64,000 nucleotides of DNA, from positions 79,484,422-79,548,421 of the forward strand of contig CM061140.1 in assembly GCA_030789695.1 (NCBI GenBank), in the 5' to 3' direction. Made by a program: the position numbers and the translations under genes. This stretch comes from Scilla litardierei (lineage: Eukaryota > Streptophyta > Magnoliopsida > Asparagales > Asparagaceae). The notes beneath the pieces were generated by a model, which saw nothing but the letters and a program-made list of their open reading frames with translations, searched no databases and was not told the origin of the DNA. Within the stretch, counting starts at the first letter, position 1; each line of letters starts with the position of its first letter. This document shows, one piece after another, positions 1 to 64,000 of this stretch.

Positions 1-119
1 TATAAGCAAGATGAAAGTTTATTTAAGTAAATTAAAAACTGACATTCAAATAAAAGTGCTTTCAAAACAAACTACAAATGAAGTTACAGAAATTTAAATG
101 CATAGATATAAGGTAGGGC

Positions 120-1142
120 TCAATCGAGCAGGCCGTCATTTTCGAAATCTTTTGTAGTGAACTTGGTGAGCGGTTGAACAGCCGCCAAGTTTGTTTCAGG
201 CTGAGACTTCTGGCTTGCCTGATACCGATCCTGGAGGTGCTGAGGAGTGCGGAGGTTTCTGGACCAATGTCCAGTCATGCCACATTTATGGCATTTATCC
301 TCCCAGTTCTTCTTAGGAATTGACACTGGATCAGTGTTCTTACGCTTCCATGTGAAGTTTCTCTTCCCTTTGTTGTTGTTGTTGGTCTGGGGTGGTGCTC
401 CTCTTACTGGTTTCATTACAGCTTTCCCTTTGTTCTTTCTAGCATTCTTCTTATTTTTCCACTTCTGGGGAGAAACATGGTGGGCTTCAGGGATAGTGGC
501 AGTACTAGCAGGGCGCAAATTATGAGTGGCAAGCAGTAAATCTCTATTCTGCTCTGCCCTAAGAAGGCAAGAGAGCAAATCAGAGAACTTCATGAAGTTG
601 CGTTCACGATACTGTTGCATGAGGATTGCATCTTTCTCGTGAGACGAGGTAAATGTCTTTTCCAACATGCGATGCTCAGACACTTCTTCACCGCACAACT
701 TTAGGCGTGAGGTGATATTATAAAGTGCTGAGGTATACTCAGCAACGGACTTATAGTCCTGAAGTCTGAGGTTTTTCCACTCATAACTGGCACGTGGTAA
801 TATGACATCAATTTGATATGTATAACGTGCCTCCAGTGCTTTCCACAACTCCAAAGGATCTTCAACCGTTAAGTATTCGGCCCTTAAGGTCTGATCTATG
901 TGTCTCCTGATATAGATAATGGCTTTCGCCTTATCTATGTCGGAGACAACGGTAGGAGAACTGCTAGATGGATGTGCCACTTCAGGGGCACTGCTAGCAG
1001 CTGTCTCGGCCACTGCAGGGGACAGAATCGAGTGGAGAAGTGCCATTGAATGCAAGTGGAACTTCAGGTCCACTCGCCAGCTAAGATGGTTCTTTCCCGC
1101 TGCATCAAGAACCTCAAAATCGACGCTTGCCAATTTTGCCAT
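120..1142 (-). CDS. gag: Copia-type Gag polyprotein (340 aa), zinc knuckle missing last Cys
   Basis: The protein is the capsid/nucleocapsid precursor of a Ty1-copia element, which assembles cytoplasmic virus-like particles around the element RNA. The start is the ATG at 1142-1140, matching the MAK/MAR-xASVDF start of the related frames. Residues ~70-210 match the copia gag polypeptide family (UBN2-type), including the blocks LTVEDPLELW, SRLKLCGE and ILMQQYRER. A basic stretch (~230-275) precedes one CCHC zinc knuckle at residues ~284-297. The knuckle has C-x2-C-x4-H but the fourth ligand is Leu (HWSRNL), whereas Copia B and C have Cys (HWSRIC, HWSRVC). The frame is otherwise uninterrupted. 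Loss of the last Cys probably weakens RNA binding. Confidence 0.85.
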   Translation of the reverse strand: MAKLASVDFEVLDAAGKNHLSWRVDLKFHLHSMALLHSILSPAVAETAASSAPEVAHPSSSSPTVVSDIDKAKAIIYIRRHIDQTLRAEYLTVEDPLELWKALEARYTYQIDVILPRASYEWKNLRLQDYKSVAEYTSALYNITSRLKLCGEEVSEHRMLEKTFTSSHEKDAILMQQYRERNFMKFSDLLSCLLRAEQNRDLLLATHNLRPASTATIPEAHHVSPQKWKNKKNARKNKGKAVMKPVRGAPPQTNNNNKGKRNFTWKRKNTDPVSIPKKNWEDKCHKCGMTGHWSRNLRTPQHLQDRYQASQKSQPETNLAAVQPLTKFTTKDFENDGLLD

Positions 1143-1148
1143 TTTAAT

Positions 1149-2653
1149 CTATGCAATTTAAATAAGCATGTATTAATAATTAAAATTCATGCTTAAAAGA
1201 AATAAATAAGAAAAAAATGCGGGGATCGACCAGATACCCAAAACATAAAATATCCAAAGTCCATATTACAGTCCATAAAGCAGATAAAGAAAAATACAAT
1301 TTGGAATCCCTTTTGGGTCCCAGCTTTATGCAATCTTCTCCTCAATCTTCATAGGTAGTAACACCGGTCTTTGGCATTATATATAAATTCATCACTACAA
1401 ATTTCGCTCAGAAAAGAAAAAGAAATTACAAAGAGAAGGAATGTAATAAAAGGGTATCAAAAAATGGCCGATCCCAAAATTCGCATTTTGACTTATTTAA
1501 ATATCCACGCAGTTTTATGTGCTACAGGCAAATAATAACAGCGCAATATCACAGACATTACAAAAATCATCAATCCAAAATTAGTGGATAAAAATTTTTA
1601 TTTAAGTTAAAAAAATTAGTTGGACCACGGGGAAACGTCATTCATTTTTAGGTTTGGTAACTAAAGACATAGCAGTCTCAGGATCCGTTTAATCAATTTA
1701 ACTTAAATTAATGTTTTATCCAATGTTAAAGAGATTAACAATTGAAAAGAAACAGATAAAATAACATAATCTGTAAGTCCGGATTATCAGGGTTTTTAAT
1801 AAATTTAATTTTGGCCTTGCGGGTTAGTGGCACGCGGGCTAGATACGGGCTGCAGGACCGATAGCAAAATAATACCCATATTAATTTTCAATGTTATTAA
1901 CTGGGCTTCAGGCCCAAAAACAGCCAAAATAATATATTATGCAGTTTTGGGCTGCAGGACCATGGGCTATAATCTTTAAAATTAAATTAAAAATGTCCAA
2001 AAGGAGTAAAATGTCCTTTAAAAATACACAAGCCCTAAACAAACTTTAGGGTATTAGTCAAGGAATGTAAAGAGACCCCAACCCCTCATCAAACAAGTTT
2101 TAGGACCATGAGCAGCCGGAAAGGCCCCCCCCCCCCCCCCCCCCCCCTGTCCGAGGGGGGCGGCGGCCAGAGGCTCCCCCCCCCCCCCTCTGAGGGGGGC
2201 TGCGCACAGAGACCCCCCGTCCGGGGGCAACTGACAGAGGCCACCCCCGTCCGGGGGGCGGTGCACAGAGGCCCCCCGTCCGGGGGGCGTCTCAGAGAGC
2301 CCCCTACCCCGTCCGGGGGGGCGGAGCACATCCCCCCCGTCGGGGGCACACAGAGCCCCCCTGTTCGCGGGAGGGGGGGCGTACAGAGGCCCCCCACCCA
2401 TCGGGGGGCTGCTCAGAGGCCCCTCGGTCCGGGGGGCGACGGACAGAGGCCCCCCGGCCGGGGGGCAGCTCAGATCCCCCCGTCCAGGGGGGCGGCTTCG
2501 GGGCGCCCTCATACGGGGGGATGAATGGGTTTATTTTTTTGTTTAAGGTAGATTTTTAATATGTATATTGCATATTTAACAAGCTTAAAGAAAATCTGTG
2601 TAAAATCATAGCAAACTATATTTGTTAATTATCTACGGGATCGAAATTTTTTC
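1149..2653 (-). other. Predicted leader intron of Copia A, donor site mutated
   Basis: By comparison with Copia B and C, the leader has an acceptor-like TTGCATAG just before the gag ATG (AG at 1150-1149) and a donor-like TCTAGAG at ~2654. The donor reads AG|GA instead of AG|GT, so splicing would be lost in this copy. The interval carries the GC-rich array and one hairpin with stem GGGC/GCCC and loop TTCAG (1903-1915). No coding sequence is visible in it. Confidence 0.35.
2126..2520. repeat. GC-rich tandem palindromic array in Copia A leader
   Basis: About a dozen degenerate units of ~30-36 bp, each containing a self-complementary core such as CCCCCGTCCGGGGG, separated by short CAGAGG-containing spacers. 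A C homopolymer precedes it at ~2126-2147. Long open frames through it on both strands are artefacts of the low stop density. It starts about 340 nt after the 5' LTR, nearly the same offset as the GC-rich palindromes in Copia B and C. Confidence 0.85.
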
Positions 2654-2858
2654 CTCTAGATCAAAGATCTAGGGACGATCGTAATAAAAATCCGTAGAGT
2701 GAAATCCCCGCTCCCGATACGATTAAAAGATAGCCGCAACGGTTCGTCGCAAGCCGGAACGGATCGCCGCAACAGTAGATTCCTTCGTGCTTAGGAGGTT
2801 AATTTGAGGGGATACGGGAGAAAAGCTCAAAGAGATGAGAGCTTCGGTGCTGATAACG

Positions 2859-3035
2859 TGTTGTGACTTAGAGAAAAAGAGTAACCATGGCTTTGTGCCA
2901 TGGTTCTATATTTATTCATTTCATATGGAATATGAAAAGGTATGAACACCAAAGGTCCCCATTACTCTAATAAGTAGGGGGAGTAACGGAGGGATAAAGT
3001 GGTGGGGAGGCCAAAGGCCTCCCTCACTCATAACA
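2859..3035 (-). repeat. 5' LTR of Copia A (177 bp)
   Basis: On the minus strand the LTR starts TGTTATGAGTGAGG and ends TAAGTCACAACA. It contains a TATA-type promoter (AATATAAATAG, ~2906-2916) and a short hairpin made by CCATGG copies on either side of CTTTGTG (2886-2902). The sequence after the LTR on the minus strand is CGTTATCAGCACCG, the same primer-site region as in Copia B and C. Confidence 0.7.
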
Positions 3036-3752
3036 TCATGTAAATAGATTAGAGAGGGATATGTTTGTGTGGGTACTTGAAAACGGAATAGAATGAACGT
3101 AATTAAGGCAAAAAGCATGGTCCACACTAACGCACCCCAAAACACGTACACATTCCAACACCCACTTCAAAGAGGGCCCACATTGATCATGTGGTGCACT
3201 CCTCGCCAATGCTTTGACATAGTCAACTTGTGATTGTGGCAAAGGCCGTCAATTGTATAATAGATTGCTAAGCACATCTTTCTTTTTTAAAAAAATTGTA
3301 AACTCAAAATATTTTTTTTCAAAAAGGCAGGTTTTATCCCTTTTCCCTCAACTTCTCTTTCTTCTCCAACCGTCACCAACACGGCTTCCTCCGTCTCTAT
3401 CTCCTCAAACGCTTCATCCATCTCTTACGCCTCCCAAACTCTCCCTCAACCTCTTCCACACTTCATCCATCTTTTACACCGCCCAAACTCTCCCTCAACC
3501 GCTTCCACACCATCATCATCCATCTCCTCCATCTCCTCCACTCAAAATGAAACCTAAAAATTCTTTATAAAACAATTAAAATCAACACCTTTAATTTAAT
3601 CCAAAAATAAAATTAAAAATCAATGAAACCTAAAAAACTTGAATCCCATCAAAAATCAATTAAATTCTGGAAAATCGACGAGCTCAGACTTTCAGGACAA
3701 AACATCATATGCGATATTCATGACTATATCCCCAAACACCATATGTGGTACT
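3036..3752. other. Intergenic stretch between Copia A and the gypsy element
   Basis: No gene is supported. 3340-3545 is CT-rich and contains a tandem duplication of a ~56-bp segment (copies sharing CTTCATCCATCT and CCAAACTCTCCCTCAACC). 3560-3650 is AT-rich with two copies of AATCAATGAAACCTAAAAA-like sequence. This is the oldest visible flank, into which the gypsy element at 3753 inserted. Confidence 0.5.
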
Positions 3753-4471
3753 TGTTGCGTCATTGCACTGGCACTCAAGGGGGCTCGTCCAGTGAGTAAC
3801 CAAAGCCCACGAAGGAACTCTAAAGCAAACTCAGTCAAAGCCCACATACCATTTGACCATTGCACTCCTGCCTAATATGCAAGGGATCGGAGGAAACTCA
3901 GAAATAATGGTGACGTGGGCGACGGTTACTCCTATTAAACAGGGGAGGATCATGGCGTCATAAGTGGTGACCGTTATCTTCCTAATGTTACTGAAGAGAC
4001 GAATGAGATCTATACATATACGTGAGAGGAACAGAACAAGGGAGGTACGAGATCCGATACTCTGACATTCTATACTCAATCTAATATTTCTTCCTCTAAA
4101 GAGCTTGTGACGCCTGACTCGAGATGAGCTTCAGTGTGTCGATCTCGACAGCTCCAAGCTTCCTCCCTTAAGTCCCATACTAACTTAGCATCGGAGGGAA
4201 TTTGGGTTGGGACCCATATCCGACCCCCATGACGTTTCATTGTGATACATGAAGATTGTGGAACGTCTCAACGAGAAGGTCACATCTCTATCGACGATAG
4301 CTCGAGACTCGATCTACTCGGTGAGTCGAACGGCTACCACATATCAAATCTTCCTATCAATGACGCCAGTTCTACTAACCAGGGTCCTACGCAACCAGCT
4401 GACGAGGCTCCACCTCATCAGGAGAGGTCCACATCAGCACACACACCGTTAACACCATTTTGGCCTTAACA
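3753..4471 (+). repeat. 5' LTR of the Tat-like element
   Basis: The LTR starts TGTTGCGTCATTG and ends GGCCTTAACA. It aligns over its whole length with 27838-28555, with many point differences and small indels. A TATA-like CTATACATATACGTGAG lies at ~4010-4026. Confidence 0.85.
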
Positions 4472-4473
4472 GT

Positions 4474-4489
4474 TGGCGCCGTTGTGGGA
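4474..4489 (+). other. Primer-binding site of the Tat-like element
   Basis: TGGCGCCGTTGTGGGA follows the LTR after two bases. TGGCGCCGTTGTCGGGG-type sites are typical of plant Ty3-gypsy elements of the Tat/Athila branch. Confidence 0.7.
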
Positions 4490-4499
4490 AACCAACAGT

Positions 4500-5395
4500 C
4501 GATATCCCGAAGCATGAGTAATGTCGACTGGACCCAGTAACCCTGGACCAAATCCTGGTCCAAGTGAGAACTAGAATGCAAACAGTGTTTGAATTGAAGA
4601 CGTTGCAGAGTCCGCGTCTTCATCAAGGGGGGGCTAGAGTGCCCAAAGTCTCTCAACTACAGTTCAACCAATTCGTCGAAAAGGTTGAAAAGAGTGTCAG
4701 GGCACTAGACGCTGTAGTGCAACAAAGCTTTAGACACCCACCTCCAGTAAATGAGCTGCCACCACCTCCAAATCCCACTCTCGCGAGGTAAATTATCTCT
4801 TATAGAGACCGTATAGATCCAAAGCTAGATCGACAGGAGAATGCACCACTCAATACCACTCATACACCTTATCGAAATGGAGAGATGTGGGAAAACAATC
4901 GTGCATTCGGACATCAAGGAGGAACTAGTCCATCCAACAATAGACGAGCCGCCCGCAGCATCCTCGATCAGGTAATCGATCAAGTCACTCAGGGTCCTAA
5001 CCCTCCAGATTTTGCAGGCAGCAACGAGAGGAGCGAGGCAGAGGAAGTCCCCAACTGTTCCTCCAGTGCTACTCACCTGCAAGGCAGAGATGGGCGAACC
5101 CAACTCATCCTTCGCCATTCGACGGACCCCGTTGAAGGAGAACATCGCATCTACTCCGTCCCCCTTGAAGTTTAAAATACCCCCTACTGACATATAATGG
5201 AAAAAGCGATCCTTGGGAGCACATCCACATATACCGAAACATTATGCTACTTCACGAAGCGAACAAACCATACCTTTGCCGAGCTTTCCACACCACACTC
5301 GTCAAAGCGGCAGACGGATGGTACAACGGACTGCCAGATGAATGCATCCGATCTTTTGACGAGTTGTCTGATCGGTTTTGTAGGCAATTCGATGG
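4500..5395 (+). pseudogene. gag: Degenerate Ty3-gypsy gag
   Basis: A decayed capsid frame. The best-preserved part (~5205-5395) reads as a gypsy retrotransposon-gag core: a HIHIYRNIMLLHEANKPYL-type helix, then CRAFHTTLVKAADGWYNGLP and SFDELSDRFCRQF, which matches the plant gypsy Gag pattern of 'CRAF..TL...A..W(F/Y)NGLP..SI.SF..L...F...F'. Upstream parts (MSTGPSNPGPNPGP-like start, proline-rich segment ~4740-4780) are broken by frameshifts and stops. Coding sequence passes straight into satellite repeats at ~5396, with no protease or pol. The short gag and the lack of pol suggest a gag-only derivative that depended on a relative for replication. Confidence 0.65.
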
Positions 5396-5586
5396 GGCCA
5401 CCCCCTCGCAACTGAACGACCCTATCATGTCGTCAACCGTAAGACGACAAGGCCACCCCATCACAAATGAACGACCCTATCGTGTCGTCAGCCGTAAGAT
5501 GAAGGGGCAACCCCTTGCAACTGAACGACCTTATTGTGTCGTCAGCTGTAAGACGATTGGACCGCCCCCTCGTAACTGAACGACAC
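5396..5586 (+). repeat. Satellite array, left part (about 3.5 units of 55 bp)
   Basis: Same repeat as 23179-25150: CAACTGAACGACCCTATCGT followed by GTCGTCAGCCGTAAGACGA and a GGGGCCACCCCCTCG block. It is separated from the rest of the array by the solo LTR at 5587. Confidence 0.9.
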
Positions 5587-6853
<1,267 letters not shown>

Positions 6854-7011
6854 CGTTATTAGCACGATCACGCTCGTTGGAGGAGACGGCGGCTCGCGAG
6901 GAAGGAGATCCATCAATCGCTCAGATTCAAGAAGATCGTAATCTTCTCAACGGGGAGCGAAAAGGGCATCCTTCACCAACCGTCAAATAGATTCCCTTGT
7001 CGAATCTAGAG

Positions 7012-8240
7012 GTAAAAATCAAAACTTTTTAGATCTAAACTTGCGTTTCATGTTAGATCTGCATGTTTTAGGATCAAAAAGTTTAAAACACGATAAAAAA
7101 ATCACATTTTTATTTAGATCCGCATGTCCAAAAACAATAAAAATCAGTTTTTAGCGAGCTAAATGCTTGAAAAATCCGTTTTTACCCCCCGACCTTGATC
7201 CAAAAATCCGCACGCCTGTAGGGCGAAACGTCGGCGCTTCACAAGCGCCGCCGGTGGCGATAAAATGCCGCGGCCTGCAGGCCGCGGCCCGTCGCCGCCA
7301 CGGTGGCCGCGCGTTGCGCGGCCAGCCGTCGCGGCGACACGCCACGGGCCCCCCTAGGGTTTTCGGAAACCCTAACCCTAAACGGGCCAATTTTTCGGGG
7401 GATGCCCAATTAACCATAATGGGTTGTTTTCATGGCCCAAAAGCCTGAAAATTAGCCCATTTACACAAATAATTTTTCTTCTTTTATTTTTGGCCCTAAA
7501 AGCCCAAAATAATTAAAGAAACTTTAAAGGGTTTAAAGCGGTAAACAAAACATTAAAAATATGGATCAAAGGTAAAAAGTTTTTCAAAAATAATTTTTTA
7601 GCACGTCACACACAATTTAGATTATTTAATTAATCTTTAAATACCTGTGATATGATTATCTGCGTGGTTGTATGTTTTCAATATATTATCTGCGTGGATG
7701 TGCAATTAGGCTATGTTTTTAGGGATCAGCCAGGTTTCTGACATTTTTAATTTCCTGTAATTTTTCTTTTTTTTGAGAAAAATTTGTAAGTGAGGATATA
7801 AATGTAAAAAGAAGACCGAAGGACACCAAAAAGGAGCTGAAGGCGTATGCACAAAGAAGATAGGGGCTTCTCTCTGAAGTTCCCGAGTTGTATTTTATTA
7901 TTTCATGTAATTTTTTGATGTAACTTCGGACTGTACTTCTTTTTATTTCGGTGTCGGCTGGCTGATCCCCATAGTCCTAAGTCATTTTCTTTTTCATTGC
8001 TTATACATTAATTGCGTGGATGTTAATTATTTTAATACCATGTTTAATGTTACAATGAAACTGTCAAATAGCATGCGTGAATGTTAACCTTTGTTAATTA
8101 TTCACATTATAAAACCGTAAAAAGCATGTATGTTAAATTCCCTTTAATAGATCCATGCTATGACAAATGCTTGAAATACATGCGTGGATATCTATTTTAC
8201 TCAGTTTTAATGATACAATGCTGTTTTTATATATTGCTAG
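7012..8240 (+). other. Predicted leader intron of Copia B (1229 nt)
   Basis: Donor ATCTAGAG|GTAAAAATC at 7011/7012 and acceptor ATATTGCTAG|AT ending at 8240, nine bases before the gag ATG. Copia C has the same pair at matching places (AGAG|GTAAAAACTC and CTCTGCTAG|AT). Removing the interval would join a ~160-nt 5' exon to gag and delete the GC-rich hairpins and upstream AUGs. It contains no recognisable coding sequence. Confidence 0.45.
7232..7323. repeat. Three GC-rich hairpins in Copia B leader
   Basis: 7232-7250 has stem CGGCGCTT/AAGCGCCG with loop CAC. 7267-7288 is a perfect 22-bp palindrome centred on CTGCAG. 7305-7323 has stem GGCCGCGC/GCGCGGCC with loop GTT. They begin ~380 nt after the 5' LTR, close to the position of the GC arrays in Copia A and C. 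Confidence 0.8.
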
Positions 8241-8248
8241 ATCATTCA

Positions 8249-9157
8249 ATGGCCAGACTTGCGAATGTCGACTTTTCGGTCCTGAAGGCCGATGGGTCAA
8301 ACTACCTGAGTTGGCAGTTGGACCTGAAGTTCCATCTGCGCTCTCATGGTTTCAGTCTCACAACGACCGAGAAGGCAACAACAAGTACTGCCTCAGCCGA
8401 CAAGGATGCTTCAAAAGAAGCACCTCATACAGAGGAAGTTTCCGATATATTAAAGGCGAAAGCCATTATATATATCAGGAAACATTTAGACTCGACCCTG
8501 AAGGACGAGTACCTTACTATAGAGGATCCTTACGAGCTGTGGGACGCACTCGAGGAGAGGTACATGCATCAGAGAGATGTCATACTCCCCCGTGCGCAGT
8601 ACGAGTGGACTCACCTCCGCATACAGGATTATAAATCCGTAGCGGAGTACAACTCAGCACTCTTCCGTATCACCTCACGCCTGAAGTTGTGCGGTGAAAC
8701 GGTGACAGAGAAAATGTTGCTGGAAAAGACGTTCACGTCTTTCCACGAGAAGGACATGATCCTTATGCAACAATACCGTGAGAGGAAGTTCACAAAATAC
8801 TCTGATCTGCTTTCATGCCTGCTTATGGCTGAACAGAACAGAGACCTATTGGTTGCCAGTCACAACCTGCGCCCTCCTGGCTCTGCTCCACTGCCACCTC
8901 CTGCAGAGGCTCACTTCCAGTCTTCCCAGAAGAAGAAGATGGACAAAAAGGCAAAGTTCCAGAAATGGAAAGAACAAAAGCAGCGGAAGAAGGCCACTCC
9001 CCCAGCTCCTCCTCAGAACCAGAAGTTCGTGGAAAAGAAGCAAAAGAGGATGTCCAACAAAGGTGGCACTCCCAAGAAAGACTGGGAGGATAAGTGCTCA
9101 AAATGCGGAATGACGGGCCACTGGTCCAGAATCTGCCGCACCTCGAAACACCTCTAG
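8249..9157 (+). CDS. gag: Copia-type Gag polyprotein (302 aa)
   Basis: Capsid/nucleocapsid precursor of Copia B. The frame is open from 8081, but the start chosen is the ATG at 8249 (MARLANVDFSVLKADG), which aligns with the starts in Copia A and C and directly follows the predicted splice acceptor. Residues ~60-200 are the copia gag polypeptide region (YLTIEDPYELWDALEERY, DYKSVAEYNSALF, LMQQYRERKF). A Lys-rich segment (~230-280) leads to an intact CCHC knuckle, CSKCGMTGHWSRIC, near the C-terminus. The protein stops soon after the knuckle, ~40 residues earlier than Gag of Copia A. This is the only undamaged gene of the element. Confidence 0.85.
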   Translation: MARLANVDFSVLKADGSNYLSWQLDLKFHLRSHGFSLTTTEKATTSTASADKDASKEAPHTEEVSDILKAKAIIYIRKHLDSTLKDEYLTIEDPYELWDALEERYMHQRDVILPRAQYEWTHLRIQDYKSVAEYNSALFRITSRLKLCGETVTEKMLLEKTFTSFHEKDMILMQQYRERKFTKYSDLLSCLLMAEQNRDLLVASHNLRPPGSAPLPPPAEAHFQSSQKKKMDKKAKFQKWKEQKQRKKATPPAPPQNQKFVEKKQKRMSNKGGTPKKDWEDKCSKCGMTGHWSRICRTSKHL

Positions 9158-9428
9158 GACCTCTAACAGGCAAGCCTCAAGCCTCAAGCCTCAAGCTAAG
9201 ACAAACCTGATTGAGTGTGCAGCATTGCCAGAGACCTCATGGACTCCTGAAGACTTCATGGGAGATGACACTCTCTAGTTTTGGACCATTTTTACTAGCA
9301 ATGTATCTTCTTTTTATGCATCGTATCTAGTTTTTATTCCATGTCAAACAATATTTTGAGCATTTTTTATGAAAGTAGATCCTTTCTTTTCATATCATTT
9401 ACTGCTTGAATGTCTTTCTTTTTTAGAT

Positions 9429-12400
9429 ATGGAATTAATCTGCCTAGTGGACAGTGCATCGACGCACTCGATCCTTCAAAACATAGACTACTTCACGAGC
9501 ATAAGTAGCTAGTCTGGTCCACTGAGAACAATCTCAGGACCAGCTAACATAATCGAAGGATCAGGGGCAGCAATTATATTGCTCCCCGGTAACACACAAA
9601 TCACACTTAAAAATGCGTTATACTCCTCCAAATCTATCCGAAACCTCCTAAGCTTTAAAGATATCCGTTTAAACGGATATCGCTTAGAGACGGTCGAGGA
9701 AGATAAAAGGGAATACTTGCTTGTAACGTCTCTTACAAATGGTTCAAAAACCATTGTGGAACGTTTCAAGGGACTCCCCTCGGGAATCTACCAAACAAGT
9801 ATACAAACTCCAGAAACATCCATGGCGGAGCACCTGCAGTGCCCCCAAACACCAGAATTCCAACTCTGGCACAGTAGACTGGGACACCTTGGCTCTGTTA
9901 TGATGTACCGCATCATAAAAAGCTCCAGGGGTATAGACCTGAAGAACCTGAAGATTCTTCAAAAAGGCAAATTCACATGTCCACCCTGTTATAAGGGTAA
10001 ACTGATTACAAGACCCTCTCCACTTAAAGTGGACGTGGAGTCCCCAAGCTTTCTGGAAAGAATCCACGGAGACGTTTGTGGGCCGATACACCCATCAAGT
10101 GGTCCATTCAGGTACTTTATGATCCTGATAGACGCATCTACTAAGTGGCCACATGTGTGTCTACTGTCCACCCGTAACCTAGCACTATCTAAGCTTTTAG
10201 CTCAGATAATCAAGTTACGGGCCCACTTCCTCGACTACCAGATAAAGAAACTCCGTCTGGACAATTGGGGGGGGGGAGTTTACGTCACAAGTCTTTCTAG
10301 ACTATTGCCAAGCTCGGGGAATTGAAGTCGAACATCCTGTAGCACATGTTCACACCCAAAAATGGGTTAGCAGAATCTCTAATTAAGAGACTGCAATGGA
10401 TTGCTCGTCCATTATTACTTCAATCCCAGATGCCAGTGAATGCGTGGGGTCATGCAATTTTGCATGCTGCATCTTTAATAAAATTAAAGACCTTCTGGAG
10501 GTCAGTCATCTTCTCCAATGCAACTAGCACTTGGAGCCTCACTAATTGTCTCACACTTGAGAATATTTGGTTGTGCAGTATACGTCCCCATAGCACCATC
10601 ACAAAGGACAAAGATGGGTCCATAACGTCGCCTAGGCATTTCTGTTGGGTTTGACACCCCCTCCATAATTAGATTCCTAGAACCACTTACGGGAGACGTT
10701 TTCAAGGCATGTCTAGAAGACTGTGAATTCGATGAAACATCGTTTCCAAGACTAGGCTCACAGACAAAGAAGCTCGAAGCTTCAGAATGTATCACTTGGG
10801 ATACAAAGACATTATGTCACTTTGATCCGCCCACAAGCCAGTGCGAGGAGGAGGTCCTGAAGATTCTCCACATCCAAAACACTGTCCATCTCTTGCCGGA
10901 CAAATTTACTGACAACCAGAAGATTGTCAAATCACACGTCCCTACTGCTAACACTCCAGCTAGGATTGACATACCGTAAAATGGATGCAATCCGCCTGCA
11001 GCAGAAATGGTTGGACTTCTCAAAAAGAGAGGGCGACCACCGGGATCCAAGGACCAAGTCCCTCGAAAGAGTATGACCCTTGGTAATGGTAAAAAAATAC
11101 CACCATAGGATGCTACTATAAGCCCTGCTACCCCATCTCTCCCAAACTCTCATGAAGAGGAAAAACCGGGAGAAAATGAAGTTTCGATACACTATGTACG
11201 AACTGAGGAGTGTTGGGACAGAAAGAGCACAACCATAGATGACACATTTGCGTGTAATATTGCCATCAACGTCGCGTACTGCGACGACGATATTGAACCA
11301 CGCTCTCTGACAGAATGTCAAAGTAGAGATGATGGGCCAAAGTGGAAAGCGGCAATAGGAGTGGAGTTGGATTCACTCACCAAACGCAAGGTCTTCGGAC
11401 CCATAGTCCAGACACCAAATGGTGTAAAACCTGTGGGTTATAAATGGGTATTTGTTAGAAAAAGAAATGAATAGAATGAGATCGGTCGCTACAAAGCAAG
11501 GCTTGTAGCGTAGGGTTTTACCCAACGTCCAGGGGTGGATTTTGAAGCCACATACTCCCCGGTCATGGACGCGATCACCTTCCGATTCCTCATTGGCTTA
11601 ACAGCCCAAGAGGGTTTAGATATGCAGCTTATGGATGTGGTTACTGCATACCTATATGGCAACCTAGACCAAGACATCTATATGAGATTGCCTGACGGTT
11701 ATTCTTTGCCTGCAGCACTAAAAGAGAGAGAACGTGACATCTACTCAGTGAAACTGCAAAGATCATTATATGGTCTAAAACAATCTGGAAGGATGTGGTA
11801 TAACAGACTGAGCGATTTCCTTGCAAAACAAGGATTCACAAACGACCCAGTCTGTCATTGCATCTTTATAAGAGCAAAGGCAACATGATTTGTAATCATA
11901 GCCGTCTATGTGGATGACTTGAACCTCATCGGATCTCCTGAAGAGATCGCAGAGATTTCTAGAAGCCTGACAGAAACCTTCGAGATGAAAGACCTTGAAA
12001 AATCAAAATTCTGTTTAGGTCTTCAAATAGAGCACCTTAACGATGGGATCCTGTTACATCAGTCAACTTACACATCAAACTTATTGAAAAAGTTTCAGAT
12101 GGATAAGTGCCACCCCCTCAGCAGTCCAATGGTCGTCAGATCATTGGATGTACATAAAGACCCCTTCCGGCCGCTGGAAGAGGGGGAGGAAGCACTAGGC
12201 CCTGAAGTGCCTTATCTAAGTGCTATCGGTGCACTCCTTTACCTGGCTAACTGCACTCGCCCTGACATAGCATTTGCAGTTAACTTACTAACCAGATATA
12301 GTGCTGCACCTACACAGCGACACTGGGCCGGAGTTAAGCATCTTCTGCGCTACCTCCAAGGGTTCATAGACTTATGTATTCTATAGGAAAGTGGCATCAA

Positions 12401-12936
12401 CGGGTTTAGTTGGTTATGCTGATGCAGGATACAGGTCTGATCCTCATACAGAGAAGTCTCAGACATGATACATGTTTACTTATGGCGGCACAGCCATATC
12501 CTGGAGATCTGTGAAGCAGACCATGACGACCGTCTCATCTACTCACTCAGAGCTCCTAGCGATCTTCGAAGCAAGCAAGGAAAGTTTCTGGCTACGCTCT
12601 GTGATCCAGCACATCCTCACCTCCACCGACCTGATGACCGGCGTTCTTGCGCCTACTCCACTTCATGAAGACAATGCAGCATGTATAGCCCAGCTACAGG
12701 ACGGCTACATCAAAGGCGACAAGACGAAGCATATCTCCCCCAAGTTCTTCTGGACGCACGACCTTCAGAAGCAGAAGCAGATTGAGGTACAGAAGATCCA
12801 ATCATGTAATAACTTGGCGGATTTGCTTACCAAATCCCTGCCTACTAGTATTTTTGAGAAACTTGTATATGGGATTGGGATGAGGAGAGTGAGTAAATGT
12901 AAACTGGGTCAGGATGAGAGGATTATGAACTCATAG
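9429..12936 (+). pseudogene. pol: Copia B pol (protease, integrase, RT, RNase H), multiply broken
   Basis: Pieces in Ty1-copia order. The protease begins LVDSASTHSILQ and is stopped ~80 nt in. The integrase zinc finger (LWHSRLGHLG ... CPPCYKGK) and core (GDVCGPIHPSSGPFRYF) lie at ~9840-10260. A G-run at 10267-10276 (LDN followed by nine or ten G) shifts the frame before the rest of the DDE core. The RT is in pieces from ~11400 to 12386 and keeps the catalytic YVDD within VYVDDLNLIGSPEE (~11907). RNase H (YADAGYRSDP, SSTHSELLAI, EDNAACIAQL) runs to 12936, where the frame ends. At least eight stops or frame changes make it non-functional. Confidence 0.9.
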
Positions 12937-13232
12937 ATACATAGGAGACTAATGTATAGATTCATAGGAAATCTGCAAGCCTGAAGCTTGGTCAGATGAG
13001 GGGGAGTCAACCGTAGTGTTGTACTCTTTTCCCTTGGCTACTGGTTTTTTCCCACCGGGTTTTCCGCAGTCAAGGTTTTGACGAGGCAACCTCGTTGACT
13101 CTAGATCCTGAAGTATCCACCCCTAGACACATCTCCAAAATAGGTGAAGTTATGGATTAACTGTTCTTTATTTAACAAGGCAGTTATCCTAACTCGGATC
13201 CTGAAGAATCCACCTCTTATTCAATGTTAGTT

Positions 13233-13245
13233 GGATAAGGGGAAG
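13233..13245 (+). other. Polypurine tract of Copia B
   Basis: GGATAAGGGGAAG directly precedes the 3' LTR. Copia C has GGATAAGGGGGAG in the same place. It primes plus-strand DNA synthesis. Confidence 0.8.
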
Positions 13246-13364
13246 TGTTATGAATAGGCCCATTAGGCCCATTGGGTATCCAACACATTATTGAAAGCTA
13301 TAAATATGAGGGTAGGGGCCTCTTAACCCTCTACACCTATTTCCCTACTTTTCCCTTCACAACA
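13246..13364 (+). repeat. 3' LTR of Copia B (119 bp)
   Basis: Matches 6735-6853 except at four positions. It is followed by (AT)7 (13365-13379) and then by the 3' end of a minus-strand Helitron. Confidence 0.9.
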
Positions 13365-13390
13365 ATATATATATATATACTAGTCATAAC

Positions 13391-13408
13391 CCGTGCCCAC
13401 AGGCACGG
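13391..13408 (-). other. Helitron 3' terminal hairpin
   Basis: CCGTGCCCACAGGCACGG on the + strand, seven paired bases each side of a short loop, 7 nt inside the CTAG terminus. In Helitrons this hairpin marks termination of rolling-circle transfer. Confidence 0.65.
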
Positions 13409-13519
13409 TTCAATTAAGATTTTCCCCCACAAAATTTGTGTTTCCCAAAATATTATTTCCACACCCAAAATTTAAAAGAACAACAAAAGAAATAGCAACA
13501 TGGGTGCATTCAGTGTGGG

Positions 13520-14005
13520 CACCTTTGGCGCGGAACAACAAATTCGATACAGGCGACTTCAACACAGAACAAATTCGGCGACTTCGACACAGAACAACAA
13601 ATTCGGCACAGGCGCCTTCGGCGTGGAACAACAAATTCGGCTAAGGCGACTTCAACACGAAACAACAAATTCGTCATGGGCAACTTCGGCGCGGAACAAC
13701 AAATTCGACACGGGATCCTTCGACGCTGGCATATTCGGTGCGGGCGCCTTCGGTGTGGAACAACAAATTAGCGTAGAACAACAAATTCGGTATGGGCGCC
13801 TTCGACACGGAATACCAAATTTGTGTAAAAAAACCCATGCCCACGGGCACGGTTCATTTAACATTTCCCCCGTGAAAGAACAAAAAATTAGCGAAAAAAT
13901 ATTTAGCGTCACGGGCACTTTTGGTGTGGACGCCTTCGACGCAGAACAACAAATTCGGCGCGGAACAACAAATTCAAGTAAAACAACAAATTTGACGCGA
14001 AACAA
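13520..14005. repeat. Degenerate tandem repeats with ACAACAAATTCG core
   Basis: More than ten irregular copies of a ~20-50-bp unit containing GGAACAACAAATTCG and GGCGCCTTCGGCG-like segments. A second copy of the terminal motif (CCCATGCCCACGGGCACGG, ~13834-13852) lies inside it, so the region may include an older Helitron 3' end. The open frame through it on the + strand is probably not a gene. Confidence 0.6.
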
Positions 14006-14329
14006 CGTAAAAAATTTCGCGGGCGCTACACAAACAATGAAAGGAAAAAACCCTCCATATTCTTATCACAAACATGTTTTTAATCAGCTCTGCCAAACTT
14101 TTAATCAAATGGATTATTGGTTTACAAAGACATTCACATTTGCACTTCAAGCACTTCAATTTTCCAAGCATCTACCCTGTAAGATACAATTCTTTGAACA
14201 ATTATTTGTGTTTCTTACATTTTCACACATTTCATTTCATTTCATTTTTCAAAAAGGCAATACATAAAATCAACAAAATAAAATATAAAGACATTTATCT
14301 ATTTCGTTACATATATCAAAATATGTAAT

Positions 14330-14654
14330 TTAATTAGGATTTATACTGCTACAATCTTTCTTTCTGGTTTTCTCGTTAAACTCCCCATAGAAGTAGGACA
14401 CAAAACCCCAAAGGGAGAGGCCGAGGGAAACACCTTTGGTTCCAGTAAACGATTCACTGAAGAAGAAGACAGCCAGAACCTCTTTCACATGAATAAGAGC
14501 AGTCGAGATTACCCCAAAAACCAGCGTAGATGCAAAACAGATGGCACCGTCCGATGAAAGGAAATACATTTGCCACACGATTGCAGAGATGATGAGCAAC
14601 CCACATTATCCCGCTTTCCCGAGCTCAAACTCATATGCTTCTCTTGCAATCGCC
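14330..14654 (-). pseudogene. Captured last exon of a purine-permease-like gene
   Basis: The translated fragment ends with FTGTKGVSLGLSLWGFVSYF followed by YGE, the conserved C-terminal membrane segments of plant purine permeases (PUP family, plasma-membrane carriers of purines and cytokinins). Upstream are REAYEFELGKAG and IISAIVWQMYFLSS, also PUP-like. An in-frame TAA lies between these two blocks (~14602). An acceptor-like TTTCAATTCAG at its upstream edge (~14655-14665) fits an exon boundary. Only the last ~100 residues of a ~350-residue family are present, so this is a fragment. It shares strand and Helitron with the bHLH and O-methyltransferase pieces. Confidence 0.65.
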
Positions 14655-14949
14655 TGAATTGAAATATATTTATGTTATCAAATGTTAATATGAGAGCTGA
14701 CAAAAAGCAACTTTAAGAAAGAGATCATCACCTGAAAATATTTTGTTGATGATTTTGAGCAGTTGCTGAAATGTTGATGACAAAAAGAGTCATATATGAT
14801 TAGTTTGCACGTAATATTTATTCTGCATTCTGCCTGCAACTCTATTGGTTTTCTTACCATCGCAAACTCTCATGGTTTCAGTGGTGATTCCACAAACAGT
14901 TGCTTTCCTGCATTTCATATAAAACATTTTAATTGTTTTATGTAGTCTG

Positions 14950-15063
14950 CAAAGATTATAGCATGAGTTAGTGATCTCAACTTGTTGAGCAGGGTATCAT
15001 TCTTTGTCAAGCAATCATAGAAGCTGCAGCCCCAGGCAAAGGGAATGCTTCGTCTTTGCCACT
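14950..15063 (-). pseudogene. Unidentified exon-like fragment
   Basis: After a TTGTTGTAG acceptor-like site the minus strand encodes EWQRRSIPFAWGCSFYDCL without stops, continuing with TKNDTLLNKLRSLTHAII. It is open for ~40 codons and does not join in frame to anything recognised. The family is unknown. It lies between the bHLH-like and PUP-like pieces and may be part of a captured gene. Confidence 0.3.
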
Positions 15064-15137
15064 CTACAACAAACAGTTTACATGTCATTCTGATTACTGA
15101 GCAATGGCGGTCTGTTAAAAATACAAATAGATGGTAC

Positions 15138-15252
15138 CTATATGCCACTGGACTACAAAACTCGAGTTCTTGCTGTCATATATGCCGTCTGTGATGAATT
15201 CAGTGACCTTCCCCATGGCTTCTGTTAAGTTCTTCAGATACTGGTGTGTTTC
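15138..15252 (-). pseudogene. Unidentified exon-like fragment with both splice sites
   Basis: The minus strand has an acceptor AACCTGCAG at ~15253 and a donor ATAG|GTACC at 15138. Between them it encodes ETHQYLKNLTEAMGKVTEF followed by ITDGIYDSKNSSF without a stop. The sequence looks like a genuine exon but was not assigned to a family. It follows the bHLH-like exon by ~80 nt and precedes the fragment at 14950. Confidence 0.3.
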
Positions 15253-15335
15253 CTGCAGGTTATGCATGGTTTTGTGAGTACTGCAAAACATAATTTATAC
15301 TTTTGTAGATAGAAGAAGCGATTCAAAATTCTTAC

Positions 15336-15480
15336 CTTGTTGATCTTGGGAACAATCGACCTCAATATGTAGAGCCTATCGTTAACCTTCTTCCTCCTCT
15401 CAGGAATCAAATTGTTCGTCGGCAGACCATTCAAATTTTTCTGCCTCCCAATAAACTTTAGCAACATACAATTTTCTGGC
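15336..15480 (-). pseudogene. Captured bHLH exon (ICE1/SCREAM-like)
   Basis: The fragment encodes GLPTNNLIPERRKKVNDRLY followed by ILRSIVPKINK, matching the basic region and helix 1 of ICE1-type plant bHLH transcription factors ([29 protein letters not shown] pattern). It ends with a splice donor AACAAG|GTAAGA exactly where the first bHLH exon of that group ends. The basic region is two residues shorter than the family norm. Helix 2 and the rest of the protein are absent, so no dimerising domain remains. Carried on the same strand as the other captured pieces. Confidence 0.6.
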
Positions 15481-15495
15481 ATACAATTTTCTGCC

Positions 15496-15700
15496 TCTGC
15501 ATGTATGTTTTAGATTAGAGAAACATAAATTAAGATGACACATATGTAAGTATAAAAAGACTTTTTTGCTCCATTTTTCTTCCAGATTTTGCTGAAATCA
15601 ATGTATGTTTTAGTTTAGAGCACCCAAAATGAGGATGACACATTTGTAAGTATAAAAAGACTTTTTTGCTCCATTTTCTTCCAGATTTTGCTGAAACTCA
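15496..15700. repeat. Tandem duplication of a ~103-bp segment
   Basis: Two adjacent copies contain ATGTATGTTTTAG, GATGACACAT and TAAGTATAAAAAGAC, then CTTTTTTGCTCCATTTT and CTTCCAGATTTTGCTGAAA. Located in the Helitron, upstream of the bHLH-like exon. Confidence 0.8.
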
Positions 15701-16580
15701 TACAGGGCTATGTTTAGTAAGGATATGTTTTAATTTTGTGTTTTAGTAACCTGTCAAAACATCTCATGTTCATGAATTTTGTAACATCTCCTGAAATTTG
15801 TCAAAACATATCCTGTTACAAAAATCCTTCCACATTTGTAACATCTCATGTTCTTATTTATTTATTTATTTATCGGTATTGAATGTAACATCAAATAAGA
15901 GAATACTGAAAAATTCTTTTAATTTTCTTAATGGTTACTATTTGTTTCTTTCTCTATTTTCTCATATCTCCTCATAAACTCCAAATCATTACCTACTCTA
16001 CCATATTACTTGTTTTGGACCTCATTATTTGAACAGAATTCCAGCTATAAAACAACTTCAGTGATGATGTGCTAGAAGTAGCTTTGAGATGGACGACTGC
16101 ATCTAAAGATTAGGTCATGGGAACATGATTTTAATTGCATTACTATATAAAACTCTCCAAACATACATTAGCCAGATTGAACGAATCCTACATTGGTGAG
16201 ATGCTTAGTTATTGGTCATGGGAATCCTGCATAAGGAGTGTATTTTAAATATGCATTGGCATTATTTTCATACATTAGAATTATGGCTAATCTGGCAATT
16301 TAAAATAATTTGATACATTAGAATCACTAACTTAAAGGGCCCTTTAAATACATTAGAATTACTTAAAATAAAAATTAAAATACACTCATTATCATTATTT
16401 TCATACATTAGAATCGCCCTTTAAATATGCAGTAGCTAGTTTATTGTTTACTATTTTAAATATGCATTAGGATTGAACAAACTATTTTCATATATTAGAG
16501 AGTATTGTGAACATGATTAACCAGTTTATTGTTCACTGTAATTATTCTTCAAACTGATGAAGAGAAATGAAATAGATTAA

Positions 16581-16880
16581 TCTCGTAGAGTCTTCGCTGA
16601 TTATGCAAACTTAATCCATCTTCTAGGCTTCGACATTGATGGAGAGCATGTTAAGCCAACCGAATATTTCTCATTTCTCATTACCACAAACTACAAAAGC
16701 CTATCAGAAGCTTCCAAATGCCTGGGAAAATTTTCGGCCATTGTAAATGAAGGTCACAAATTTGTAATATTTGAAGAACCAAGCACAATATCTCAACGAA
16801 GATCTTTAAAAAAACCAGAAATTTCTTCATATATACTTAAAGTCAATATTGCCAGCAAATTCTTATTCCATTGGTCGTAG
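16581..16880 (+). other. Open frame of unknown origin (100 codons, no start)
   Basis: Open from after a TAA at 16578 to a TAG at 16880, with no ATG near its beginning. Its translation (ADYANLIHLLGFDIDGEHVK, then TEYFSFLITTNYKSLSEASK) has the composition of a real protein, but no family was recognised. It lies on the strand opposite to the other captured exons. It could be a further captured exon or a chance frame. Confidence 0.3.
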
Positions 16881-17792
16881 CAAGTCACAGTCTATGTTGA
16901 TCTATATATAGCATGTCTTCATGCACAACATTTTCTTCCATCTCAAACCCTCACAATTCTGACATTTACTGATCAATGGCGGTGGTCAGAAGAGGATGGG
17001 TAATTTAATGCATTTCTCTTCATTAGTTAGGCACATTGCTTGACTTTTATATTAACCAGTTTATTGTTCACTGCAATTATCCTGCTTGGTCATGTGAACA
17101 TGATTAGCCAGATTGAACAAAACTCTCCAAACATACATCAACACTAAATAGAAATGGATCTCCAATTTAAACTCAATAGATCGGTTCTTGGGAGAAAATG
17201 AAAAACAAAAGAAAAGAAATTCAAAAGAAAAGAAATCCACCACCCATCCACACACCCACAGAACCCATTGCTCCTCTCTCTACATTTTGGTGGAAGTATC
17301 AGATGGGTTTGTTCCAAAAAGGATTGTTCCAAAAAGAAATCCCCAAAGGATTGTTTTGATAGTTCAAATGCTTAACAAATTACTTCCAAAAAGTCAACTG
17401 CTAACAACAAAAATTTCTTCCAAATGCTTAACAATCTTGATTCAGCTATGGGCATTTGACCCCAGCTCGTTAATTTCTCCCATTGCATCTAATTGCTTCC
17501 CAGCTCGAAAAATTTCTTCCAAATGCTTAAAATTTCTCACATTGCATCTAATTGCAGGACTCTATAAAAATGATCATTAATTGCAGAACAATAAACTTTG
17601 GATCATGCTGATTTTGCAGAACAATAAACTACTAACATTAAAATTTTAGAACAATAAACTTGCAGATGGTGCTAATTTTGCAAACAATATCTAAGTTTGT
17701 GGGTTACCTGTGATCAGAATTTTGCGATCAGAACCCTGAAGATGAGAAAAGGCTCAAATGAAAGCAGATTGAAAGGAGAGAACAAAGAACTT

Positions 17793-18075
17793 TGAAAGGG
17801 GTGGCATCCTTGCATCTCTTCAGTATTTTTACGCACTCCTGGTCACTCCAATCATGCAAAACCCATTGAAAAGGGATAAAAAGCCTGAATTAAGTTTTCT
17901 TCTCTACTTTCAAAAGTGAGGTAAATTCGGGGACACACACAATGGAACGTACCTTGAGCAGGGTCGCATCTGCGGGAGGAACACAATCGAACATATTTCC
18001 CCCTATCTCGCTCCCTTCCAGACCCTCAACCACTTGCGGCAGTTCAAGCACGGTGCATTTCACAGGCGGGAATGG
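17793..18075 (-). pseudogene. Captured plant O-methyltransferase exons
   Basis: Two exon pieces of a caffeate/flavonoid-type O-methyltransferase (SAM-dependent methylation of phenolics, cytosolic). The upstream piece (17953-~18075) encodes KCTVLELPQVVEGLEGSE, GGNMFDCVPPADATLLK and ends at a donor AAG|GTACGT. The downstream piece (~17793-17870) encodes WVLHDWSDQECVKILKRCKD, the family's conserved W-(I/V)-LHDW-(S/N)-D-E/Q-C-V-ILK block. The intron between them is ~80 nt, and its acceptor position reads CAA rather than CAG, so it would be spliced poorly. The rest of the ~360-residue enzyme is missing. Confidence 0.65.
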
Positions 18076-18172
18076 AGCATAATTTTAACAGAGCTGGCAA
18101 ACGGAAACCGTCAGAACAAACGAAATCAGCACGGAAAAGATCGAAAACCTAACCGATCATTAGTCAACTCAC

Positions 18173-18216
18173 TTGGTGCTATGAGCGGCGGGCTTCGCTG
18201 CAGGCGGCGATTCCAT
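18173..18216 (-). pseudogene. Candidate captured first exon with start codon
   Basis: On the minus strand an ATG (18216) opens MESPPAAKPAAHST and runs into a donor-like CCAA|GTGAGT at 18173. It lies upstream of the O-methyltransferase piece on the same strand, ~520 nt inside the Helitron 5' end. It may be a captured 5' exon with its promoter flank, giving the Helitron a chimeric transcript start. Too short to assign. Confidence 0.3.
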
Positions 18217-18739
18217 CGACGACGAGCAATGCGGACCACTGATCGTTCACGATGCTCCCCAACAACAGCCACCAGAGCACTCTGGGATTCCTATTGGATT
18301 TGAATTGGGGGAAATTTCGAGTGAGGTGAAACGGGGAGAAGAACACACAAAGAAAGACCTCATGTTTCTTTGTTTAATTGCTGCTCTCCTCATGTTTTGG
18401 GGAAGAGCAAGAGCCAATTTTGTTCTCTCCAAAAACCTGTTGCTCTTCCCAAAAACCGGTTTTTGGGGAAGGAAAAAGGGATCGGGTTTCAATGCTTGCT
18501 ATCCCCAGGTGACGCATGCAGCATTTGAAATGTTTTTCCTTTAAAAAACAAAGTTTTAGATTCCCAACGTGGTCCCCCCTCACGTTTTCTTACCAAAAAC
18601 AAAGTTTCCCTCCCAAATTTTTCACAAACTCTAATCTTAACCGTTCATTCTCCAGGATTAAATCTCAGCCACTTTTTATCCCCCTCACTTGTCCTAGTCA
18701 GCCCTAGGATTCAAAAAACACTGTCAAATGTATAATAGA

Positions 18740-18897
18740 TGTGTGTATATATATGTGTGTGTCAAAGGGTCTGATAGTAGGAAGTGACGTCGCTTGTGCC
18801 CTATCCTTGCTCTATTGAACTCCTTCTCTTCTGTCATACCCCTTGTATTGTTTTGTATAGTTACCAATAAAGATTTTCGCTTACCTTTCAAAAAAAA

Positions 18898-18898
<1 letters not shown>
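18740..18898 (+). mobile_element. Probable 3' tail of a LINE
   Basis: A short segment ends ACCAATAAAGATTTTCGCTT, then ACCTTTCAAAAAAAAA, the form of many plant L1-type LINE 3' ends (AATAAA signal, ACCTTTC, poly-A). No coding part is present. It lies between the 5' end of one Helitron and the TG tract. Confidence 0.4.

Positions 18899-18975
<77 letters not shown>
18899..18975. repeat. (TG)n microsatellite
   Basis: About 38 uninterrupted TG units between the LINE-like tail and a minus-strand Helitron 3' end. Confidence 0.95.
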
Positions 18976-18976
<1 letters not shown>

Positions 18977-18978
<2 letters not shown>

Positions 18979-19389
18979 AGTCATTACCCGTGCCCATAGG
19001 GCACGGTTTTTTTAATGGTTGAGTTTTTTCCCCCACATATTTCAAGTTTCCCCAAATTTCAAGTTTTCCCACAATATTTTAAGTTTCCCCCAAATTTAAG
19101 TTTTTTTCCCAAAATTTAAGTCCCCCAAAATTGTCATTGCCACCTAGAACAAACTTGCTACGTAGGACAAAGCTTTGTCCTAGTAAGATAAGCTTCAAAA
19201 TCTTCAAAGGACTGGAAAAAAATGGTCGGAAGGGGGGAGAATAAAAAGTGTGTGTGGGGGTGGGGAGGGTCCAGAGGCAAAAATGCAAAAACCAGGGTTG
19301 TATGTGCAAATTTCCACCTCCTCTTTTATCCCTCAAAATCTCATCTCTTATATTTTCTCTTATCCAATTTTCCTCTTTTATATAATAGA
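18977..19389 (-). mobile_element. Short non-autonomous Helitron (413 bp)
   Basis: Minus-strand 3' end CTAG (18980-18977) followed by T, with a hairpin CCGTGCCC-ATA-like at 18988-19006 (stem CCGTGCCC/GGGCACGG). The 5' end TCTATTATATAAAAGAGG starts at 19389, preceded by A. No coding sequence. Confidence 0.6.
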
Positions 19390-19918
19390 TATCCAAATTC
19401 TGTTATCCAATTTCTCATGTCCAAATTCTCTTATCCAATTTCTCTTGATAACATCCCTCTTTTATATAATTAATAGATATCCGAATTCTCTTATCCAATT
19501 GCTCATGTCCAAATTCTCTTATCCACTTTCTCTTGATAACATCAATCTATTATATCATAGATATCCAAATTCTCTTATCCAATTTGTTATGTCCAAATTC
19601 TCTTATCCAATTTCTCTTGATAACATCCCTCTTATATATAATAGATATCCAAATTCTCTTATCCAATTTCTCTTGATAACATCCCTCTTTTATATAATAG
19701 ATATGTATGTATATACTCATGTCCAAATTCTCTTATCCAATTTCTCTTGATAACATCCCTATTTTATAGAATAGATATGTATGTATGTATATGTATTTAT
19801 TTATGTATATGTATTTATTTATGTATATGTATATATTTATGTATATATATATATGAATGTATATGCTCTTGTCCAAATTCTCTTATCCAATTTCTCTTGA
19901 TAACATCCCTATTTTATA

Positions 19919-19920
<2 letters not shown>
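19390..19920 (-). repeat. Tandem array of Helitron 5' ends
   Basis: About six further copies of a unit that on the minus strand reads TCTATTATATAAAAGAGGGA, then TGTTATCAAGAGAAATTGG and ATAAGAGAATTTGGA. The copies of the TC-start lie near 19474, 19562, 19645, 19702, 19775 and 19919. Spacing varies from ~55 to ~145 bp, the longest owing to TATG-rich inserts. No 3' hairpin/CTAG is found between copies. Confidence 0.65.

Positions 19921-19998
<78 letters not shown>
19921..19998. repeat. (TA)n microsatellite
   Basis: About 39 TA units after the last Helitron 5' end copy. Confidence 0.95.
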
Positions 19999-20000
<2 letters not shown>

Positions 20001-20145
20001 CTTTTGACCTACGAGTAGCGGATGGTGTTAGTATTTGCTGGGATGTAGGCGCCTGTGCCTCTACTCACATTACTGACATCCTTCTTCCACCCGTGAGTGT
20101 CTTGTACTTTTCCGTTATATCAATAAAGATGCAAAGCATATTCTC

Positions 20146-20148
<3 letters not shown>
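19999..20148 (+). mobile_element. Second possible retroposon tail
   Basis: A ~150-bp unique segment between two TA tracts. It ends TTGTACTTTTCCGTTATATC followed by AATAAAGATGCAAAGC, resembling the 3' end at 18740-18898 but without a poly-A run. It is probably a 5'-truncated LINE or SINE-like tail. Confidence 0.3.

Positions 20149-20195
<47 letters not shown>
20149..20195. repeat. (TA)n microsatellite
   Basis: About 23 TA units, followed by TCTA repeats and then a Helitron 5' end. Confidence 0.95.
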
Positions 20196-20196
<1 letters not shown>

Positions 20197-20635
20197 ATCT
20201 ATCTATTCTATAAAAGAGAGCATTTTTTGAATTTTGTCCCAGTAGGACAAGCTGACTAGGACAAGGGGTTATGATTAGGACAAGGGCTTGATGACTAGGA
20301 TGGGAATAGCTCAGCCTTTGATTTGAAAACTTGAAATTTGAAAGGTGAAACTAAAAATTTGGGGGGAAAGCTCAACCTTCAACAGGTTCAAAACTAAAAA
20401 TTGGGGGGGGGGGGGGGGCGACTGAAAATTTGGGGGGGACGTCACATCAACTGATTCAAAACAAAAAAAAATTGGGGGGAACAGCTCAGCCATGTTCCCA
20501 CAAAAAGCTCAGCCTCCATTTTTGTTTTCAAGAGAAATTGGATAAGAGAATTTGGACAAGAGAATTTGGATAAGAGAATTTGGACAAGAGAATTTGGACA
20601 AGAGAATTTGGATAAGAGATGAGTGCCAGAATTGC

Positions 20636-20825
20636 ACACCGCACACAACCACTCAAAACTCAGAATTGCTCAGCTCACACAACCACTCAAAACTCAGAAT
20701 TGCTCAGCGCACACAACCGCTCAAAACTCAGAATTGCTTACCGCACACAACCGCTCAAAACTCAGAATTGTTCACCGCACACAACTGCTCAAAACTCAGA
20801 ATTGCTCACAACCGCTCAAAACTGA
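20636..20825. repeat. 34-bp tandem repeats in the Helitron
   Basis: Five to six copies of a unit with CACACAACCACTCAAAACTC and AGAATTGCTCA. A second set of copies, interspersed with other sequence, lies at 21415-21570. The open frames across them repeat the same peptide and are not taken as genes. Confidence 0.9.
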
Positions 20826-21148
20826 CTAGGACAATGGGTTGATGACTAGGATAAAGTTTTAGGATGAGGTTTTGAGAAAGTTTGGGGGGGGGGGGGAACT
20901 TAGGGAAACTTTGTATTATGAGGGGGAGAATTCAAACATCCCTCAAAATTCAAGCCAGCTCATATCCCTCCCCTTTTCAAAATTCAAAAACCCATTATCT
21001 CTTTGCCCTCTATCATTGAAACATTCAAAATTCAAACATCCATCATTCTGTAAAGCTAGCACCTTTTGTAAAGCGGGTCAAGCCATCGCCTTCGTTCATT
21101 ATTTATGGTTGTAGTGTGATATTCTATTTGCTCTCTCATGCCAGCAAT

Positions 21149-21217
21149 ATGGATCTCTCTCAAGATTCACAGGTTGTTTTTTCCTGCAATTTAGAGGATG
21201 GCCTCTCTTCCTCTCAG
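21149..21217 (+). other. Exon-like fragment inside the Helitron
   Basis: ATG opens MDLSQDSQVVFSCNLEDG and a few more residues, and meets a donor-like TCTCAG|GTGACA at 21217. It might be a captured first exon; no family is recognised. Confidence 0.25.
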
Positions 21218-21965
21218 GTGACATGGGTGATTTCTTTTTTCTCTAATCTGCTTTTTTTTATTTTTACGCACATGGTTGGATAAGAGAATTTGTACAAGAT
21301 AAATTGGATAAGTGATGAGAGAAAAAACCCCGTTTTTTGCATTTTTGCCCATGGACCCTCCCCCACACACCCAACCACACTTTTTATTATTCCCCCCTTT
21401 CGACCATTTTTTTCAGAATTGCTCAGTGCACATAACCACTCAAAACTCAGAATTGATCACCACACACAACCATTCAAAACTCAGAATTGCTCACAGTATA
21501 CAACCACACTTTTTATTATTGATCACCGCACACAACCACTCAAAACTCAGACTTGCTCACCGCATACAACCATTTTTTTCCAGTACACGTGCACATGTGC
21601 ACGGGTTATTTGCTATGAAATTGATATGATGAGAGTTTGTGAAAATTATAGCTAGAGAACACTAAATTTTTGGGAGAACTAAATTTTGGGAGAAGTCAAT
21701 TTTTTGTGTTAAACTAAATTTTCTTGAGGGAACTAAATTTTGGGAGAGAACTAAAATTTTTGGGGGAACTAAATTTTGCGGGGAGCTAAAATTTTTGGGG
21801 AAACAAAATTCTCTGGGGAGCTAAATTTTGAGGGACTAATATATATAACTGAATAAAAATTATTTATGCTTTAATTATTATTATTCGTTTAAAATTTGGG
21901 GATTTAAGATTTTAACCGGGGACTATTTTAAATGAACTGTGCCCTTTGGGCACGGGTAATGTCTA

Positions 21966-21966
<1 letters not shown>

Positions 21967-22054
<88 letters not shown>
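21967..22054. repeat. (TA)n microsatellite
   Basis: About 44 TA units between the Helitron 3' end and the fold-back MITE. Confidence 0.95.
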
Positions 22055-22055
<1 letters not shown>

Positions 22056-22056
<1 letters not shown>

Positions 22057-22442
22057 TTGACTAGGATCCATGCGGATGGATCAAACATGCGGATCCATCC
22101 AAGTGGAATTTAAAGCTAGACAATGTAAATAGAAAATCTGACCGTTGGATGTCTTCTAACATGTCTAAACTAGCTCCAAACAAAATTTCAACTAAATTGG
22201 ACATGTTTTGCCCATGCATCAAGTGGTTGCAAAATCGATGTTTTTGAATAGTTAAAAAATCGGCTAATTTTGCAACCACTTGATGCATGGGCAAAACATG
22301 TCCAATTTAGTTGAAATTTTGTTTGGAGCTAGTTTAGACATGTTAGAAGACATCCAACGGTCGGATTTTCTATTTACATTGTCTAGCTTTAAATTCCACT
22401 TGGATGGATCCGCATGTTTGATCCATCCGAATGGATCCTAGT

Positions 22443-22446
<4 letters not shown>
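22056..22446. mobile_element. Fold-back MITE (391 bp)
   Basis: Two arms of ~179 bp are reverse complements with about two mismatches, starting GTTGACTAGGATCCAT and ending ATGGATCCTAGTCAAC. A ~30-bp AT-rich spacer (around 22235-22260) separates them. Both flanks are TA repeats, so the target duplication cannot be defined. No coding capacity. Arm identity indicates a recent insertion. Confidence 0.85.
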
Positions 22447-22474
<28 letters not shown>

Positions 22475-22479
<5 letters not shown>

Positions 22480-23178
22480 GGCTGAGTTCTTTGGAACTTC
22501 TTGATGCTATTGAAAATCTTTAGAGTTTAATTAAACCACTCTCAAACTCTCTCATTTCCCTCTTAGAGCTCATTCTCTCCTTCATGCATTAAAGTCAAGC
22601 TCAAGGGAAATCATCCAAGTGCTTTCAAGCTAATCTTATCACTTGGTTATCATTTTCCATGCCTTGCATTCATCTATGAGTAAGCATCTCAAGGCAAAGG
22701 TAAGAGTATTTATTTTACTTTGTGTTTCTTTGAAACCCTAATTCTCTTTGTGGGAATTAGATACTCTCTGTGTGGGAGTACTCTCTTTGTGGTAGTTTGG
22801 TGTCCTAGTGTAGGGCTAACCCTATTCTTTGTGTGGAAGTTAGTAATTCTCTGTGTGGGAGTTAGACCGTTGTGTAGGGTTGGTTTGGTTCTTGTGTAGG
22901 ACAAAATCTTCTGTGTGAGGTATCTCTTTGTGGGATTTGTATTCACTTCTCTTTGTGGGAAATATAGTGAATATTGGTGTGGCTGGACGTACCCAAGTTT
23001 GGGGAACCAGGGCAATATCTTGTGTTTGCGTTTGGATTAATTGTGTTGTTTAATTTTTCTTGCATTTATTATTCCGCACTTGCAAGTTAAATTTTAATTG
23101 CACAATTTATTGCCATTACTTTATTCACCCCCCTCTAGAGTGTTTGTTGTTAGTATTGCAAGTTAGACGGTCCTTACA
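22475..23178 (+). repeat. Solo copia LTR, right part (R-U5)
   Basis: Continues the LTR that starts at 5587 after the TA tract. It begins GAGAGGGCTGAGTTC, has CTTTGTGGGAATTAG-type repeats (22745-22960), and ends with TATTCACCCCCCTCTAGAGT, then GGTCCTTACA. The ACCCCCCTCTAG block is common at the 3' ends of plant copia LTRs. The satellite resumes immediately after. Confidence 0.65.
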
Positions 23179-25150
23179 AATCCTACCGTGTCGTCAACCG
23201 TAAGACGAAGGGGCCACCCCTCGCAACTAACAGACCCTAACGTGTCTTCAACCGTACGACGAAGGGGCCACCCACTTGCAATTAAACGACCCTATTGTGT
23301 CATCAGTGGTAAGACGTTGGGGCCACCCCCTCGCAACTAAACGACCCTATCGTGTCGTCAGCCGTAAGACGAATGGGCCACACCCTCGCAACTGAACGAC
23401 CCTATCATATCATTCAGCCGTAAGACGAAGGGGTACCCCTTGCAACTGAATGACCCAATTGTGTCGTCAGCTGTAAGATGATGGGGATGTCCCCTCGCAC
23501 CTAAACGACCCTACCATCTCATCAGCTGTAAGATGAAGGGGCTGCCCCCTCGAAACTGAACGACCCTATCGTGTCGTCGGCCGTAAGACGAAGGGGCCGC
23601 CCCCTTGCAACTGAACGACCCTATGGTTTTGTTCTGCCGTAAGACGAAGGGGCCACACCCTCCAACTGACGACCCTATTGTGTCGTCAACTGTAAGATGA
23701 TGGGGACACCCCCTCGAAACTGAACGACTCTATCGTATCATTCAGCCGTAAGACGATGTGACCGCCCCCTCACAACTAAATGACCCACTCATATCATTCA
23801 GCCATAAGACGACGGGGCCGCCCCCTCGCAACCGAATGACCATACCATGTCTTCAGCATTAAGACGAAGGGGCCTCCCCCTTGTAACTGAATGACCCGAC
23901 CGTGTCGTTCAGCCGTAAGGCGAAGGGGCCACCCCCTTGCAATTGAACGATCCTACCGTGTCGTCGGCTGTAAGACAATGTGGCTATTCCCTCGCAACTA
24001 AACGACCCTACCCTATCGTCAGCCATAAGACGAAGGGGCCACCCCTCGCAACTGAACGACCCTACCGTGTCGTCACCCATAAGACGAAGGGGCCACCACT
24101 CGCAACTAAACGACCCTACCGTGTGGTCAGCCATAATACGAAGGGGCCACCCCTTGCAATTAAACGACCCTATAATGTCGTCAGCTGTAAGATGATGGGG
24201 CCACCCACTCGCTACTGAACGACCCTATCATGTCGTCAGCTGTAAGACGAAGGGGCCACCCCCTAGCAAATCAATGACCCTATTGTGTCGTCAGCTGTAA
24301 GACGATGGGGCCGCCCCCTCGCAATTGAATGAACCTACCGTGTTGTCAGCCGTAAGACGAATGGACCACCTCTTGCAACTGAACGACCCCGTCGTGTCGT
24401 CAGCCGTAAGAGAAAGGGGTCACCACCTCGCAACTGAACAACCCTATGGTGTCGTCAGCTGTAATACGATGGGACCACCCCCTCGCAACTAAACGACCCT
24501 ATCGTGTCATCAACCATAAGACGAAGGGGCCACCCCCTCGCAACTAAATGACAATATCGTGTTGTCAGCCATAAGAGAAGGGGCCACCCCCTCCCAACTG
24601 AACGACTCTACCGTATCGTTCAGCCGTAAGACGAAGGGGCCACCACTCGCAACTGAACGACCCTATTGTGTCATCAGCGGTAAGACGATGGGGTCGCCCC
24701 CTCGCAACTGAACGACCCTACTGTGTCGTCAGCCGTAAGAATAAGGAGTCACCCGTCGCAACCGAACGACCTATCATGTCGTCAGCCATAAGACGAAGGG
24801 GCCACCCCCTCGCAACTGAACGACACTATTGTGTCGTCAACTGTAAGACGATGGGGCCACCCCCTTGCAACTGAACGACCCTATCGTATCATTCAGTCGT
24901 GAGACCGCCCCTTCACAACGAAACGATCCTCTCATATCGTTCAGTTGTAAGACAATGGGACCGCCCTAGCAACCGAACGACCCTATCGTATCATCAGCCG
25001 TAAGATGATGGGGCCACATGCTTGCAACCGAATGACCATGTCGTATCGTCAACCGTAAGACGAAGGGGCTACCACCCTCGCAACTGAACGACCCTGTCAT
25101 GTTGTCAGCCGTAAGGCGATCGAATTACCCCCTTCGTAACTGAACGAGGT
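23179..25150 (+). repeat. Satellite array, right part (~36 units of 55 bp)
   Basis: Direct tandem units of ~54-56 bp with consensus blocks CAACTGAACGACCCTATCGT, GTCGTCAGCCGTAAGACGA and GGGGCCACCCCCTCG. Units differ by scattered substitutions and some have CATTCAG for GTCAG. Open frames repeat the same peptide and are not genes. In Tat elements tandem repeats before the 3' LTR are a known source of satellites. Confidence 0.95.
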
Positions 25151-25289
25151 GGTCTAGCATGGATATGATTCAACGACTCAACCCATGTTATCTTGAGCAA
25201 GGGCTTGACCCGTTGAAAGGAGCCAACAGGCAATACGACCACCCATACGAATAATGACTAACAAATAGATATAAGTTGACTTTTCTGAC

Positions 25290-27639
25290 ATTATCTTACA
25301 TTACAAAATTGTCATCGTTTATACGACAAATGCCCCCTATGCATTTGAAAATTTTGGTGGGGGTAAGAAGATCATTAAGATCCTTCAGCGAATCAAGATG
25401 CCCTTGGTCTCCTTCAAGCATAACAATATGCTCTTGGTCCCCCAGAGCACCAACATCTGCATCTTCACCTGTTGTGGTGACAATTTCGCCAACAGGAACG
25501 GCCTCCTCCATGCCTTGACTTAAATCATTTCCTTCGATGATCGAGAAAAGCACAGGGATCTGGTCAATCTCATCAACGATATCAGGGAATCAATCCTTCA
25601 CTTTCGACCGACATCGCTTATACCACTGTGTATACAATTCGTCAAAGTCGGGCAATGTATCCTTATATTCTTGGATCGCCTTCTTCGCGATGGCCTCTGT
25701 GCCAACTCCCCGAAAGCTGTCAGCAAGTCAGGCATGGAGCTCATTCTCTCTGACTTCCCTCATGGCCTTCTCCTCCAGTAGCATCTTTTTCGTTCGCTCC
25801 CCCGAGGCAATTTGGGCAGCTGCCCTCTTACGAGACTCACTTAACTCGTGCTCAAGTTCGAGCACTCTATCTAGCTCCGTCTAAGATTTCTCGACAGCTA
25901 GCTTGACGACCCCTAATGTGACTTCGTGGTTGGCCACCACCGATGCACGTCGGTGCAACGGAGCATTGGCCACAAAAGCCTACATACAAGTCATAGCTGT
26001 CAACATCCATGTATACTTCATCCATAATGAAGAATAGCGAAATATTTACATGAATGTTCGCGTGGATGGCAATTGAAGTGAGCCTCTCATAATCAACCCT
26101 CTCCAGGACGGCCATATCCCATGGAAGGGTCACATTTTCGGCGATCCTAGAGGCGGTCATGCAATCCAAAAGAGCAGAATCGTCTCTCTTGATCGGAAAT
26201 TCCGTCTGAAGGAGCTCCTCCACATGACAATCAAATGGAGCTTGAGACGATCGGCTTTCCAGCAAAAGCGATCTAAATTCTTCGGGAATATCCTCAGCCA
26301 GAGGTACTCGAGGAAACATGCCCCCAGGCCAGGAATCCTGATGCAAAATGGGGCTCCAAAAGAGGCGGGGCTCCCCATAATCTCCTTCTAAAGGAGTTCC
26401 CTTTTCCTGCCCATGGAGATGAGCCTCGCACGCAATTGACTCGCATCCAAAGGCACAGGCCGACCCACGACATCATTCAACCCAGACGGCTCTGAGTCAC
26501 TAAGGCGAAGTTGTCGCCTCCTTTTCTTCCCCTCAACTGCAACCACCTCAAATTCAATGGGGGGGCTTTTTATTCTTCTTCCGCTGGTGACAAGCCAACT
26601 GAAGAGCCCCATGAGTGACAATGGGCAAATCCTCTGAGGTTCATGTCGCTCCTTTCTTCAGAAGGGGCACTTGAGGAGATAACATGCTCTCCTCAGATTC
26701 TCTGATGGAAGCCTTGACCCCTCCCTCAATGCAGGGTCCACCTGGTACTCCAGACCAACCATGCTTGCAAAGAAAAAACAAAATTCAACAAGACGAAGAT
26801 CGAAGGGTTGGTGGGCAGAGTTGGATCAACATTTCGTCCATACAGTCCGGTGTAGCACCGAGTTCAGACCACAACCACTTCGTTTTTCTTATCCTCTCTG
26901 GCAAATTCAACAATGCGTCGGCGGCTTCCTTCTCTGCTTTGGATAAAGGCTTGTTCTCGGTCGGACCCAAATCAGGCACATCCCATTCGGTGCAGAAGCT
27001 CGACTCGCCTTGAAAGACCACAAATATGAATTCGTCTTTCCAATTTGAATTCGAGGTAGAGAGATCGTCAAATAGTTTCCTGCTTCTGCGGGCTGTTATC
27101 ATATATCAACCCATATTCTTGAGGGGAGGAATCGAGAAGAAGTAATTGAACAACAACATTGTCGGTTCAACCTTCTTCATCACGCACAACGCGATGAAAC
27201 CGACCAATACCCCTATGGCATTCGGCATCAGCTGGCAAAGGGAAAGGTTCAATGTACTCAGTAAGTAGAGAATGAAAGGATGCATGGAGAATCGAAGCCC
27301 TCGATGGAAGGCTTTGACATAAACCACAACCTCTCGATCCCCGGGACGATGAACCCTTTCATCCCTCTCTGGCAACTGGATCTGGTAGTCGAGCTTGATA
27401 TATTTTTCCTGGAATTCGGGGATTTGATCGGCTCCCACTTTGGACATTTGGTTGGTGATCAGGCTAGGCACCACAGCTTCCTCCTTATTCTTCGGCGCGA
27501 CAAAAGCCGAGCCCCTCTCAGAGGCATGGACAAATGACGAAGCCAATTTTAAAAGGAGAAAATCTAAGTTATGAACGATGAAGATGACGACTTCAACTTT
27601 TTCCTCTGGAACCATCTTATTTAGACAAGACGACCTCAA
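25290..27639 (-). pseudogene. Antisense extra ORF of the Tat-like element (Transposase_28-like), broken
   Basis: Minus-strand gene starting close to the 3' LTR. The first part (27639-27106) contains REVVVYVKAFHRGLRFSMHP, LYLLSTLNLSLCQLMPNAIG and VLVGFIALCVMKKVEPT, the 'putative gypsy type transposon' domain (Transposase_28-like). It is homologous to the proteins at 40358-42357 and 52061-54292. A stop at 27106 breaks it; the next frame (27102-26785) continues. Later pieces hold a basic KKRRRQLR stretch (~26530) and Glu-rich, helix-forming segments to ~25290. Extra ORFs of this kind, antisense between pol and the 3' LTR, are known for Tat-lineage gypsy elements; their function is not established. 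Confidence 0.6.
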
Positions 27640-27821
27640 CGTGTTGACACACGTGTCGGAGATATGAACCTCTTAGTATCTTGGATTTTGAATCGGCGCT
27701 TCATCTAAATCAGTAAAGCGGGCGCTTGGCACCTAAAACTCGAGCATTAGTTCCTCGACTGACGTGCCCCATTAATGAGATGTAATGTCACTTGAACCCA
27801 ACAGGCGAACTTTCTGAGCTC

Positions 27822-27837
27822 GAGTGACGGGGGCCAT
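27822..27837 (+). other. Polypurine tract of the Tat-like element
   Basis: GAGTGACGGGGGCCAT directly precedes the 3' LTR (TGTTGCG). The minus-strand relative at 39856 has CCAGGGGCAAT in the same place. Confidence 0.65.
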
Positions 27838-28555
27838 TGTTGCGTCATTGGGCCGGCACTTGAGGGGGCTCGTCCAGTGAGCGATCAAAGCCCACGAAGG
27901 AACTCTAAAGCAAACTCAGTCAAAGCACACATACCATTCGACCGTTGCACTCTCGCGTAACGTGCAAGGGATCGGAGGAAGCTCAGAAATAATGGGGACG
28001 TGGGCGATGGTAACTCCTATTAAGGGGGAAGATCATAGCGCCATAATTGGTGACCGTTATCTTCCCAACGTTACTGAAGAGTCGGAGGAGGTCCATAAAT
28101 ATACGTGAGAGGAACAAAACAGGGAGGTACGAGATTCGATACTCTGACATTATATACTCCATCTAATATTTCTTCCTCTAAAGTGCTTACAACACCTGAC
28201 TCGAGATGAGCCTCCGTGGTTCGATCTCAGCAGCTTCAAGCTCCCTCCTTTAAATCACATACTAACTTAAGCATCAGAGGGGATCTGGGTCGGGACCCAG
28301 ATCCGACCCCCCTGACGTTTCATTGTGATATAGGAAGATCATGGAATGCCTCAACGAGAAGGTCACATCTCTATCGACGATAGTTCAAGACTCGATCTAC
28401 TTGGTGGGTCGAACGACTACCACATATCAAATCTGCCTATCAATGACACCGGTTCTACTAATCAAGGTCATACACAACCAGCTGACGAGGTTCCACCTCA
28501 TCAAGAGAGGTCCACGTCAACCCACACACCGTTAACGCCATTTTTGGCCTTAACA
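27838..28555 (+). repeat. 3' LTR of the Tat-like element
   Basis: Aligns with 3753-4471 over full length with many differences. Ends TTTGGCCTTAACA, followed by ATACT, the right target copy. Confidence 0.85.
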
Positions 28556-28560
28556 ATACT

Positions 28561-29261
28561 CAAAACCCATTGCTCGGTTTCTCAAAACCAGCAATCATTA
28601 TGACGCTCAAGTCCCCAAGCATCATATTGGTTGCTCGGGTTCTGAGAACTCGAGCAACAATTTTGAATATTATTTTGAGAACTCAAGCAACGACGGTGTC
28701 ACAGAGGATGTGGGAGTTTGTGGTGGAAAGGAGGCAGCATAAGGCCGTAGTGGGAGGATACCGCGTCTGATGCGTCATCAGATAGAGGAGGAGGAAAGAT
28801 GTAGTGTTGAAAAGAGAGAAAATGGTAAAATTGAAATTTTATTCAGAATTTTACTTAAATGAAAGAATTTGTATTAAGATAACGGCAACCCTATAAATAA
28901 AAGGATTTAATGTAGAAAAGGTGGCACCTGATCTAATAGATCAGGTATCAAGACACAAGAAAGTGAAAAGTACAAGCTGCACATGGGCTTGTACTCGCTG
29001 TAGGGACCACTTTTTTGTGTCTTGCCACCTGATCTACATGAATCCCTAAATAAAATGTAGCATCTTCAGCAAAATTTATAATGTGACTAGCATCACTCGC
29101 AACAAACAATGATTTTGGGCTTTTTTTGAACACCTCCTTTTTTTACATCCACAAAAAAACCGATACAGAAAATTAATGTATACGCGCCACCATGTTGACC
29201 ACAGGGATTAGATGATAATAGACCATTATTCTTGGATCTGGCAAGCAGCCCTTACTTTTTG
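28561..29261. other. Intergenic stretch with an imperfect hairpin
   Basis: No gene is supported. The notable feature is a hairpin, 28938-28965 pairing with 29008-29035 (25 of 28 positions), enclosing an inner stem AGTACAAGC/GCTTGTACT. An extra copy of CACCTGATCT at 28925-28934 could pair alternatively with 28938-28947. The hairpin resembles a small fold-back element or a small-RNA precursor shape. Confidence 0.6.
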
Positions 29262-29266
29262 TTTTC

Positions 29267-29414
29267 TGTTGTGAACGGGTATTTACTGGGTTGGATGAGT
29301 TATTGGGCCATCCTAAGTGTTTGTGCCCATATCTGTATAAGCCCACTTGTATTCTCCCCTTTTGGCTATAAATATAGACCTGAGGGCTCTCCCCTCAGCA
29401 GTTGATTCATAACA
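29267..29414 (+). repeat. 5' LTR of Copia C (148 bp)
   Basis: Starts TGTTGTGAACGGGTA, TATA box CTATAAATATAGACC (~29369-29383), ends GATTCATAACA. Confidence 0.95.
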
Positions 29415-29431
29415 CGTTATCAGCACGAGCC
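29415..29431 (+). other. Primer-site region of Copia C
   Basis: CGTTATCAGCACGAGCC follows the LTR. Its TATCAGCACGAGCC part resembles the usual copia site TGGTATCAGAGC (initiator Met tRNA) but is not identical. The same sequence type follows the LTRs of Copia A and B, so it is a lineage feature. Confidence 0.5.
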
Positions 29432-29754
29432 TCTAAATTTTCTTTTCCACAAAATTTTTTCCGTTCGTTGCGAAGGCGAAGGCGGGAGATCCATGAGCGC
29501 GGTGCAAGGCTTCCTCAATCGAGCGTCGTCATCCGCGTAGGGCTTCGAGCAAACGTCGCTATATCCGGAGGACGGATATAGAGGTAAAAACTCTAAAAAC
29601 AATGTTTTTAATCATACGTATGATTGCCCCTCCCCTAGATCTCGCAAGATCGTCATGGGGATTCATCGTCGCCTTGAAAACGACGGATTTTTCATCCCAA
29701 AAATCAATTTTTTTTTAGGGTTTTGGATTTATTTTTGCCAAAACCCTAAATCAT

Positions 29755-30200
29755 CCCCGCCGGCGGCCTCGCCGCTGGCCCCCCTTGCTGCCATGCCGTC
29801 CCCCCACAGGGGGGCGGTAGCCGCCGCGCCTCCCTGCAGGAGGGGCGGCGGCGGCCCTCTCTGCCGCCGCCCTCCCCTGCGGGGGGGGGGGGGGCCGCCG
29901 CTCCCCCCTGCAGGGGGGGAGGGCGGCCCCCGCGAGGCCACGCCCCCCGCGAGGCCGCGCCCCCCGCGAGGCCGCCGCTCCCCCCTGCAGGGGGGGCGGC
30001 GGCCTCCCGAGGCCGCGCCCCCCCTGCAGGGGGCATCGGCCCCGCCGCTCTCCCCTGCAAGGGGGGGGGCGGCGGCCCCCGATGCCACGCCCCCCTGCAG
30101 GGGGGCGGCGGCCCCGCGGCTGCGCCCCCCTGCAGGGGGGCACCCCCCTGCCGCGCCCCCTGCAGGGGGCGACGGCGGCGGCGGCGCCCCCCTGCAAAAC
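29755..30200. repeat. GC-rich CTGCAG palindrome array in Copia C leader
   Basis: About ten palindromic cores of the form CCCCCTGCAGGGGG separated by GCGGCGGCC, GAGGCCGCG or similar. It starts ~340 nt after the 5' LTR. Several overlapping frames stay open on both strands because of the extreme GC content; none resembles a protein. Confidence 0.9.
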
Positions 30201-30228
30201 CCTAATAGAACAAAAAAAACACACAGAT

Positions 30229-30479
30229 CTGTGGGCCTGAAGCCCACAGCAGATCTGTGGGCTTCAGGCCCACAGCAGATCTGTGGGCTTCAGGCCCACA
30301 GATTTCAACAAAAAAAACACAGATCTGTGGGCCTGAAGCCCACAGCAGATCTGTGGGCTTCAGGCCCACAGATTTCCAAAAAAAAAAACAGATCTGTGGG
30401 CTTCAGGCCCACAGATTTCCAAAAAAAAAGGCCTATGGGCCTGAAGCCCATAGGTCGACTGCGGGCTTCAGGCCCGCAG
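30229..30479. repeat. Eight tandem hairpins with compensatory stems (Copia C leader)
   Basis: 21-nt units at 30229, 30255, 30281, 30325, 30351, 30394, 30433 and 30459. Six have stem CTGTGGGC/GCCCACAG, one CTATGGGC/GCCCATAG (30433), one CTGCGGGC/GCCCGCAG (30459), so each stem change is matched in its partner. The 5-nt loop is CTGAA in units 1, 4, 7 and TTCAG in units 2, 3, 5, 6, 8. Spacers are CAGAT or A-rich. Confidence 0.9.
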
Positions 30480-31405
30480 GCTGGTTTATCTGGAAAAAAA
30501 AATTTTGGGGGAGGCAAAGGGTTATAAACTCGCCTCAAAAGGCAACTTATTAGCCTAAAAATTAATTTAAAATGGGGATTCAAAGGCAAAATATTCGTGA
30601 AAAATCACGGTAAATTACGGGACAAATATCGGGCAGACAAGGGCGTTTTGGGGATCTTTTGGGGGGCTTTTGGGATGATGAGGGAACCTTTTTCCTCATA
30701 CAAAAGAAAATGTTAAATTTGGGCTCTTAATCAATTTAATTGATTAAACCCATTTACTTTACAACCTATGCATCGTAATTTCTTTTGCATGCTTTACATC
30801 TCTGGCAAAATTATGTGGATATTATATTTGCGTGGTTGTACATTTTATTTAAAAATTTAATAATTAGGAAGATCCTGCGACCGCTCTGCCGTTAGTTACC
30901 TAACCTAACGGTGTATGACGTTGCCCAGTGGTCCAATAATTATTAAGTGATTAAATATCGTTTTATCCTCATATGAATAAACTGCCTGTGATGTCTGTGG
31001 ATGAAAATGTTAATGAGCACAATATTCTTGCATGAATTGCTAAATGTGGTTTTTGGATCGGCCGTTTAGTCCCACAGTTTATTTCCCGCACTTTTCTTCT
31101 ATTTTTGAGAAAAATTGTAGTGAGGATTTTATGTAAATGTCAAAGAAAGAAGACCAACTTCCATGGAGACGGAGGCCTCGCTTGAAGACGAAGATATTAT
31201 ATGGGACCCACGGGGTTTCCAAAGTTGTATTTTCATTTTATTCAAGCTGCAAATTTGTATAATTTGGACTGTGGACTTTTTGGACTCTTTCTTATGGGAC
31301 TGGCCGATCCACACGTTTAGCTTTTCATTCAATATTGCTTCCGCATGAAAATGTTTCTTTTCTGATTAATTATTAATTCATGCATGTTTGTGCTCTGCTA
31401 GATAA

Positions 31406-32366
31406 ATGGCTAAAATTGCAAGCGTTGACTTTGAAGTGCTGGATGCATCAGGCAGAAACTATCTAAGCTGGCAGCTAGATGTTAAGTTTCACATGCGGGC
31501 CAAGTCCCTCATCACTGCTGTGACTGAAAAAGAAAATGTTAGCGATATAGAGAAGGCGCAAGCCATCATCTATATTCGCCGCCATGTGGATAAGACCTTA
31601 AAGGCCGAGTACCTTACGGTCGAAGATCCACTTGAGCTATGGACCGCCCTTGAGGACAGGTATAAACATCAGAGAGATGTTATACTCCCAAGGGCGAGAT
31701 ATGAGTGGGAGATCCTGAGACTGCAGGACTTTAAGTCCATTGCTGAGTACAACTCAGTACTTTTTAGCATCACCTCACGCCTGAAGTTGTGTGGTGAAAA
31801 AGTCTCAGAAGATCGCATGCTGGAAAAGACGTATACGTCTTTCCATGAAAAGGATGCGATACTTATGCAGCAATACCGTGAACGTAAGTTCACCAAGTAT
31901 TCAGAGCTGATGTCATGTCTTCTCATGGCCGAGCAAACAGATATCTTCTTCTCGCCACTCACAATATGCGCCCTCCCGGCACTGCCCCATACTAGAAGCT
32001 CACCATACCTCTTCCTTCAAAAAGAACAGGGATAATAAAAGAAAAGAAAGACCACAGAAAGGGGGACAACAGAAAAGAGCCAAGGGCCCACCACAGCAGC
32101 GCAAGAATGAAGGGAAGCGCAAGTTCACCTGGCGCAGGAATGATAACAAGAAAAACAATGCACCCCCACCCAAGAGGGACTAGGAAGACCAGTGCCACAG
32201 CTGTGGCATGACAGGCCACTGGTCTAGAGTGTGCAGGACCCCAGTGCATCTCCAGGAGCTTTACAAACAAAGCAAGAAAAAGAATGTTGAATCAAACCTG
32301 GTGGCTGCGAATAATACAGTCAAATTCACAGCAAAAGACTTCGAGTCAGATGATATGCTTGATTAG
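31406..32366 (+). pseudogene. gag: Copia C gag, one frameshift and one amber
   Basis: Starts at the ATG at 31406 (MAKIASVDFEVLDASGRNYL), directly after the predicted acceptor. The gag polypeptide region is intact (LTVEDPLELWTALEDRY, SRLKLCGEKVSEDRMLEKTY, LMQQYRERKF). After LLMAEQ (~31938) a one-base loss shifts the frame, and that frame ends at 32035. The original frame continues downstream with a basic region and an intact CCHC knuckle (CHSCGMTGHWSRVC, ~32190-32234). In that frame a TAG at 32181-32183 replaces the Trp codon present in Copia B. The last codons are near 32366. Without repair by readthrough, Gag would lack its nucleocapsid part. Confidence 0.85.
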
Positions 32367-32493
32367 CCTGTTATCATTTATCTTAGCATTTTATTGTATG
32401 AACATTCTATTTTATGAGAGCTTTTATGTATCTTCAATTCTGTTGAATAAAACTTAGCCTTTCTGAATGCAAATGTTTACTCATCTTTTTTAG

Positions 32494-35400
32494 ATGGAAT
32501 GCTCTCATGACTGCTTAATAGACAGCGCGTCAACACATACGATCCTTCAGCACAAATGCTATTTTCATAGCATTATCCCGTATAAGAGCTCTGTAAACAC
32601 AGTTTCAGGGCCATCGGACATAATTGAAGGTTCTGGGAATGCAACCTTGTTGCTCCCCAATAGAACAGAAATAAAAATAAAAGATGCACTTTACTCTCCG
32701 AATTCCAAGAGAAACTTACTAAGTTTCAAAGATATCCGTCTTAACGGATTCCACTTGGAAACAGCAAATGTCAAAGAAAATGAATTACTGTATGTAACGT
32801 CTCAAGAAAATGGAGTTAAAACCATACTTGAATGTTTTGAGAGCCTCTCATCAGGCCTCTACCATACAAAAATTCGGAGAGAGGAAGCAAACCTGACGGA
32901 GCACCTGAAGTGCCCGACATCGGCCAAATTCTTACTTTGGCACGATAGACTTGGCCACCCCGGATCTGTGATGATACACCGCATCCTAGCACAATCCCAT
33001 GTGCATAAACTGAAGAACCAGAAGATTCTTCAGAAGGGAGAATTCCCTTGTGTACCCTGCTTTAAGGGTAAATTAATAACAAGGCCATCACCACTTAAAG
33101 TGGATGTTGAGTCTCCTAGCTTCCTTGAAAGAATACATGGAGATATATGTGGACCTATCCACCCCCCTAGCGGGCCCTTTCGGTACTTTATGGTACTGAT
33201 TAATGCATCTTCGAAATACTCGTATGTGTGTCTAATTTCAACCCGCAACTTAGCTTTTCCAAAGCTTTTGGCACAAATAATAAAGTTGCGGGCGCATTTC
33301 CCAGACAACCAAATAAAGAAAATACGTCTGGATAATGCGGGGGAATTTACCTCTCAGTCATTCCAAGAATATTACCAGGCAACAGGAATAGAAATTGAAC
33401 ATCCAGTGCCGCATGTTCACACCCAGAATGGGTTAGCTGAGTCGCTAATTAAAAGACTCCAATGGATCGCACGACCATTGCTGATGAAATCCCAGTTGCC
33501 GGTGGATGCATAGGGACATGAAATTTTGCATGCTGCATCACTAATAAAAATTAGACCCTCAGGAGGTCAGAGTCTATCTCCAATGCAACTCGCATATGGA
33601 ACGCCGCCGAACATCTCTCACTTGAGAATCTTCGGCTGCGCAGTTTATATCCCCATTGCACCACCACAGAGGACCAAGATGGGTCCTCAACGTCGCCTAG
33701 GTATCTACGTAGGGTTTGACTCACCCTCCATTATAAGATACCTAGAACCCCAAACGGGGGACGTTTTCAAGGCACGCCTTGAAGACTGCAATTTTGATGA
33801 GACGTATTTCCCCAAAATGGGCCTAGACATCGAAAAGTCTAGTGCAAAGCAAATGTTAACGTGGGATACAAAAAGCTTGACCCACTATGATCCGGTAACA
33901 AAACAATGTGATGATGAGATCCGGAAGATCTTACACATCCAGGACACAGTCCATAGATTACCGGACTCGTTCACTAACAACCAGAAGATTGTCAGATCAC
34001 ACATCCCTGCTGCGAATACTCCAGCTAGGATTGACATCCCGAAGGATGGATGCAATCCACCTGCAGCAGGAGTGGCTGCACCTCAACAGAAAAGAGGCAG
34101 ACCACCAGGCTCCAAGGATAAAAATCCAAGAAAAAGAAAAATATCCGGAGACCTTGGGATGATACCCCCACAGAGAAACGAGCTCGTGTCCATACCCTCT
34201 CCCCTCCCGGAATCCACTGCAGAGGAACTGCCGGGAGAAACAGAAATATCACTAAATTATGTACGTACAGGGGAGGTATTGGACAGAAAGAGTACATTCG
34301 TCGACGATGACTTCGCGTTTCACATTGCCATTCACGTCGCCGGAAGCGATGATGATTATGAACCACACTCCGTTGCTGAATGCAAACGTAGAGATGATTG
34401 GCCAAAGTGGAATCTGGCAATAGAAGCCGAGCTGGACTCGCTTCAGAAACGAAAAGTCTTTGGGCAAATAGTCCGGACACCTACCGGTGTCAAACCTGTG
34501 GGATACAAATGGGTATTCGTCAGAAAAAGAAACGAAAATAATGAGATCGCACGCTACAAAGCTAGATTTGTAGCACATGGATTTTCCCAAAGACCGGGTA
34601 TAGACTATGACGAAACATACTCCCCGGTCATGGATGCAATCACGTTCAGATTCCTGATAAGCTTAACAGCAAAGGAAGGCCTAGATATGCAGCTAATGGA
34701 TGTTGTGACCGCGTATCTATACGGAAATCTCGACAAGGAGATCTACATGAAACTTCCTGATGGCTTTTCAATGCCTGCTGAACTGAAAGATAGACCTCGG
34801 GACGTCTATTCTGTTAAGCTACAAAGATCATTGTATGGTCTCAAACAATCAGGAAGAATGTGGTATAACAGACTCAGTGAGTTCCTTGTTCAACAAGGAT
34901 TCACGAACAATGAAGTCTGCCCTTGTATCTTCATAAGAACAAAGGGAAAAGGATTTGTGATAATAGCTGTCTACGTAGACGATCTGAATCTCATAGGATC
35001 TCCCGAAGAGATCACTAAGATATCTGTAAGCCTAAAAAAAGAATTCGAAATGAAAGACCTAGGCAAAACCAAATTCTGCCTTGGCTTGCAGATTGAACAT
35101 CAAAAGGACGGAATCCTATTACACCAAACCACATATATGAAGAAAATGTTGCAAAGATTCCATATGGACCATTGCCATCCATTGAGTACACCTATGGTGG
35201 TACGATCCCTGGATGCACATAAAGACCCCTTCCGGCCGCTGGAAGAGGGGGAGGATATACTTGGTCTGGAAGTTCCCTATCTGAGTGCCATCGGAGCATT
35301 ACTATATCTGGCAAACTGCACGCGTCCCGATATAGTGTTCGCAGTAAATTTGCTTGCCAGATACAGTACAGGGCCTATACAACACCACTGGACCGGGGTA

Positions 35401-35976
35401 AAGCACCTTCTGCGCTACCTCCAAGGGTCTACAGATTTGGGACTCTTCTACAAAAATGGAACATCCTCTACACTTGCAGGTTATGCTGATGCAGGGTACT
35501 TGTCTGATCCCCACAAAGCAAAATCACAGACTGGGTACGTGTTTACCTACGGAGGGACAGCCATTTCCTGGAGATCCATCAAGCAAACCTTGACGGCGAC
35601 CTCATCCAATCACTCAGAGATCATTGCCATCCATGAAGCAAGCAGAGAATGCGTATGGCTACGCTCAGTCATCCACCACATCTTGTCTACGACCGGACTT
35701 AAGACTGGAGACCTCGAGCCCACTACCATGTTCGAGGACAATGCTGCTTGCATAGCTCAGCTACGAGGTGGCTTCATCAAAGGCGACAGAACGAAACATA
35801 TTTCACCAAAGTTCTTCTGGACGCACGAGCTACAGAGAGATGGCAAGATCGACATCAGACAAGTGCAGTCATGTGACAATTTGGCAGATTTGTTCACTAA
35901 AGCACTTCCTACTGCTACCTTTAGAAAACTTGTACATAGGATTGGAATGAGACGCCTAAGAGATCTGAAAGCTTGA
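32494..35976 (+). pseudogene. pol: Copia C pol, nearly intact with one amber codon
   Basis: A single frame of ~1160 codons with one internal TAG (33511-33513, where Trp is expected). In order: aspartic protease (LIDSASTHTIL near the start); integrase zinc finger (LWHDRLGHPG ... CVPCFKGK); integrase core with D in HGDICGPI, D in IRLDNAGEF and E in NGLAESLIK; reverse transcriptase (YKWVFVRKRNE, KARFVAHGFSQ, YSPVMDAITFRFL, catalytic VYVDDLNLIG at ~34970); RNase H (GYADAGYLSDPHKAKSQTGY, SSNHSEIIAIHEA, FEDNAACIAQL). An Asn replaces the usual Asp in FMVLINASS, which is not a catalytic position. The part after the TAG begins in the same frame, so only that codon interrupts the protein. Confidence 0.9.
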
Positions 35977-36178
35977 GAGCTTGTACAGATCAGGGGGAGT
36001 TTGGCAGAGTTTGTACTCTTTTCCCTTAACTATGGTTTTTCCCACTGGGTTTTCCATAGCCAAAGGTTTTAACGAGGCAAATCTTACCAACTCAGGATCC
36101 TGAAGTATCCACCCCATGTGAGACCCATACAGGCTCAGAATCCTGAAGTATTCATGAGCAGGGTCCATAACTATGGCT

Positions 36179-36191
36179 GGATAAGGGGGAG
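36179..36191 (+). other. Polypurine tract of Copia C
   Basis: GGATAAGGGGGAG abuts the 3' LTR. Confidence 0.85.
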
Positions 36192-36339
36192 TGTTGTGAA
36201 CGGGTATTTACTGGGTTGGATGAGTTATTGGGCCATCCTAAGTGTTTGTGCCCATATCTGTATAAGCCCACTTGTATTCTCCCCTTTTGGCTATAAATAT
36301 AGACCTGAGGGCTCTCCCCTCAGCAGTTGATTCATAACA
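36192..36339 (+). repeat. 3' LTR of Copia C (148 bp)
   Basis: Identical to 29267-29414 as read. Followed by TTTTC, the right target copy. Confidence 0.95.
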
Positions 36340-36512
36340 TTTTCAAATTTGTTTTATTTTTAAATTGTCTTACTATTTTTTTGGTTCGCATGTGGGTAGA
36401 GTTGGTAATAAGTTCAGTCTGAACAGTGAACAAATATGTGCATCCAGGTTTAAATTTATTCTACTCGGGACCAACAAACCCCAAGTTCTAATTGGTCGGC
36501 CAATTAAATAAA

Positions 36513-37297
36513 GGGAGTTGCTATTAGCACAGATCAGATTGCTGGGTTCACAGACCACTTATTACAAGTTTGCCTTTAAAATATTTTTCTGAGTTTACAG
36601 ACCACTTATTTACAAGTTTGCCGTATTCCTCCTCTCTCCCCTTCGCGTCACCGTCCACCTTCTCCATCGCCGCTGCCGAGGACCCCCTCACCGCCCCTGC
36701 CTCCCTTCACCGGGCTTTCTCGTCCCTCTTCATTCCACATGCGTCAGCGAGGGCTTGAGATCTCCCTTCGCCAGCAACGAGAAAGTCCTTGGTTCAGTTG
36801 TCTTTGTCTTGGTTTCTTTCATCTAATCTCTGTAAAATTAGCTTCCACAGCTAGATGATGATATTGCAGTTTGAATAGTAGTGTTCCACGCTAGTGACTT
36901 GATCTTTTTGTGAGCTTTTTTTAATGGTAGTGCATCGGGAGGAAAGATGAGAAAGATCTGATCTTTAGAATGGTTTGTTTGTTGTAGTGTCCAGTGTCAT
37001 TCCATTGACGATGGAAGTGGTCGATGGAGTTGAAATAGAGATTAGAAATGAGGTTTTGGGAAGAGATCACGTGGCATTCGAATCAAATTTGAATGTTAAC
37101 AATGAAAATGAGATTGCGGAGAGTAGCACTGATGAATTTCCTAGAGACCCATCATTAATAGCTGAAGGTCTTAGTTCATCTGCAGTAGGACAAACTTGTA
37201 AATAAGTGGTATGTAAACTCAACAAATGATTTAAATGGCAAACTTGTAAATAAGTGGCCTGTGAACTCAGCAATCTGGCTGTGCTAATAGCAACTCC
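36513..37297. mobile_element. Mutator-like TIR element (~785 bp)
   Basis: Terminal inverted repeats of ~105 bp: GGAGTTGCTATTAGCACAGA at the left, and its complement ending CTAATAGCAACTCC at the right. The repeats themselves contain a duplicated CAGACCACTTATTACAAGTT block. Flanking duplications ATTAAATAAA (36503-36512, 37298-37307) are 9-10 bp, the size made by Mutator-family transposases. The inside has a proline/serine-rich stretch (36600-36758) and a fragment MEVVDGVEIEIRNEVLGRDH (from ~37011) that could be captured coding sequence; neither is assigned. No transposase. Confidence 0.75.
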
Positions 37298-37326
37298 ATT
37301 AAATAAATAGGGTTATTTTCATAATG

Positions 37327-37580
37327 GACCCCAAAAACGTCTTGTTTGAAAAGTGTCCCCCAAAAAATTGCATTTGCAGTAAGGTCCCCCAAATTGCATA
37401 AGTCACGCGAAAAGAGTCCCTTTGGGGGGCTTATTTGAAAAGAAAATTCTTTTCAAATAATATTTCTTTTCAAATAAGCCCTCCAAAGGGACTCTTTTCG
37501 CGTGACTTATGCAATTTGTGGGACCTTACTGCAAATGCAATTTTTAGGGGACCCTTTTCAAACAAGACATTTTTGGGGGG
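37327..37580. mobile_element. Fold-back element (~254 bp)
   Basis: Left arm CCCCAAAAACGTCTTGTTTG ... and right arm ... CAAACAAGACATTTTTGGGG are near-perfect reverse complements, ~115 bp each, meeting at AAATTCTTTTCAAATAATAT near 37450. No coding sequence; target duplication unclear. Confidence 0.75.
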
Positions 37581-37876
37581 TTTATATCTAAAAAGCCATA
37601 AAATAAAAACTATAAAAATTTCTAGCCCCTCTGTCTATGCACAATATAGCTTGCATATATCATGTGAGTCTGATGACTAAAGGTCTAAGTTTCATTATTC
37701 TTAAATTTAAATTTAATAAGGATAAACTTGAAGTACGTTTCACCAAAATCAATATTCATTCTAACGAGGTTTTTTCTTTCACTTAACGCCCTTCCTCCAT
37801 GAACTTGTCCTTATTCCGAAAAAAATATATTTCATTATGCAATGACATAAAAAATGCTTATCTGACATGTTTTTCA
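37581..37876. other. AT-rich stretch without features
   Basis: No gene, repeat or regulatory pattern is seen. Flanked by the fold-back element and an LTR fragment. Confidence 0.5.
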
Positions 37877-38867
37877 TGTTCAATATTGCGTCATTTCAAT
37901 ATATGTTTTGATGATGAGCAAACATATTTATGTGCTAATAATCAATAAATACAGAAATGAAGTAGAAGAGCAAATCTTAGTGAAGTTTGATCAAGGCTAA
38001 GGAATGAATCAATCGAAGAATTAATAACAAGATTTGGATTTCAAGACTACATCAAAGTAGTTTAAAGGCAAAAATTATTTGATGTATTTATTTTCTTGTT
38101 TTTGATTCAAATGTTAAAACATTGATGTAGCGCACACATACTTAGGATTTCATAGAAAAAATTTACACTATTTTGAAAATATTTCAACCTATTTACTTAA
38201 GTTTTTCAAGGCTGTAACAATTATTTTGAAGGTTATTAGTCGACCAATCATTGTCCATTTGTCGACTAATAAACCTGTAAAATTAATGAATAATCAACAT
38301 GACAGATTAATCGACCAGGGTTCTATTACAAGTCGACTAATAGCTAGACTACTAGGCGAACAGATGAACACTAGTCGACTAATTTCAAACAGAGAATTCT
38401 ATAATTTTCTAACATGACTGACTAGTCGACTAGAGGTAAACTGGTAGTAGTTGTTGTTCATTAGTCAACTAACAACATTACTGTTGGGTAGAACAGAAAA
38501 TCCACGACTAGTTGTTACTAGCTGTTTTGATGTTGTTTTGGGAATTCAATTTTTTATTTTCTTCATCTATAAGTAAGGTTGATTCCCTGGCTTTTACAAG
38601 TAAGAAAGATCAATATTTTTATGAGAAAATTTTATTTTTATTTAAAGCCTTCAAAAGAAAAACACCTCATCTGTTTTCATTATTTAAAGATTACTATTTG
38701 ATTTCTTGGCAAATATTAGATCTATTTGCTCTCAGATTTCCCCTTCGAATCCTTATTGTTGCGAGGTGGAACTCGCGTACAATGAATTTGTATTATGGGG
38801 AACCAAGTGCACGGTGGTTATATTGATAAGAGGATTTAGATGGGCTATTTAACAAGTGATTAGTGGG
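37877..38867 (+). repeat. Copia LTR fragment related to the solo LTR
   Basis: Starts TGTTCAATATTGCGTCATTTC, then TTTTGATGATGAGCAAAC, clearly related to the start at 5587. It has a cluster of TAGTCGACTA-type palindromes (~38237-38470), where the solo LTR has CAGTCGACTG. The end is not recognisable; the sequence seems cut by the next element near 38868. Confidence 0.55.
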
Positions 38868-39855
38868 GTGAAGAGGCTAAGCTTGCCGCCGGGGGAGGCT
38901 ACGGAGTCAAATCTCGCCGGACGCGGAGGAGGAGGATCGGGCTGTGGGAGTCGAAGGCGGATGTCGACCAAGGGGCAAGCTACCCTGCACAACGAGCAAC
39001 TCGTCAGAAGGGCCGGGTTGGGGTCCAACCTTTAGCCCCTCCGATGCCTAAGTCAGTAACTGGACTTAAAGCAGGGGCTAGGCACGCATGTCAGACTGAG
39101 GGTGTGTCGACCGTATGTGACGAGCTATGGGGGGAGAACAAAGATATGGACGACCTTTGCTCTCGTGTGTGAATAATGTAATTGGGTGGGAATTTGCCAA
39201 CCCCCTCACCATAAGAAGTGAGGGGGTATTTATACCTGATGGGAGATGATTAGGTGGGGACTGACCTGGCATGATGACTCGACGTGCTGAGCTGGCCCGG
39301 CTGTCAGCGGAAGCTTCGGACGGGATGTCAGGAATAGGAGTGTCTGCCTCGCTTTTGTCAGATGGCGCAACGGCCAGGGGCACTTTTGTCAGGGTGTCAG
39401 GGCCGAAAGCATTAAGTGTCAGGGGGCTCAGCGGCCAGGGGGTGCTTTGTCAGATGGTCGGGCGGCGCTAGTGTCAGTCATGTCCTTACACTAGGTTGTT
39501 TGTCATGCGTGATGAACTAAAGGTCCGGTAATACTATCCCCGACGGCGGGGTTCGTGGGGACCCGTCGGGTCGACCTGTTCGTGGACCGCTGGCAGGGAG
39601 GGATATGCACGTGCCTCTGTCAGCATCCCAGGCTGCACTGTCTGGGTGCTCCCCAGGTGCACGGCCCCTGGCGGGCCGAGAGAATGCGGTTGTACGCCTC
39701 GACCGGGAGGGGGGGGGGGGGCACTGCGAGGTGCGCCCATTCCCATGTAGCCTCGGACCTCCGGGCCGGCGGTCCCTTTGCAAAGGGGTGAGTCAATGAG
39801 GTATATCAGTGGATCTGGGCGGGAGTCGGACTCCCACGATCTTTAGGTCGTAACA
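38868..39855 (-). repeat. Probable 3' LTR of the minus-strand Tat-like element
   Basis: The minus strand begins TGTTACGACCTAAAG at 39855, directly after the tract GGCCAGGGGCAAT. It has a TATA box GTATAAATACCCCCTCA (~39238-39222) and GGCATCGGAGGGGC (~39045), the latter resembling the U5 of the LTR at 3753. The left limit at TGATTAGTGGGG (38868) is a guess. Confidence 0.4.
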
Positions 39856-39868
39856 ATTGCCCCTGGCC
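39856..39868 (-). other. Polypurine tract, minus strand
   Basis: Minus-strand GGCCAGGGGCAAT before TGTTACG; same position and form as GACGGGGGCCAT at 27825. Confidence 0.5.
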
Positions 39869-40161
39869 TTCGAGCTTGAGGCGGGAGCCCGGCTCGGCTC
39901 GAAGGGCGAACTATCTCCGACGTTCCGAGCCGTCGGCAAGGATCCCGGCCTATGCCCGGGGGTGGCGGCGTTAGCTTCGGAACTCCCGCCATACCGGTCA
40001 TTATTGTGATTCGAAAGGATGGTAGAAAAATGAAGCGTCTCCACGATTGGGTTTGCGACGCATGGATGAGGTGACTCTCATGCCAGTCGAGGCGTTAAGT
40101 ACATCCCGATGGGGGCCGCGTGGCGGAGGACCGACGGTCGTGATGACCCGGTGGCCCACTT

Positions 40162-40169
40162 TATAAATA
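40162..40169 (+). promoter_or_regulatory. TATA box of the extra gene (+ strand)
   Basis: TATAAATA within CCACTTTATAAATAAAAAGG, ~195 nt upstream of the start at 40358. It points along the extra gene, opposite to the host element, so this gene probably has its own promoter. Confidence 0.5.
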
Positions 40170-40357
40170 AAAAGGGTTGGAAGGCGGTCGGCGGGAGTTT
40201 TCTTCTGTCTTCGATTCTTCTCCGGTCTTTAATACTTCCTTCTATCGCTTGGTGGCTTGGTTGCGACTTCCGCCGCCGGTCATCTTCTTCCGAACGTCTT
40301 CCCGATTTGACGGATCAGCTAGGTAATAATAATAATAATTTCTTTACTTTTCGACCT

Positions 40358-42357
40358 ATGGCTTCTCGTTTCGAGGTCGGAGGTGGTAGCCGAGTGGGGG
40401 AGGAGGAGCTGGTGGAAGAGGGGGCGTTGCCGCGGGGGGTGCGGCGGTCTAGGGAGAGGGGGTCATGGCGCACCGTTGTTCCAAGAGTGATTGGGTCCCT
40501 CTAATGTAGGTTGGACAGGATTAACATCAGGGAGATACGCGTGCGGTTCGTGTGACTGCCCTATGAGGTACGGGTCCCCGGGTCAGAGGAAACGGTGTGC
40601 TCGCCTGGAGATAATGAGGTCGGGGTTTATGTCCGGTCATTCAAGTTGGGGCTCCGTTTCCCGATCCACCCGTATCTGCTTTATCTATTGAACTTCCTGG
40701 AGTTGTCGATATTTGCCCTAGCGCCCCATTCCTGGGGCTTGTTGGTGGGGTTTGTCGTCTTGTGTCTTGCCTGCTCCTTGAGTCCCTCCCTGGCGCTGTT
40801 CTATCATTTTTTCGTAGTCCGGAAGAGGGGAATGTATCATTGTGTTTGTGCTAGGAGAGGACGGGAACTTATCCGCTGGGTGCCCGACGATGTCGGCGAA
40901 TGGATGATGGAGTTCGCCTTCGTGATGATGCCGAGCGACGTGATGTTGATGTCGAACTGGGGGGCGCAGAACCCTCTAGTGAATGAAAGGATGGAGCTGA
41001 CTGGGGAAGATCTAGCAAAAGATCAGATTCTGATGGAACTGCCCGAGGCGTACCGTCAGCTAGCAAGTTTGACGCGGAGCAGTTGGCTCGCCCAGGACTT
41101 TTGGTCCCTAGGTAGCTTTGACATTTGGTAAACCTTTAGCTAGCCTTACCCTGATCTCTTTTTCCTTCGTAGGTGGAGACGTGATGCGAGGGCCGGAGGA
41201 GGTGTCGGGATCGGCCGGAGTCCCCGTCGCGGAGGACACTGGTTCTTGCGAGAAAGGCAAGGGGGTGGCGCGTGAAGTAGGGTCCCGGGAACGGGGAGGC
41301 GGGGTCTCCCGTAGGGAGAGAGCACACCCGGAACGGAGGGCGGTCGAATCAGGTATCTCTACCGACGGGCCCAGCGATGATCTCCCTGCGGGCTCGTCCG
41401 CGCGGGAGGCATGTCCCTCCGTCCCGCCTGGGGTATCGGAGGTGGTCGAGCCTCGCAAGGCGCGCTTGGTTCAGAAGTGGCAATACGGGATCCCTTCATG
41501 GGATATGGGGAGGTCGATGAGCCCGAGTTGTGAGGGTGCCCTCATTCATTTCAAGAGGACTCGAGAGGAAGTCGAGACGTATCCAGATGACCGCCTCCAT
41601 AAGTTGCCTTTTCGAGTGGGCTGTGATGAGTCAGTATTCAAGGACGCCGGGGTGGCAGCGCGCCTCGCAGAGTATTGCATGTTACCGCGAGATTGCGAAT
41701 CCTTGACTCACGTGGGGGCGGAACGGTTGTGCGGCTATGATGTATGGCACGTCATGCAGGTAAGCCGGTTCCCTCGTCTTGCCCTTAGGCTTTCTTTATT
41801 CGTGCACTGCTAATTCGGGTCTTTTGTAGATGGTTACAGACCTGGTAGCCCTGCGGGGTCGCACTCTTGTGACCGCCACCAGAGCGGCTCTTGAGGTAGC
41901 AAGGGCGAACCTCGACGAGGTCAAGGTGAAGCTGAGGGAAATGGAAGCGGAGATGGAGAAGGTTAGGATGGCCTGTGAGGTAGAAAAGGGGTGGGCCGCG
42001 TACTTTGATTCGTCAAAAGCTACGATCGAGCGCCAACTCCTAGAGGTGACGCGGGAGAGGGATGACATCCGGTCGAAGCACGCCGTAGAGTTGGCTAGAA
42101 AGGAGGCGGTGATCGCGTTACAGAGGCGGAAAATAGCCGACATAAAGGAGGCCCTTGAGGCGGAGAAGAGGGAGAAGGGTATCGTGATGCGGCGGCTGGA
42201 GGAAAAGCGGGAAGTTGAAAGCGAAGTGATCGAGGCCGCTATCCGCCGCTACCATGACGAGCATGTTGTGCCGATGTTGCAAGAGGCAAGGGATGCGGGA
42301 GTTCACCAGGTGGCGAGAGATGTGAGGGCTCGGTCGGCTGAGAGGCGGCGTCGCTGA
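40358..42357 (+). pseudogene. Tat-type extra gene, copy 1 (Transposase_28-like plus coiled coil)
   Basis: Starts MASRFEVGGGSRVGEEELVE at 40358. The domain part (~40600-41111) reads GDNEVGVYVRSFKLGLRFPI, then HPYLLYLLNFLEL and HSWGLLVGFVVLC, homologous to 27639-27106. Two short introns have good sites: 41112-41172 (CTAG|GTAGCT ... TTCGTAG) and 41760-41829 (GCAG|GTAAGC ... TTTTGTAG). The last exon (41830-42357) is a Lys/Glu-rich coiled coil of ~175 residues ending SAERRRR-stop. Stops near 40502 and at ~40553 (TGA in RVRFV-LPYE) break the N-terminal part. Intron positions equal those of copy 2. Function in the host element is unknown. Confidence 0.55.
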
Positions 42358-42670
42358 GAAAGTGGGTTTGGGGGATCCTGTACCTTCTTGTGTGAGGGTT
42401 ATAACCAATGTCTTGTTGTAGTGTGCAGATGGTTTAATGTATAGCTTTGCTATTTGGATAAATGCATTGTATTGGTCTTGTGTCGGACTGTCTTCTTCCT
42501 TGTTGTGTCAGTAGACCATTAGTTTTGTGAGGAACGTCATTGCCCCCAACTTCGCTATGCCGAGGATATTCGGGTCGTCGGGAGATTGAAGTTGAGATGT
42601 ACCACGTTTACCAGGGGTTTGTTGGGAAACAAAGTGTGATTCCAGGTGGATCACAGAGGCGGGGTGAGGA
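42358..42670 (+). other. 3' flank of extra gene copy 1
   Basis: No coding sequence. It has ATAAATGCATTGTATTGG, a possible polyadenylation region, and the minus-strand PPT-like GTTGGGGGCAATG (~42552-42540). It ends at the LARD target copy GGTGC (42671-42675). Confidence 0.4.
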
Positions 42671-42675
42671 GGTGC

Positions 42676-45600
42676 TGTAACGGTCCGTATTTTTCAATGC
42701 AACTATTCACGAAGTTTCAATTTTTAACTATTTTATAATGGTTTGTCAGGAGTTTTACGATTTCAAAAAAATTCTTATAAAAATATTTTAAGATATCAGA
42801 CTAGTTATGGAGTATTTTAGTAAGATCGGGTTCCATCAAATACTCAAAACAATTCTGATAAAAATTCATTTTCAGTTATTACCGTTTTGGCTTAATGAAT
42901 TTATTTTCTATTCAAATATCTTCAAAACATTTTCAAACTTTTACAATATCCTTCTATGATCATTAAGGGCTTTCCACATTAATTTCGTATTTTTCTGAAG
43001 TCAAATCGACAGAGAACCCGCAAACCCGCTTTCTAAACGTTTTGGCTTAAAACTAGTATTTCCGTAGCTCAAACCCTGAATCGGATCTCGTATTCGCGAT
43101 CCTCGCGACGATACGATTCCGTGGGTATGTTTTCGTAATTTTTCGGACACGTTTGATTTCAGGGGCAAAATCGTAATTTCGATTTTGTATTTTACTAATT
43201 ACTTTTACTAATGGGGTTTTAATTACCTCTCTAACTATTCTAATTACCCCCTAATTATCTAATCACTTACGTAACTTATCCCTACATAACCCCCCACGTT
43301 TAAACGTGGTGCATGCATAACCCTCCCATTTCCACACTTAGTCTTGCCACCATTAATACATATACCTAATTGTATTAATCCCTTTGACTAATCTGTTTTT
43401 TATTATTAATTAACTCTTATTTAATCTTCCCCCCTAGTTCTTTCTCTCTCCCAGGATGCATGTTCTCATCTCTCTCCCTCAGCCCGCTTTTTCTCCCCCC
43501 AAGGCCGTGCAAATAGCCCCTCCCCTCTCTCGCACTCGACCCTCTCACCCAAGCTCCGCCTGAGCTCTGACAGCACGACCACCGCCCACTGCTCATCCCC
43601 TAGCACCCGGAGGTCCAACCCAACCGCTCCGCCATCGAGCACGAACTCGCCGAGAGCCCAAGCCTTGCCTGAGACCCCCATCACTCTCCGATGCCGTTTT
43701 CGTCTCCGAGCATTTTCCTCCGCGTCGATGCAGTAACCGAGCCCCTTCGCACCTTGCTCGACCACCCTCGCTCAGCCTGCTCTCTCCGACGACGGCGCGC
43801 GAGTGCAACCCCGCAGCAGTTCTCAGCCCTCCTCCATGCCACTGCCTCGTCCCACGCCGTGTTCGCCGGCATGCCACGGAGCTCCTCTGACTTCGCTGCC
43901 AACGCCACCGTCGCCTTCGCCCCTCCGCCCTCCCACACCCCCTCTCTCATTCCCGCTCTCTCGTCGCTCCGCCTTGTTCACCACACCGCCACTGCGAACG
44001 ACCCCACAGACCCGTCGTCGTGCCCCAACTTCGAGAGCACTCCATCCCTCGACGAGCAGCGCCGACTCCCCTTCGAGCTCCTCCACCCTTCGCACTGCTC
44101 GCAAGTCGCCGCCCGTTTCTCTCTCGCCTCGCTCCCCGTTCGCTCCCTCGACGACACCGAAGCGCCCAGCCCACGGTGCTCCGACGAAGCCCGCAGCAGT
44201 CACCACCGCTTCCGCCAACCCCAGCAGCAGCGTCCCGTCGCTTCACGTCGATGCTCCGACGTGCGCCACCACCGCCCGCCTTCGCTCTCCGCCTGCAGCG
44301 CTCGACAGCGCCCTCCCCCACGCCGCAGCAGCAGCTGCCCTGTGCACATGCCTCCGACGTCGTTGGAAGCAACCCACGCCGTCGCTCCTCCGGTCGTGTC
44401 CGCAGCGCTCCGACGAAGCGAAACCCGCAGCTCCGACCTCCGCCCCAAGCCCCCGTCGGTCGCCGCCGCTAGCCGCCGCCCCCGCCGTTGCTCCACCGAC
44501 GACGAACGGACACGCCGCTCTCAGTTGCATGCGAAACGAAGAGGTATACGTATTTGCGAAATTATACGCGTATTTCCGTATTTTAAAAATTAAATAAAAT
44601 GGTTTTATTGGTGTTAAATTAATAATAAAAAATATATAGATCAGAAAAATGTGAGACCACCTTCAGAAAATCAGAAATGACATTCTGGACCCAACGACGT
44701 TAGTTTTGTTACAATCGGACGCTTAGTTTTTCCAGAATTAATTTTTAAGCCTAAAATTTAAATATGTAGTTTTCATTTAAAAATCCGTAACTTGTTATTT
44801 TCACATACAATTATATGTGAGAAAAATATATGTTAAAGTACTCTTCGAAACGGTCATTTTGACAGCTTATTTGCAACTTTCCGATGCAGATTGCATCCGG
44901 AATAAATTATTGAATAAATACGTTACTAATTGAAAAATAGTTTTAAAATTATTTTTGAGCTTTTAAAAATTATAAAAATTACTACAAGCTTCAGAAAAAT
45001 ATTTCCTCTTGCAGAAAAATTATTTTCATCATATCTAGCTTATAGAAAAATTTAGAACACTTTTCGACAACGTTTCAATCCGTTTAAAAATCAAAACGGT
45101 CAGATCATTTTAAATAGGAAATGTAGCGTTCTTTAACTAACTATTTTTGTGATCGCAGGTACCAATACTCGTGCACCAGCTCCTCCAGCTCCAATCTCGT
45201 CTTGCCACGACGAGCTCGAAATTTGTAAGTCACGACTAATTCTAAAATTAGAAAATTAGATAAGTGCCCCCGTATGAACTTAGAATATCACATATAGCCT
45301 CAGAACGGCTACTTGACTTGATCTGAACTAGAGACCTAATCTAATAGGAAAGTAATCAACTACAGATTACTTTGCCAACTTTCAACTTTGGTGGTTGTAA
45401 CACACAATCATCAATTTGGGTAAATTGTGTGCTAACGAAACTACCACCCTTAAACCAACAATTTTTGTATTCCATGTTTGTTGGACTTGTCTTTATCCTC
45501 AAATTTCTTAGCATCCACTTTGCTTTATTTCTGGTTTTAAAACCAGTGGTCCTGGTAACTATCATCGTGAACAAGGAATTGATAACATCTTGAGTAACAT

Positions 45601-46548
45601 GGGGAATATCTGGTGGAATATCTTGTGGAACATCTTGTGGAACTCATGAAAGGAACATGTACATAGAACACTTGACACATCACTGGGGTATTGGGGTAAC
45701 TCATAGTTCGAGAGAGTGCGGGAGTGACGAGTTCAATCTACATGTCTAGCTGCCTGGGTTTTTGGCAATCATGTCTAGCTGCCTATGTTTCGGCAAACAA
45801 AATATGCTGCATGTCAACATCCTGTCTAGCTGCCTGTGTTTTCGGCATTCGTCTGGGTCGCGCCCAGGCAAGAGATGAACTCGATGGTCACATATTGTAC
45901 TCTCCGACTTGAGTCACATAGTGTAGTTATTTTTGCACAGTCACTTTTACTTTACGCATTACAGTCACCTTTACTTTACACGTTCCATGCACGTTACTTA
46001 TTACACATGTACAGTCACCAGTTCTTTACCTGTCATACTTTTAGCTACATCAGTAGTACGTTTCACTTGCTTAGCCTGCTTTACACTTGCACTACCACCG
46101 TACAGTTCTCTCCATTCAGTTTAGTTTGCCTTTACTTTTCAGTTGTGTACAGTTGTTACTCAGTACTTTACTTTTCACTCTGATCTGCTTGTACGTAGTT
46201 ACTTCTGTCATACTTGTGCACTGCTTCTTTTCTATATTTAGAATTGTTGTGACTTACCTACGGTTCCATCTTCGTGGCACCGCAGACGACGTACATATGG
46301 AGATAGCTGCTCCTGAGCTAATAGCGCCAGAATTCGACCGCAGCTTCCAGAGTTATTTTCACTTATGTACTTTTCTACTTTCATGTATTTTTGTTAGGAC
46401 ATCTTGTACAGTATGGATTGTAATAATTGGACACTATTTGAGTATTTTTGTACATCTCTGCATCGTGGCTATTTTGTTTTCACTGGTAACCTGCAGGACC
46501 TGCGCAAATATCAAAAAAGTAACGGGCCCCCGGGAGCGGGTCGTTACA
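42676..46548 (+). repeat. 5' LTR of the LARD (3873 bp)
   Basis: AT-rich first part, GC-rich middle (43470-44540), then GTACCAATACTCGTGCACCA and a T-rich end. Differs from the 3' LTR by scattered substitutions, mainly in the first 1.9 kb, and by an insertion of ~15 bp in the 3' copy (CGAGACCCCTCCCGC, ~49426-49440). Several frames of up to 300 codons in the GC-rich part are open on both strands and are not taken as genes. Confidence 0.9.
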
Positions 46549-47583
46549 AGTTTGGTGGCCCACGCAGGTCCGCGCTAACTACCTCGTGAACAATATAGCA
46601 AGATCAGGATGTACAATATAAAATACTCAAATTAATCTCGAGTACAAGATGTCTCGAGTGTTTACCTGTATTGGATATACGGGAGAAGTGTCCTTATTAC
46701 CATCTTCATTTGGTCTTCCTTGATTCCCATCATTTCCTTTGAACTCTTAACCCTTCCTTAGGAACTCGTGTTTCATTCTTGGTTATACCCTCCCTAATAA
46801 CCTCTTTTGCTAGCAGTTATAGTGATTTTTCGTAGGTTGAACTATCTACTCACTTCATCATCATCACCCTTCCTTCAGTTGATGATGGCACTCATATAAA
46901 TAATAAGCTTCCTTCAATGGACCATGATCCGGTCAATGTGCTTGGCTAAGTTTGTTGGATCACCCTTGCTAGACTTGGGGTAAATGATACTGGCTTAGTC
47001 ACTTTCCTGGCCGTGTTCCGCTGGACCGCAAGGACGTGAATCATGATTATGTAACGCCATCGATCTTCATCACTATAACCCTTCCTTTGGCTTGATGACC
47101 TTTCGATTGGCCTTCTTAGAATCTTTCTATTTCTAGTTAGCTTGAACTCTAGCTACGTTTATTTTAAGGAGGGTAGCATTCGACTTACCAAAAGTTCGAT
47201 TTCGACAACGGAAGCGAATCGAAGGACGCTCAGAAGTATTGGAGGATGGTACTAGAGAATTTGAGACAAACCAAAATGAGACGTGTAAGCTGATGCCGCC
47301 ACTTCGTCTTATTTTCTTGAACTCATCTTCCTTCTTCTATCTGAGCCTATTTTGACTAGTTACGGAAGCTATGGTGATGTCAATAGTATGTATTCATATA
47401 TAACATCTCTTATTTTCTTGATGCTATAATATCACATTACATTTTATATTATTTACAACCTAATTTCCTAGATTACTATCTTTTCTATCATTTATTTGCC
47501 TGAGCTTCTTCATAACATCAATTATTTGTTTTAGAAAGAGATTTTTAAATTCCGAGGATGGAATTATTTTAAGGAGGGTAGAA
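46549..47583 (+). other. Internal domain of the LARD (1035 bp)
   Basis: Begins AGTTTGGTGGCCCACG, where TTTGGTGGCC would be the primer site but matches the usual TGGTATCAGAGC poorly. Ends TTTTAAGGAGGGTAGAA, a polypurine tract before the 3' LTR; a second TTTTAAGGAGGGTAGC lies upstream at 47161. No open frame of note. Confidence 0.7.
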
Positions 47584-50500
47584 TGTAACGGTCCGTGTTT
47601 TTCAATGCAACTATTCACGAAGTTTCAATTTTTAACTATTTTATAATGGTTTGTCAGGAGTTTTACGATTTCAAAAAAATTCTTATAAAAATATTTTAAG
47701 ATATCAGACTAGTTATGGAGTATTTTAGTAAGATCGGGTTCCATCAAATACTCAAAACAATTCTGATAAAAATTCATTTTCAGTTATTACCGTTTTGGCT
47801 TAATAAATTTATTTTCTATTCAAACATCTTCAAAACATTTTCAAACTTTTACAGTATCCTTCTATGATCATTTAGGGCTTTCCACATTAATTTCGTATTT
47901 TTCTGAAGTCAAATCGATAGAGAACCCGCAAACCCGCTTTCTAAACGTTTTGGCTTAAAACTAGTATTTCCATAGCTCAAACTCTGAATCGGATCTCGTA
48001 TTCGCGATCCTCGCGACGATACGATTCCGTGGGTATGTTTTCGTAATTTTTCGGACACGTTTGATTTCAGGGGCAAAATCGTAATTTCGATTTTGTATTT
48101 TACTAATTACTTTTACTAATGGGGTTTTAATTACCTCTCTAACTATTCTAATTACCCCCTAATTATCTAATCACTTACGTAACTTATCCCTACCTAACCC
48201 CCCACGTTTAAACGTGGTGCATGCATAACCCTCCCATTTCCACACTTAGTCTTGCCACCATTAATACATATACCTAATTGTATTAATCCCTTTGACTAAT
48301 CTGTTTTTTATTATTAATTAACTCTTATTTAATCTTCCCCCCTAGTTCTTTCTCTCTCCCAGGATGCATGTTCTCATCTCTCTCCCTCAGCCCGCTCTCT
48401 CTCCCCCCAAGGCCGTGCAAATAGCCCCTCCCCTCTCTCGCACTCGACCCTCTCACCCAAGCTCCGCCTGAGCTCTGACAGCACGACCACCGCCCACTGC
48501 TCATCCCCTAGCCCCCGGAGGTCCAACCCAACCGCTCCGCCATCGAGCACGAACTCGCCGAGAGCCCAAGCCTTGCCTGAGACCCCCATCACTCTCCGAT
48601 GCCGTTTTCGTCTCCGAGCATTTTCCTCCGCGTCGATGCAGTAACCGAGCCCCTTCGCACCTTGCTCGACCACCCTCGCTCAGCCTGCTCTCTCCGACGA
48701 CGGCGCCCGAGTGTAACCCCGCAGTAGTTCTCAGCCCTCCTCCATGCCGCTGCCTTGTCCCACGCCGTGTTCGTTGGCATGCCACGGAGCTCCTCCGACT
48801 TCGCTGCCAACGCCACCGTCGCCTTCGCCCATCTGCCCTCCCACACCCCCTCTCTCATTCCCGCTCTCCCGTCGCTCCTTCTTGTTCGCCACAGCGCCGC
48901 TGCGAACGACCCCACAGACCCGCCGCCGTGCCCCAACTTCGAGAGCACTCCATCCCTCGACGAGCAGCGCCGACTCCCCTTCGAGCTCCTCTGCCCTTCG
49001 CACTGCTCGCAAGTCGCCGCCCGTTTCTCTCTCGCCTCGCTCCCCGTTTGCTCCCTCGACGACACCGAAGCGCCCAGCCCACGGTGCTCCGACGAATCCC
49101 GCAGCAGCCACCACCGCCTCCGCCAACCCCAGCAGCAGCGCCCCGTCGCTTCACGTCGATGCTCCGACGTGCGCCACCACCGCCCGCTTTCGCTCTCCGC
49201 CTGCAGCGCTCGACAGCGCCCTCCCCCACGCCGCAGCAGCAGCTGCCCCGTGCACACGCCTCCGACGTCGTTGGAAGCAACCCACACCACCGCTCCTCCG
49301 GGCGTGTCCGCAGCGCTCCGACGAAGCGAAACCCGCAGCTCCGACCTCCGCCCCAAGCCCCCGTCGGTCGCCGCCGCTAGCCGCCTCCCCCGCCGTTGCT
49401 CCACCGACGACGAACGGACACGCCGCGAGACCCCTCCCGCTCTCAGTTGCATGCGAAACGAAGAGGTATAAGTATTTGCGAAATTATACGCGTATTTCCG
49501 TATTTTAAAAATTAAATAAAATGGTTTTATTGGTGTTAAATTAATAATAAAAAATATATAGATCAGAAAAATGTGAGACCACCTTCAGAAAATCAGAAAT
49601 GACATTCTGGACCCAACGACGTTAGTTTTATTACAATCGGACGCTTAGTTTTTCCAGAATTAATTTTTAAGCCTAAAAGTTAAATATGTAGTTTTCATTT
49701 AAAAATCCGTAACTTGTTATTTTCACATACAATTATATGTGAGAAAAATATATGTTAAAGTACTCTTCGAAACGGTCATTTTGACAGCTTATTTGCAACT
49801 TTCCGATGCAGATTGCATCCGGAATAAATTATTGAATAAATACGTTACTAATTGAAAAATAGTTTTAAAATTATTTTTGAGCTTTTAAAAATTATAAAAA
49901 TTACTACAAGCTTCAGAAAAATATTTCCTCTTGCAGAAAAATTATTTTCATCATATCTAGCTTATAGAAAAATTTAGAACACTTTTCGACAACGTTTCAA
50001 TCCGTTTAAAAATCAAAACGGTCAGATCATTTTAAATAGGAAATGTAGCGTTCTTTAACCAACTATTTTTGTGATCGCAGGTACCAATACTCGTGCACCA
50101 GCTCCTCCAGCTCCAATCTCGTCTTGCCACGACGAGCTCGAAATTTGTAAGTCACGACTAATTCTAAAATTAGAAAATTAGATAAGTGCCCCCGTATGAA
50201 CTTAGAATATCACATATAGCCTCAGAACGGCTACTTGACTTGATCTGAACTAGAGACCTAATCTAATAGGAAAGTAATCAACTACAGATTACTTTGCCAA
50301 CTTTCAACTTTGGTGGTTGTAACACACAATCATCAATTTGGGTAAATTGTGTGCTAACGAAACTACCACCCTTAAACCAACAATTTTTGTATTCCATGTT
50401 TGTTGGACTTGTCTTTATCCTCAAATTTCTTAGCATCCACTTTGCTTTATTTCTGGTTTTAAAACCAGTGGTCCTGGTAACTATCATCGTGAACAAGGAA

Positions 50501-51470
50501 TTGATAACATCTTGAGTAACATGGGGAATATCTGGTGGAATATCTTGTGGAACATCTTGTGGAACTCATGAAAGGAACATGTACATAGAACACTTGACAC
50601 ATCACTGGGGTATTGGGGTAACTCATAGTTCGAGAGAGTGCGGGAGTGACGAGTTCAATCTACATGTCTAGCTGCCTGGGTTTTTGGCAATCATGTCTAG
50701 CTGCCTATGTTTCGGCAAACAAAATATGCTGCATGTCAACATCCTGTCTAGCTGCCTGTGTTTTCGGCATTCGTCTGGGTCGCGCCCAGGCAAGAGATGA
50801 ACTCGATGGTCACATATTGTACTCTCCGACTTGAGTCACATAGTGTAGTTATTTTTGCACAGTCACTTTTACTTTACGCATTACAGTCACCTTTACTTTA
50901 CACGTTCCATGCACGTTACTTATTACACATGTACAGTCACCAGTTCTTTACCTGTCATACTTTTAGCTACATCAGTAGTACGTTTCACTTGCTTAGCCTG
51001 CTTTACACTTGCACTACCACCGTACAGTTCTCTCCATTCAGTTTAGTTTGCCTTTACTTTTCAGTTGTGTACAGTTGTTACTCAGTACTTTACTTTTCAC
51101 TCTGATCTGCTTGTACGTAGTTACTTCTGTCATACTTGTGCACTGCTTCTTTTCTATATTTAGAATTGTTGTGACTTACCTACGGTTCCATCTTCGTGGC
51201 ACCGCAGACGACGTACATATGGAGATAGCTGCTCCTGAGCTAATAGCGCCAGAATTCGACCGCAGCTTCCAGAGTTATTTTCACTTATGTACTTTTCTAC
51301 TTTCATGTATTTTTGTTGGGACATCTCGTACAGTATGGATTGTAATAATTGGACACTATTTGAGTATTTTTGTACATCTCTGCATCGTGGCTATTTTGTT
51401 TTCACTGGTAACCTACAGGACCTGCGCAAATATCAAAAAAGTAACGGGCCCCCGGGAGCGGTTCGTTACA
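47584..51470 (+). repeat. 3' LTR of the LARD (3887 bp)
   Basis: Starts TGTAACGGTCCGTG and ends GTTCGTTACA before GGTGC. The last ~2 kb is almost identical to the 5' LTR. Confidence 0.9.
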
Positions 51471-51475
51471 GGTGC

Positions 51476-52060
51476 TGTCCGTACGATCGTATGCGAAGCG
51501 TTGAAACCGAAATTCGAAATTGATTAAGCGGCGCATTCTTGTTTCGGCCGCCCCGACGGAGGCCGGACTCATCCTTGGTACGAGCGGCGGATTGAAAGAG
51601 GAGGCTAAGGGTGGCGTAGTTTCGAATGGGGGTAATCATTTCGGCGGGATTTGGGCGGGAATCGAAGGGGCCTGTTGGCGGTCGCGTGACTAGACGTCAT
51701 CCTGGCGATTCGACGGCGGGCGGGAATCGAAGCGACCTGACCACTTCAAGGTTGACGCGTGGCAGCAGCGACGGCTGCCATTACGCGAAGTGTCAGACCA
51801 CGTGGATCGACGCAGGAGAGAGAACGGATTGATGACACGTGTCACGAGGCCGACGGTCACGATGCTTTGCGTAGTCGCGTAAAAAGATCTCTGGGAGGGG
51901 AGCGAAGCAAAGTTGATTGTTGGGTGAAGGTTTTCCAAGCGGTTGGGGTTTGTCGGAGATTTCATTGCCCTTGCTGGAGTCGTCCTCGTGGAAGCGGTCG
52001 TCGACGTAGCGTTGCCGTCCGAGTCGTCGGAGCCCTTAAGGTAAGAGGTCCGTTTTATCG
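51476..52060 (+). other. Upstream region of extra gene copy 2
   Basis: No coding sequence. Together with 42542-42670 it forms ~720 bp between the PPT-like sequence and the gene start, comparable to ~500 bp in copy 1. It is rich in CG and has CACGTGG (~51800) and ACACGTGTCA (~51836) motifs. A clear TATA box like that of copy 1 is missing (GCGTAAAAAGATC at ~51877). Confidence 0.4.
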
Positions 52061-54292
52061 ATGTCTTCCTCGACGTCTTCGTTTCGTGGTCAGGGGTCGA
52101 GGGCGGTTGGGGAAGGGAGCTCCGCCGTGGAAACTGGGGAGGTGCCCCTCGATATTGCGGGCGTGAAGTCGGTGCTGAAGAGGTCCATCGCGGAGATCTT
52201 CGAGTTGTATGTCAGGCCACCGTATTCTGTTTGCAAACCGGACGTGCAAGAGAGGGTATGTTTCGCGGGTGACCGTGAGGTAGGAGTGTATGTGTCCTCC
52301 TTCGAGCAAGGGTTGCGCTTTCCCCCCATCCGTTCGTGTTAGATGTGTTGAATTTCGTGGGGCTTCCCTTGTATCGTCTGATGCCCAATGCCATTAGTGT
52401 GGTTATGGGTTTCCTTGTGCTGTGCGTGAGCAACCAGGTTCACCCCTCGCTGTCTTTGTTTCGCTATTTCTTCACGGTGAAGAAGCTGGGGTCCTGCTAT
52501 TATCTCTCCGTGAAGAGGAGCCATCGGCTCATTAGGGGGTTGCCTGGGAAGATTAAGGGGTGGCGCAAGCAGTATGTGTTTGTCAGTGTGCCGGAGGATG
52601 TGCTGATGAGATCTGATTGGGCGGAGCTGAATCCCGAGGCGAAGGAGGGGGTTGAATTGGGGGACGAGGAGAAACAGGTGGCACAGTTTCTAATGGCGAT
52701 ACCGGGGGAGGGCCGAGATTACCAGACGCTCGCCCGGGCTGAGATGATAGCGTTGAACATCTGGCCCGAAGGTACAATAGATTTTGGTATTAGTGCATCT
52801 GAATTGCTTACCCGGAATGTTCTTTCTTTGGCAGGTCGCACAATGAGTTGGTCCCTTAAGGAGATGATGAAATGAGCTGCGGAGCAGGTGGGGCGAACGT
52901 CGAAGAGGACGGTCCCCAAGAGGTTGCGAGAGGAAGGCGTGGTGGGGAGTTCGACGAGGGGGCAGGCGTCCACGAAGAGGAGGAAGCTGCCTGCGAGCTC
53001 GTCTGTCCCTGATGCTCTGGGGCGGGGGAAAATCGGTCAGCAGGGGGGCGGGTTCGGGGAGGGGATCGCAACCCCTGTCATCGACTTGGAGGGCGGGGAC
53101 GAAGGGTCGACTGGGGGAGGGGTGGAGGCCCTCGAGACATGGTCATCTAGTCCCCGGGTACCCGTCGATGTGGAGGGGGTAGCCGTTACCGATCAGCAGG
53201 GGAAGGCCGAGACATCGGGCGGCCCGGCCAAGTCAGCCGGCTGGGACAGTTGGCCCTACGGCTGTCCGTTGTTCGGTCTGGAGAGGGCCGCCGAACCCAG
53301 CTGTGAGGCCTTGCTTGTCCGTTTAAAGGCTAAGAGGACCGAGGTCGAGGGTTATCCTGACGAAGCTCTTCATCGGGCGCCGTTAAGGTGAGGGATGATG
53401 AGTCCGTGTTCGAGGATGGTGGCGTGGCGGCGAGGCTGGCGGAGAATATTTTCTTGCCCCGCGATAGGGTGGCGCCGGAGGCGGTGGAGCCTGAGGGTCT
53501 ATGCGGAACCGCGCTGTGGCACGGCGTCCAGGTAGGTTATGTAAGCCGGGTGATGTTTGCTAGTGGATTTTATTGAACACCCTAAATCGGTTATCTTTTA
53601 TTATGCAGGCCATTAATTTGATGCTTGGAGCGATGAGGCACGTGCCAGCCATACATAAGGCCGAGGGTGCCATAGCTAGAGTGGCGGCCGAGTTCGCCGC
53701 CTTTCGTAAGAGTGCTGGGGAGGGAATGGCGAAGGAGAGGGAGCGGTGCAGCCAGTATGAGGCGGAGGTAGAGCGCCTGAAGGCGGTCCTGGCCGATCAT
53801 GAGGTACATGCGACCGTGGCTAGAGATATGTCGAAGGAGCTGGAGGAGGCCCTTGGGAGGGAGGAAGCGCGTGCGGTGGATCTGGCGGGTCGTGCGAAGG
53901 CCGCCGAGGAGGAGTTGGCTCGGAAGGTCGAGGAATTTCGCTCGTACCAGGACACGACCGTCATCCCCGCCCTCGCAGATGCGATGTCCCGGGGCATGGA
54001 GACAGGCCGGGCGGATGGGTGGGAGGCCTGCTTGGTCCGGATAAAGGAGAGGGTGGCGGGCCTGTCCCCGCCAATTGAGCTCGACCTCGACGGACTCGCA
54101 GCTTGCGGCGACGAGGAGGAGGGGGACGACGAGCGGGTGATCGGCGAGGGAGGCGGGGACGTCGAGGCGGGGACCGGCAGGGGGGGGGGGGGGGGGGGGG
54201 GATTCCCCCGAAGGGGATGGGAAGGATGTCGTGACTGGCGGATGCGCCGTCAGTGCGGGGAATGTAACAGAGTAGTTTTGTATAGGTGTTAA
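52061..54292 (+). pseudogene. Tat-type extra gene, copy 2 (Transposase_28-like plus coiled coil)
   Basis: Starts MSSSTSSFRGQGSRAVGEGS. The domain has REVGVYVSSFEQGLRFP, then LDVLNFVGLPLYRLMPNAIS and VVMGFLVLCVSNQVHPSLSL. A C-run at ~52321-52326 differs in length from the relatives and shifts the frame. Introns 52772-52834 (GAAG|GTACAA ... TTGGCAG) and 53532-53608 (CCAG|GTAGGT ... TTATGCAG) match copy 1. The second exon has a TGA at ~52873, a basic KRTVPKRL and TKRRKL (possible nuclear signals) and a shift near 53388. The last exon is a coiled coil (AEVERLKAVLADHEVHATVA region), ending in an acidic and Gly-rich tail at a 21-G run (~54181-54201). Confidence 0.55.
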
Positions 54293-55555
54293 GAAAGAAA
54301 GAAAGTAAAGTTTTGCGGGGTTGATACCCGTACTTTTCCAATTTTCGGACTCTGAGTGTGTGGAGATTCCCTTTCTTGGCTATGCTTTGGTATTGCTGTC
54401 TCTGGCCCGGCGTAAGTCGAGCTACGTTTATTCCCCATGTTAGGGTCGTGCGCCTGAGAATGTTCTCAGCCGGTTAGACTGCCCCCCCCCGTTTATTCCC
54501 CTTGTTAGGGTCGTGCGCGTGGCGTAGAGCTCGTCCCCCCCTTTTCGGGGGTTATTCCCGTGCATGAGTGCGCCTAAATTATTGCTAATGGTCTACTGGG
54601 AGTAGTCTTTTCATTAGCCTTTTATCAAAATTTAATGAACATGGCATGGACATGATACGGTATGTAGGTCGGCCCGCAGGCGAACTGTCGAGCCGTTCTA
54701 CTTTGGTGGACGCCCTCGCTCCATTTGGCGCGTCCCTCTCCGTCGTCGTGCCCCTGAAGGGATGCAAGGTCACTTCAGAGGGTCCACACCCCGGAGAGGT
54801 GGGGAGCGGCGTGTCGGCGTCGGGGGCGGTTGTGGCCGCTTTTTCTCTCGTTCCAGAATTGGGGGGAGAGGGAGACCTTGGTGGTTGCTCTATCCCGTGG
54901 GGCTTTAGCCTTCCTGTCGGTTGGAGTCGCCGTAGGATGGGTGTGGGAAGGGGTGGTTTGCCACCGGTCCGCTCCTCTCCCTAGCGTAAGTGGTCCAGGA
55001 GAAGTCGAGGGGTGGAAGGCGGGGCGCTCCCGATGTAAGAGGAATAGCCTATCGGGGGTCATCGTGTCGGGGGAGACTGCCCGTCGGAACAGTTGGGCTC
55101 CCTCGCATTTTCCGCACCTTCTTGGGAGAGAGTGTGGCTGAGGGATTGGCATTTCCTCAAATTATCTCTTTCGTCCTCTCCCTTTGAAGGGGCCAAGGGG
55201 GTATTTATAATGGTATCTCTTTAGTCCTTCCCCTGCCCTTAATGTGATGAGCTGGAGCCAGCTTATTGGAATCGTGCCCTTCGGAACTTGCTCCTGACAG
55301 GTGGCGCCCGATGTGACTCATCAACCCCTATTTTTCAGCGGGTGTGCTGTTACCAGTGGCGCTAGCCTCGAGCGTCTTTTTGGGGTTGATGGGTCATTTT
55401 GGTCGTCGGCTTTATTGGTGTCTGGTGCGGCTCATCAGTTTTTGGACCTGCGCGAGGGTTGCCTCAATCCACGAGCCCTGATTCGTTTCCCGATGTTTGA
55501 GTTGAAGAATCACGGGCCCGCTTTGGGGAGGGCGGGTAGCTAGGCCCTTGCCACC
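54293..55555 (-). other. LTR-like region with minus-strand TATA box
   Basis: No gene is supported. The minus strand has TTATAAATACCCCCTTGG (~55211-55194), sharing TATAAATACCCCCT with the LTR at 39222-39238. CTAATGGTCTACTG at 54588 is the reverse complement of 42513-42526, which hints at an LTR edge. It may be another LTR of the Tat-like family; ends were not found. Confidence 0.3.
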
Positions 55556-56633
55556 CTTATAGTCAGGTGGGCATCGGGCCGTCGCCTACCACGCATATAG
55601 CGCTCTGGTTTAGGTGGCGAAGCTCCGTAAGCTTGCCCCGGACATCTTCGTTGGTGGGGGGGGAGCGAGTGCGTAGCTCGGCCCGTGCCCTTCTCCGGTT
55701 TGGGTGGCGAGGATTGGTCCTGCCCCGGAGTCTTTGAGAGGGCGGGTGTTGGGCCGTCGTCTCCCCGCAGCCTCTATAGTCGGACGGGTATTGGGCCGTC
55801 GCCTACCCCACATATGGCGCTCCAGTTTGGGTGGAAAAGCTCCATAAGCTTGCCCCGGAGGTCTTCGTTGGTGGGGGGAGCGAGTGCGTAGCTCGGCCCG
55901 TGCCCTTCTCCGGTTTGGGTGGCGAGGATTGGTCCTGCCCCGGAGTCTTTGAGAGGGCGGGTGTTGGGCCGTCGCCTCCCCGCAGCCTCTATAGTCGGAC
56001 GGGTATTGGGCCGTCGCCTACCCCGCATATGGAGCTCCGGTTTGGGTGGCAAAGTTCCGTAAGCTTGCCCCGGAGGTCTTCGTTGGTGGGGGGAGCGAGC
56101 GCGTAGCTCGGCCCGTGCCCCTCTCCGGTTTGGGTGGCGAGGATTGGTCCTGCCCCGGAGTCTTTGAGAGGGCGGGTATTGGGCCGTCACCTCCCCGCAG
56201 CCTCTATAGTCGGACGGGTATTGGGCCGTCGCCTACCCCGCATATGGTGCTCCGGTTTGGGTGGCAAAGCTCCGTAAACTTGACCCGGAGGTGGGGGGAG
56301 CGAGCGCGTAGCTCGGACCGTGCCCCTCTCCGGTTTGGGTGGCGAGGATTGGTCCTGCCCCGAAGTCTTTGAGAGGGCGGGTATTGGGCCGTCGCCTCCC
56401 CGCAGCCTCTATAGTCGGACGGGTATTGGGCCGTCGCCTACCCCGCATATGGCGCTCCGGTTTGGGTGGCAAAGCTCTGTAAGCTTGCCCCGGAGGACTT
56501 CGTTGGTGGGGGAAGCGAGCACGTAGCTCGGCCCGTGCCCCTCTCTGGTTTGGGTGGCGAGGATTGGTCCTGCCCTGCAGTCTTTGAGAGGTATTGGCCC
56601 GTCGCCTCCCTGCAGCCTCTATAGTCGGACGGG
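55556..56633. repeat. 215-bp tandem array (~5 units)
   Basis: Units contain TAGCTCGGCCCGTGCCC, CGGTTTGGGTGGCGAGGATT, GGGTATTGGGCCGTCGCCTA and GCTCCGGTTTGGGTGGCAAA. Anchors at 55671, 55886, 56101, 56306 and 56521 give a 215-bp period with one 205-bp unit. CGGTTTGGGTGGC occurs twice per unit, suggesting an older half-unit. Open frames repeat the unit and are not genes. The array is cut by the LTR at 56634. Confidence 0.9.
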
Positions 56634-56993
56634 TGATCGCTCCGGGACGTAACCCAAAAGAACGGTTGTAGTTTTACCGCAAGTGCACGGTGTAGCAGCG
56701 AGCGTGTTATCGAACACAGGGAGGACGAATGACCGTGCTTGTTCCGATCAACCTTGCTATTTAAGAAGAGAGAAATTTGCCTTTGGCGATCCTGTCACAA
56801 TCGTCAGACAAAGTACGGAAATATCAAATCAAATAAAGAACGTCTAGGGAATGAGGAATTCCCGCTACTCACCGTATTTCGCAAAAGTGGTTCATCGGTA
56901 TCAAAGTTGCTAGAATAAGATTTTGGATGAACTAGTTGCAACTGAATGTAGAACCAAGCTCACGCTCTCGCGCTGTTGCCGGTCTATAGCTAT

Positions 56994-57294
56994 CCTAGGC
57001 TCGGGTCCAATCTCTTGCAAACCCTAGCCTAGGGAAGCTAGCATTAGGATCAACATCATCGTTCAATCGCGCACCGAGCCCAATCTCTTGCAAACTCGGC
57101 CCACGACCTAGATTGGGATAGTTCCTACCCGTCCAATCTCTTGCAAACGGGTATTGGCGCGGAATTGGAACCGGAAACCCTAGTATCGGTCCAATCTCTT
57201 GCAAACCGACACTACGGAAATTCGATTCCAACCCAATTCGGATTTCTAGGGTTTCCTATCGAATTGGGATCCAATCTCTTGCAAATCCCAATCG
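56994..57294 (-). repeat. Five hairpins with a constant 14-nt loop and different stems
   Basis: The loop CCAATCTCTTGCAA (+ strand) is at 57007, 57080, 57133, 57191 and 57271. Its flanks pair in every copy: CCTAGGCTCGGGT/ACCCTAGCCTAGG (12 of 13), CCGAG/CTCGG, TACCCGT/ACGGGTA, TAGTATCGGT/ACCGACACTA (9 of 10), ATTGGGAT/ATCCCAAT. The stems are unrelated to one another. The array lies in the transcribed part of the LTR. Confidence 0.85.
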
Positions 57295-57683
57295 ATGTGA
57301 ATTCCTAGCCATCCGTAGTAAATTGATCCCAATCTAATCTCTAATAGCAATTCTAACGAAATTTCTAACAATTCTTCACAATTGTGAAATAGGGCTTGTA
57401 GGGTTCATCCTCACGCCCCAAGACGTGGCGACTACTCACAATTCATAGCAAGATCACAAAAATAATCAATGAAATAAGCAATAGAATTCATCACAATATT
57501 GAGATATGCAATAAAAATAGAATTTTTAGAGAAGAGAAAAGCAAACCAATGGAGTTCTTCAATTATTCCAACAAAAATCCAATTTTGTCTCCTCTTCTAT
57601 CACAAGAATAAAACTAAAAAGCTAATCTAAAAAGCTGCAAAAAATCTAAGAGAGAGGCTCTAAAACTAGGGTAAAAACAGGGG

Positions 57684-57691
57684 TTAAATAG
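57684..57691 (-). promoter_or_regulatory. LTR TATA-like box of the Athila-like element
   Basis: Minus-strand CTATTTAA in GGGGGCTATTTAACCCC. Palindromic CACTCGGCCGAGTG motifs begin ~85 nt upstream. Confidence 0.4.
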
Positions 57692-57775
57692 CCCCCAAAA
57701 TCGTCCAAAAACTGTGACCAAAATACCCCTGCACAGCCTGTTTTTCGCAATTTTCGCTACAGGCAGCGCGTCGCA

Positions 57776-58160
57776 CTCGGCCGAGTGACAAAAGTCGCTC
57801 GGCCGAGTGAAAACCCTGTAAATTTCCAGTAAGTCTCGATCTTCAGGGGTCTTCACTTCGGGGGCGGCTCGGCCGAGTGAGGTGTCGTCACTCGGTCGAT
57901 GGCTTCATGGCACTCGGGCAGTCGGGATTATCCACTCGGCCGAGTGGGTCTTCTGAAGCTCAGGCAGCCGAAAAACAGTAACATGGCGATTTTTGAAGGG
58001 CTTCGTCTGGGCGCCACTCGGGCGGACGGGGTATCGTCACTCGGCCGATGTGGTCTCCGTCGCTCGGCCGAGTGCACATATGAATCGTGTCTGATCTGGT
58101 CGGCCGAGCGGTGTCTCGCTGGTCGGCTGAGTGACTCCTTCACTCGGCCGAGTGGGACAC
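57776..58160. promoter_or_regulatory. CACTCGGCCGAGTG palindrome cluster, LTR U3
   Basis: Exact or near copies at ~57776, 57798, 57870, 57935, 58039, 58060, 58095 and 58141, several perfect over 14 bp. They lie between the LTR start and the TATA-like box on the minus strand. Confidence 0.7.
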
Positions 58161-58449
58161 AAAACATGCCCAAACTGCTTATTTTGGCCTCCTCGTCGCT
58201 CCTGCGACGTCCGTTCTTCTTCCGCTCCTCTCCAACAGCAAAATACCACTCGGGGAGGTCGTCGGTGACCCTCCGGAGTAAGCGCATCTCGAGATCACTC
58301 CAAATCGCGCCAAATCACCTGAAATGCGACAAAAACAACAAATCGTGAAAAGCATCGCAATATCGTCGATATATCGTGAAAAACATGATTTGGGCGATCT
58401 AAATGGCATGCAAACATGCGGGAAAAAGGTGTAAAATAAGGAGTGATCA

Positions 58450-58464
58450 AAATCCCCCAAGCTT
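58450..58464 (-). other. Polypurine tract of the Athila-like element
   Basis: Minus-strand AAGCTTGGGGGATTT immediately before the LTR start TGATCACTCC. AGCTTGGGGGA-type copies recur at 59046-59057, 60059-60069 and 63859-63869. Confidence 0.7.
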
Positions 58465-60411
58465 GCCACTTACTCGTCCTCGAGGAAGATAAGTGAAAGG
58501 CGAACCCGGTGGATTCGGAAAACGAAAACGGCGAAAAATGAAGAAAAATGAAGAACGGAGAAAAATGAAGAACGAAATAAAAATAAAGAAGAAAGAAAGA
58601 AGCGAAGAGGTAAGCTGCTAGATCATTTTCTCAGGACGTGGGTTCCGCTTACTCGTATAGCATGCACTGGATGAAAAACACATGTCAAAGAGTTTTACTC
58701 TGATATCATAGTATAATAGTGCAAATAGAAATAGAAAACCCACGAACAACAATATAATCATGAAAAACAGAATAATTTTATAATTAACATCGTCTGAATC
58801 ATTTAAAGCGGTATACAAATCACAGATCACACACTTTTCAATTGAATGCTTTCTATCAGGAGTATAAGAGTATCACACTATAGAATAGAGAGAATAGAAA
58901 AGTATGGATTTCATGAAATGAGTGCTAGGCTTAGATTTTTGGATTTCGTAAAGCTAAAAATAATCTCACCGAGTATAGAATATTACTTAGCCTAGGTTGT
59001 CGTGCAACGTCAAGTAGTCACTCTCTCACACATCAATGGATCCACTCCCCCAAGCTTATCTATAAGCATGGTGGCATAAAAAAAATATTTACATCCCCAT
59101 TTCTATAAAGCTCCAAAAGCAATGAAAAGAGAAGAGAAAGAAAGAAAGTGAGATGGGATCTTTTATTGAGGATTTTTCCTCTTTTCTTTTTCTTTTTCTC
59201 CTTTTTTTCTTTTGAAGCAATAGCATATATATACACAACGATCCCAACTCAAAGAGAGATAATGATATACAAGAATATTTTCTCTTTTTTTTTCTTTTTT
59301 TTGAATAAGAAATTTGGAGCTAGGAATTAATAGCGGGGGAAAATGCCATATAATAGAATCGCTAAGGGGAGATTCACCAATGATTTTAAAAGTAGAGAAA
59401 TGATGTTCAAGATTTGTGGAGAAAGAAATGAATATATTTCTCGGTTCACTCTATAAGACATGCACGACAACTTCAGCAGGGTAATCTAATCTACTCAGTT
59501 TCGATCACAAAAAAAAGCTAACTAATCCAAATTTATCATAGCTAACATCATCCAATCATCCTGAAGTGAAATGTACAATTCATGCATATAGAAGTGATAT
59601 AGCAAAAGAAATCGGTACTCCAGATATAGGCATTCAATGCGTGAATCTTGGTGTGTTTTCTGTGATAGCATACATATGAATATTCAGACTCAGCTAATAA
59701 TAAAATTTCATCCATTTTCATGTGGAAAAAGTGTGGGTACTATCTCTAGATGCAAGGCAAGTCATAGCATATGATATCAGAAATAAAATCTAAGACATGA
59801 CAAATATAGCATGCATATAGAATAAGCTAACTCCACGTCATCATCATCACAGAAAAGTCATCTCTAGCATGAGATGAAAAAGAAAGAAATAAAGATAAAG
59901 GGAAAATAGAACTATGCAATGCGGCACACAGAAAAATAAGAAAAACGTGATGCATGGCAAAATAAAAGAAAAATGATGAAAAATAAGTGCAAAAGCGAAA
60001 AACGGTGTGAAAAACTAAAAATAAAGGTGGCAAATCGAAAAAGAACGTGAGAACTCACTCCCCCAAGCTAAATGGCACAGTGTCCTCAATGTGCAAAGTG
60101 GGGCACACCGAGAGACAAGTAATGTGAGGGGCAAGTGAGGATGCATGCATGATGAAAAAAGATGAAAAAAGAAAGAAAAATAAAGAAATGAAAAATATGA
60201 TGCGGACATGATGCATGCACAGATAGGAGTGATACAGATATATAAGTGTGTCACCAAAAACTCTCCCTTTCTCCCAAAAAAGATATATAAGGATACGATC
60301 TGAATGAGAAACCCAAAATAAGTGAGGGGAGGGGGGGTGGACAAAACTGCAACAGGACCCAGCAGAAACGGGCAGCACAACGGCAGGAATAAACGATGGC
60401 ATCAAGGGTGC
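58465..60411 (-). other. 3' untranslated region of the Athila-like element
   Basis: A- and AG-rich on the + strand, with many GAAAAATGAAG or AAAGAAAGA runs. No open frame of note. Contains two extra copies of the polypurine-tract motif. Confidence 0.6.
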
Positions 60412-62506
60412 CTAAGAAGGTGGTGATGCGCCGTCTCCGTCCTGAGGCGGAAGTGGTGGTGGTGGCTGGACAGGCCGCTGAGCGGGTGTGGGTGTGGAAG
60501 TGGTAGCAGGCTGAGTGTGTGTGGAAGTGTGGGTGGGAACCTGCTGGGTGGGTGGGGGTACGCGGGGGAGACACTCCAGGACCTGGGTAAGACAGTAGTG
60601 AATCTGGGGGATCAGGTCAAAGCGGCCAGCCATCGCAGAGACGGTGGAGGACAGGGTCCTAAGGTTGCCTCTGAGGCCACTCACCGCCCCCTCTAGAGCA
60701 CGAATGCTCTGAAGTACAGTGTCGGGGGGAGGTGGTGCAGAGGGACGCACCGGTCGGGGCTGTGCAGGGCGGGGCTGGCGTACTCGGGTCGCGTATGTGA
60801 CGGGCTCAGCGGGGAAGGGAACGAAAGGTGCTGCACTCGTAAATGTGGGCCTGGCCTCAGTGTGAGGCCGGGGCACCGGCTGGTGAGAAGTGGAGGCAGC
60901 AGCAGCGAAAGAAGAATACAAAAGAGGCAGCGAGGCGGCCGGAGAGGTCAGTGGCACAGAAGTGTGGACAGACGCCACGACACTCTCGGAAAATACAGCA
61001 GCAGTAGAGACAGAGGGCTCTCCGCACTCAACTACGGTCGGCGGGCGCTCAGGGGGTGCAGAAGAAACAGGCTCAGCAGACAGAGGGCCGGTGGGGGTGG
61101 TGACAGCCGCGGGAGTGGTGGAGGTGGGCTCAGCTAAGGTACTCCCGACACCGACAGAGGTGGGGACAGAGGTGTCAGGAGCAGCGAAAACATCAGGGAT
61201 AGGCTGAGGGGCCACAGGGTCAACAGGGGCGGCAGGCTCGGCAGGGGCGACAGGGTCTGCAGGGGCAGCGTGGGCCTGCTCGGCCTCCTCGGCCTCGAGC
61301 ACGTAAGCAGCGGGGATGAGAACATCCATCGCAGGGAGCCAGTCAACGTGGGCTGGTGCAATCTGAGTCCAAGCTGGGCTCGGAAGAATCATGTAATCGG
61401 CACCGTAAGGGCCGTGCAACCAGACCCAGTGACGCTCACCGTGCGGACGAAGCATCTTCATCCGGGCCATAACATCGATCGACAAAGAAGTGGGGCCCGG
61501 TACTCGTCGCAGGTCGTCAGGGAAGTCCTCGCCGGTCATAAGGGCAAGCAAGGTGATCAGGCCGCAGCAGCATATCGGTGAGCGAGCGCCCACCGATACA
61601 ATGATGCGGTCCAAAAACCAAGCCGCGACATCGATCACGACGGCGGGGACAAGCTCATCGCCATCCCTAGATAGAGATCTGGGACGTGTCATCGCGTAGA
61701 GCATGTAGAGCTCCGGCGTAGACATCGTGCCCGGCTCATATCTGGCCAAAAAGGTCGTCGCCATAAGGCGCTGAGCAATACGGAGGCAGGGGTGGACAAT
61801 GGCCGAGGCCTTGGCCCTACTAGGGTCAAAGGCAGCGTGAAGACCCGTGATCTGGGCCCAGAAGGCACCGGCGTCGAAGGAAGGTGGGGGGATATGGGTG
61901 GGGCCGTAACCGCGATCGGCTCCGGGGACAGCGGGCCACGAGAAAAATGCTCTCATCATATCGAGAGTGACCTGGCACTCCCGGTCCATGAACCGAAACG
62001 AGCATCCCTCGTCGGTCCGGGCGATCGAACTCAGAATCTCAAGTGTCGGGCGGGTAAACGTGTCCGCCGACACCTGAAAGAAATATCGCCAGCCCACGTT
62101 GTCGTACAACGTGAGCATCCCCTCTAGTACCCCCAGGCGTCCTAGGTCGGCAAGGTGTGCAAACCTGGAGGGTACGATCGAGCGCTGGGAGATACGCTCG
62201 AAGACGACGCGGTGTGCGTCGTCTCGGAATGTAATCCCGAGCGGCCCGACCAGTGGAGCCGGAGGTGGTGGCTGTGGAGCAGCGGGGAGTGGCTGAGCGG
62301 GCTGTGCGGGCTGTGTGGGCGCTGCAGGCTGTGTGGGCGCTGCAGGCTGTGCGGGGTGTGCGGGGCCTGCAGGCTGTGCTGGGTGGATGGGGGTGTGTGG
62401 GGGAAGGCGGAGGAGAGTCCTCCAACTCGTGGGAGGGGCCGGCATCATCCGACCGCTTCCGCTTGGCGGAAGCTCTCTTCGACCGCGGTCGTGTCCGGGG
62501 CGGCAT
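60412..62506 (-). pseudogene. ATHILA-type ORF (env-position protein), one N-terminal frameshift
   Basis: The long frame (60412-62448, 678 codons) contains the ATHILA ORF-1 family pattern: ISQRSIVPSRFAHLADLG, LYDNVGWRYFF, FTRPTLEILSSI, FRFMDRECQVTLDMMRAFF, FWAQITGLHAAF, VHPCLRIAQRLMATTF, STPELYMLYAM and VIDVAAWFLDRIIVSVGA. The C-terminal half is Pro/Ala/Val-rich with a final helix (LRGNLRTLSSTVSAMAG). The natural start is probably the ATG at 62506, giving MPPRTRPRSKRASAKRKRSD, a basic nuclear-signal-like stretch. That frame leaves the long frame by a one-base shift in a repetitive Pro-rich segment (~62290-62450). No transmembrane segment is evident, so an envelope role is not supported. Confidence 0.7.
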
Positions 62507-63054
62507 ATCGGCCCCGAGCGCGCGCCGAAAAGTGTAAAAAGTGCGACGTGTGCAAAAGAATGGAAGGAGTATACCCAGACACGCCGCGAGTGCTAAGCAA
62601 TGGAAGCGTGCGAAGAGAGCGCCTCCGCGAAGCCCAAATCAGTCCGTAGAAGCTCCCTGGGGCTCCCCTAAGCTCCCAAAAACAACCTGCGCATGAAATG
62701 GAGATATCAGCGAGTAATATTCAAAACGTATGGAGCATTAGGGGTATAATAGATAGATATAGAAATTGATTAGGGTTTGGGGGTCGTTTAATACATGGAT
62801 CCTCGAAAAACACACAAAAAGAGGAGAAATAGGGCGAATCAGGCGATACCGGAGGTGGTCGGAGCGGCGGCGGCCGGCGGCGACTCGGGCGAGGCGCGGC
62901 GGTTGCTCGGCCGGCGGTGGCTGGCCGAGCGATGGCGCGGCGATGGTCGATCGGGCGAGTGAGGGCACGAGCGAGCGAGGGTCGGGCGAGGGAGCTGAGG
63001 GGTCGGGCGAATTTGGGATTTTGCGTTTCGAAAAACGTGCCCCCCCTCGGCCCC
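62507..63054 (-). other. Putative 5' leader of the ATHILA ORF
   Basis: Lies between the internal TATA box and the ORF start on the minus strand. An acceptor-like TCATGCGCAG (~62687) suggests an intron in the leader, but a donor was not fixed. No coding sequence. Confidence 0.35.
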
Positions 63055-63062
63055 TTATATAA
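63055..63062 (-). promoter_or_regulatory. Internal TATA box upstream of the ATHILA ORF
   Basis: Minus-strand TTATATAA in TTTCATTATATAAGGGGCC, ~550 nt upstream of the ORF start, directly preceded by CACTCGGCCGAGTC. Confidence 0.5.
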
Positions 63063-63069
63063 TGAAAGT

Positions 63070-63400
63070 TACGACTCGGCCGAGTGACTAGGTCACTCGG
63101 CCGAGTGAGATCAATGGTGATATCCTCCCCGCTTACGCTTCGGCCGAGTGGCTTTGCCAGCCTCAGCCGAGTGGAGTAAGTCCATTCGGTCGAGTGGCTC
63201 AAGCTACTCGGCAAGACTCGCCCTAGGAGCGTATCTGTTTTACTCGGCCGAGTGAAAATATATACTCGGCCGAGTAGCAGTTATACTGAAATCAAGAAAA
63301 TATACAGAGAGTTGGGTACATCAGACTTCCCTCGTTCGTGAGCGGCTCGGCCGGACGAACTTGTGTACTCGGCCGAGTGACTAGTATACTCGGCCGAGTG
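63070..63400. promoter_or_regulatory. CACTCGGCCGAGTG palindrome cluster, internal promoter
   Basis: About ten exact or near copies, e.g. 63075, 63093, 63138, 63241, 63263, 63366 and 63388. Same motif as in the LTR U3, here just upstream of the internal TATA box. Confidence 0.7.
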
Positions 63401-64000
63401 AGCCTTGTGTTCTGCTGTTTGTCTTCGTTTGGGCTCTAAACTCCGTCTTTCTTCCTCCAGTCGATTTCATCTTACTCCTAAGCATCGAGCGTCTTCTTGG
63501 GGCGCTCCTCGTCGTCTCGTTCATCCTCCTCATGATGGATTTACCTATCTCCTCTCCTGTCAAGAAAAATAGGACCCGTTATCACAAAATTTTTGGGCAA
63601 ACGACTCAAAACACTAAAAATTTCTAAAACAAAAATAAAGAAAAAGTAAAAATAAAGCAATAACCGTCGGGTTGCCTCCCGACAAGCGCTCGTTTAAGGT
63701 CGTGAGCTCGACCCCCTATGATTTTCAATTAATGCGGGATGTTCGGTGCATATGAGATGCACCCATCAAACTTTCCGGGGAGAACGCTTGGATTCGGAAG
63801 TTGCGGCGGCGTGTTCTCCCGCGGTGGTCTCTCGTCTCGAATAGTGTTGGGGGGAGGCTCCCCCAAGCTAGCGTTTGCTCCGGTCAACGGCTTCACCGGT
63901 GACGCCGATTTTCGTAGCGGCGGAGCTTTCTTCGGAGACTTTTGTTTCGAGAGCTTGCAGAGCTCTTGAATCCTTGCGACATCAGCGTCGCCTTCATCAT
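63401..64000 (-). other. Athila-like region at the right edge
   Basis: No supported gene. + strand 63669-63690 reads GGGTTGCCTCCCGACAAGCG and on, a wording common in plant gypsy elements of this branch. A fourth polypurine-type copy is at 63859-63869. The rest may be spacer between pol and the internal promoter. Confidence 0.4.

What the first reader, a model, noticed from the sequence alone, without database searches (positions are those of the whole stretch)
56994..57294. Five hairpins sharing one 14-nt loop but with unrelated, self-complementary stems
Seen: CCAATCTCTTGCAA occurs five times in 280 bp, and in each copy the bases on its two sides pair (5 to 13 bp), although stem sequences differ completely between copies. 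Independent stems that each remain complementary are strong evidence that the folded shape, with a fixed loop, is what was kept or produced. The array lies ~390-690 nt downstream of the LTR TATA-like box on the element strand, so it would be in the RNA leader (loop TTGCAAGAGATTGG in sense). Inference: a multi-copy loop for Gag binding, dimerisation, translation, or a DNA-level process that inserts the 14-mer into palindromes.
Basis: partly seen in the sequence, partly recalled or inferred. Interest (0 to 1): 0.9.

Follow-up and report, generated by a model that had tools for sequence, protein, structure and literature searches.

The report
Repeated RNA hairpins in plant retrotransposon
A very abundant jumping gene of a plant carries, in what should be the untranslated front part of its RNA, a row of hairpins whose stems all differ but whose tips share one small folded cap that selection has kept almost unchanged, so they are probably docking sites for a protein the element needs to copy itself.

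Summary
Five exact 14-mers lie in the 3' LTR (56634-58449, minus strand) of an Athila-type element, about 400-680 nt downstream of a TATA-like box, in the inferred RNA leader. Each has pairing flanks that differ between copies. The host genome holds 167,774 exact 14-mers against 5 of a reversed control. The "loop" is not open: it is a cap with a 5' two-nt bulge, a 3-bp helix (CAA/UUG or CAC/GUG) and a GAGA (GNRA) tetraloop. Across 63 arrays helix pair 6-11 covaries (A-U 274, C-G 37, U-G 2, unpaired 2 of 315). The 12 other cap positions changed once on internal tree branches and 34 times on terminal ones, against 131/86 in spacers (p = 2.6e-11). Stems show a few compensatory changes. Two loci of diverged families carry GAGA-capped hairpins with other stems; in L231 at nearly the same distances from U5. 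Best reading: a multi-copy protein-binding site in leader RNA, most likely for Gag/packaging. The RNA structure is well supported by comparison; the partner is not shown. Kissing-loop dimerisation and a DNA-level origin are disfavoured.

The parts
57258..57297 (-). Hairpin 1 (most 5' in the RNA); cap 57271-57284; stem 8 bp, ATTGGGAT/ATCCCAAT on the sense strand
57178..57217 (-). Hairpin 2; cap 57191-57204; stem of about 10 pairs including one G-U
57120..57159 (-). Hairpin 3; cap 57133-57146; 7-bp stem; stem positions 4 and 5 are C-G in some copies and T-A in others
57067..57106 (-). Hairpin 4; cap 57080-57093; in 27 of 63 arrays its cap has C6-G11 instead of A6-U11 (23 of 27 in the first sample, 4 of 36 in the second)
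56994..57033 (-). Hairpin 5; cap 57007-57020; stem of about 12 pairs with one mismatch; C6-G11 in 10 of 63 arrays
56949..56986 (-). Sixth hairpin with a GAGA tetraloop but a different cap helix (GCGC-GAGA-GCGU)
   Evidence: a GAGA-containing core is found in 59 of 63 arrays
56634..58449 (-). 3' LTR (about 1.8 kb) holding the array; termini TGATCACTCC...GGAGCGATCA; inserted in a tandem repeat of about 215 bp
   Evidence: the 5' LTR in L175 is 99.26% identical over the 1757 nt held
57684..57690 (-). TATA-like box (TATTTAA); a transcription start about 30 nt downstream is inferred
   Evidence: the same motif 949-1001 nt before the U5 motif in L190, L193, L197 and L198
56676..56691 (-). U5 motif (ACCGTGCACTTGCGGT in sense) used as a cap-independent anchor
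58450..58464 (-). Polypurine-tract-like AAGCTTGGGGGATTT next to the 3' LTR
   Evidence: sequence
60412..62448 (-). Athila ORF-1-like open reading frame (env position), 678 aa, PF03078

Best explanation
The array is a set of five (with the neighbour, six) protein-binding hairpins in the RNA leader of an Athila-type LTR retrotransposon. In each of the five, a stem of free sequence presents a fixed cap: U-G wobble, 5' bulge UG, helix C4-G13/A5-U12/N6-N'11, and a GAGA (GNRA) tetraloop. Shown by comparison: the five stems, some compensatory changes in them, covariation of cap pair 6-11, and near-absolute conservation of the other 12 cap positions on internal but not terminal branches. Also shown: GAGA-capped hairpins in the leaders of two diverged relatives. 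Inferred: that the array is transcribed; that the cap is read in RNA by a protein; and that the most likely reader is the element's own Gag (nucleocapsid region), each hairpin adding a binding site so that full-length RNA is selected for packaging into particles.
For: Pairing of flanks far above controls. 167,774 exact 14-mers in the genome against 5 for the reversed control. 63 distinct arrays align in one register. Cap-invariant columns: 1 internal and 34 terminal changes; spacer 131 and 86, flank 173 and 170 (p = 2.6e-11 and 3.8e-9). In 33 distinct arrays from loci found through the U5 motif and not through the cap, cap-invariant minor states are 11 of 1980 cells, spacer 269 of 4221. Cap pair 6-11: 313 of 315 standard, with a double C-G to A-U change in hairpin 4 and another in hairpin 5. 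Stem positions 1-7: 3 double compensations on internal branches against a permutation mean of 0.20, 0 of 500 as high; slid registers have 0 or 1. Closed cap -6.7 against open loop -3.4 kcal/mol on a model hairpin. PBS-like TGGCGCCGTTGCCGGGGA 6 nt after the LTR in several relatives and, with one difference, after the 5' LTR of this element. Diverged L231: GAGA hairpins at 290, 404, 479 against 294, 405, 478 in the window, with no blastn similarity of the leaders; position agreement p = 0.0003. Diverged L204: two GAGA hairpins by the strict scan, three folded as tetraloops. Purine-rich or tetraloop sites near the dimerisation site bind Gag in several retroviruses (passages of PMC10726167 and PMC5874298).
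Against: No binding partner, transcript or structure probing. The Gag of this element was not examined. Predicted probability of the cap helix pairs on the model hairpin is only about 0.6. 53 of 90 LTR loci found by the U5 motif lack such an array, so related LTRs do without it. Stem columns are weakly constrained in rate (stem1-7 against flank p = 0.31, against spacer 0.0062), and on internal branches core pairs also show 14 breaks and 13 mends beside 15 single and 3 double pair-keeping changes; single pair-keeping changes are as many (20) in the register slid by -1. Positions in L204 alone do not agree better than chance (p 0.11-0.12). G-U over A-C changes (10:6 internal, 25:16 terminal) and fold z-scores (-6.1 sense, -6.0 antisense) do not tell which strand is read. 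PMC10726167 itself reports that purine-rich regions near the dimerisation site are not needed in FIV (passages).
Confidence: 0.5

Rival explanations
1. Same RNA hairpins, but the reader is a host protein or the ribosome: a signal for nuclear export, RNA stability, translation of gag through a long AUG-rich leader, or escape from silencing.
For: The LTR part of the leader is about 1 kb with eight ATGs, which would need help for translation. All structural and selection evidence fits equally.
Against: Nothing specific for it. The two diverged loci keep GAGA but vary bulge and helix, which fits co-evolution with an element-encoded partner at least as well.
Confidence: 0.35
2. Kissing-loop dimerisation: the palindrome UUGCAA in the apical loops starts pairing of two genomic RNAs, as CUGCAG is proposed to do in yeast Ty3.
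For: UUGCAA is self-complementary; computed duplex energies are -4.5 (UUGCAA) and -6.3 (UUUGCAAG). Ty3 and retroviruses use short palindromes in hairpin loops (passages of PMC11381356 and PMC5874298).
Against: The palindrome is broken in natural caps UUGCAC, 37 of 315 caps, and absent from L204 and L231. The conserved part includes GAGA and UGG, which such pairing does not need. The cap is predicted closed.
Confidence: 0.08
3. A DNA-level feature: double-stranded or cruciform DNA binding, or a process that places a 14-mer inside palindromes.
For: Inverted repeats are also symmetrical in DNA, and the fold z-score is about the same for both strands.
Against: Cap pair 6-11 and some stem pairs change by compensation. 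Five hairpins at fixed spacing are shared by all 63 arrays aligned. The cap is a GNRA tetraloop only in the sense RNA.
Confidence: 0.04
4. Neutral left-over of local duplication of one hairpin, with no function.
For: Repeats are common in LTRs (recalled).
Against: Cap-invariant positions show 1 internal change where about 60 would be expected from the spacer rate, while terminal changes (34 in 60 columns) are near spacer level (86 in 128). Arms share 1-6 of 12 bases between copies yet stay paired.
Confidence: 0.02

Closest known systems
Retroviral packaging and Gag-binding hairpins: MuLV SL-C/SL-D with GACG tetraloops, MMTV SL4 with unpaired purines
   Same: Short hairpins with a specific apical sequence in the 5' RNA leader, more than one copy in MuLV (passages)
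   Different: Here five to six copies of a cap on unrelated stems; bulge plus GAGA; plant element; partner unknown
Yeast Ty3 genomic RNA dimerisation site (PAL6, CUGCAG)
   Same: Ty3/gypsy-type element; hairpin in the 5' part of the RNA (passages of PMC11381356)
   Different: One palindromic loop, in the gag part; here the palindrome is not conserved
Sirevirus palindromic repeated motifs (RM boxes)
   Same: Repeated palindromic motifs in plant LTRs (section 9 of PMC2829016)
   Different: RM boxes lie upstream of the TATA box with a conserved palindrome and are proposed DNA elements. The window has such boxes too (CTCGGCCGAG), separate from this array
RNA phage operator hairpins (MS2, PP7; recalled)
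   Same: Bulged 5' nucleotide a few base pairs below a fixed apical loop read by a coat protein
   Different: Different loop; only an analogy of shape, no homology tested

Membership tests
Athila lineage of Ty3/gypsy LTR retrotransposons | Athila ORF-1 domain (PF03078); found in 16% of Athila elements per PMC6317226 (passage) | tested here: met
   39.7 bits against cut-off 20.2 in ORF 60412-62448
Athila lineage of Ty3/gypsy LTR retrotransposons | PBS a few nt after the 5' LTR, complementary to tRNA-Asp as in Calypso/Diaspora (passage of PMC1142308) | tested here: inconclusive
   TGGCGCCG(T/C)TGCCGGGGA 6 nt after the LTR; match to tRNA-Asp recalled, not aligned
Athila lineage of Ty3/gypsy LTR retrotransposons | Position in reverse transcriptase/integrase phylogeny, no archaeal RNase H | not tested
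   gag-pol lies mostly outside the window and was not analysed
Retroviral-type packaging signal | Structured hairpins in the genomic RNA leader | tested here: met
   (prediction, layout and covariation; no transcript data)
Retroviral-type packaging signal | Binds Gag and is needed for RNA packaging | not testable with these tools
   needs binding and packaging assays
Kissing-loop dimerisation site | Conserved self-complementary loop sequence | tested here: not met
   UUGCAA becomes UUGCAC in 37 of 315 caps and is absent in L204 and L231
Known Rfam RNA family | Match to a covariance model | tested here: not met
   no hit at gathering score in the window, none up to E = 1 in 56600-58500
Sirevirus RM boxes | Conserved palindrome, mostly with CGG-CCG core, upstream of the TATA box | tested here: not met
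   array lies downstream of the TATA-like box, stems unrelated, fixed part is apical

The most novel reading that the evidence does not exclude
A previously undescribed class of RNA recognition array in plant retroelements: bulge-plus-GAGA-tetraloop caps on freely evolving stems, kept across families whose leaders no longer align, and co-evolving with an element-encoded RNA-binding protein as a modular, multivalent packaging code.
Probability: 0.35. Interest if true: 0.85.

Novelty: new variant of a known kind. Interest (0 to 1): 0.72.

Why it matters
My searches (in a library of open-licence papers only) found no RNA packaging or leader signal of this kind described for plant Ty3/gypsy elements, although these make up large parts of plant genomes. 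A hairpin family with an exact cap, a measured selection signature and probably tens of thousands of natural copies (167,774 exact 14-mers, up to five per LTR) turns the question of how such elements choose their RNA into an ordinary binding experiment with short RNAs. It is also a clean natural example of a fixed recognition cap on drifting stems, useful for calibrating covariation methods.

Tried and rejected
Relatives outside this genome: none found in what is held. None of these collections is of plant genomes, so nothing here tests other plant species.

Other near-matches of the 14-mer in the window at 23268-24857 lie in a satellite with unpaired flanks. Complement of the loop elsewhere in the element part held (56634-64000): nothing of 8 nt or more. 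Extra degenerate hairpins in the window by covariance model: the five score 44-51 bits, the next match 11.7 at E 0.93. A strand test from G-U against A-C looked suggestive with 8 internal changes (7:1) but not with more data (10:6), so it is not used. GNRA hairpins in the leaders of the U5-sharing loci without arrays (L176-L205) were looked for: one isolated GAGA hairpin in L194, no others (its antisense control has 6 in 90,480 nt).

Rows dropped and limits: L158 and L159 (broken spacing) of 29 arrays; L177 and L190 as duplicates of L152 and L173. L177 and L201 hold window-type arrays that, by U5 type and distance, seem to belong to a neighbouring element; L201 is still among the 33. Of 100 listed U5 places 90 were read (30 as loci, 60); 10 were left out. 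Array detection allows at most 3 mismatches per cap, so strongly changed caps would be missed. All sampled places lie in the first 21 Mb of contig C1. The first position test (p 0.00047) counted a GAGA at 483 of L204 that the folding program does not close as a tetraloop; one search repeats it without (p 0.0008 for the strictly scanned hairpins of both loci, 0.0017 with 426; L231 alone 0.0003, L204 alone 0.11-0.12). Both tests were made after seeing the positions.

Full report
What is there. On the minus strand the right end of the window holds the 3' part of an element: an ORF of 678 aa with the Athila ORF-1 domain PF03078 (60412-62448), a polypurine-tract-like sequence, and an LTR at 56634-58449 with ends TGATCACTCC...GGAGCGATCA. 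It sits in a tandem repeat of about 215 bp. Its 5' LTR is in L175 and is 99.26% identical over the 1757 nt held (13 differences), so the insertion is recent (roughly 0.3 million years with a recalled plant rate of 1.3e-8 per site and year). After the 5' LTR comes AGTTTT and a PBS-like TGGCGCCGCTGCCGGGGA; a like site follows the LTR in several relatives. The TATA-like box is at 57684-57690, so the five repeats (57007-57284) lie about 400-680 nt further along the RNA, and the last of them about 320 nt before the U5 motif at 56676-56691. That they are in the leader RNA is inferred from this layout; no transcript data were available.

Five exact 14-mers, each flanked by arms that pair: 34 of 40 Watson-Crick and 37 of 40 with G-U in the first eight positions. 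Only the true assignment among 120 permutations reaches this, and 0 of 20,000 random sets of LTR sites do. Arms share 1-6 of 12 bases between copies, yet 12 of 13 pair positions show a change on both sides. Of 118 chance occurrences of the 14-mer in viral contigs none has 7 of 8 standard pairs. The 321-nt region folds at z = -6.1 in sense and -6.0 in antisense, so energy does not tell the strand; 100-nt windows are only partly unusual.

The loop is a cap. The folding model closes the 14-mer: U1-G14, bulge U2 G3, pairs C4-G13, A5-U12, A6-U11, tetraloop GAGA, at -6.7 against -3.4 kcal/mol for the open loop, with pair probabilities of only about 0.6. This was a prediction from one model hairpin. 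It was then tested on other copies. In the first sample of 27 arrays, 23 have C6 and G11 instead of A6 and U11 in hairpin 4 and seven in hairpin 5; in the other 36 of the 63 distinct arrays it is 4 and 3. Over all 63 the 6-11 pair is A-U 274, C-G 37, U-G 2, and not standard in 2 of 315. The tree places one double change in hairpin 4 and one in hairpin 5 (node support 0.58 to 1.0); further changes at these columns fall singly on branches (one keeping, two mending the pair).

Selection. I compared changes on internal branches (mostly the history of replicating elements) with terminal branches (mostly decay after insertion); this reading of branches is inferred. In 63 arrays the 60 cap-invariant columns have 1 internal and 34 terminal changes; spacer 131 and 86; flank 173 and 170; stem1-7 62 and 75 (Fisher p 2.6e-11 and 3.8e-9 for cap against spacer and flank; stem1-7 against spacer 0.0062, against flank 0.31). 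The first sample was found through the cap itself, which could bias this, so a second was taken through the U5 16-mer: 14,952 places in the genome, of which 90 of the 100 listed were read. Thirty-five of the 90 hold a full five-cap array of the window type, in two cases (L177, L201) apparently of a neighbouring element. In the 33 of these not already held, cap-invariant minor states are 11 of 1980 cells (0.56%), spacer 269 of 4221 (6.4%), stem1-7 131 of 2277 (5.8%). Stems therefore vary about as much as spacer, but to a good part in a paired way: 1925 of 2209 core cells pair in 65 arrays including two duplicates, and 3 double compensations at core positions are seen on internal branches against a permutation mean of 0.20, 0 of 500 as high. 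The same branches also show 15 single pair-keeping changes, 14 breaks and 13 mends, and the register slid by -1 has 20 single pair-keeping changes, so single changes do not help the case. An example of compensation is hairpin 3, ACCCGT/ACGGGT in some copies and ATTCGT/ACGAAT in others.

Diverged families. Two of the 90 U5 loci, L204 and L231, have leaders that blastn aligns to the window leader not at all (L231) or at best with E 0.015 (L204), yet carry GAGA-capped hairpins with other stems and cap helices (GTG-A-CCAC-GAGA-GTGG-CAC; CGTG-A-TTAC-GAGA-GTGA-CACG; GCCG-AC-TGC-GAGA-GCA-TGGT). In a common frame before U5 the window has 214, 294, 352, 405, 478 and a sixth at 523; L231 has 290, 404, 479, all three by the strict scan. 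L204 has 201 and 282 by the strict scan and 426 by folding; its GAGA at 393 and 483 are not closed as tetraloops by the folding program. The position agreement is p = 0.0003 for L231 and not significant for L204 alone (0.11-0.12), tested after the fact. GAGA hairpins of the strict kind occur once in 90,480 nt of antisense control, and singly in two other U5 loci (L194, L242). In the clearest hairpins the 5' side between outer stem and tetraloop is 5 nt (bulge 1 + 4 bp, or bulge 2 + 3 bp). Two loci are few; the search for more did not complete. The remaining 53 U5 loci have no such array. Of the 22 among them read with their U5 end, 19 have one other U5 type and many a PBS of the same kind; for the 31 short stretches the U5 end was not fetched. 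So the feature belongs to some families only.

Mechanism. Fixed tetraloop, fixed bulge, one exchangeable base pair and free stems are the marks of an RNA element read by a protein. Its inferred place in the leader before the PBS, and its conservation only while the element replicates, point to a step of the element's own cycle. Packaging by Gag is my first choice by analogy with retroviruses, where purine-rich apical loops serve Gag binding and GACG tetraloops dimer contacts (passages; the FIV paper itself reports that purine-rich regions near its dimerisation site are not needed). A host reader for export, stability or translation is the main rival; the LTR part of the leader holds eight ATGs. 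Kissing through UUGCAA, as proposed for CUGCAG in Ty3, is unlikely because the palindrome is lost in natural caps and in the diverged loci.

Literature. Searches for the 14-mer, its RNA form and the CGGCCG palindrome found no paper; searches joining Athila or retrotransposon with hairpin, palindrome, tetraloop, leader, packaging or covariation listed nothing whose title or abstract describes this (listings). Papers of which I saw passages: PMC11963269, PMC2829016 (and its section 9), PMC6911290, PMC11381356, PMC10726167, PMC5874298, PMC6317226, PMC1142308.

Noticed in passing
57776-58152 and 63075-63398: Palindrome CTCGGCCGAG occurs six times in U3 upstream of the TATA-like box and six times upstream of the env-position ORF, next to a TATATA at 63056-63061 on the same strand. 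This is the layout described for Sirevirus (Ty1/copia) RM boxes, here in an Athila-type element, and suggests an own promoter for the downstream ORF.
   Followed up: partly
55558-56634: About five copies of a 205-217-bp tandem repeat, ending at the element's LTR.
   Followed up: no
52279-52875 (+): ORF with the Transposase_28 domain PF04195, the antisense-ORF domain reported for Retand elements.
   Followed up: no
23100-25100: Dense tandem repeat of roughly 55 bp.
   Followed up: no
L176-L205: A second LTR family shares the U5 motif ACCGTGCACTTGCGGT and, where a PBS follows, a TGGCGCCGTTGCCGGGGA-like one, but has a leader without the hairpins.
   Followed up: partly
L158, L159: Arrays of the same family with altered hairpin number or spacing.
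   Followed up: no
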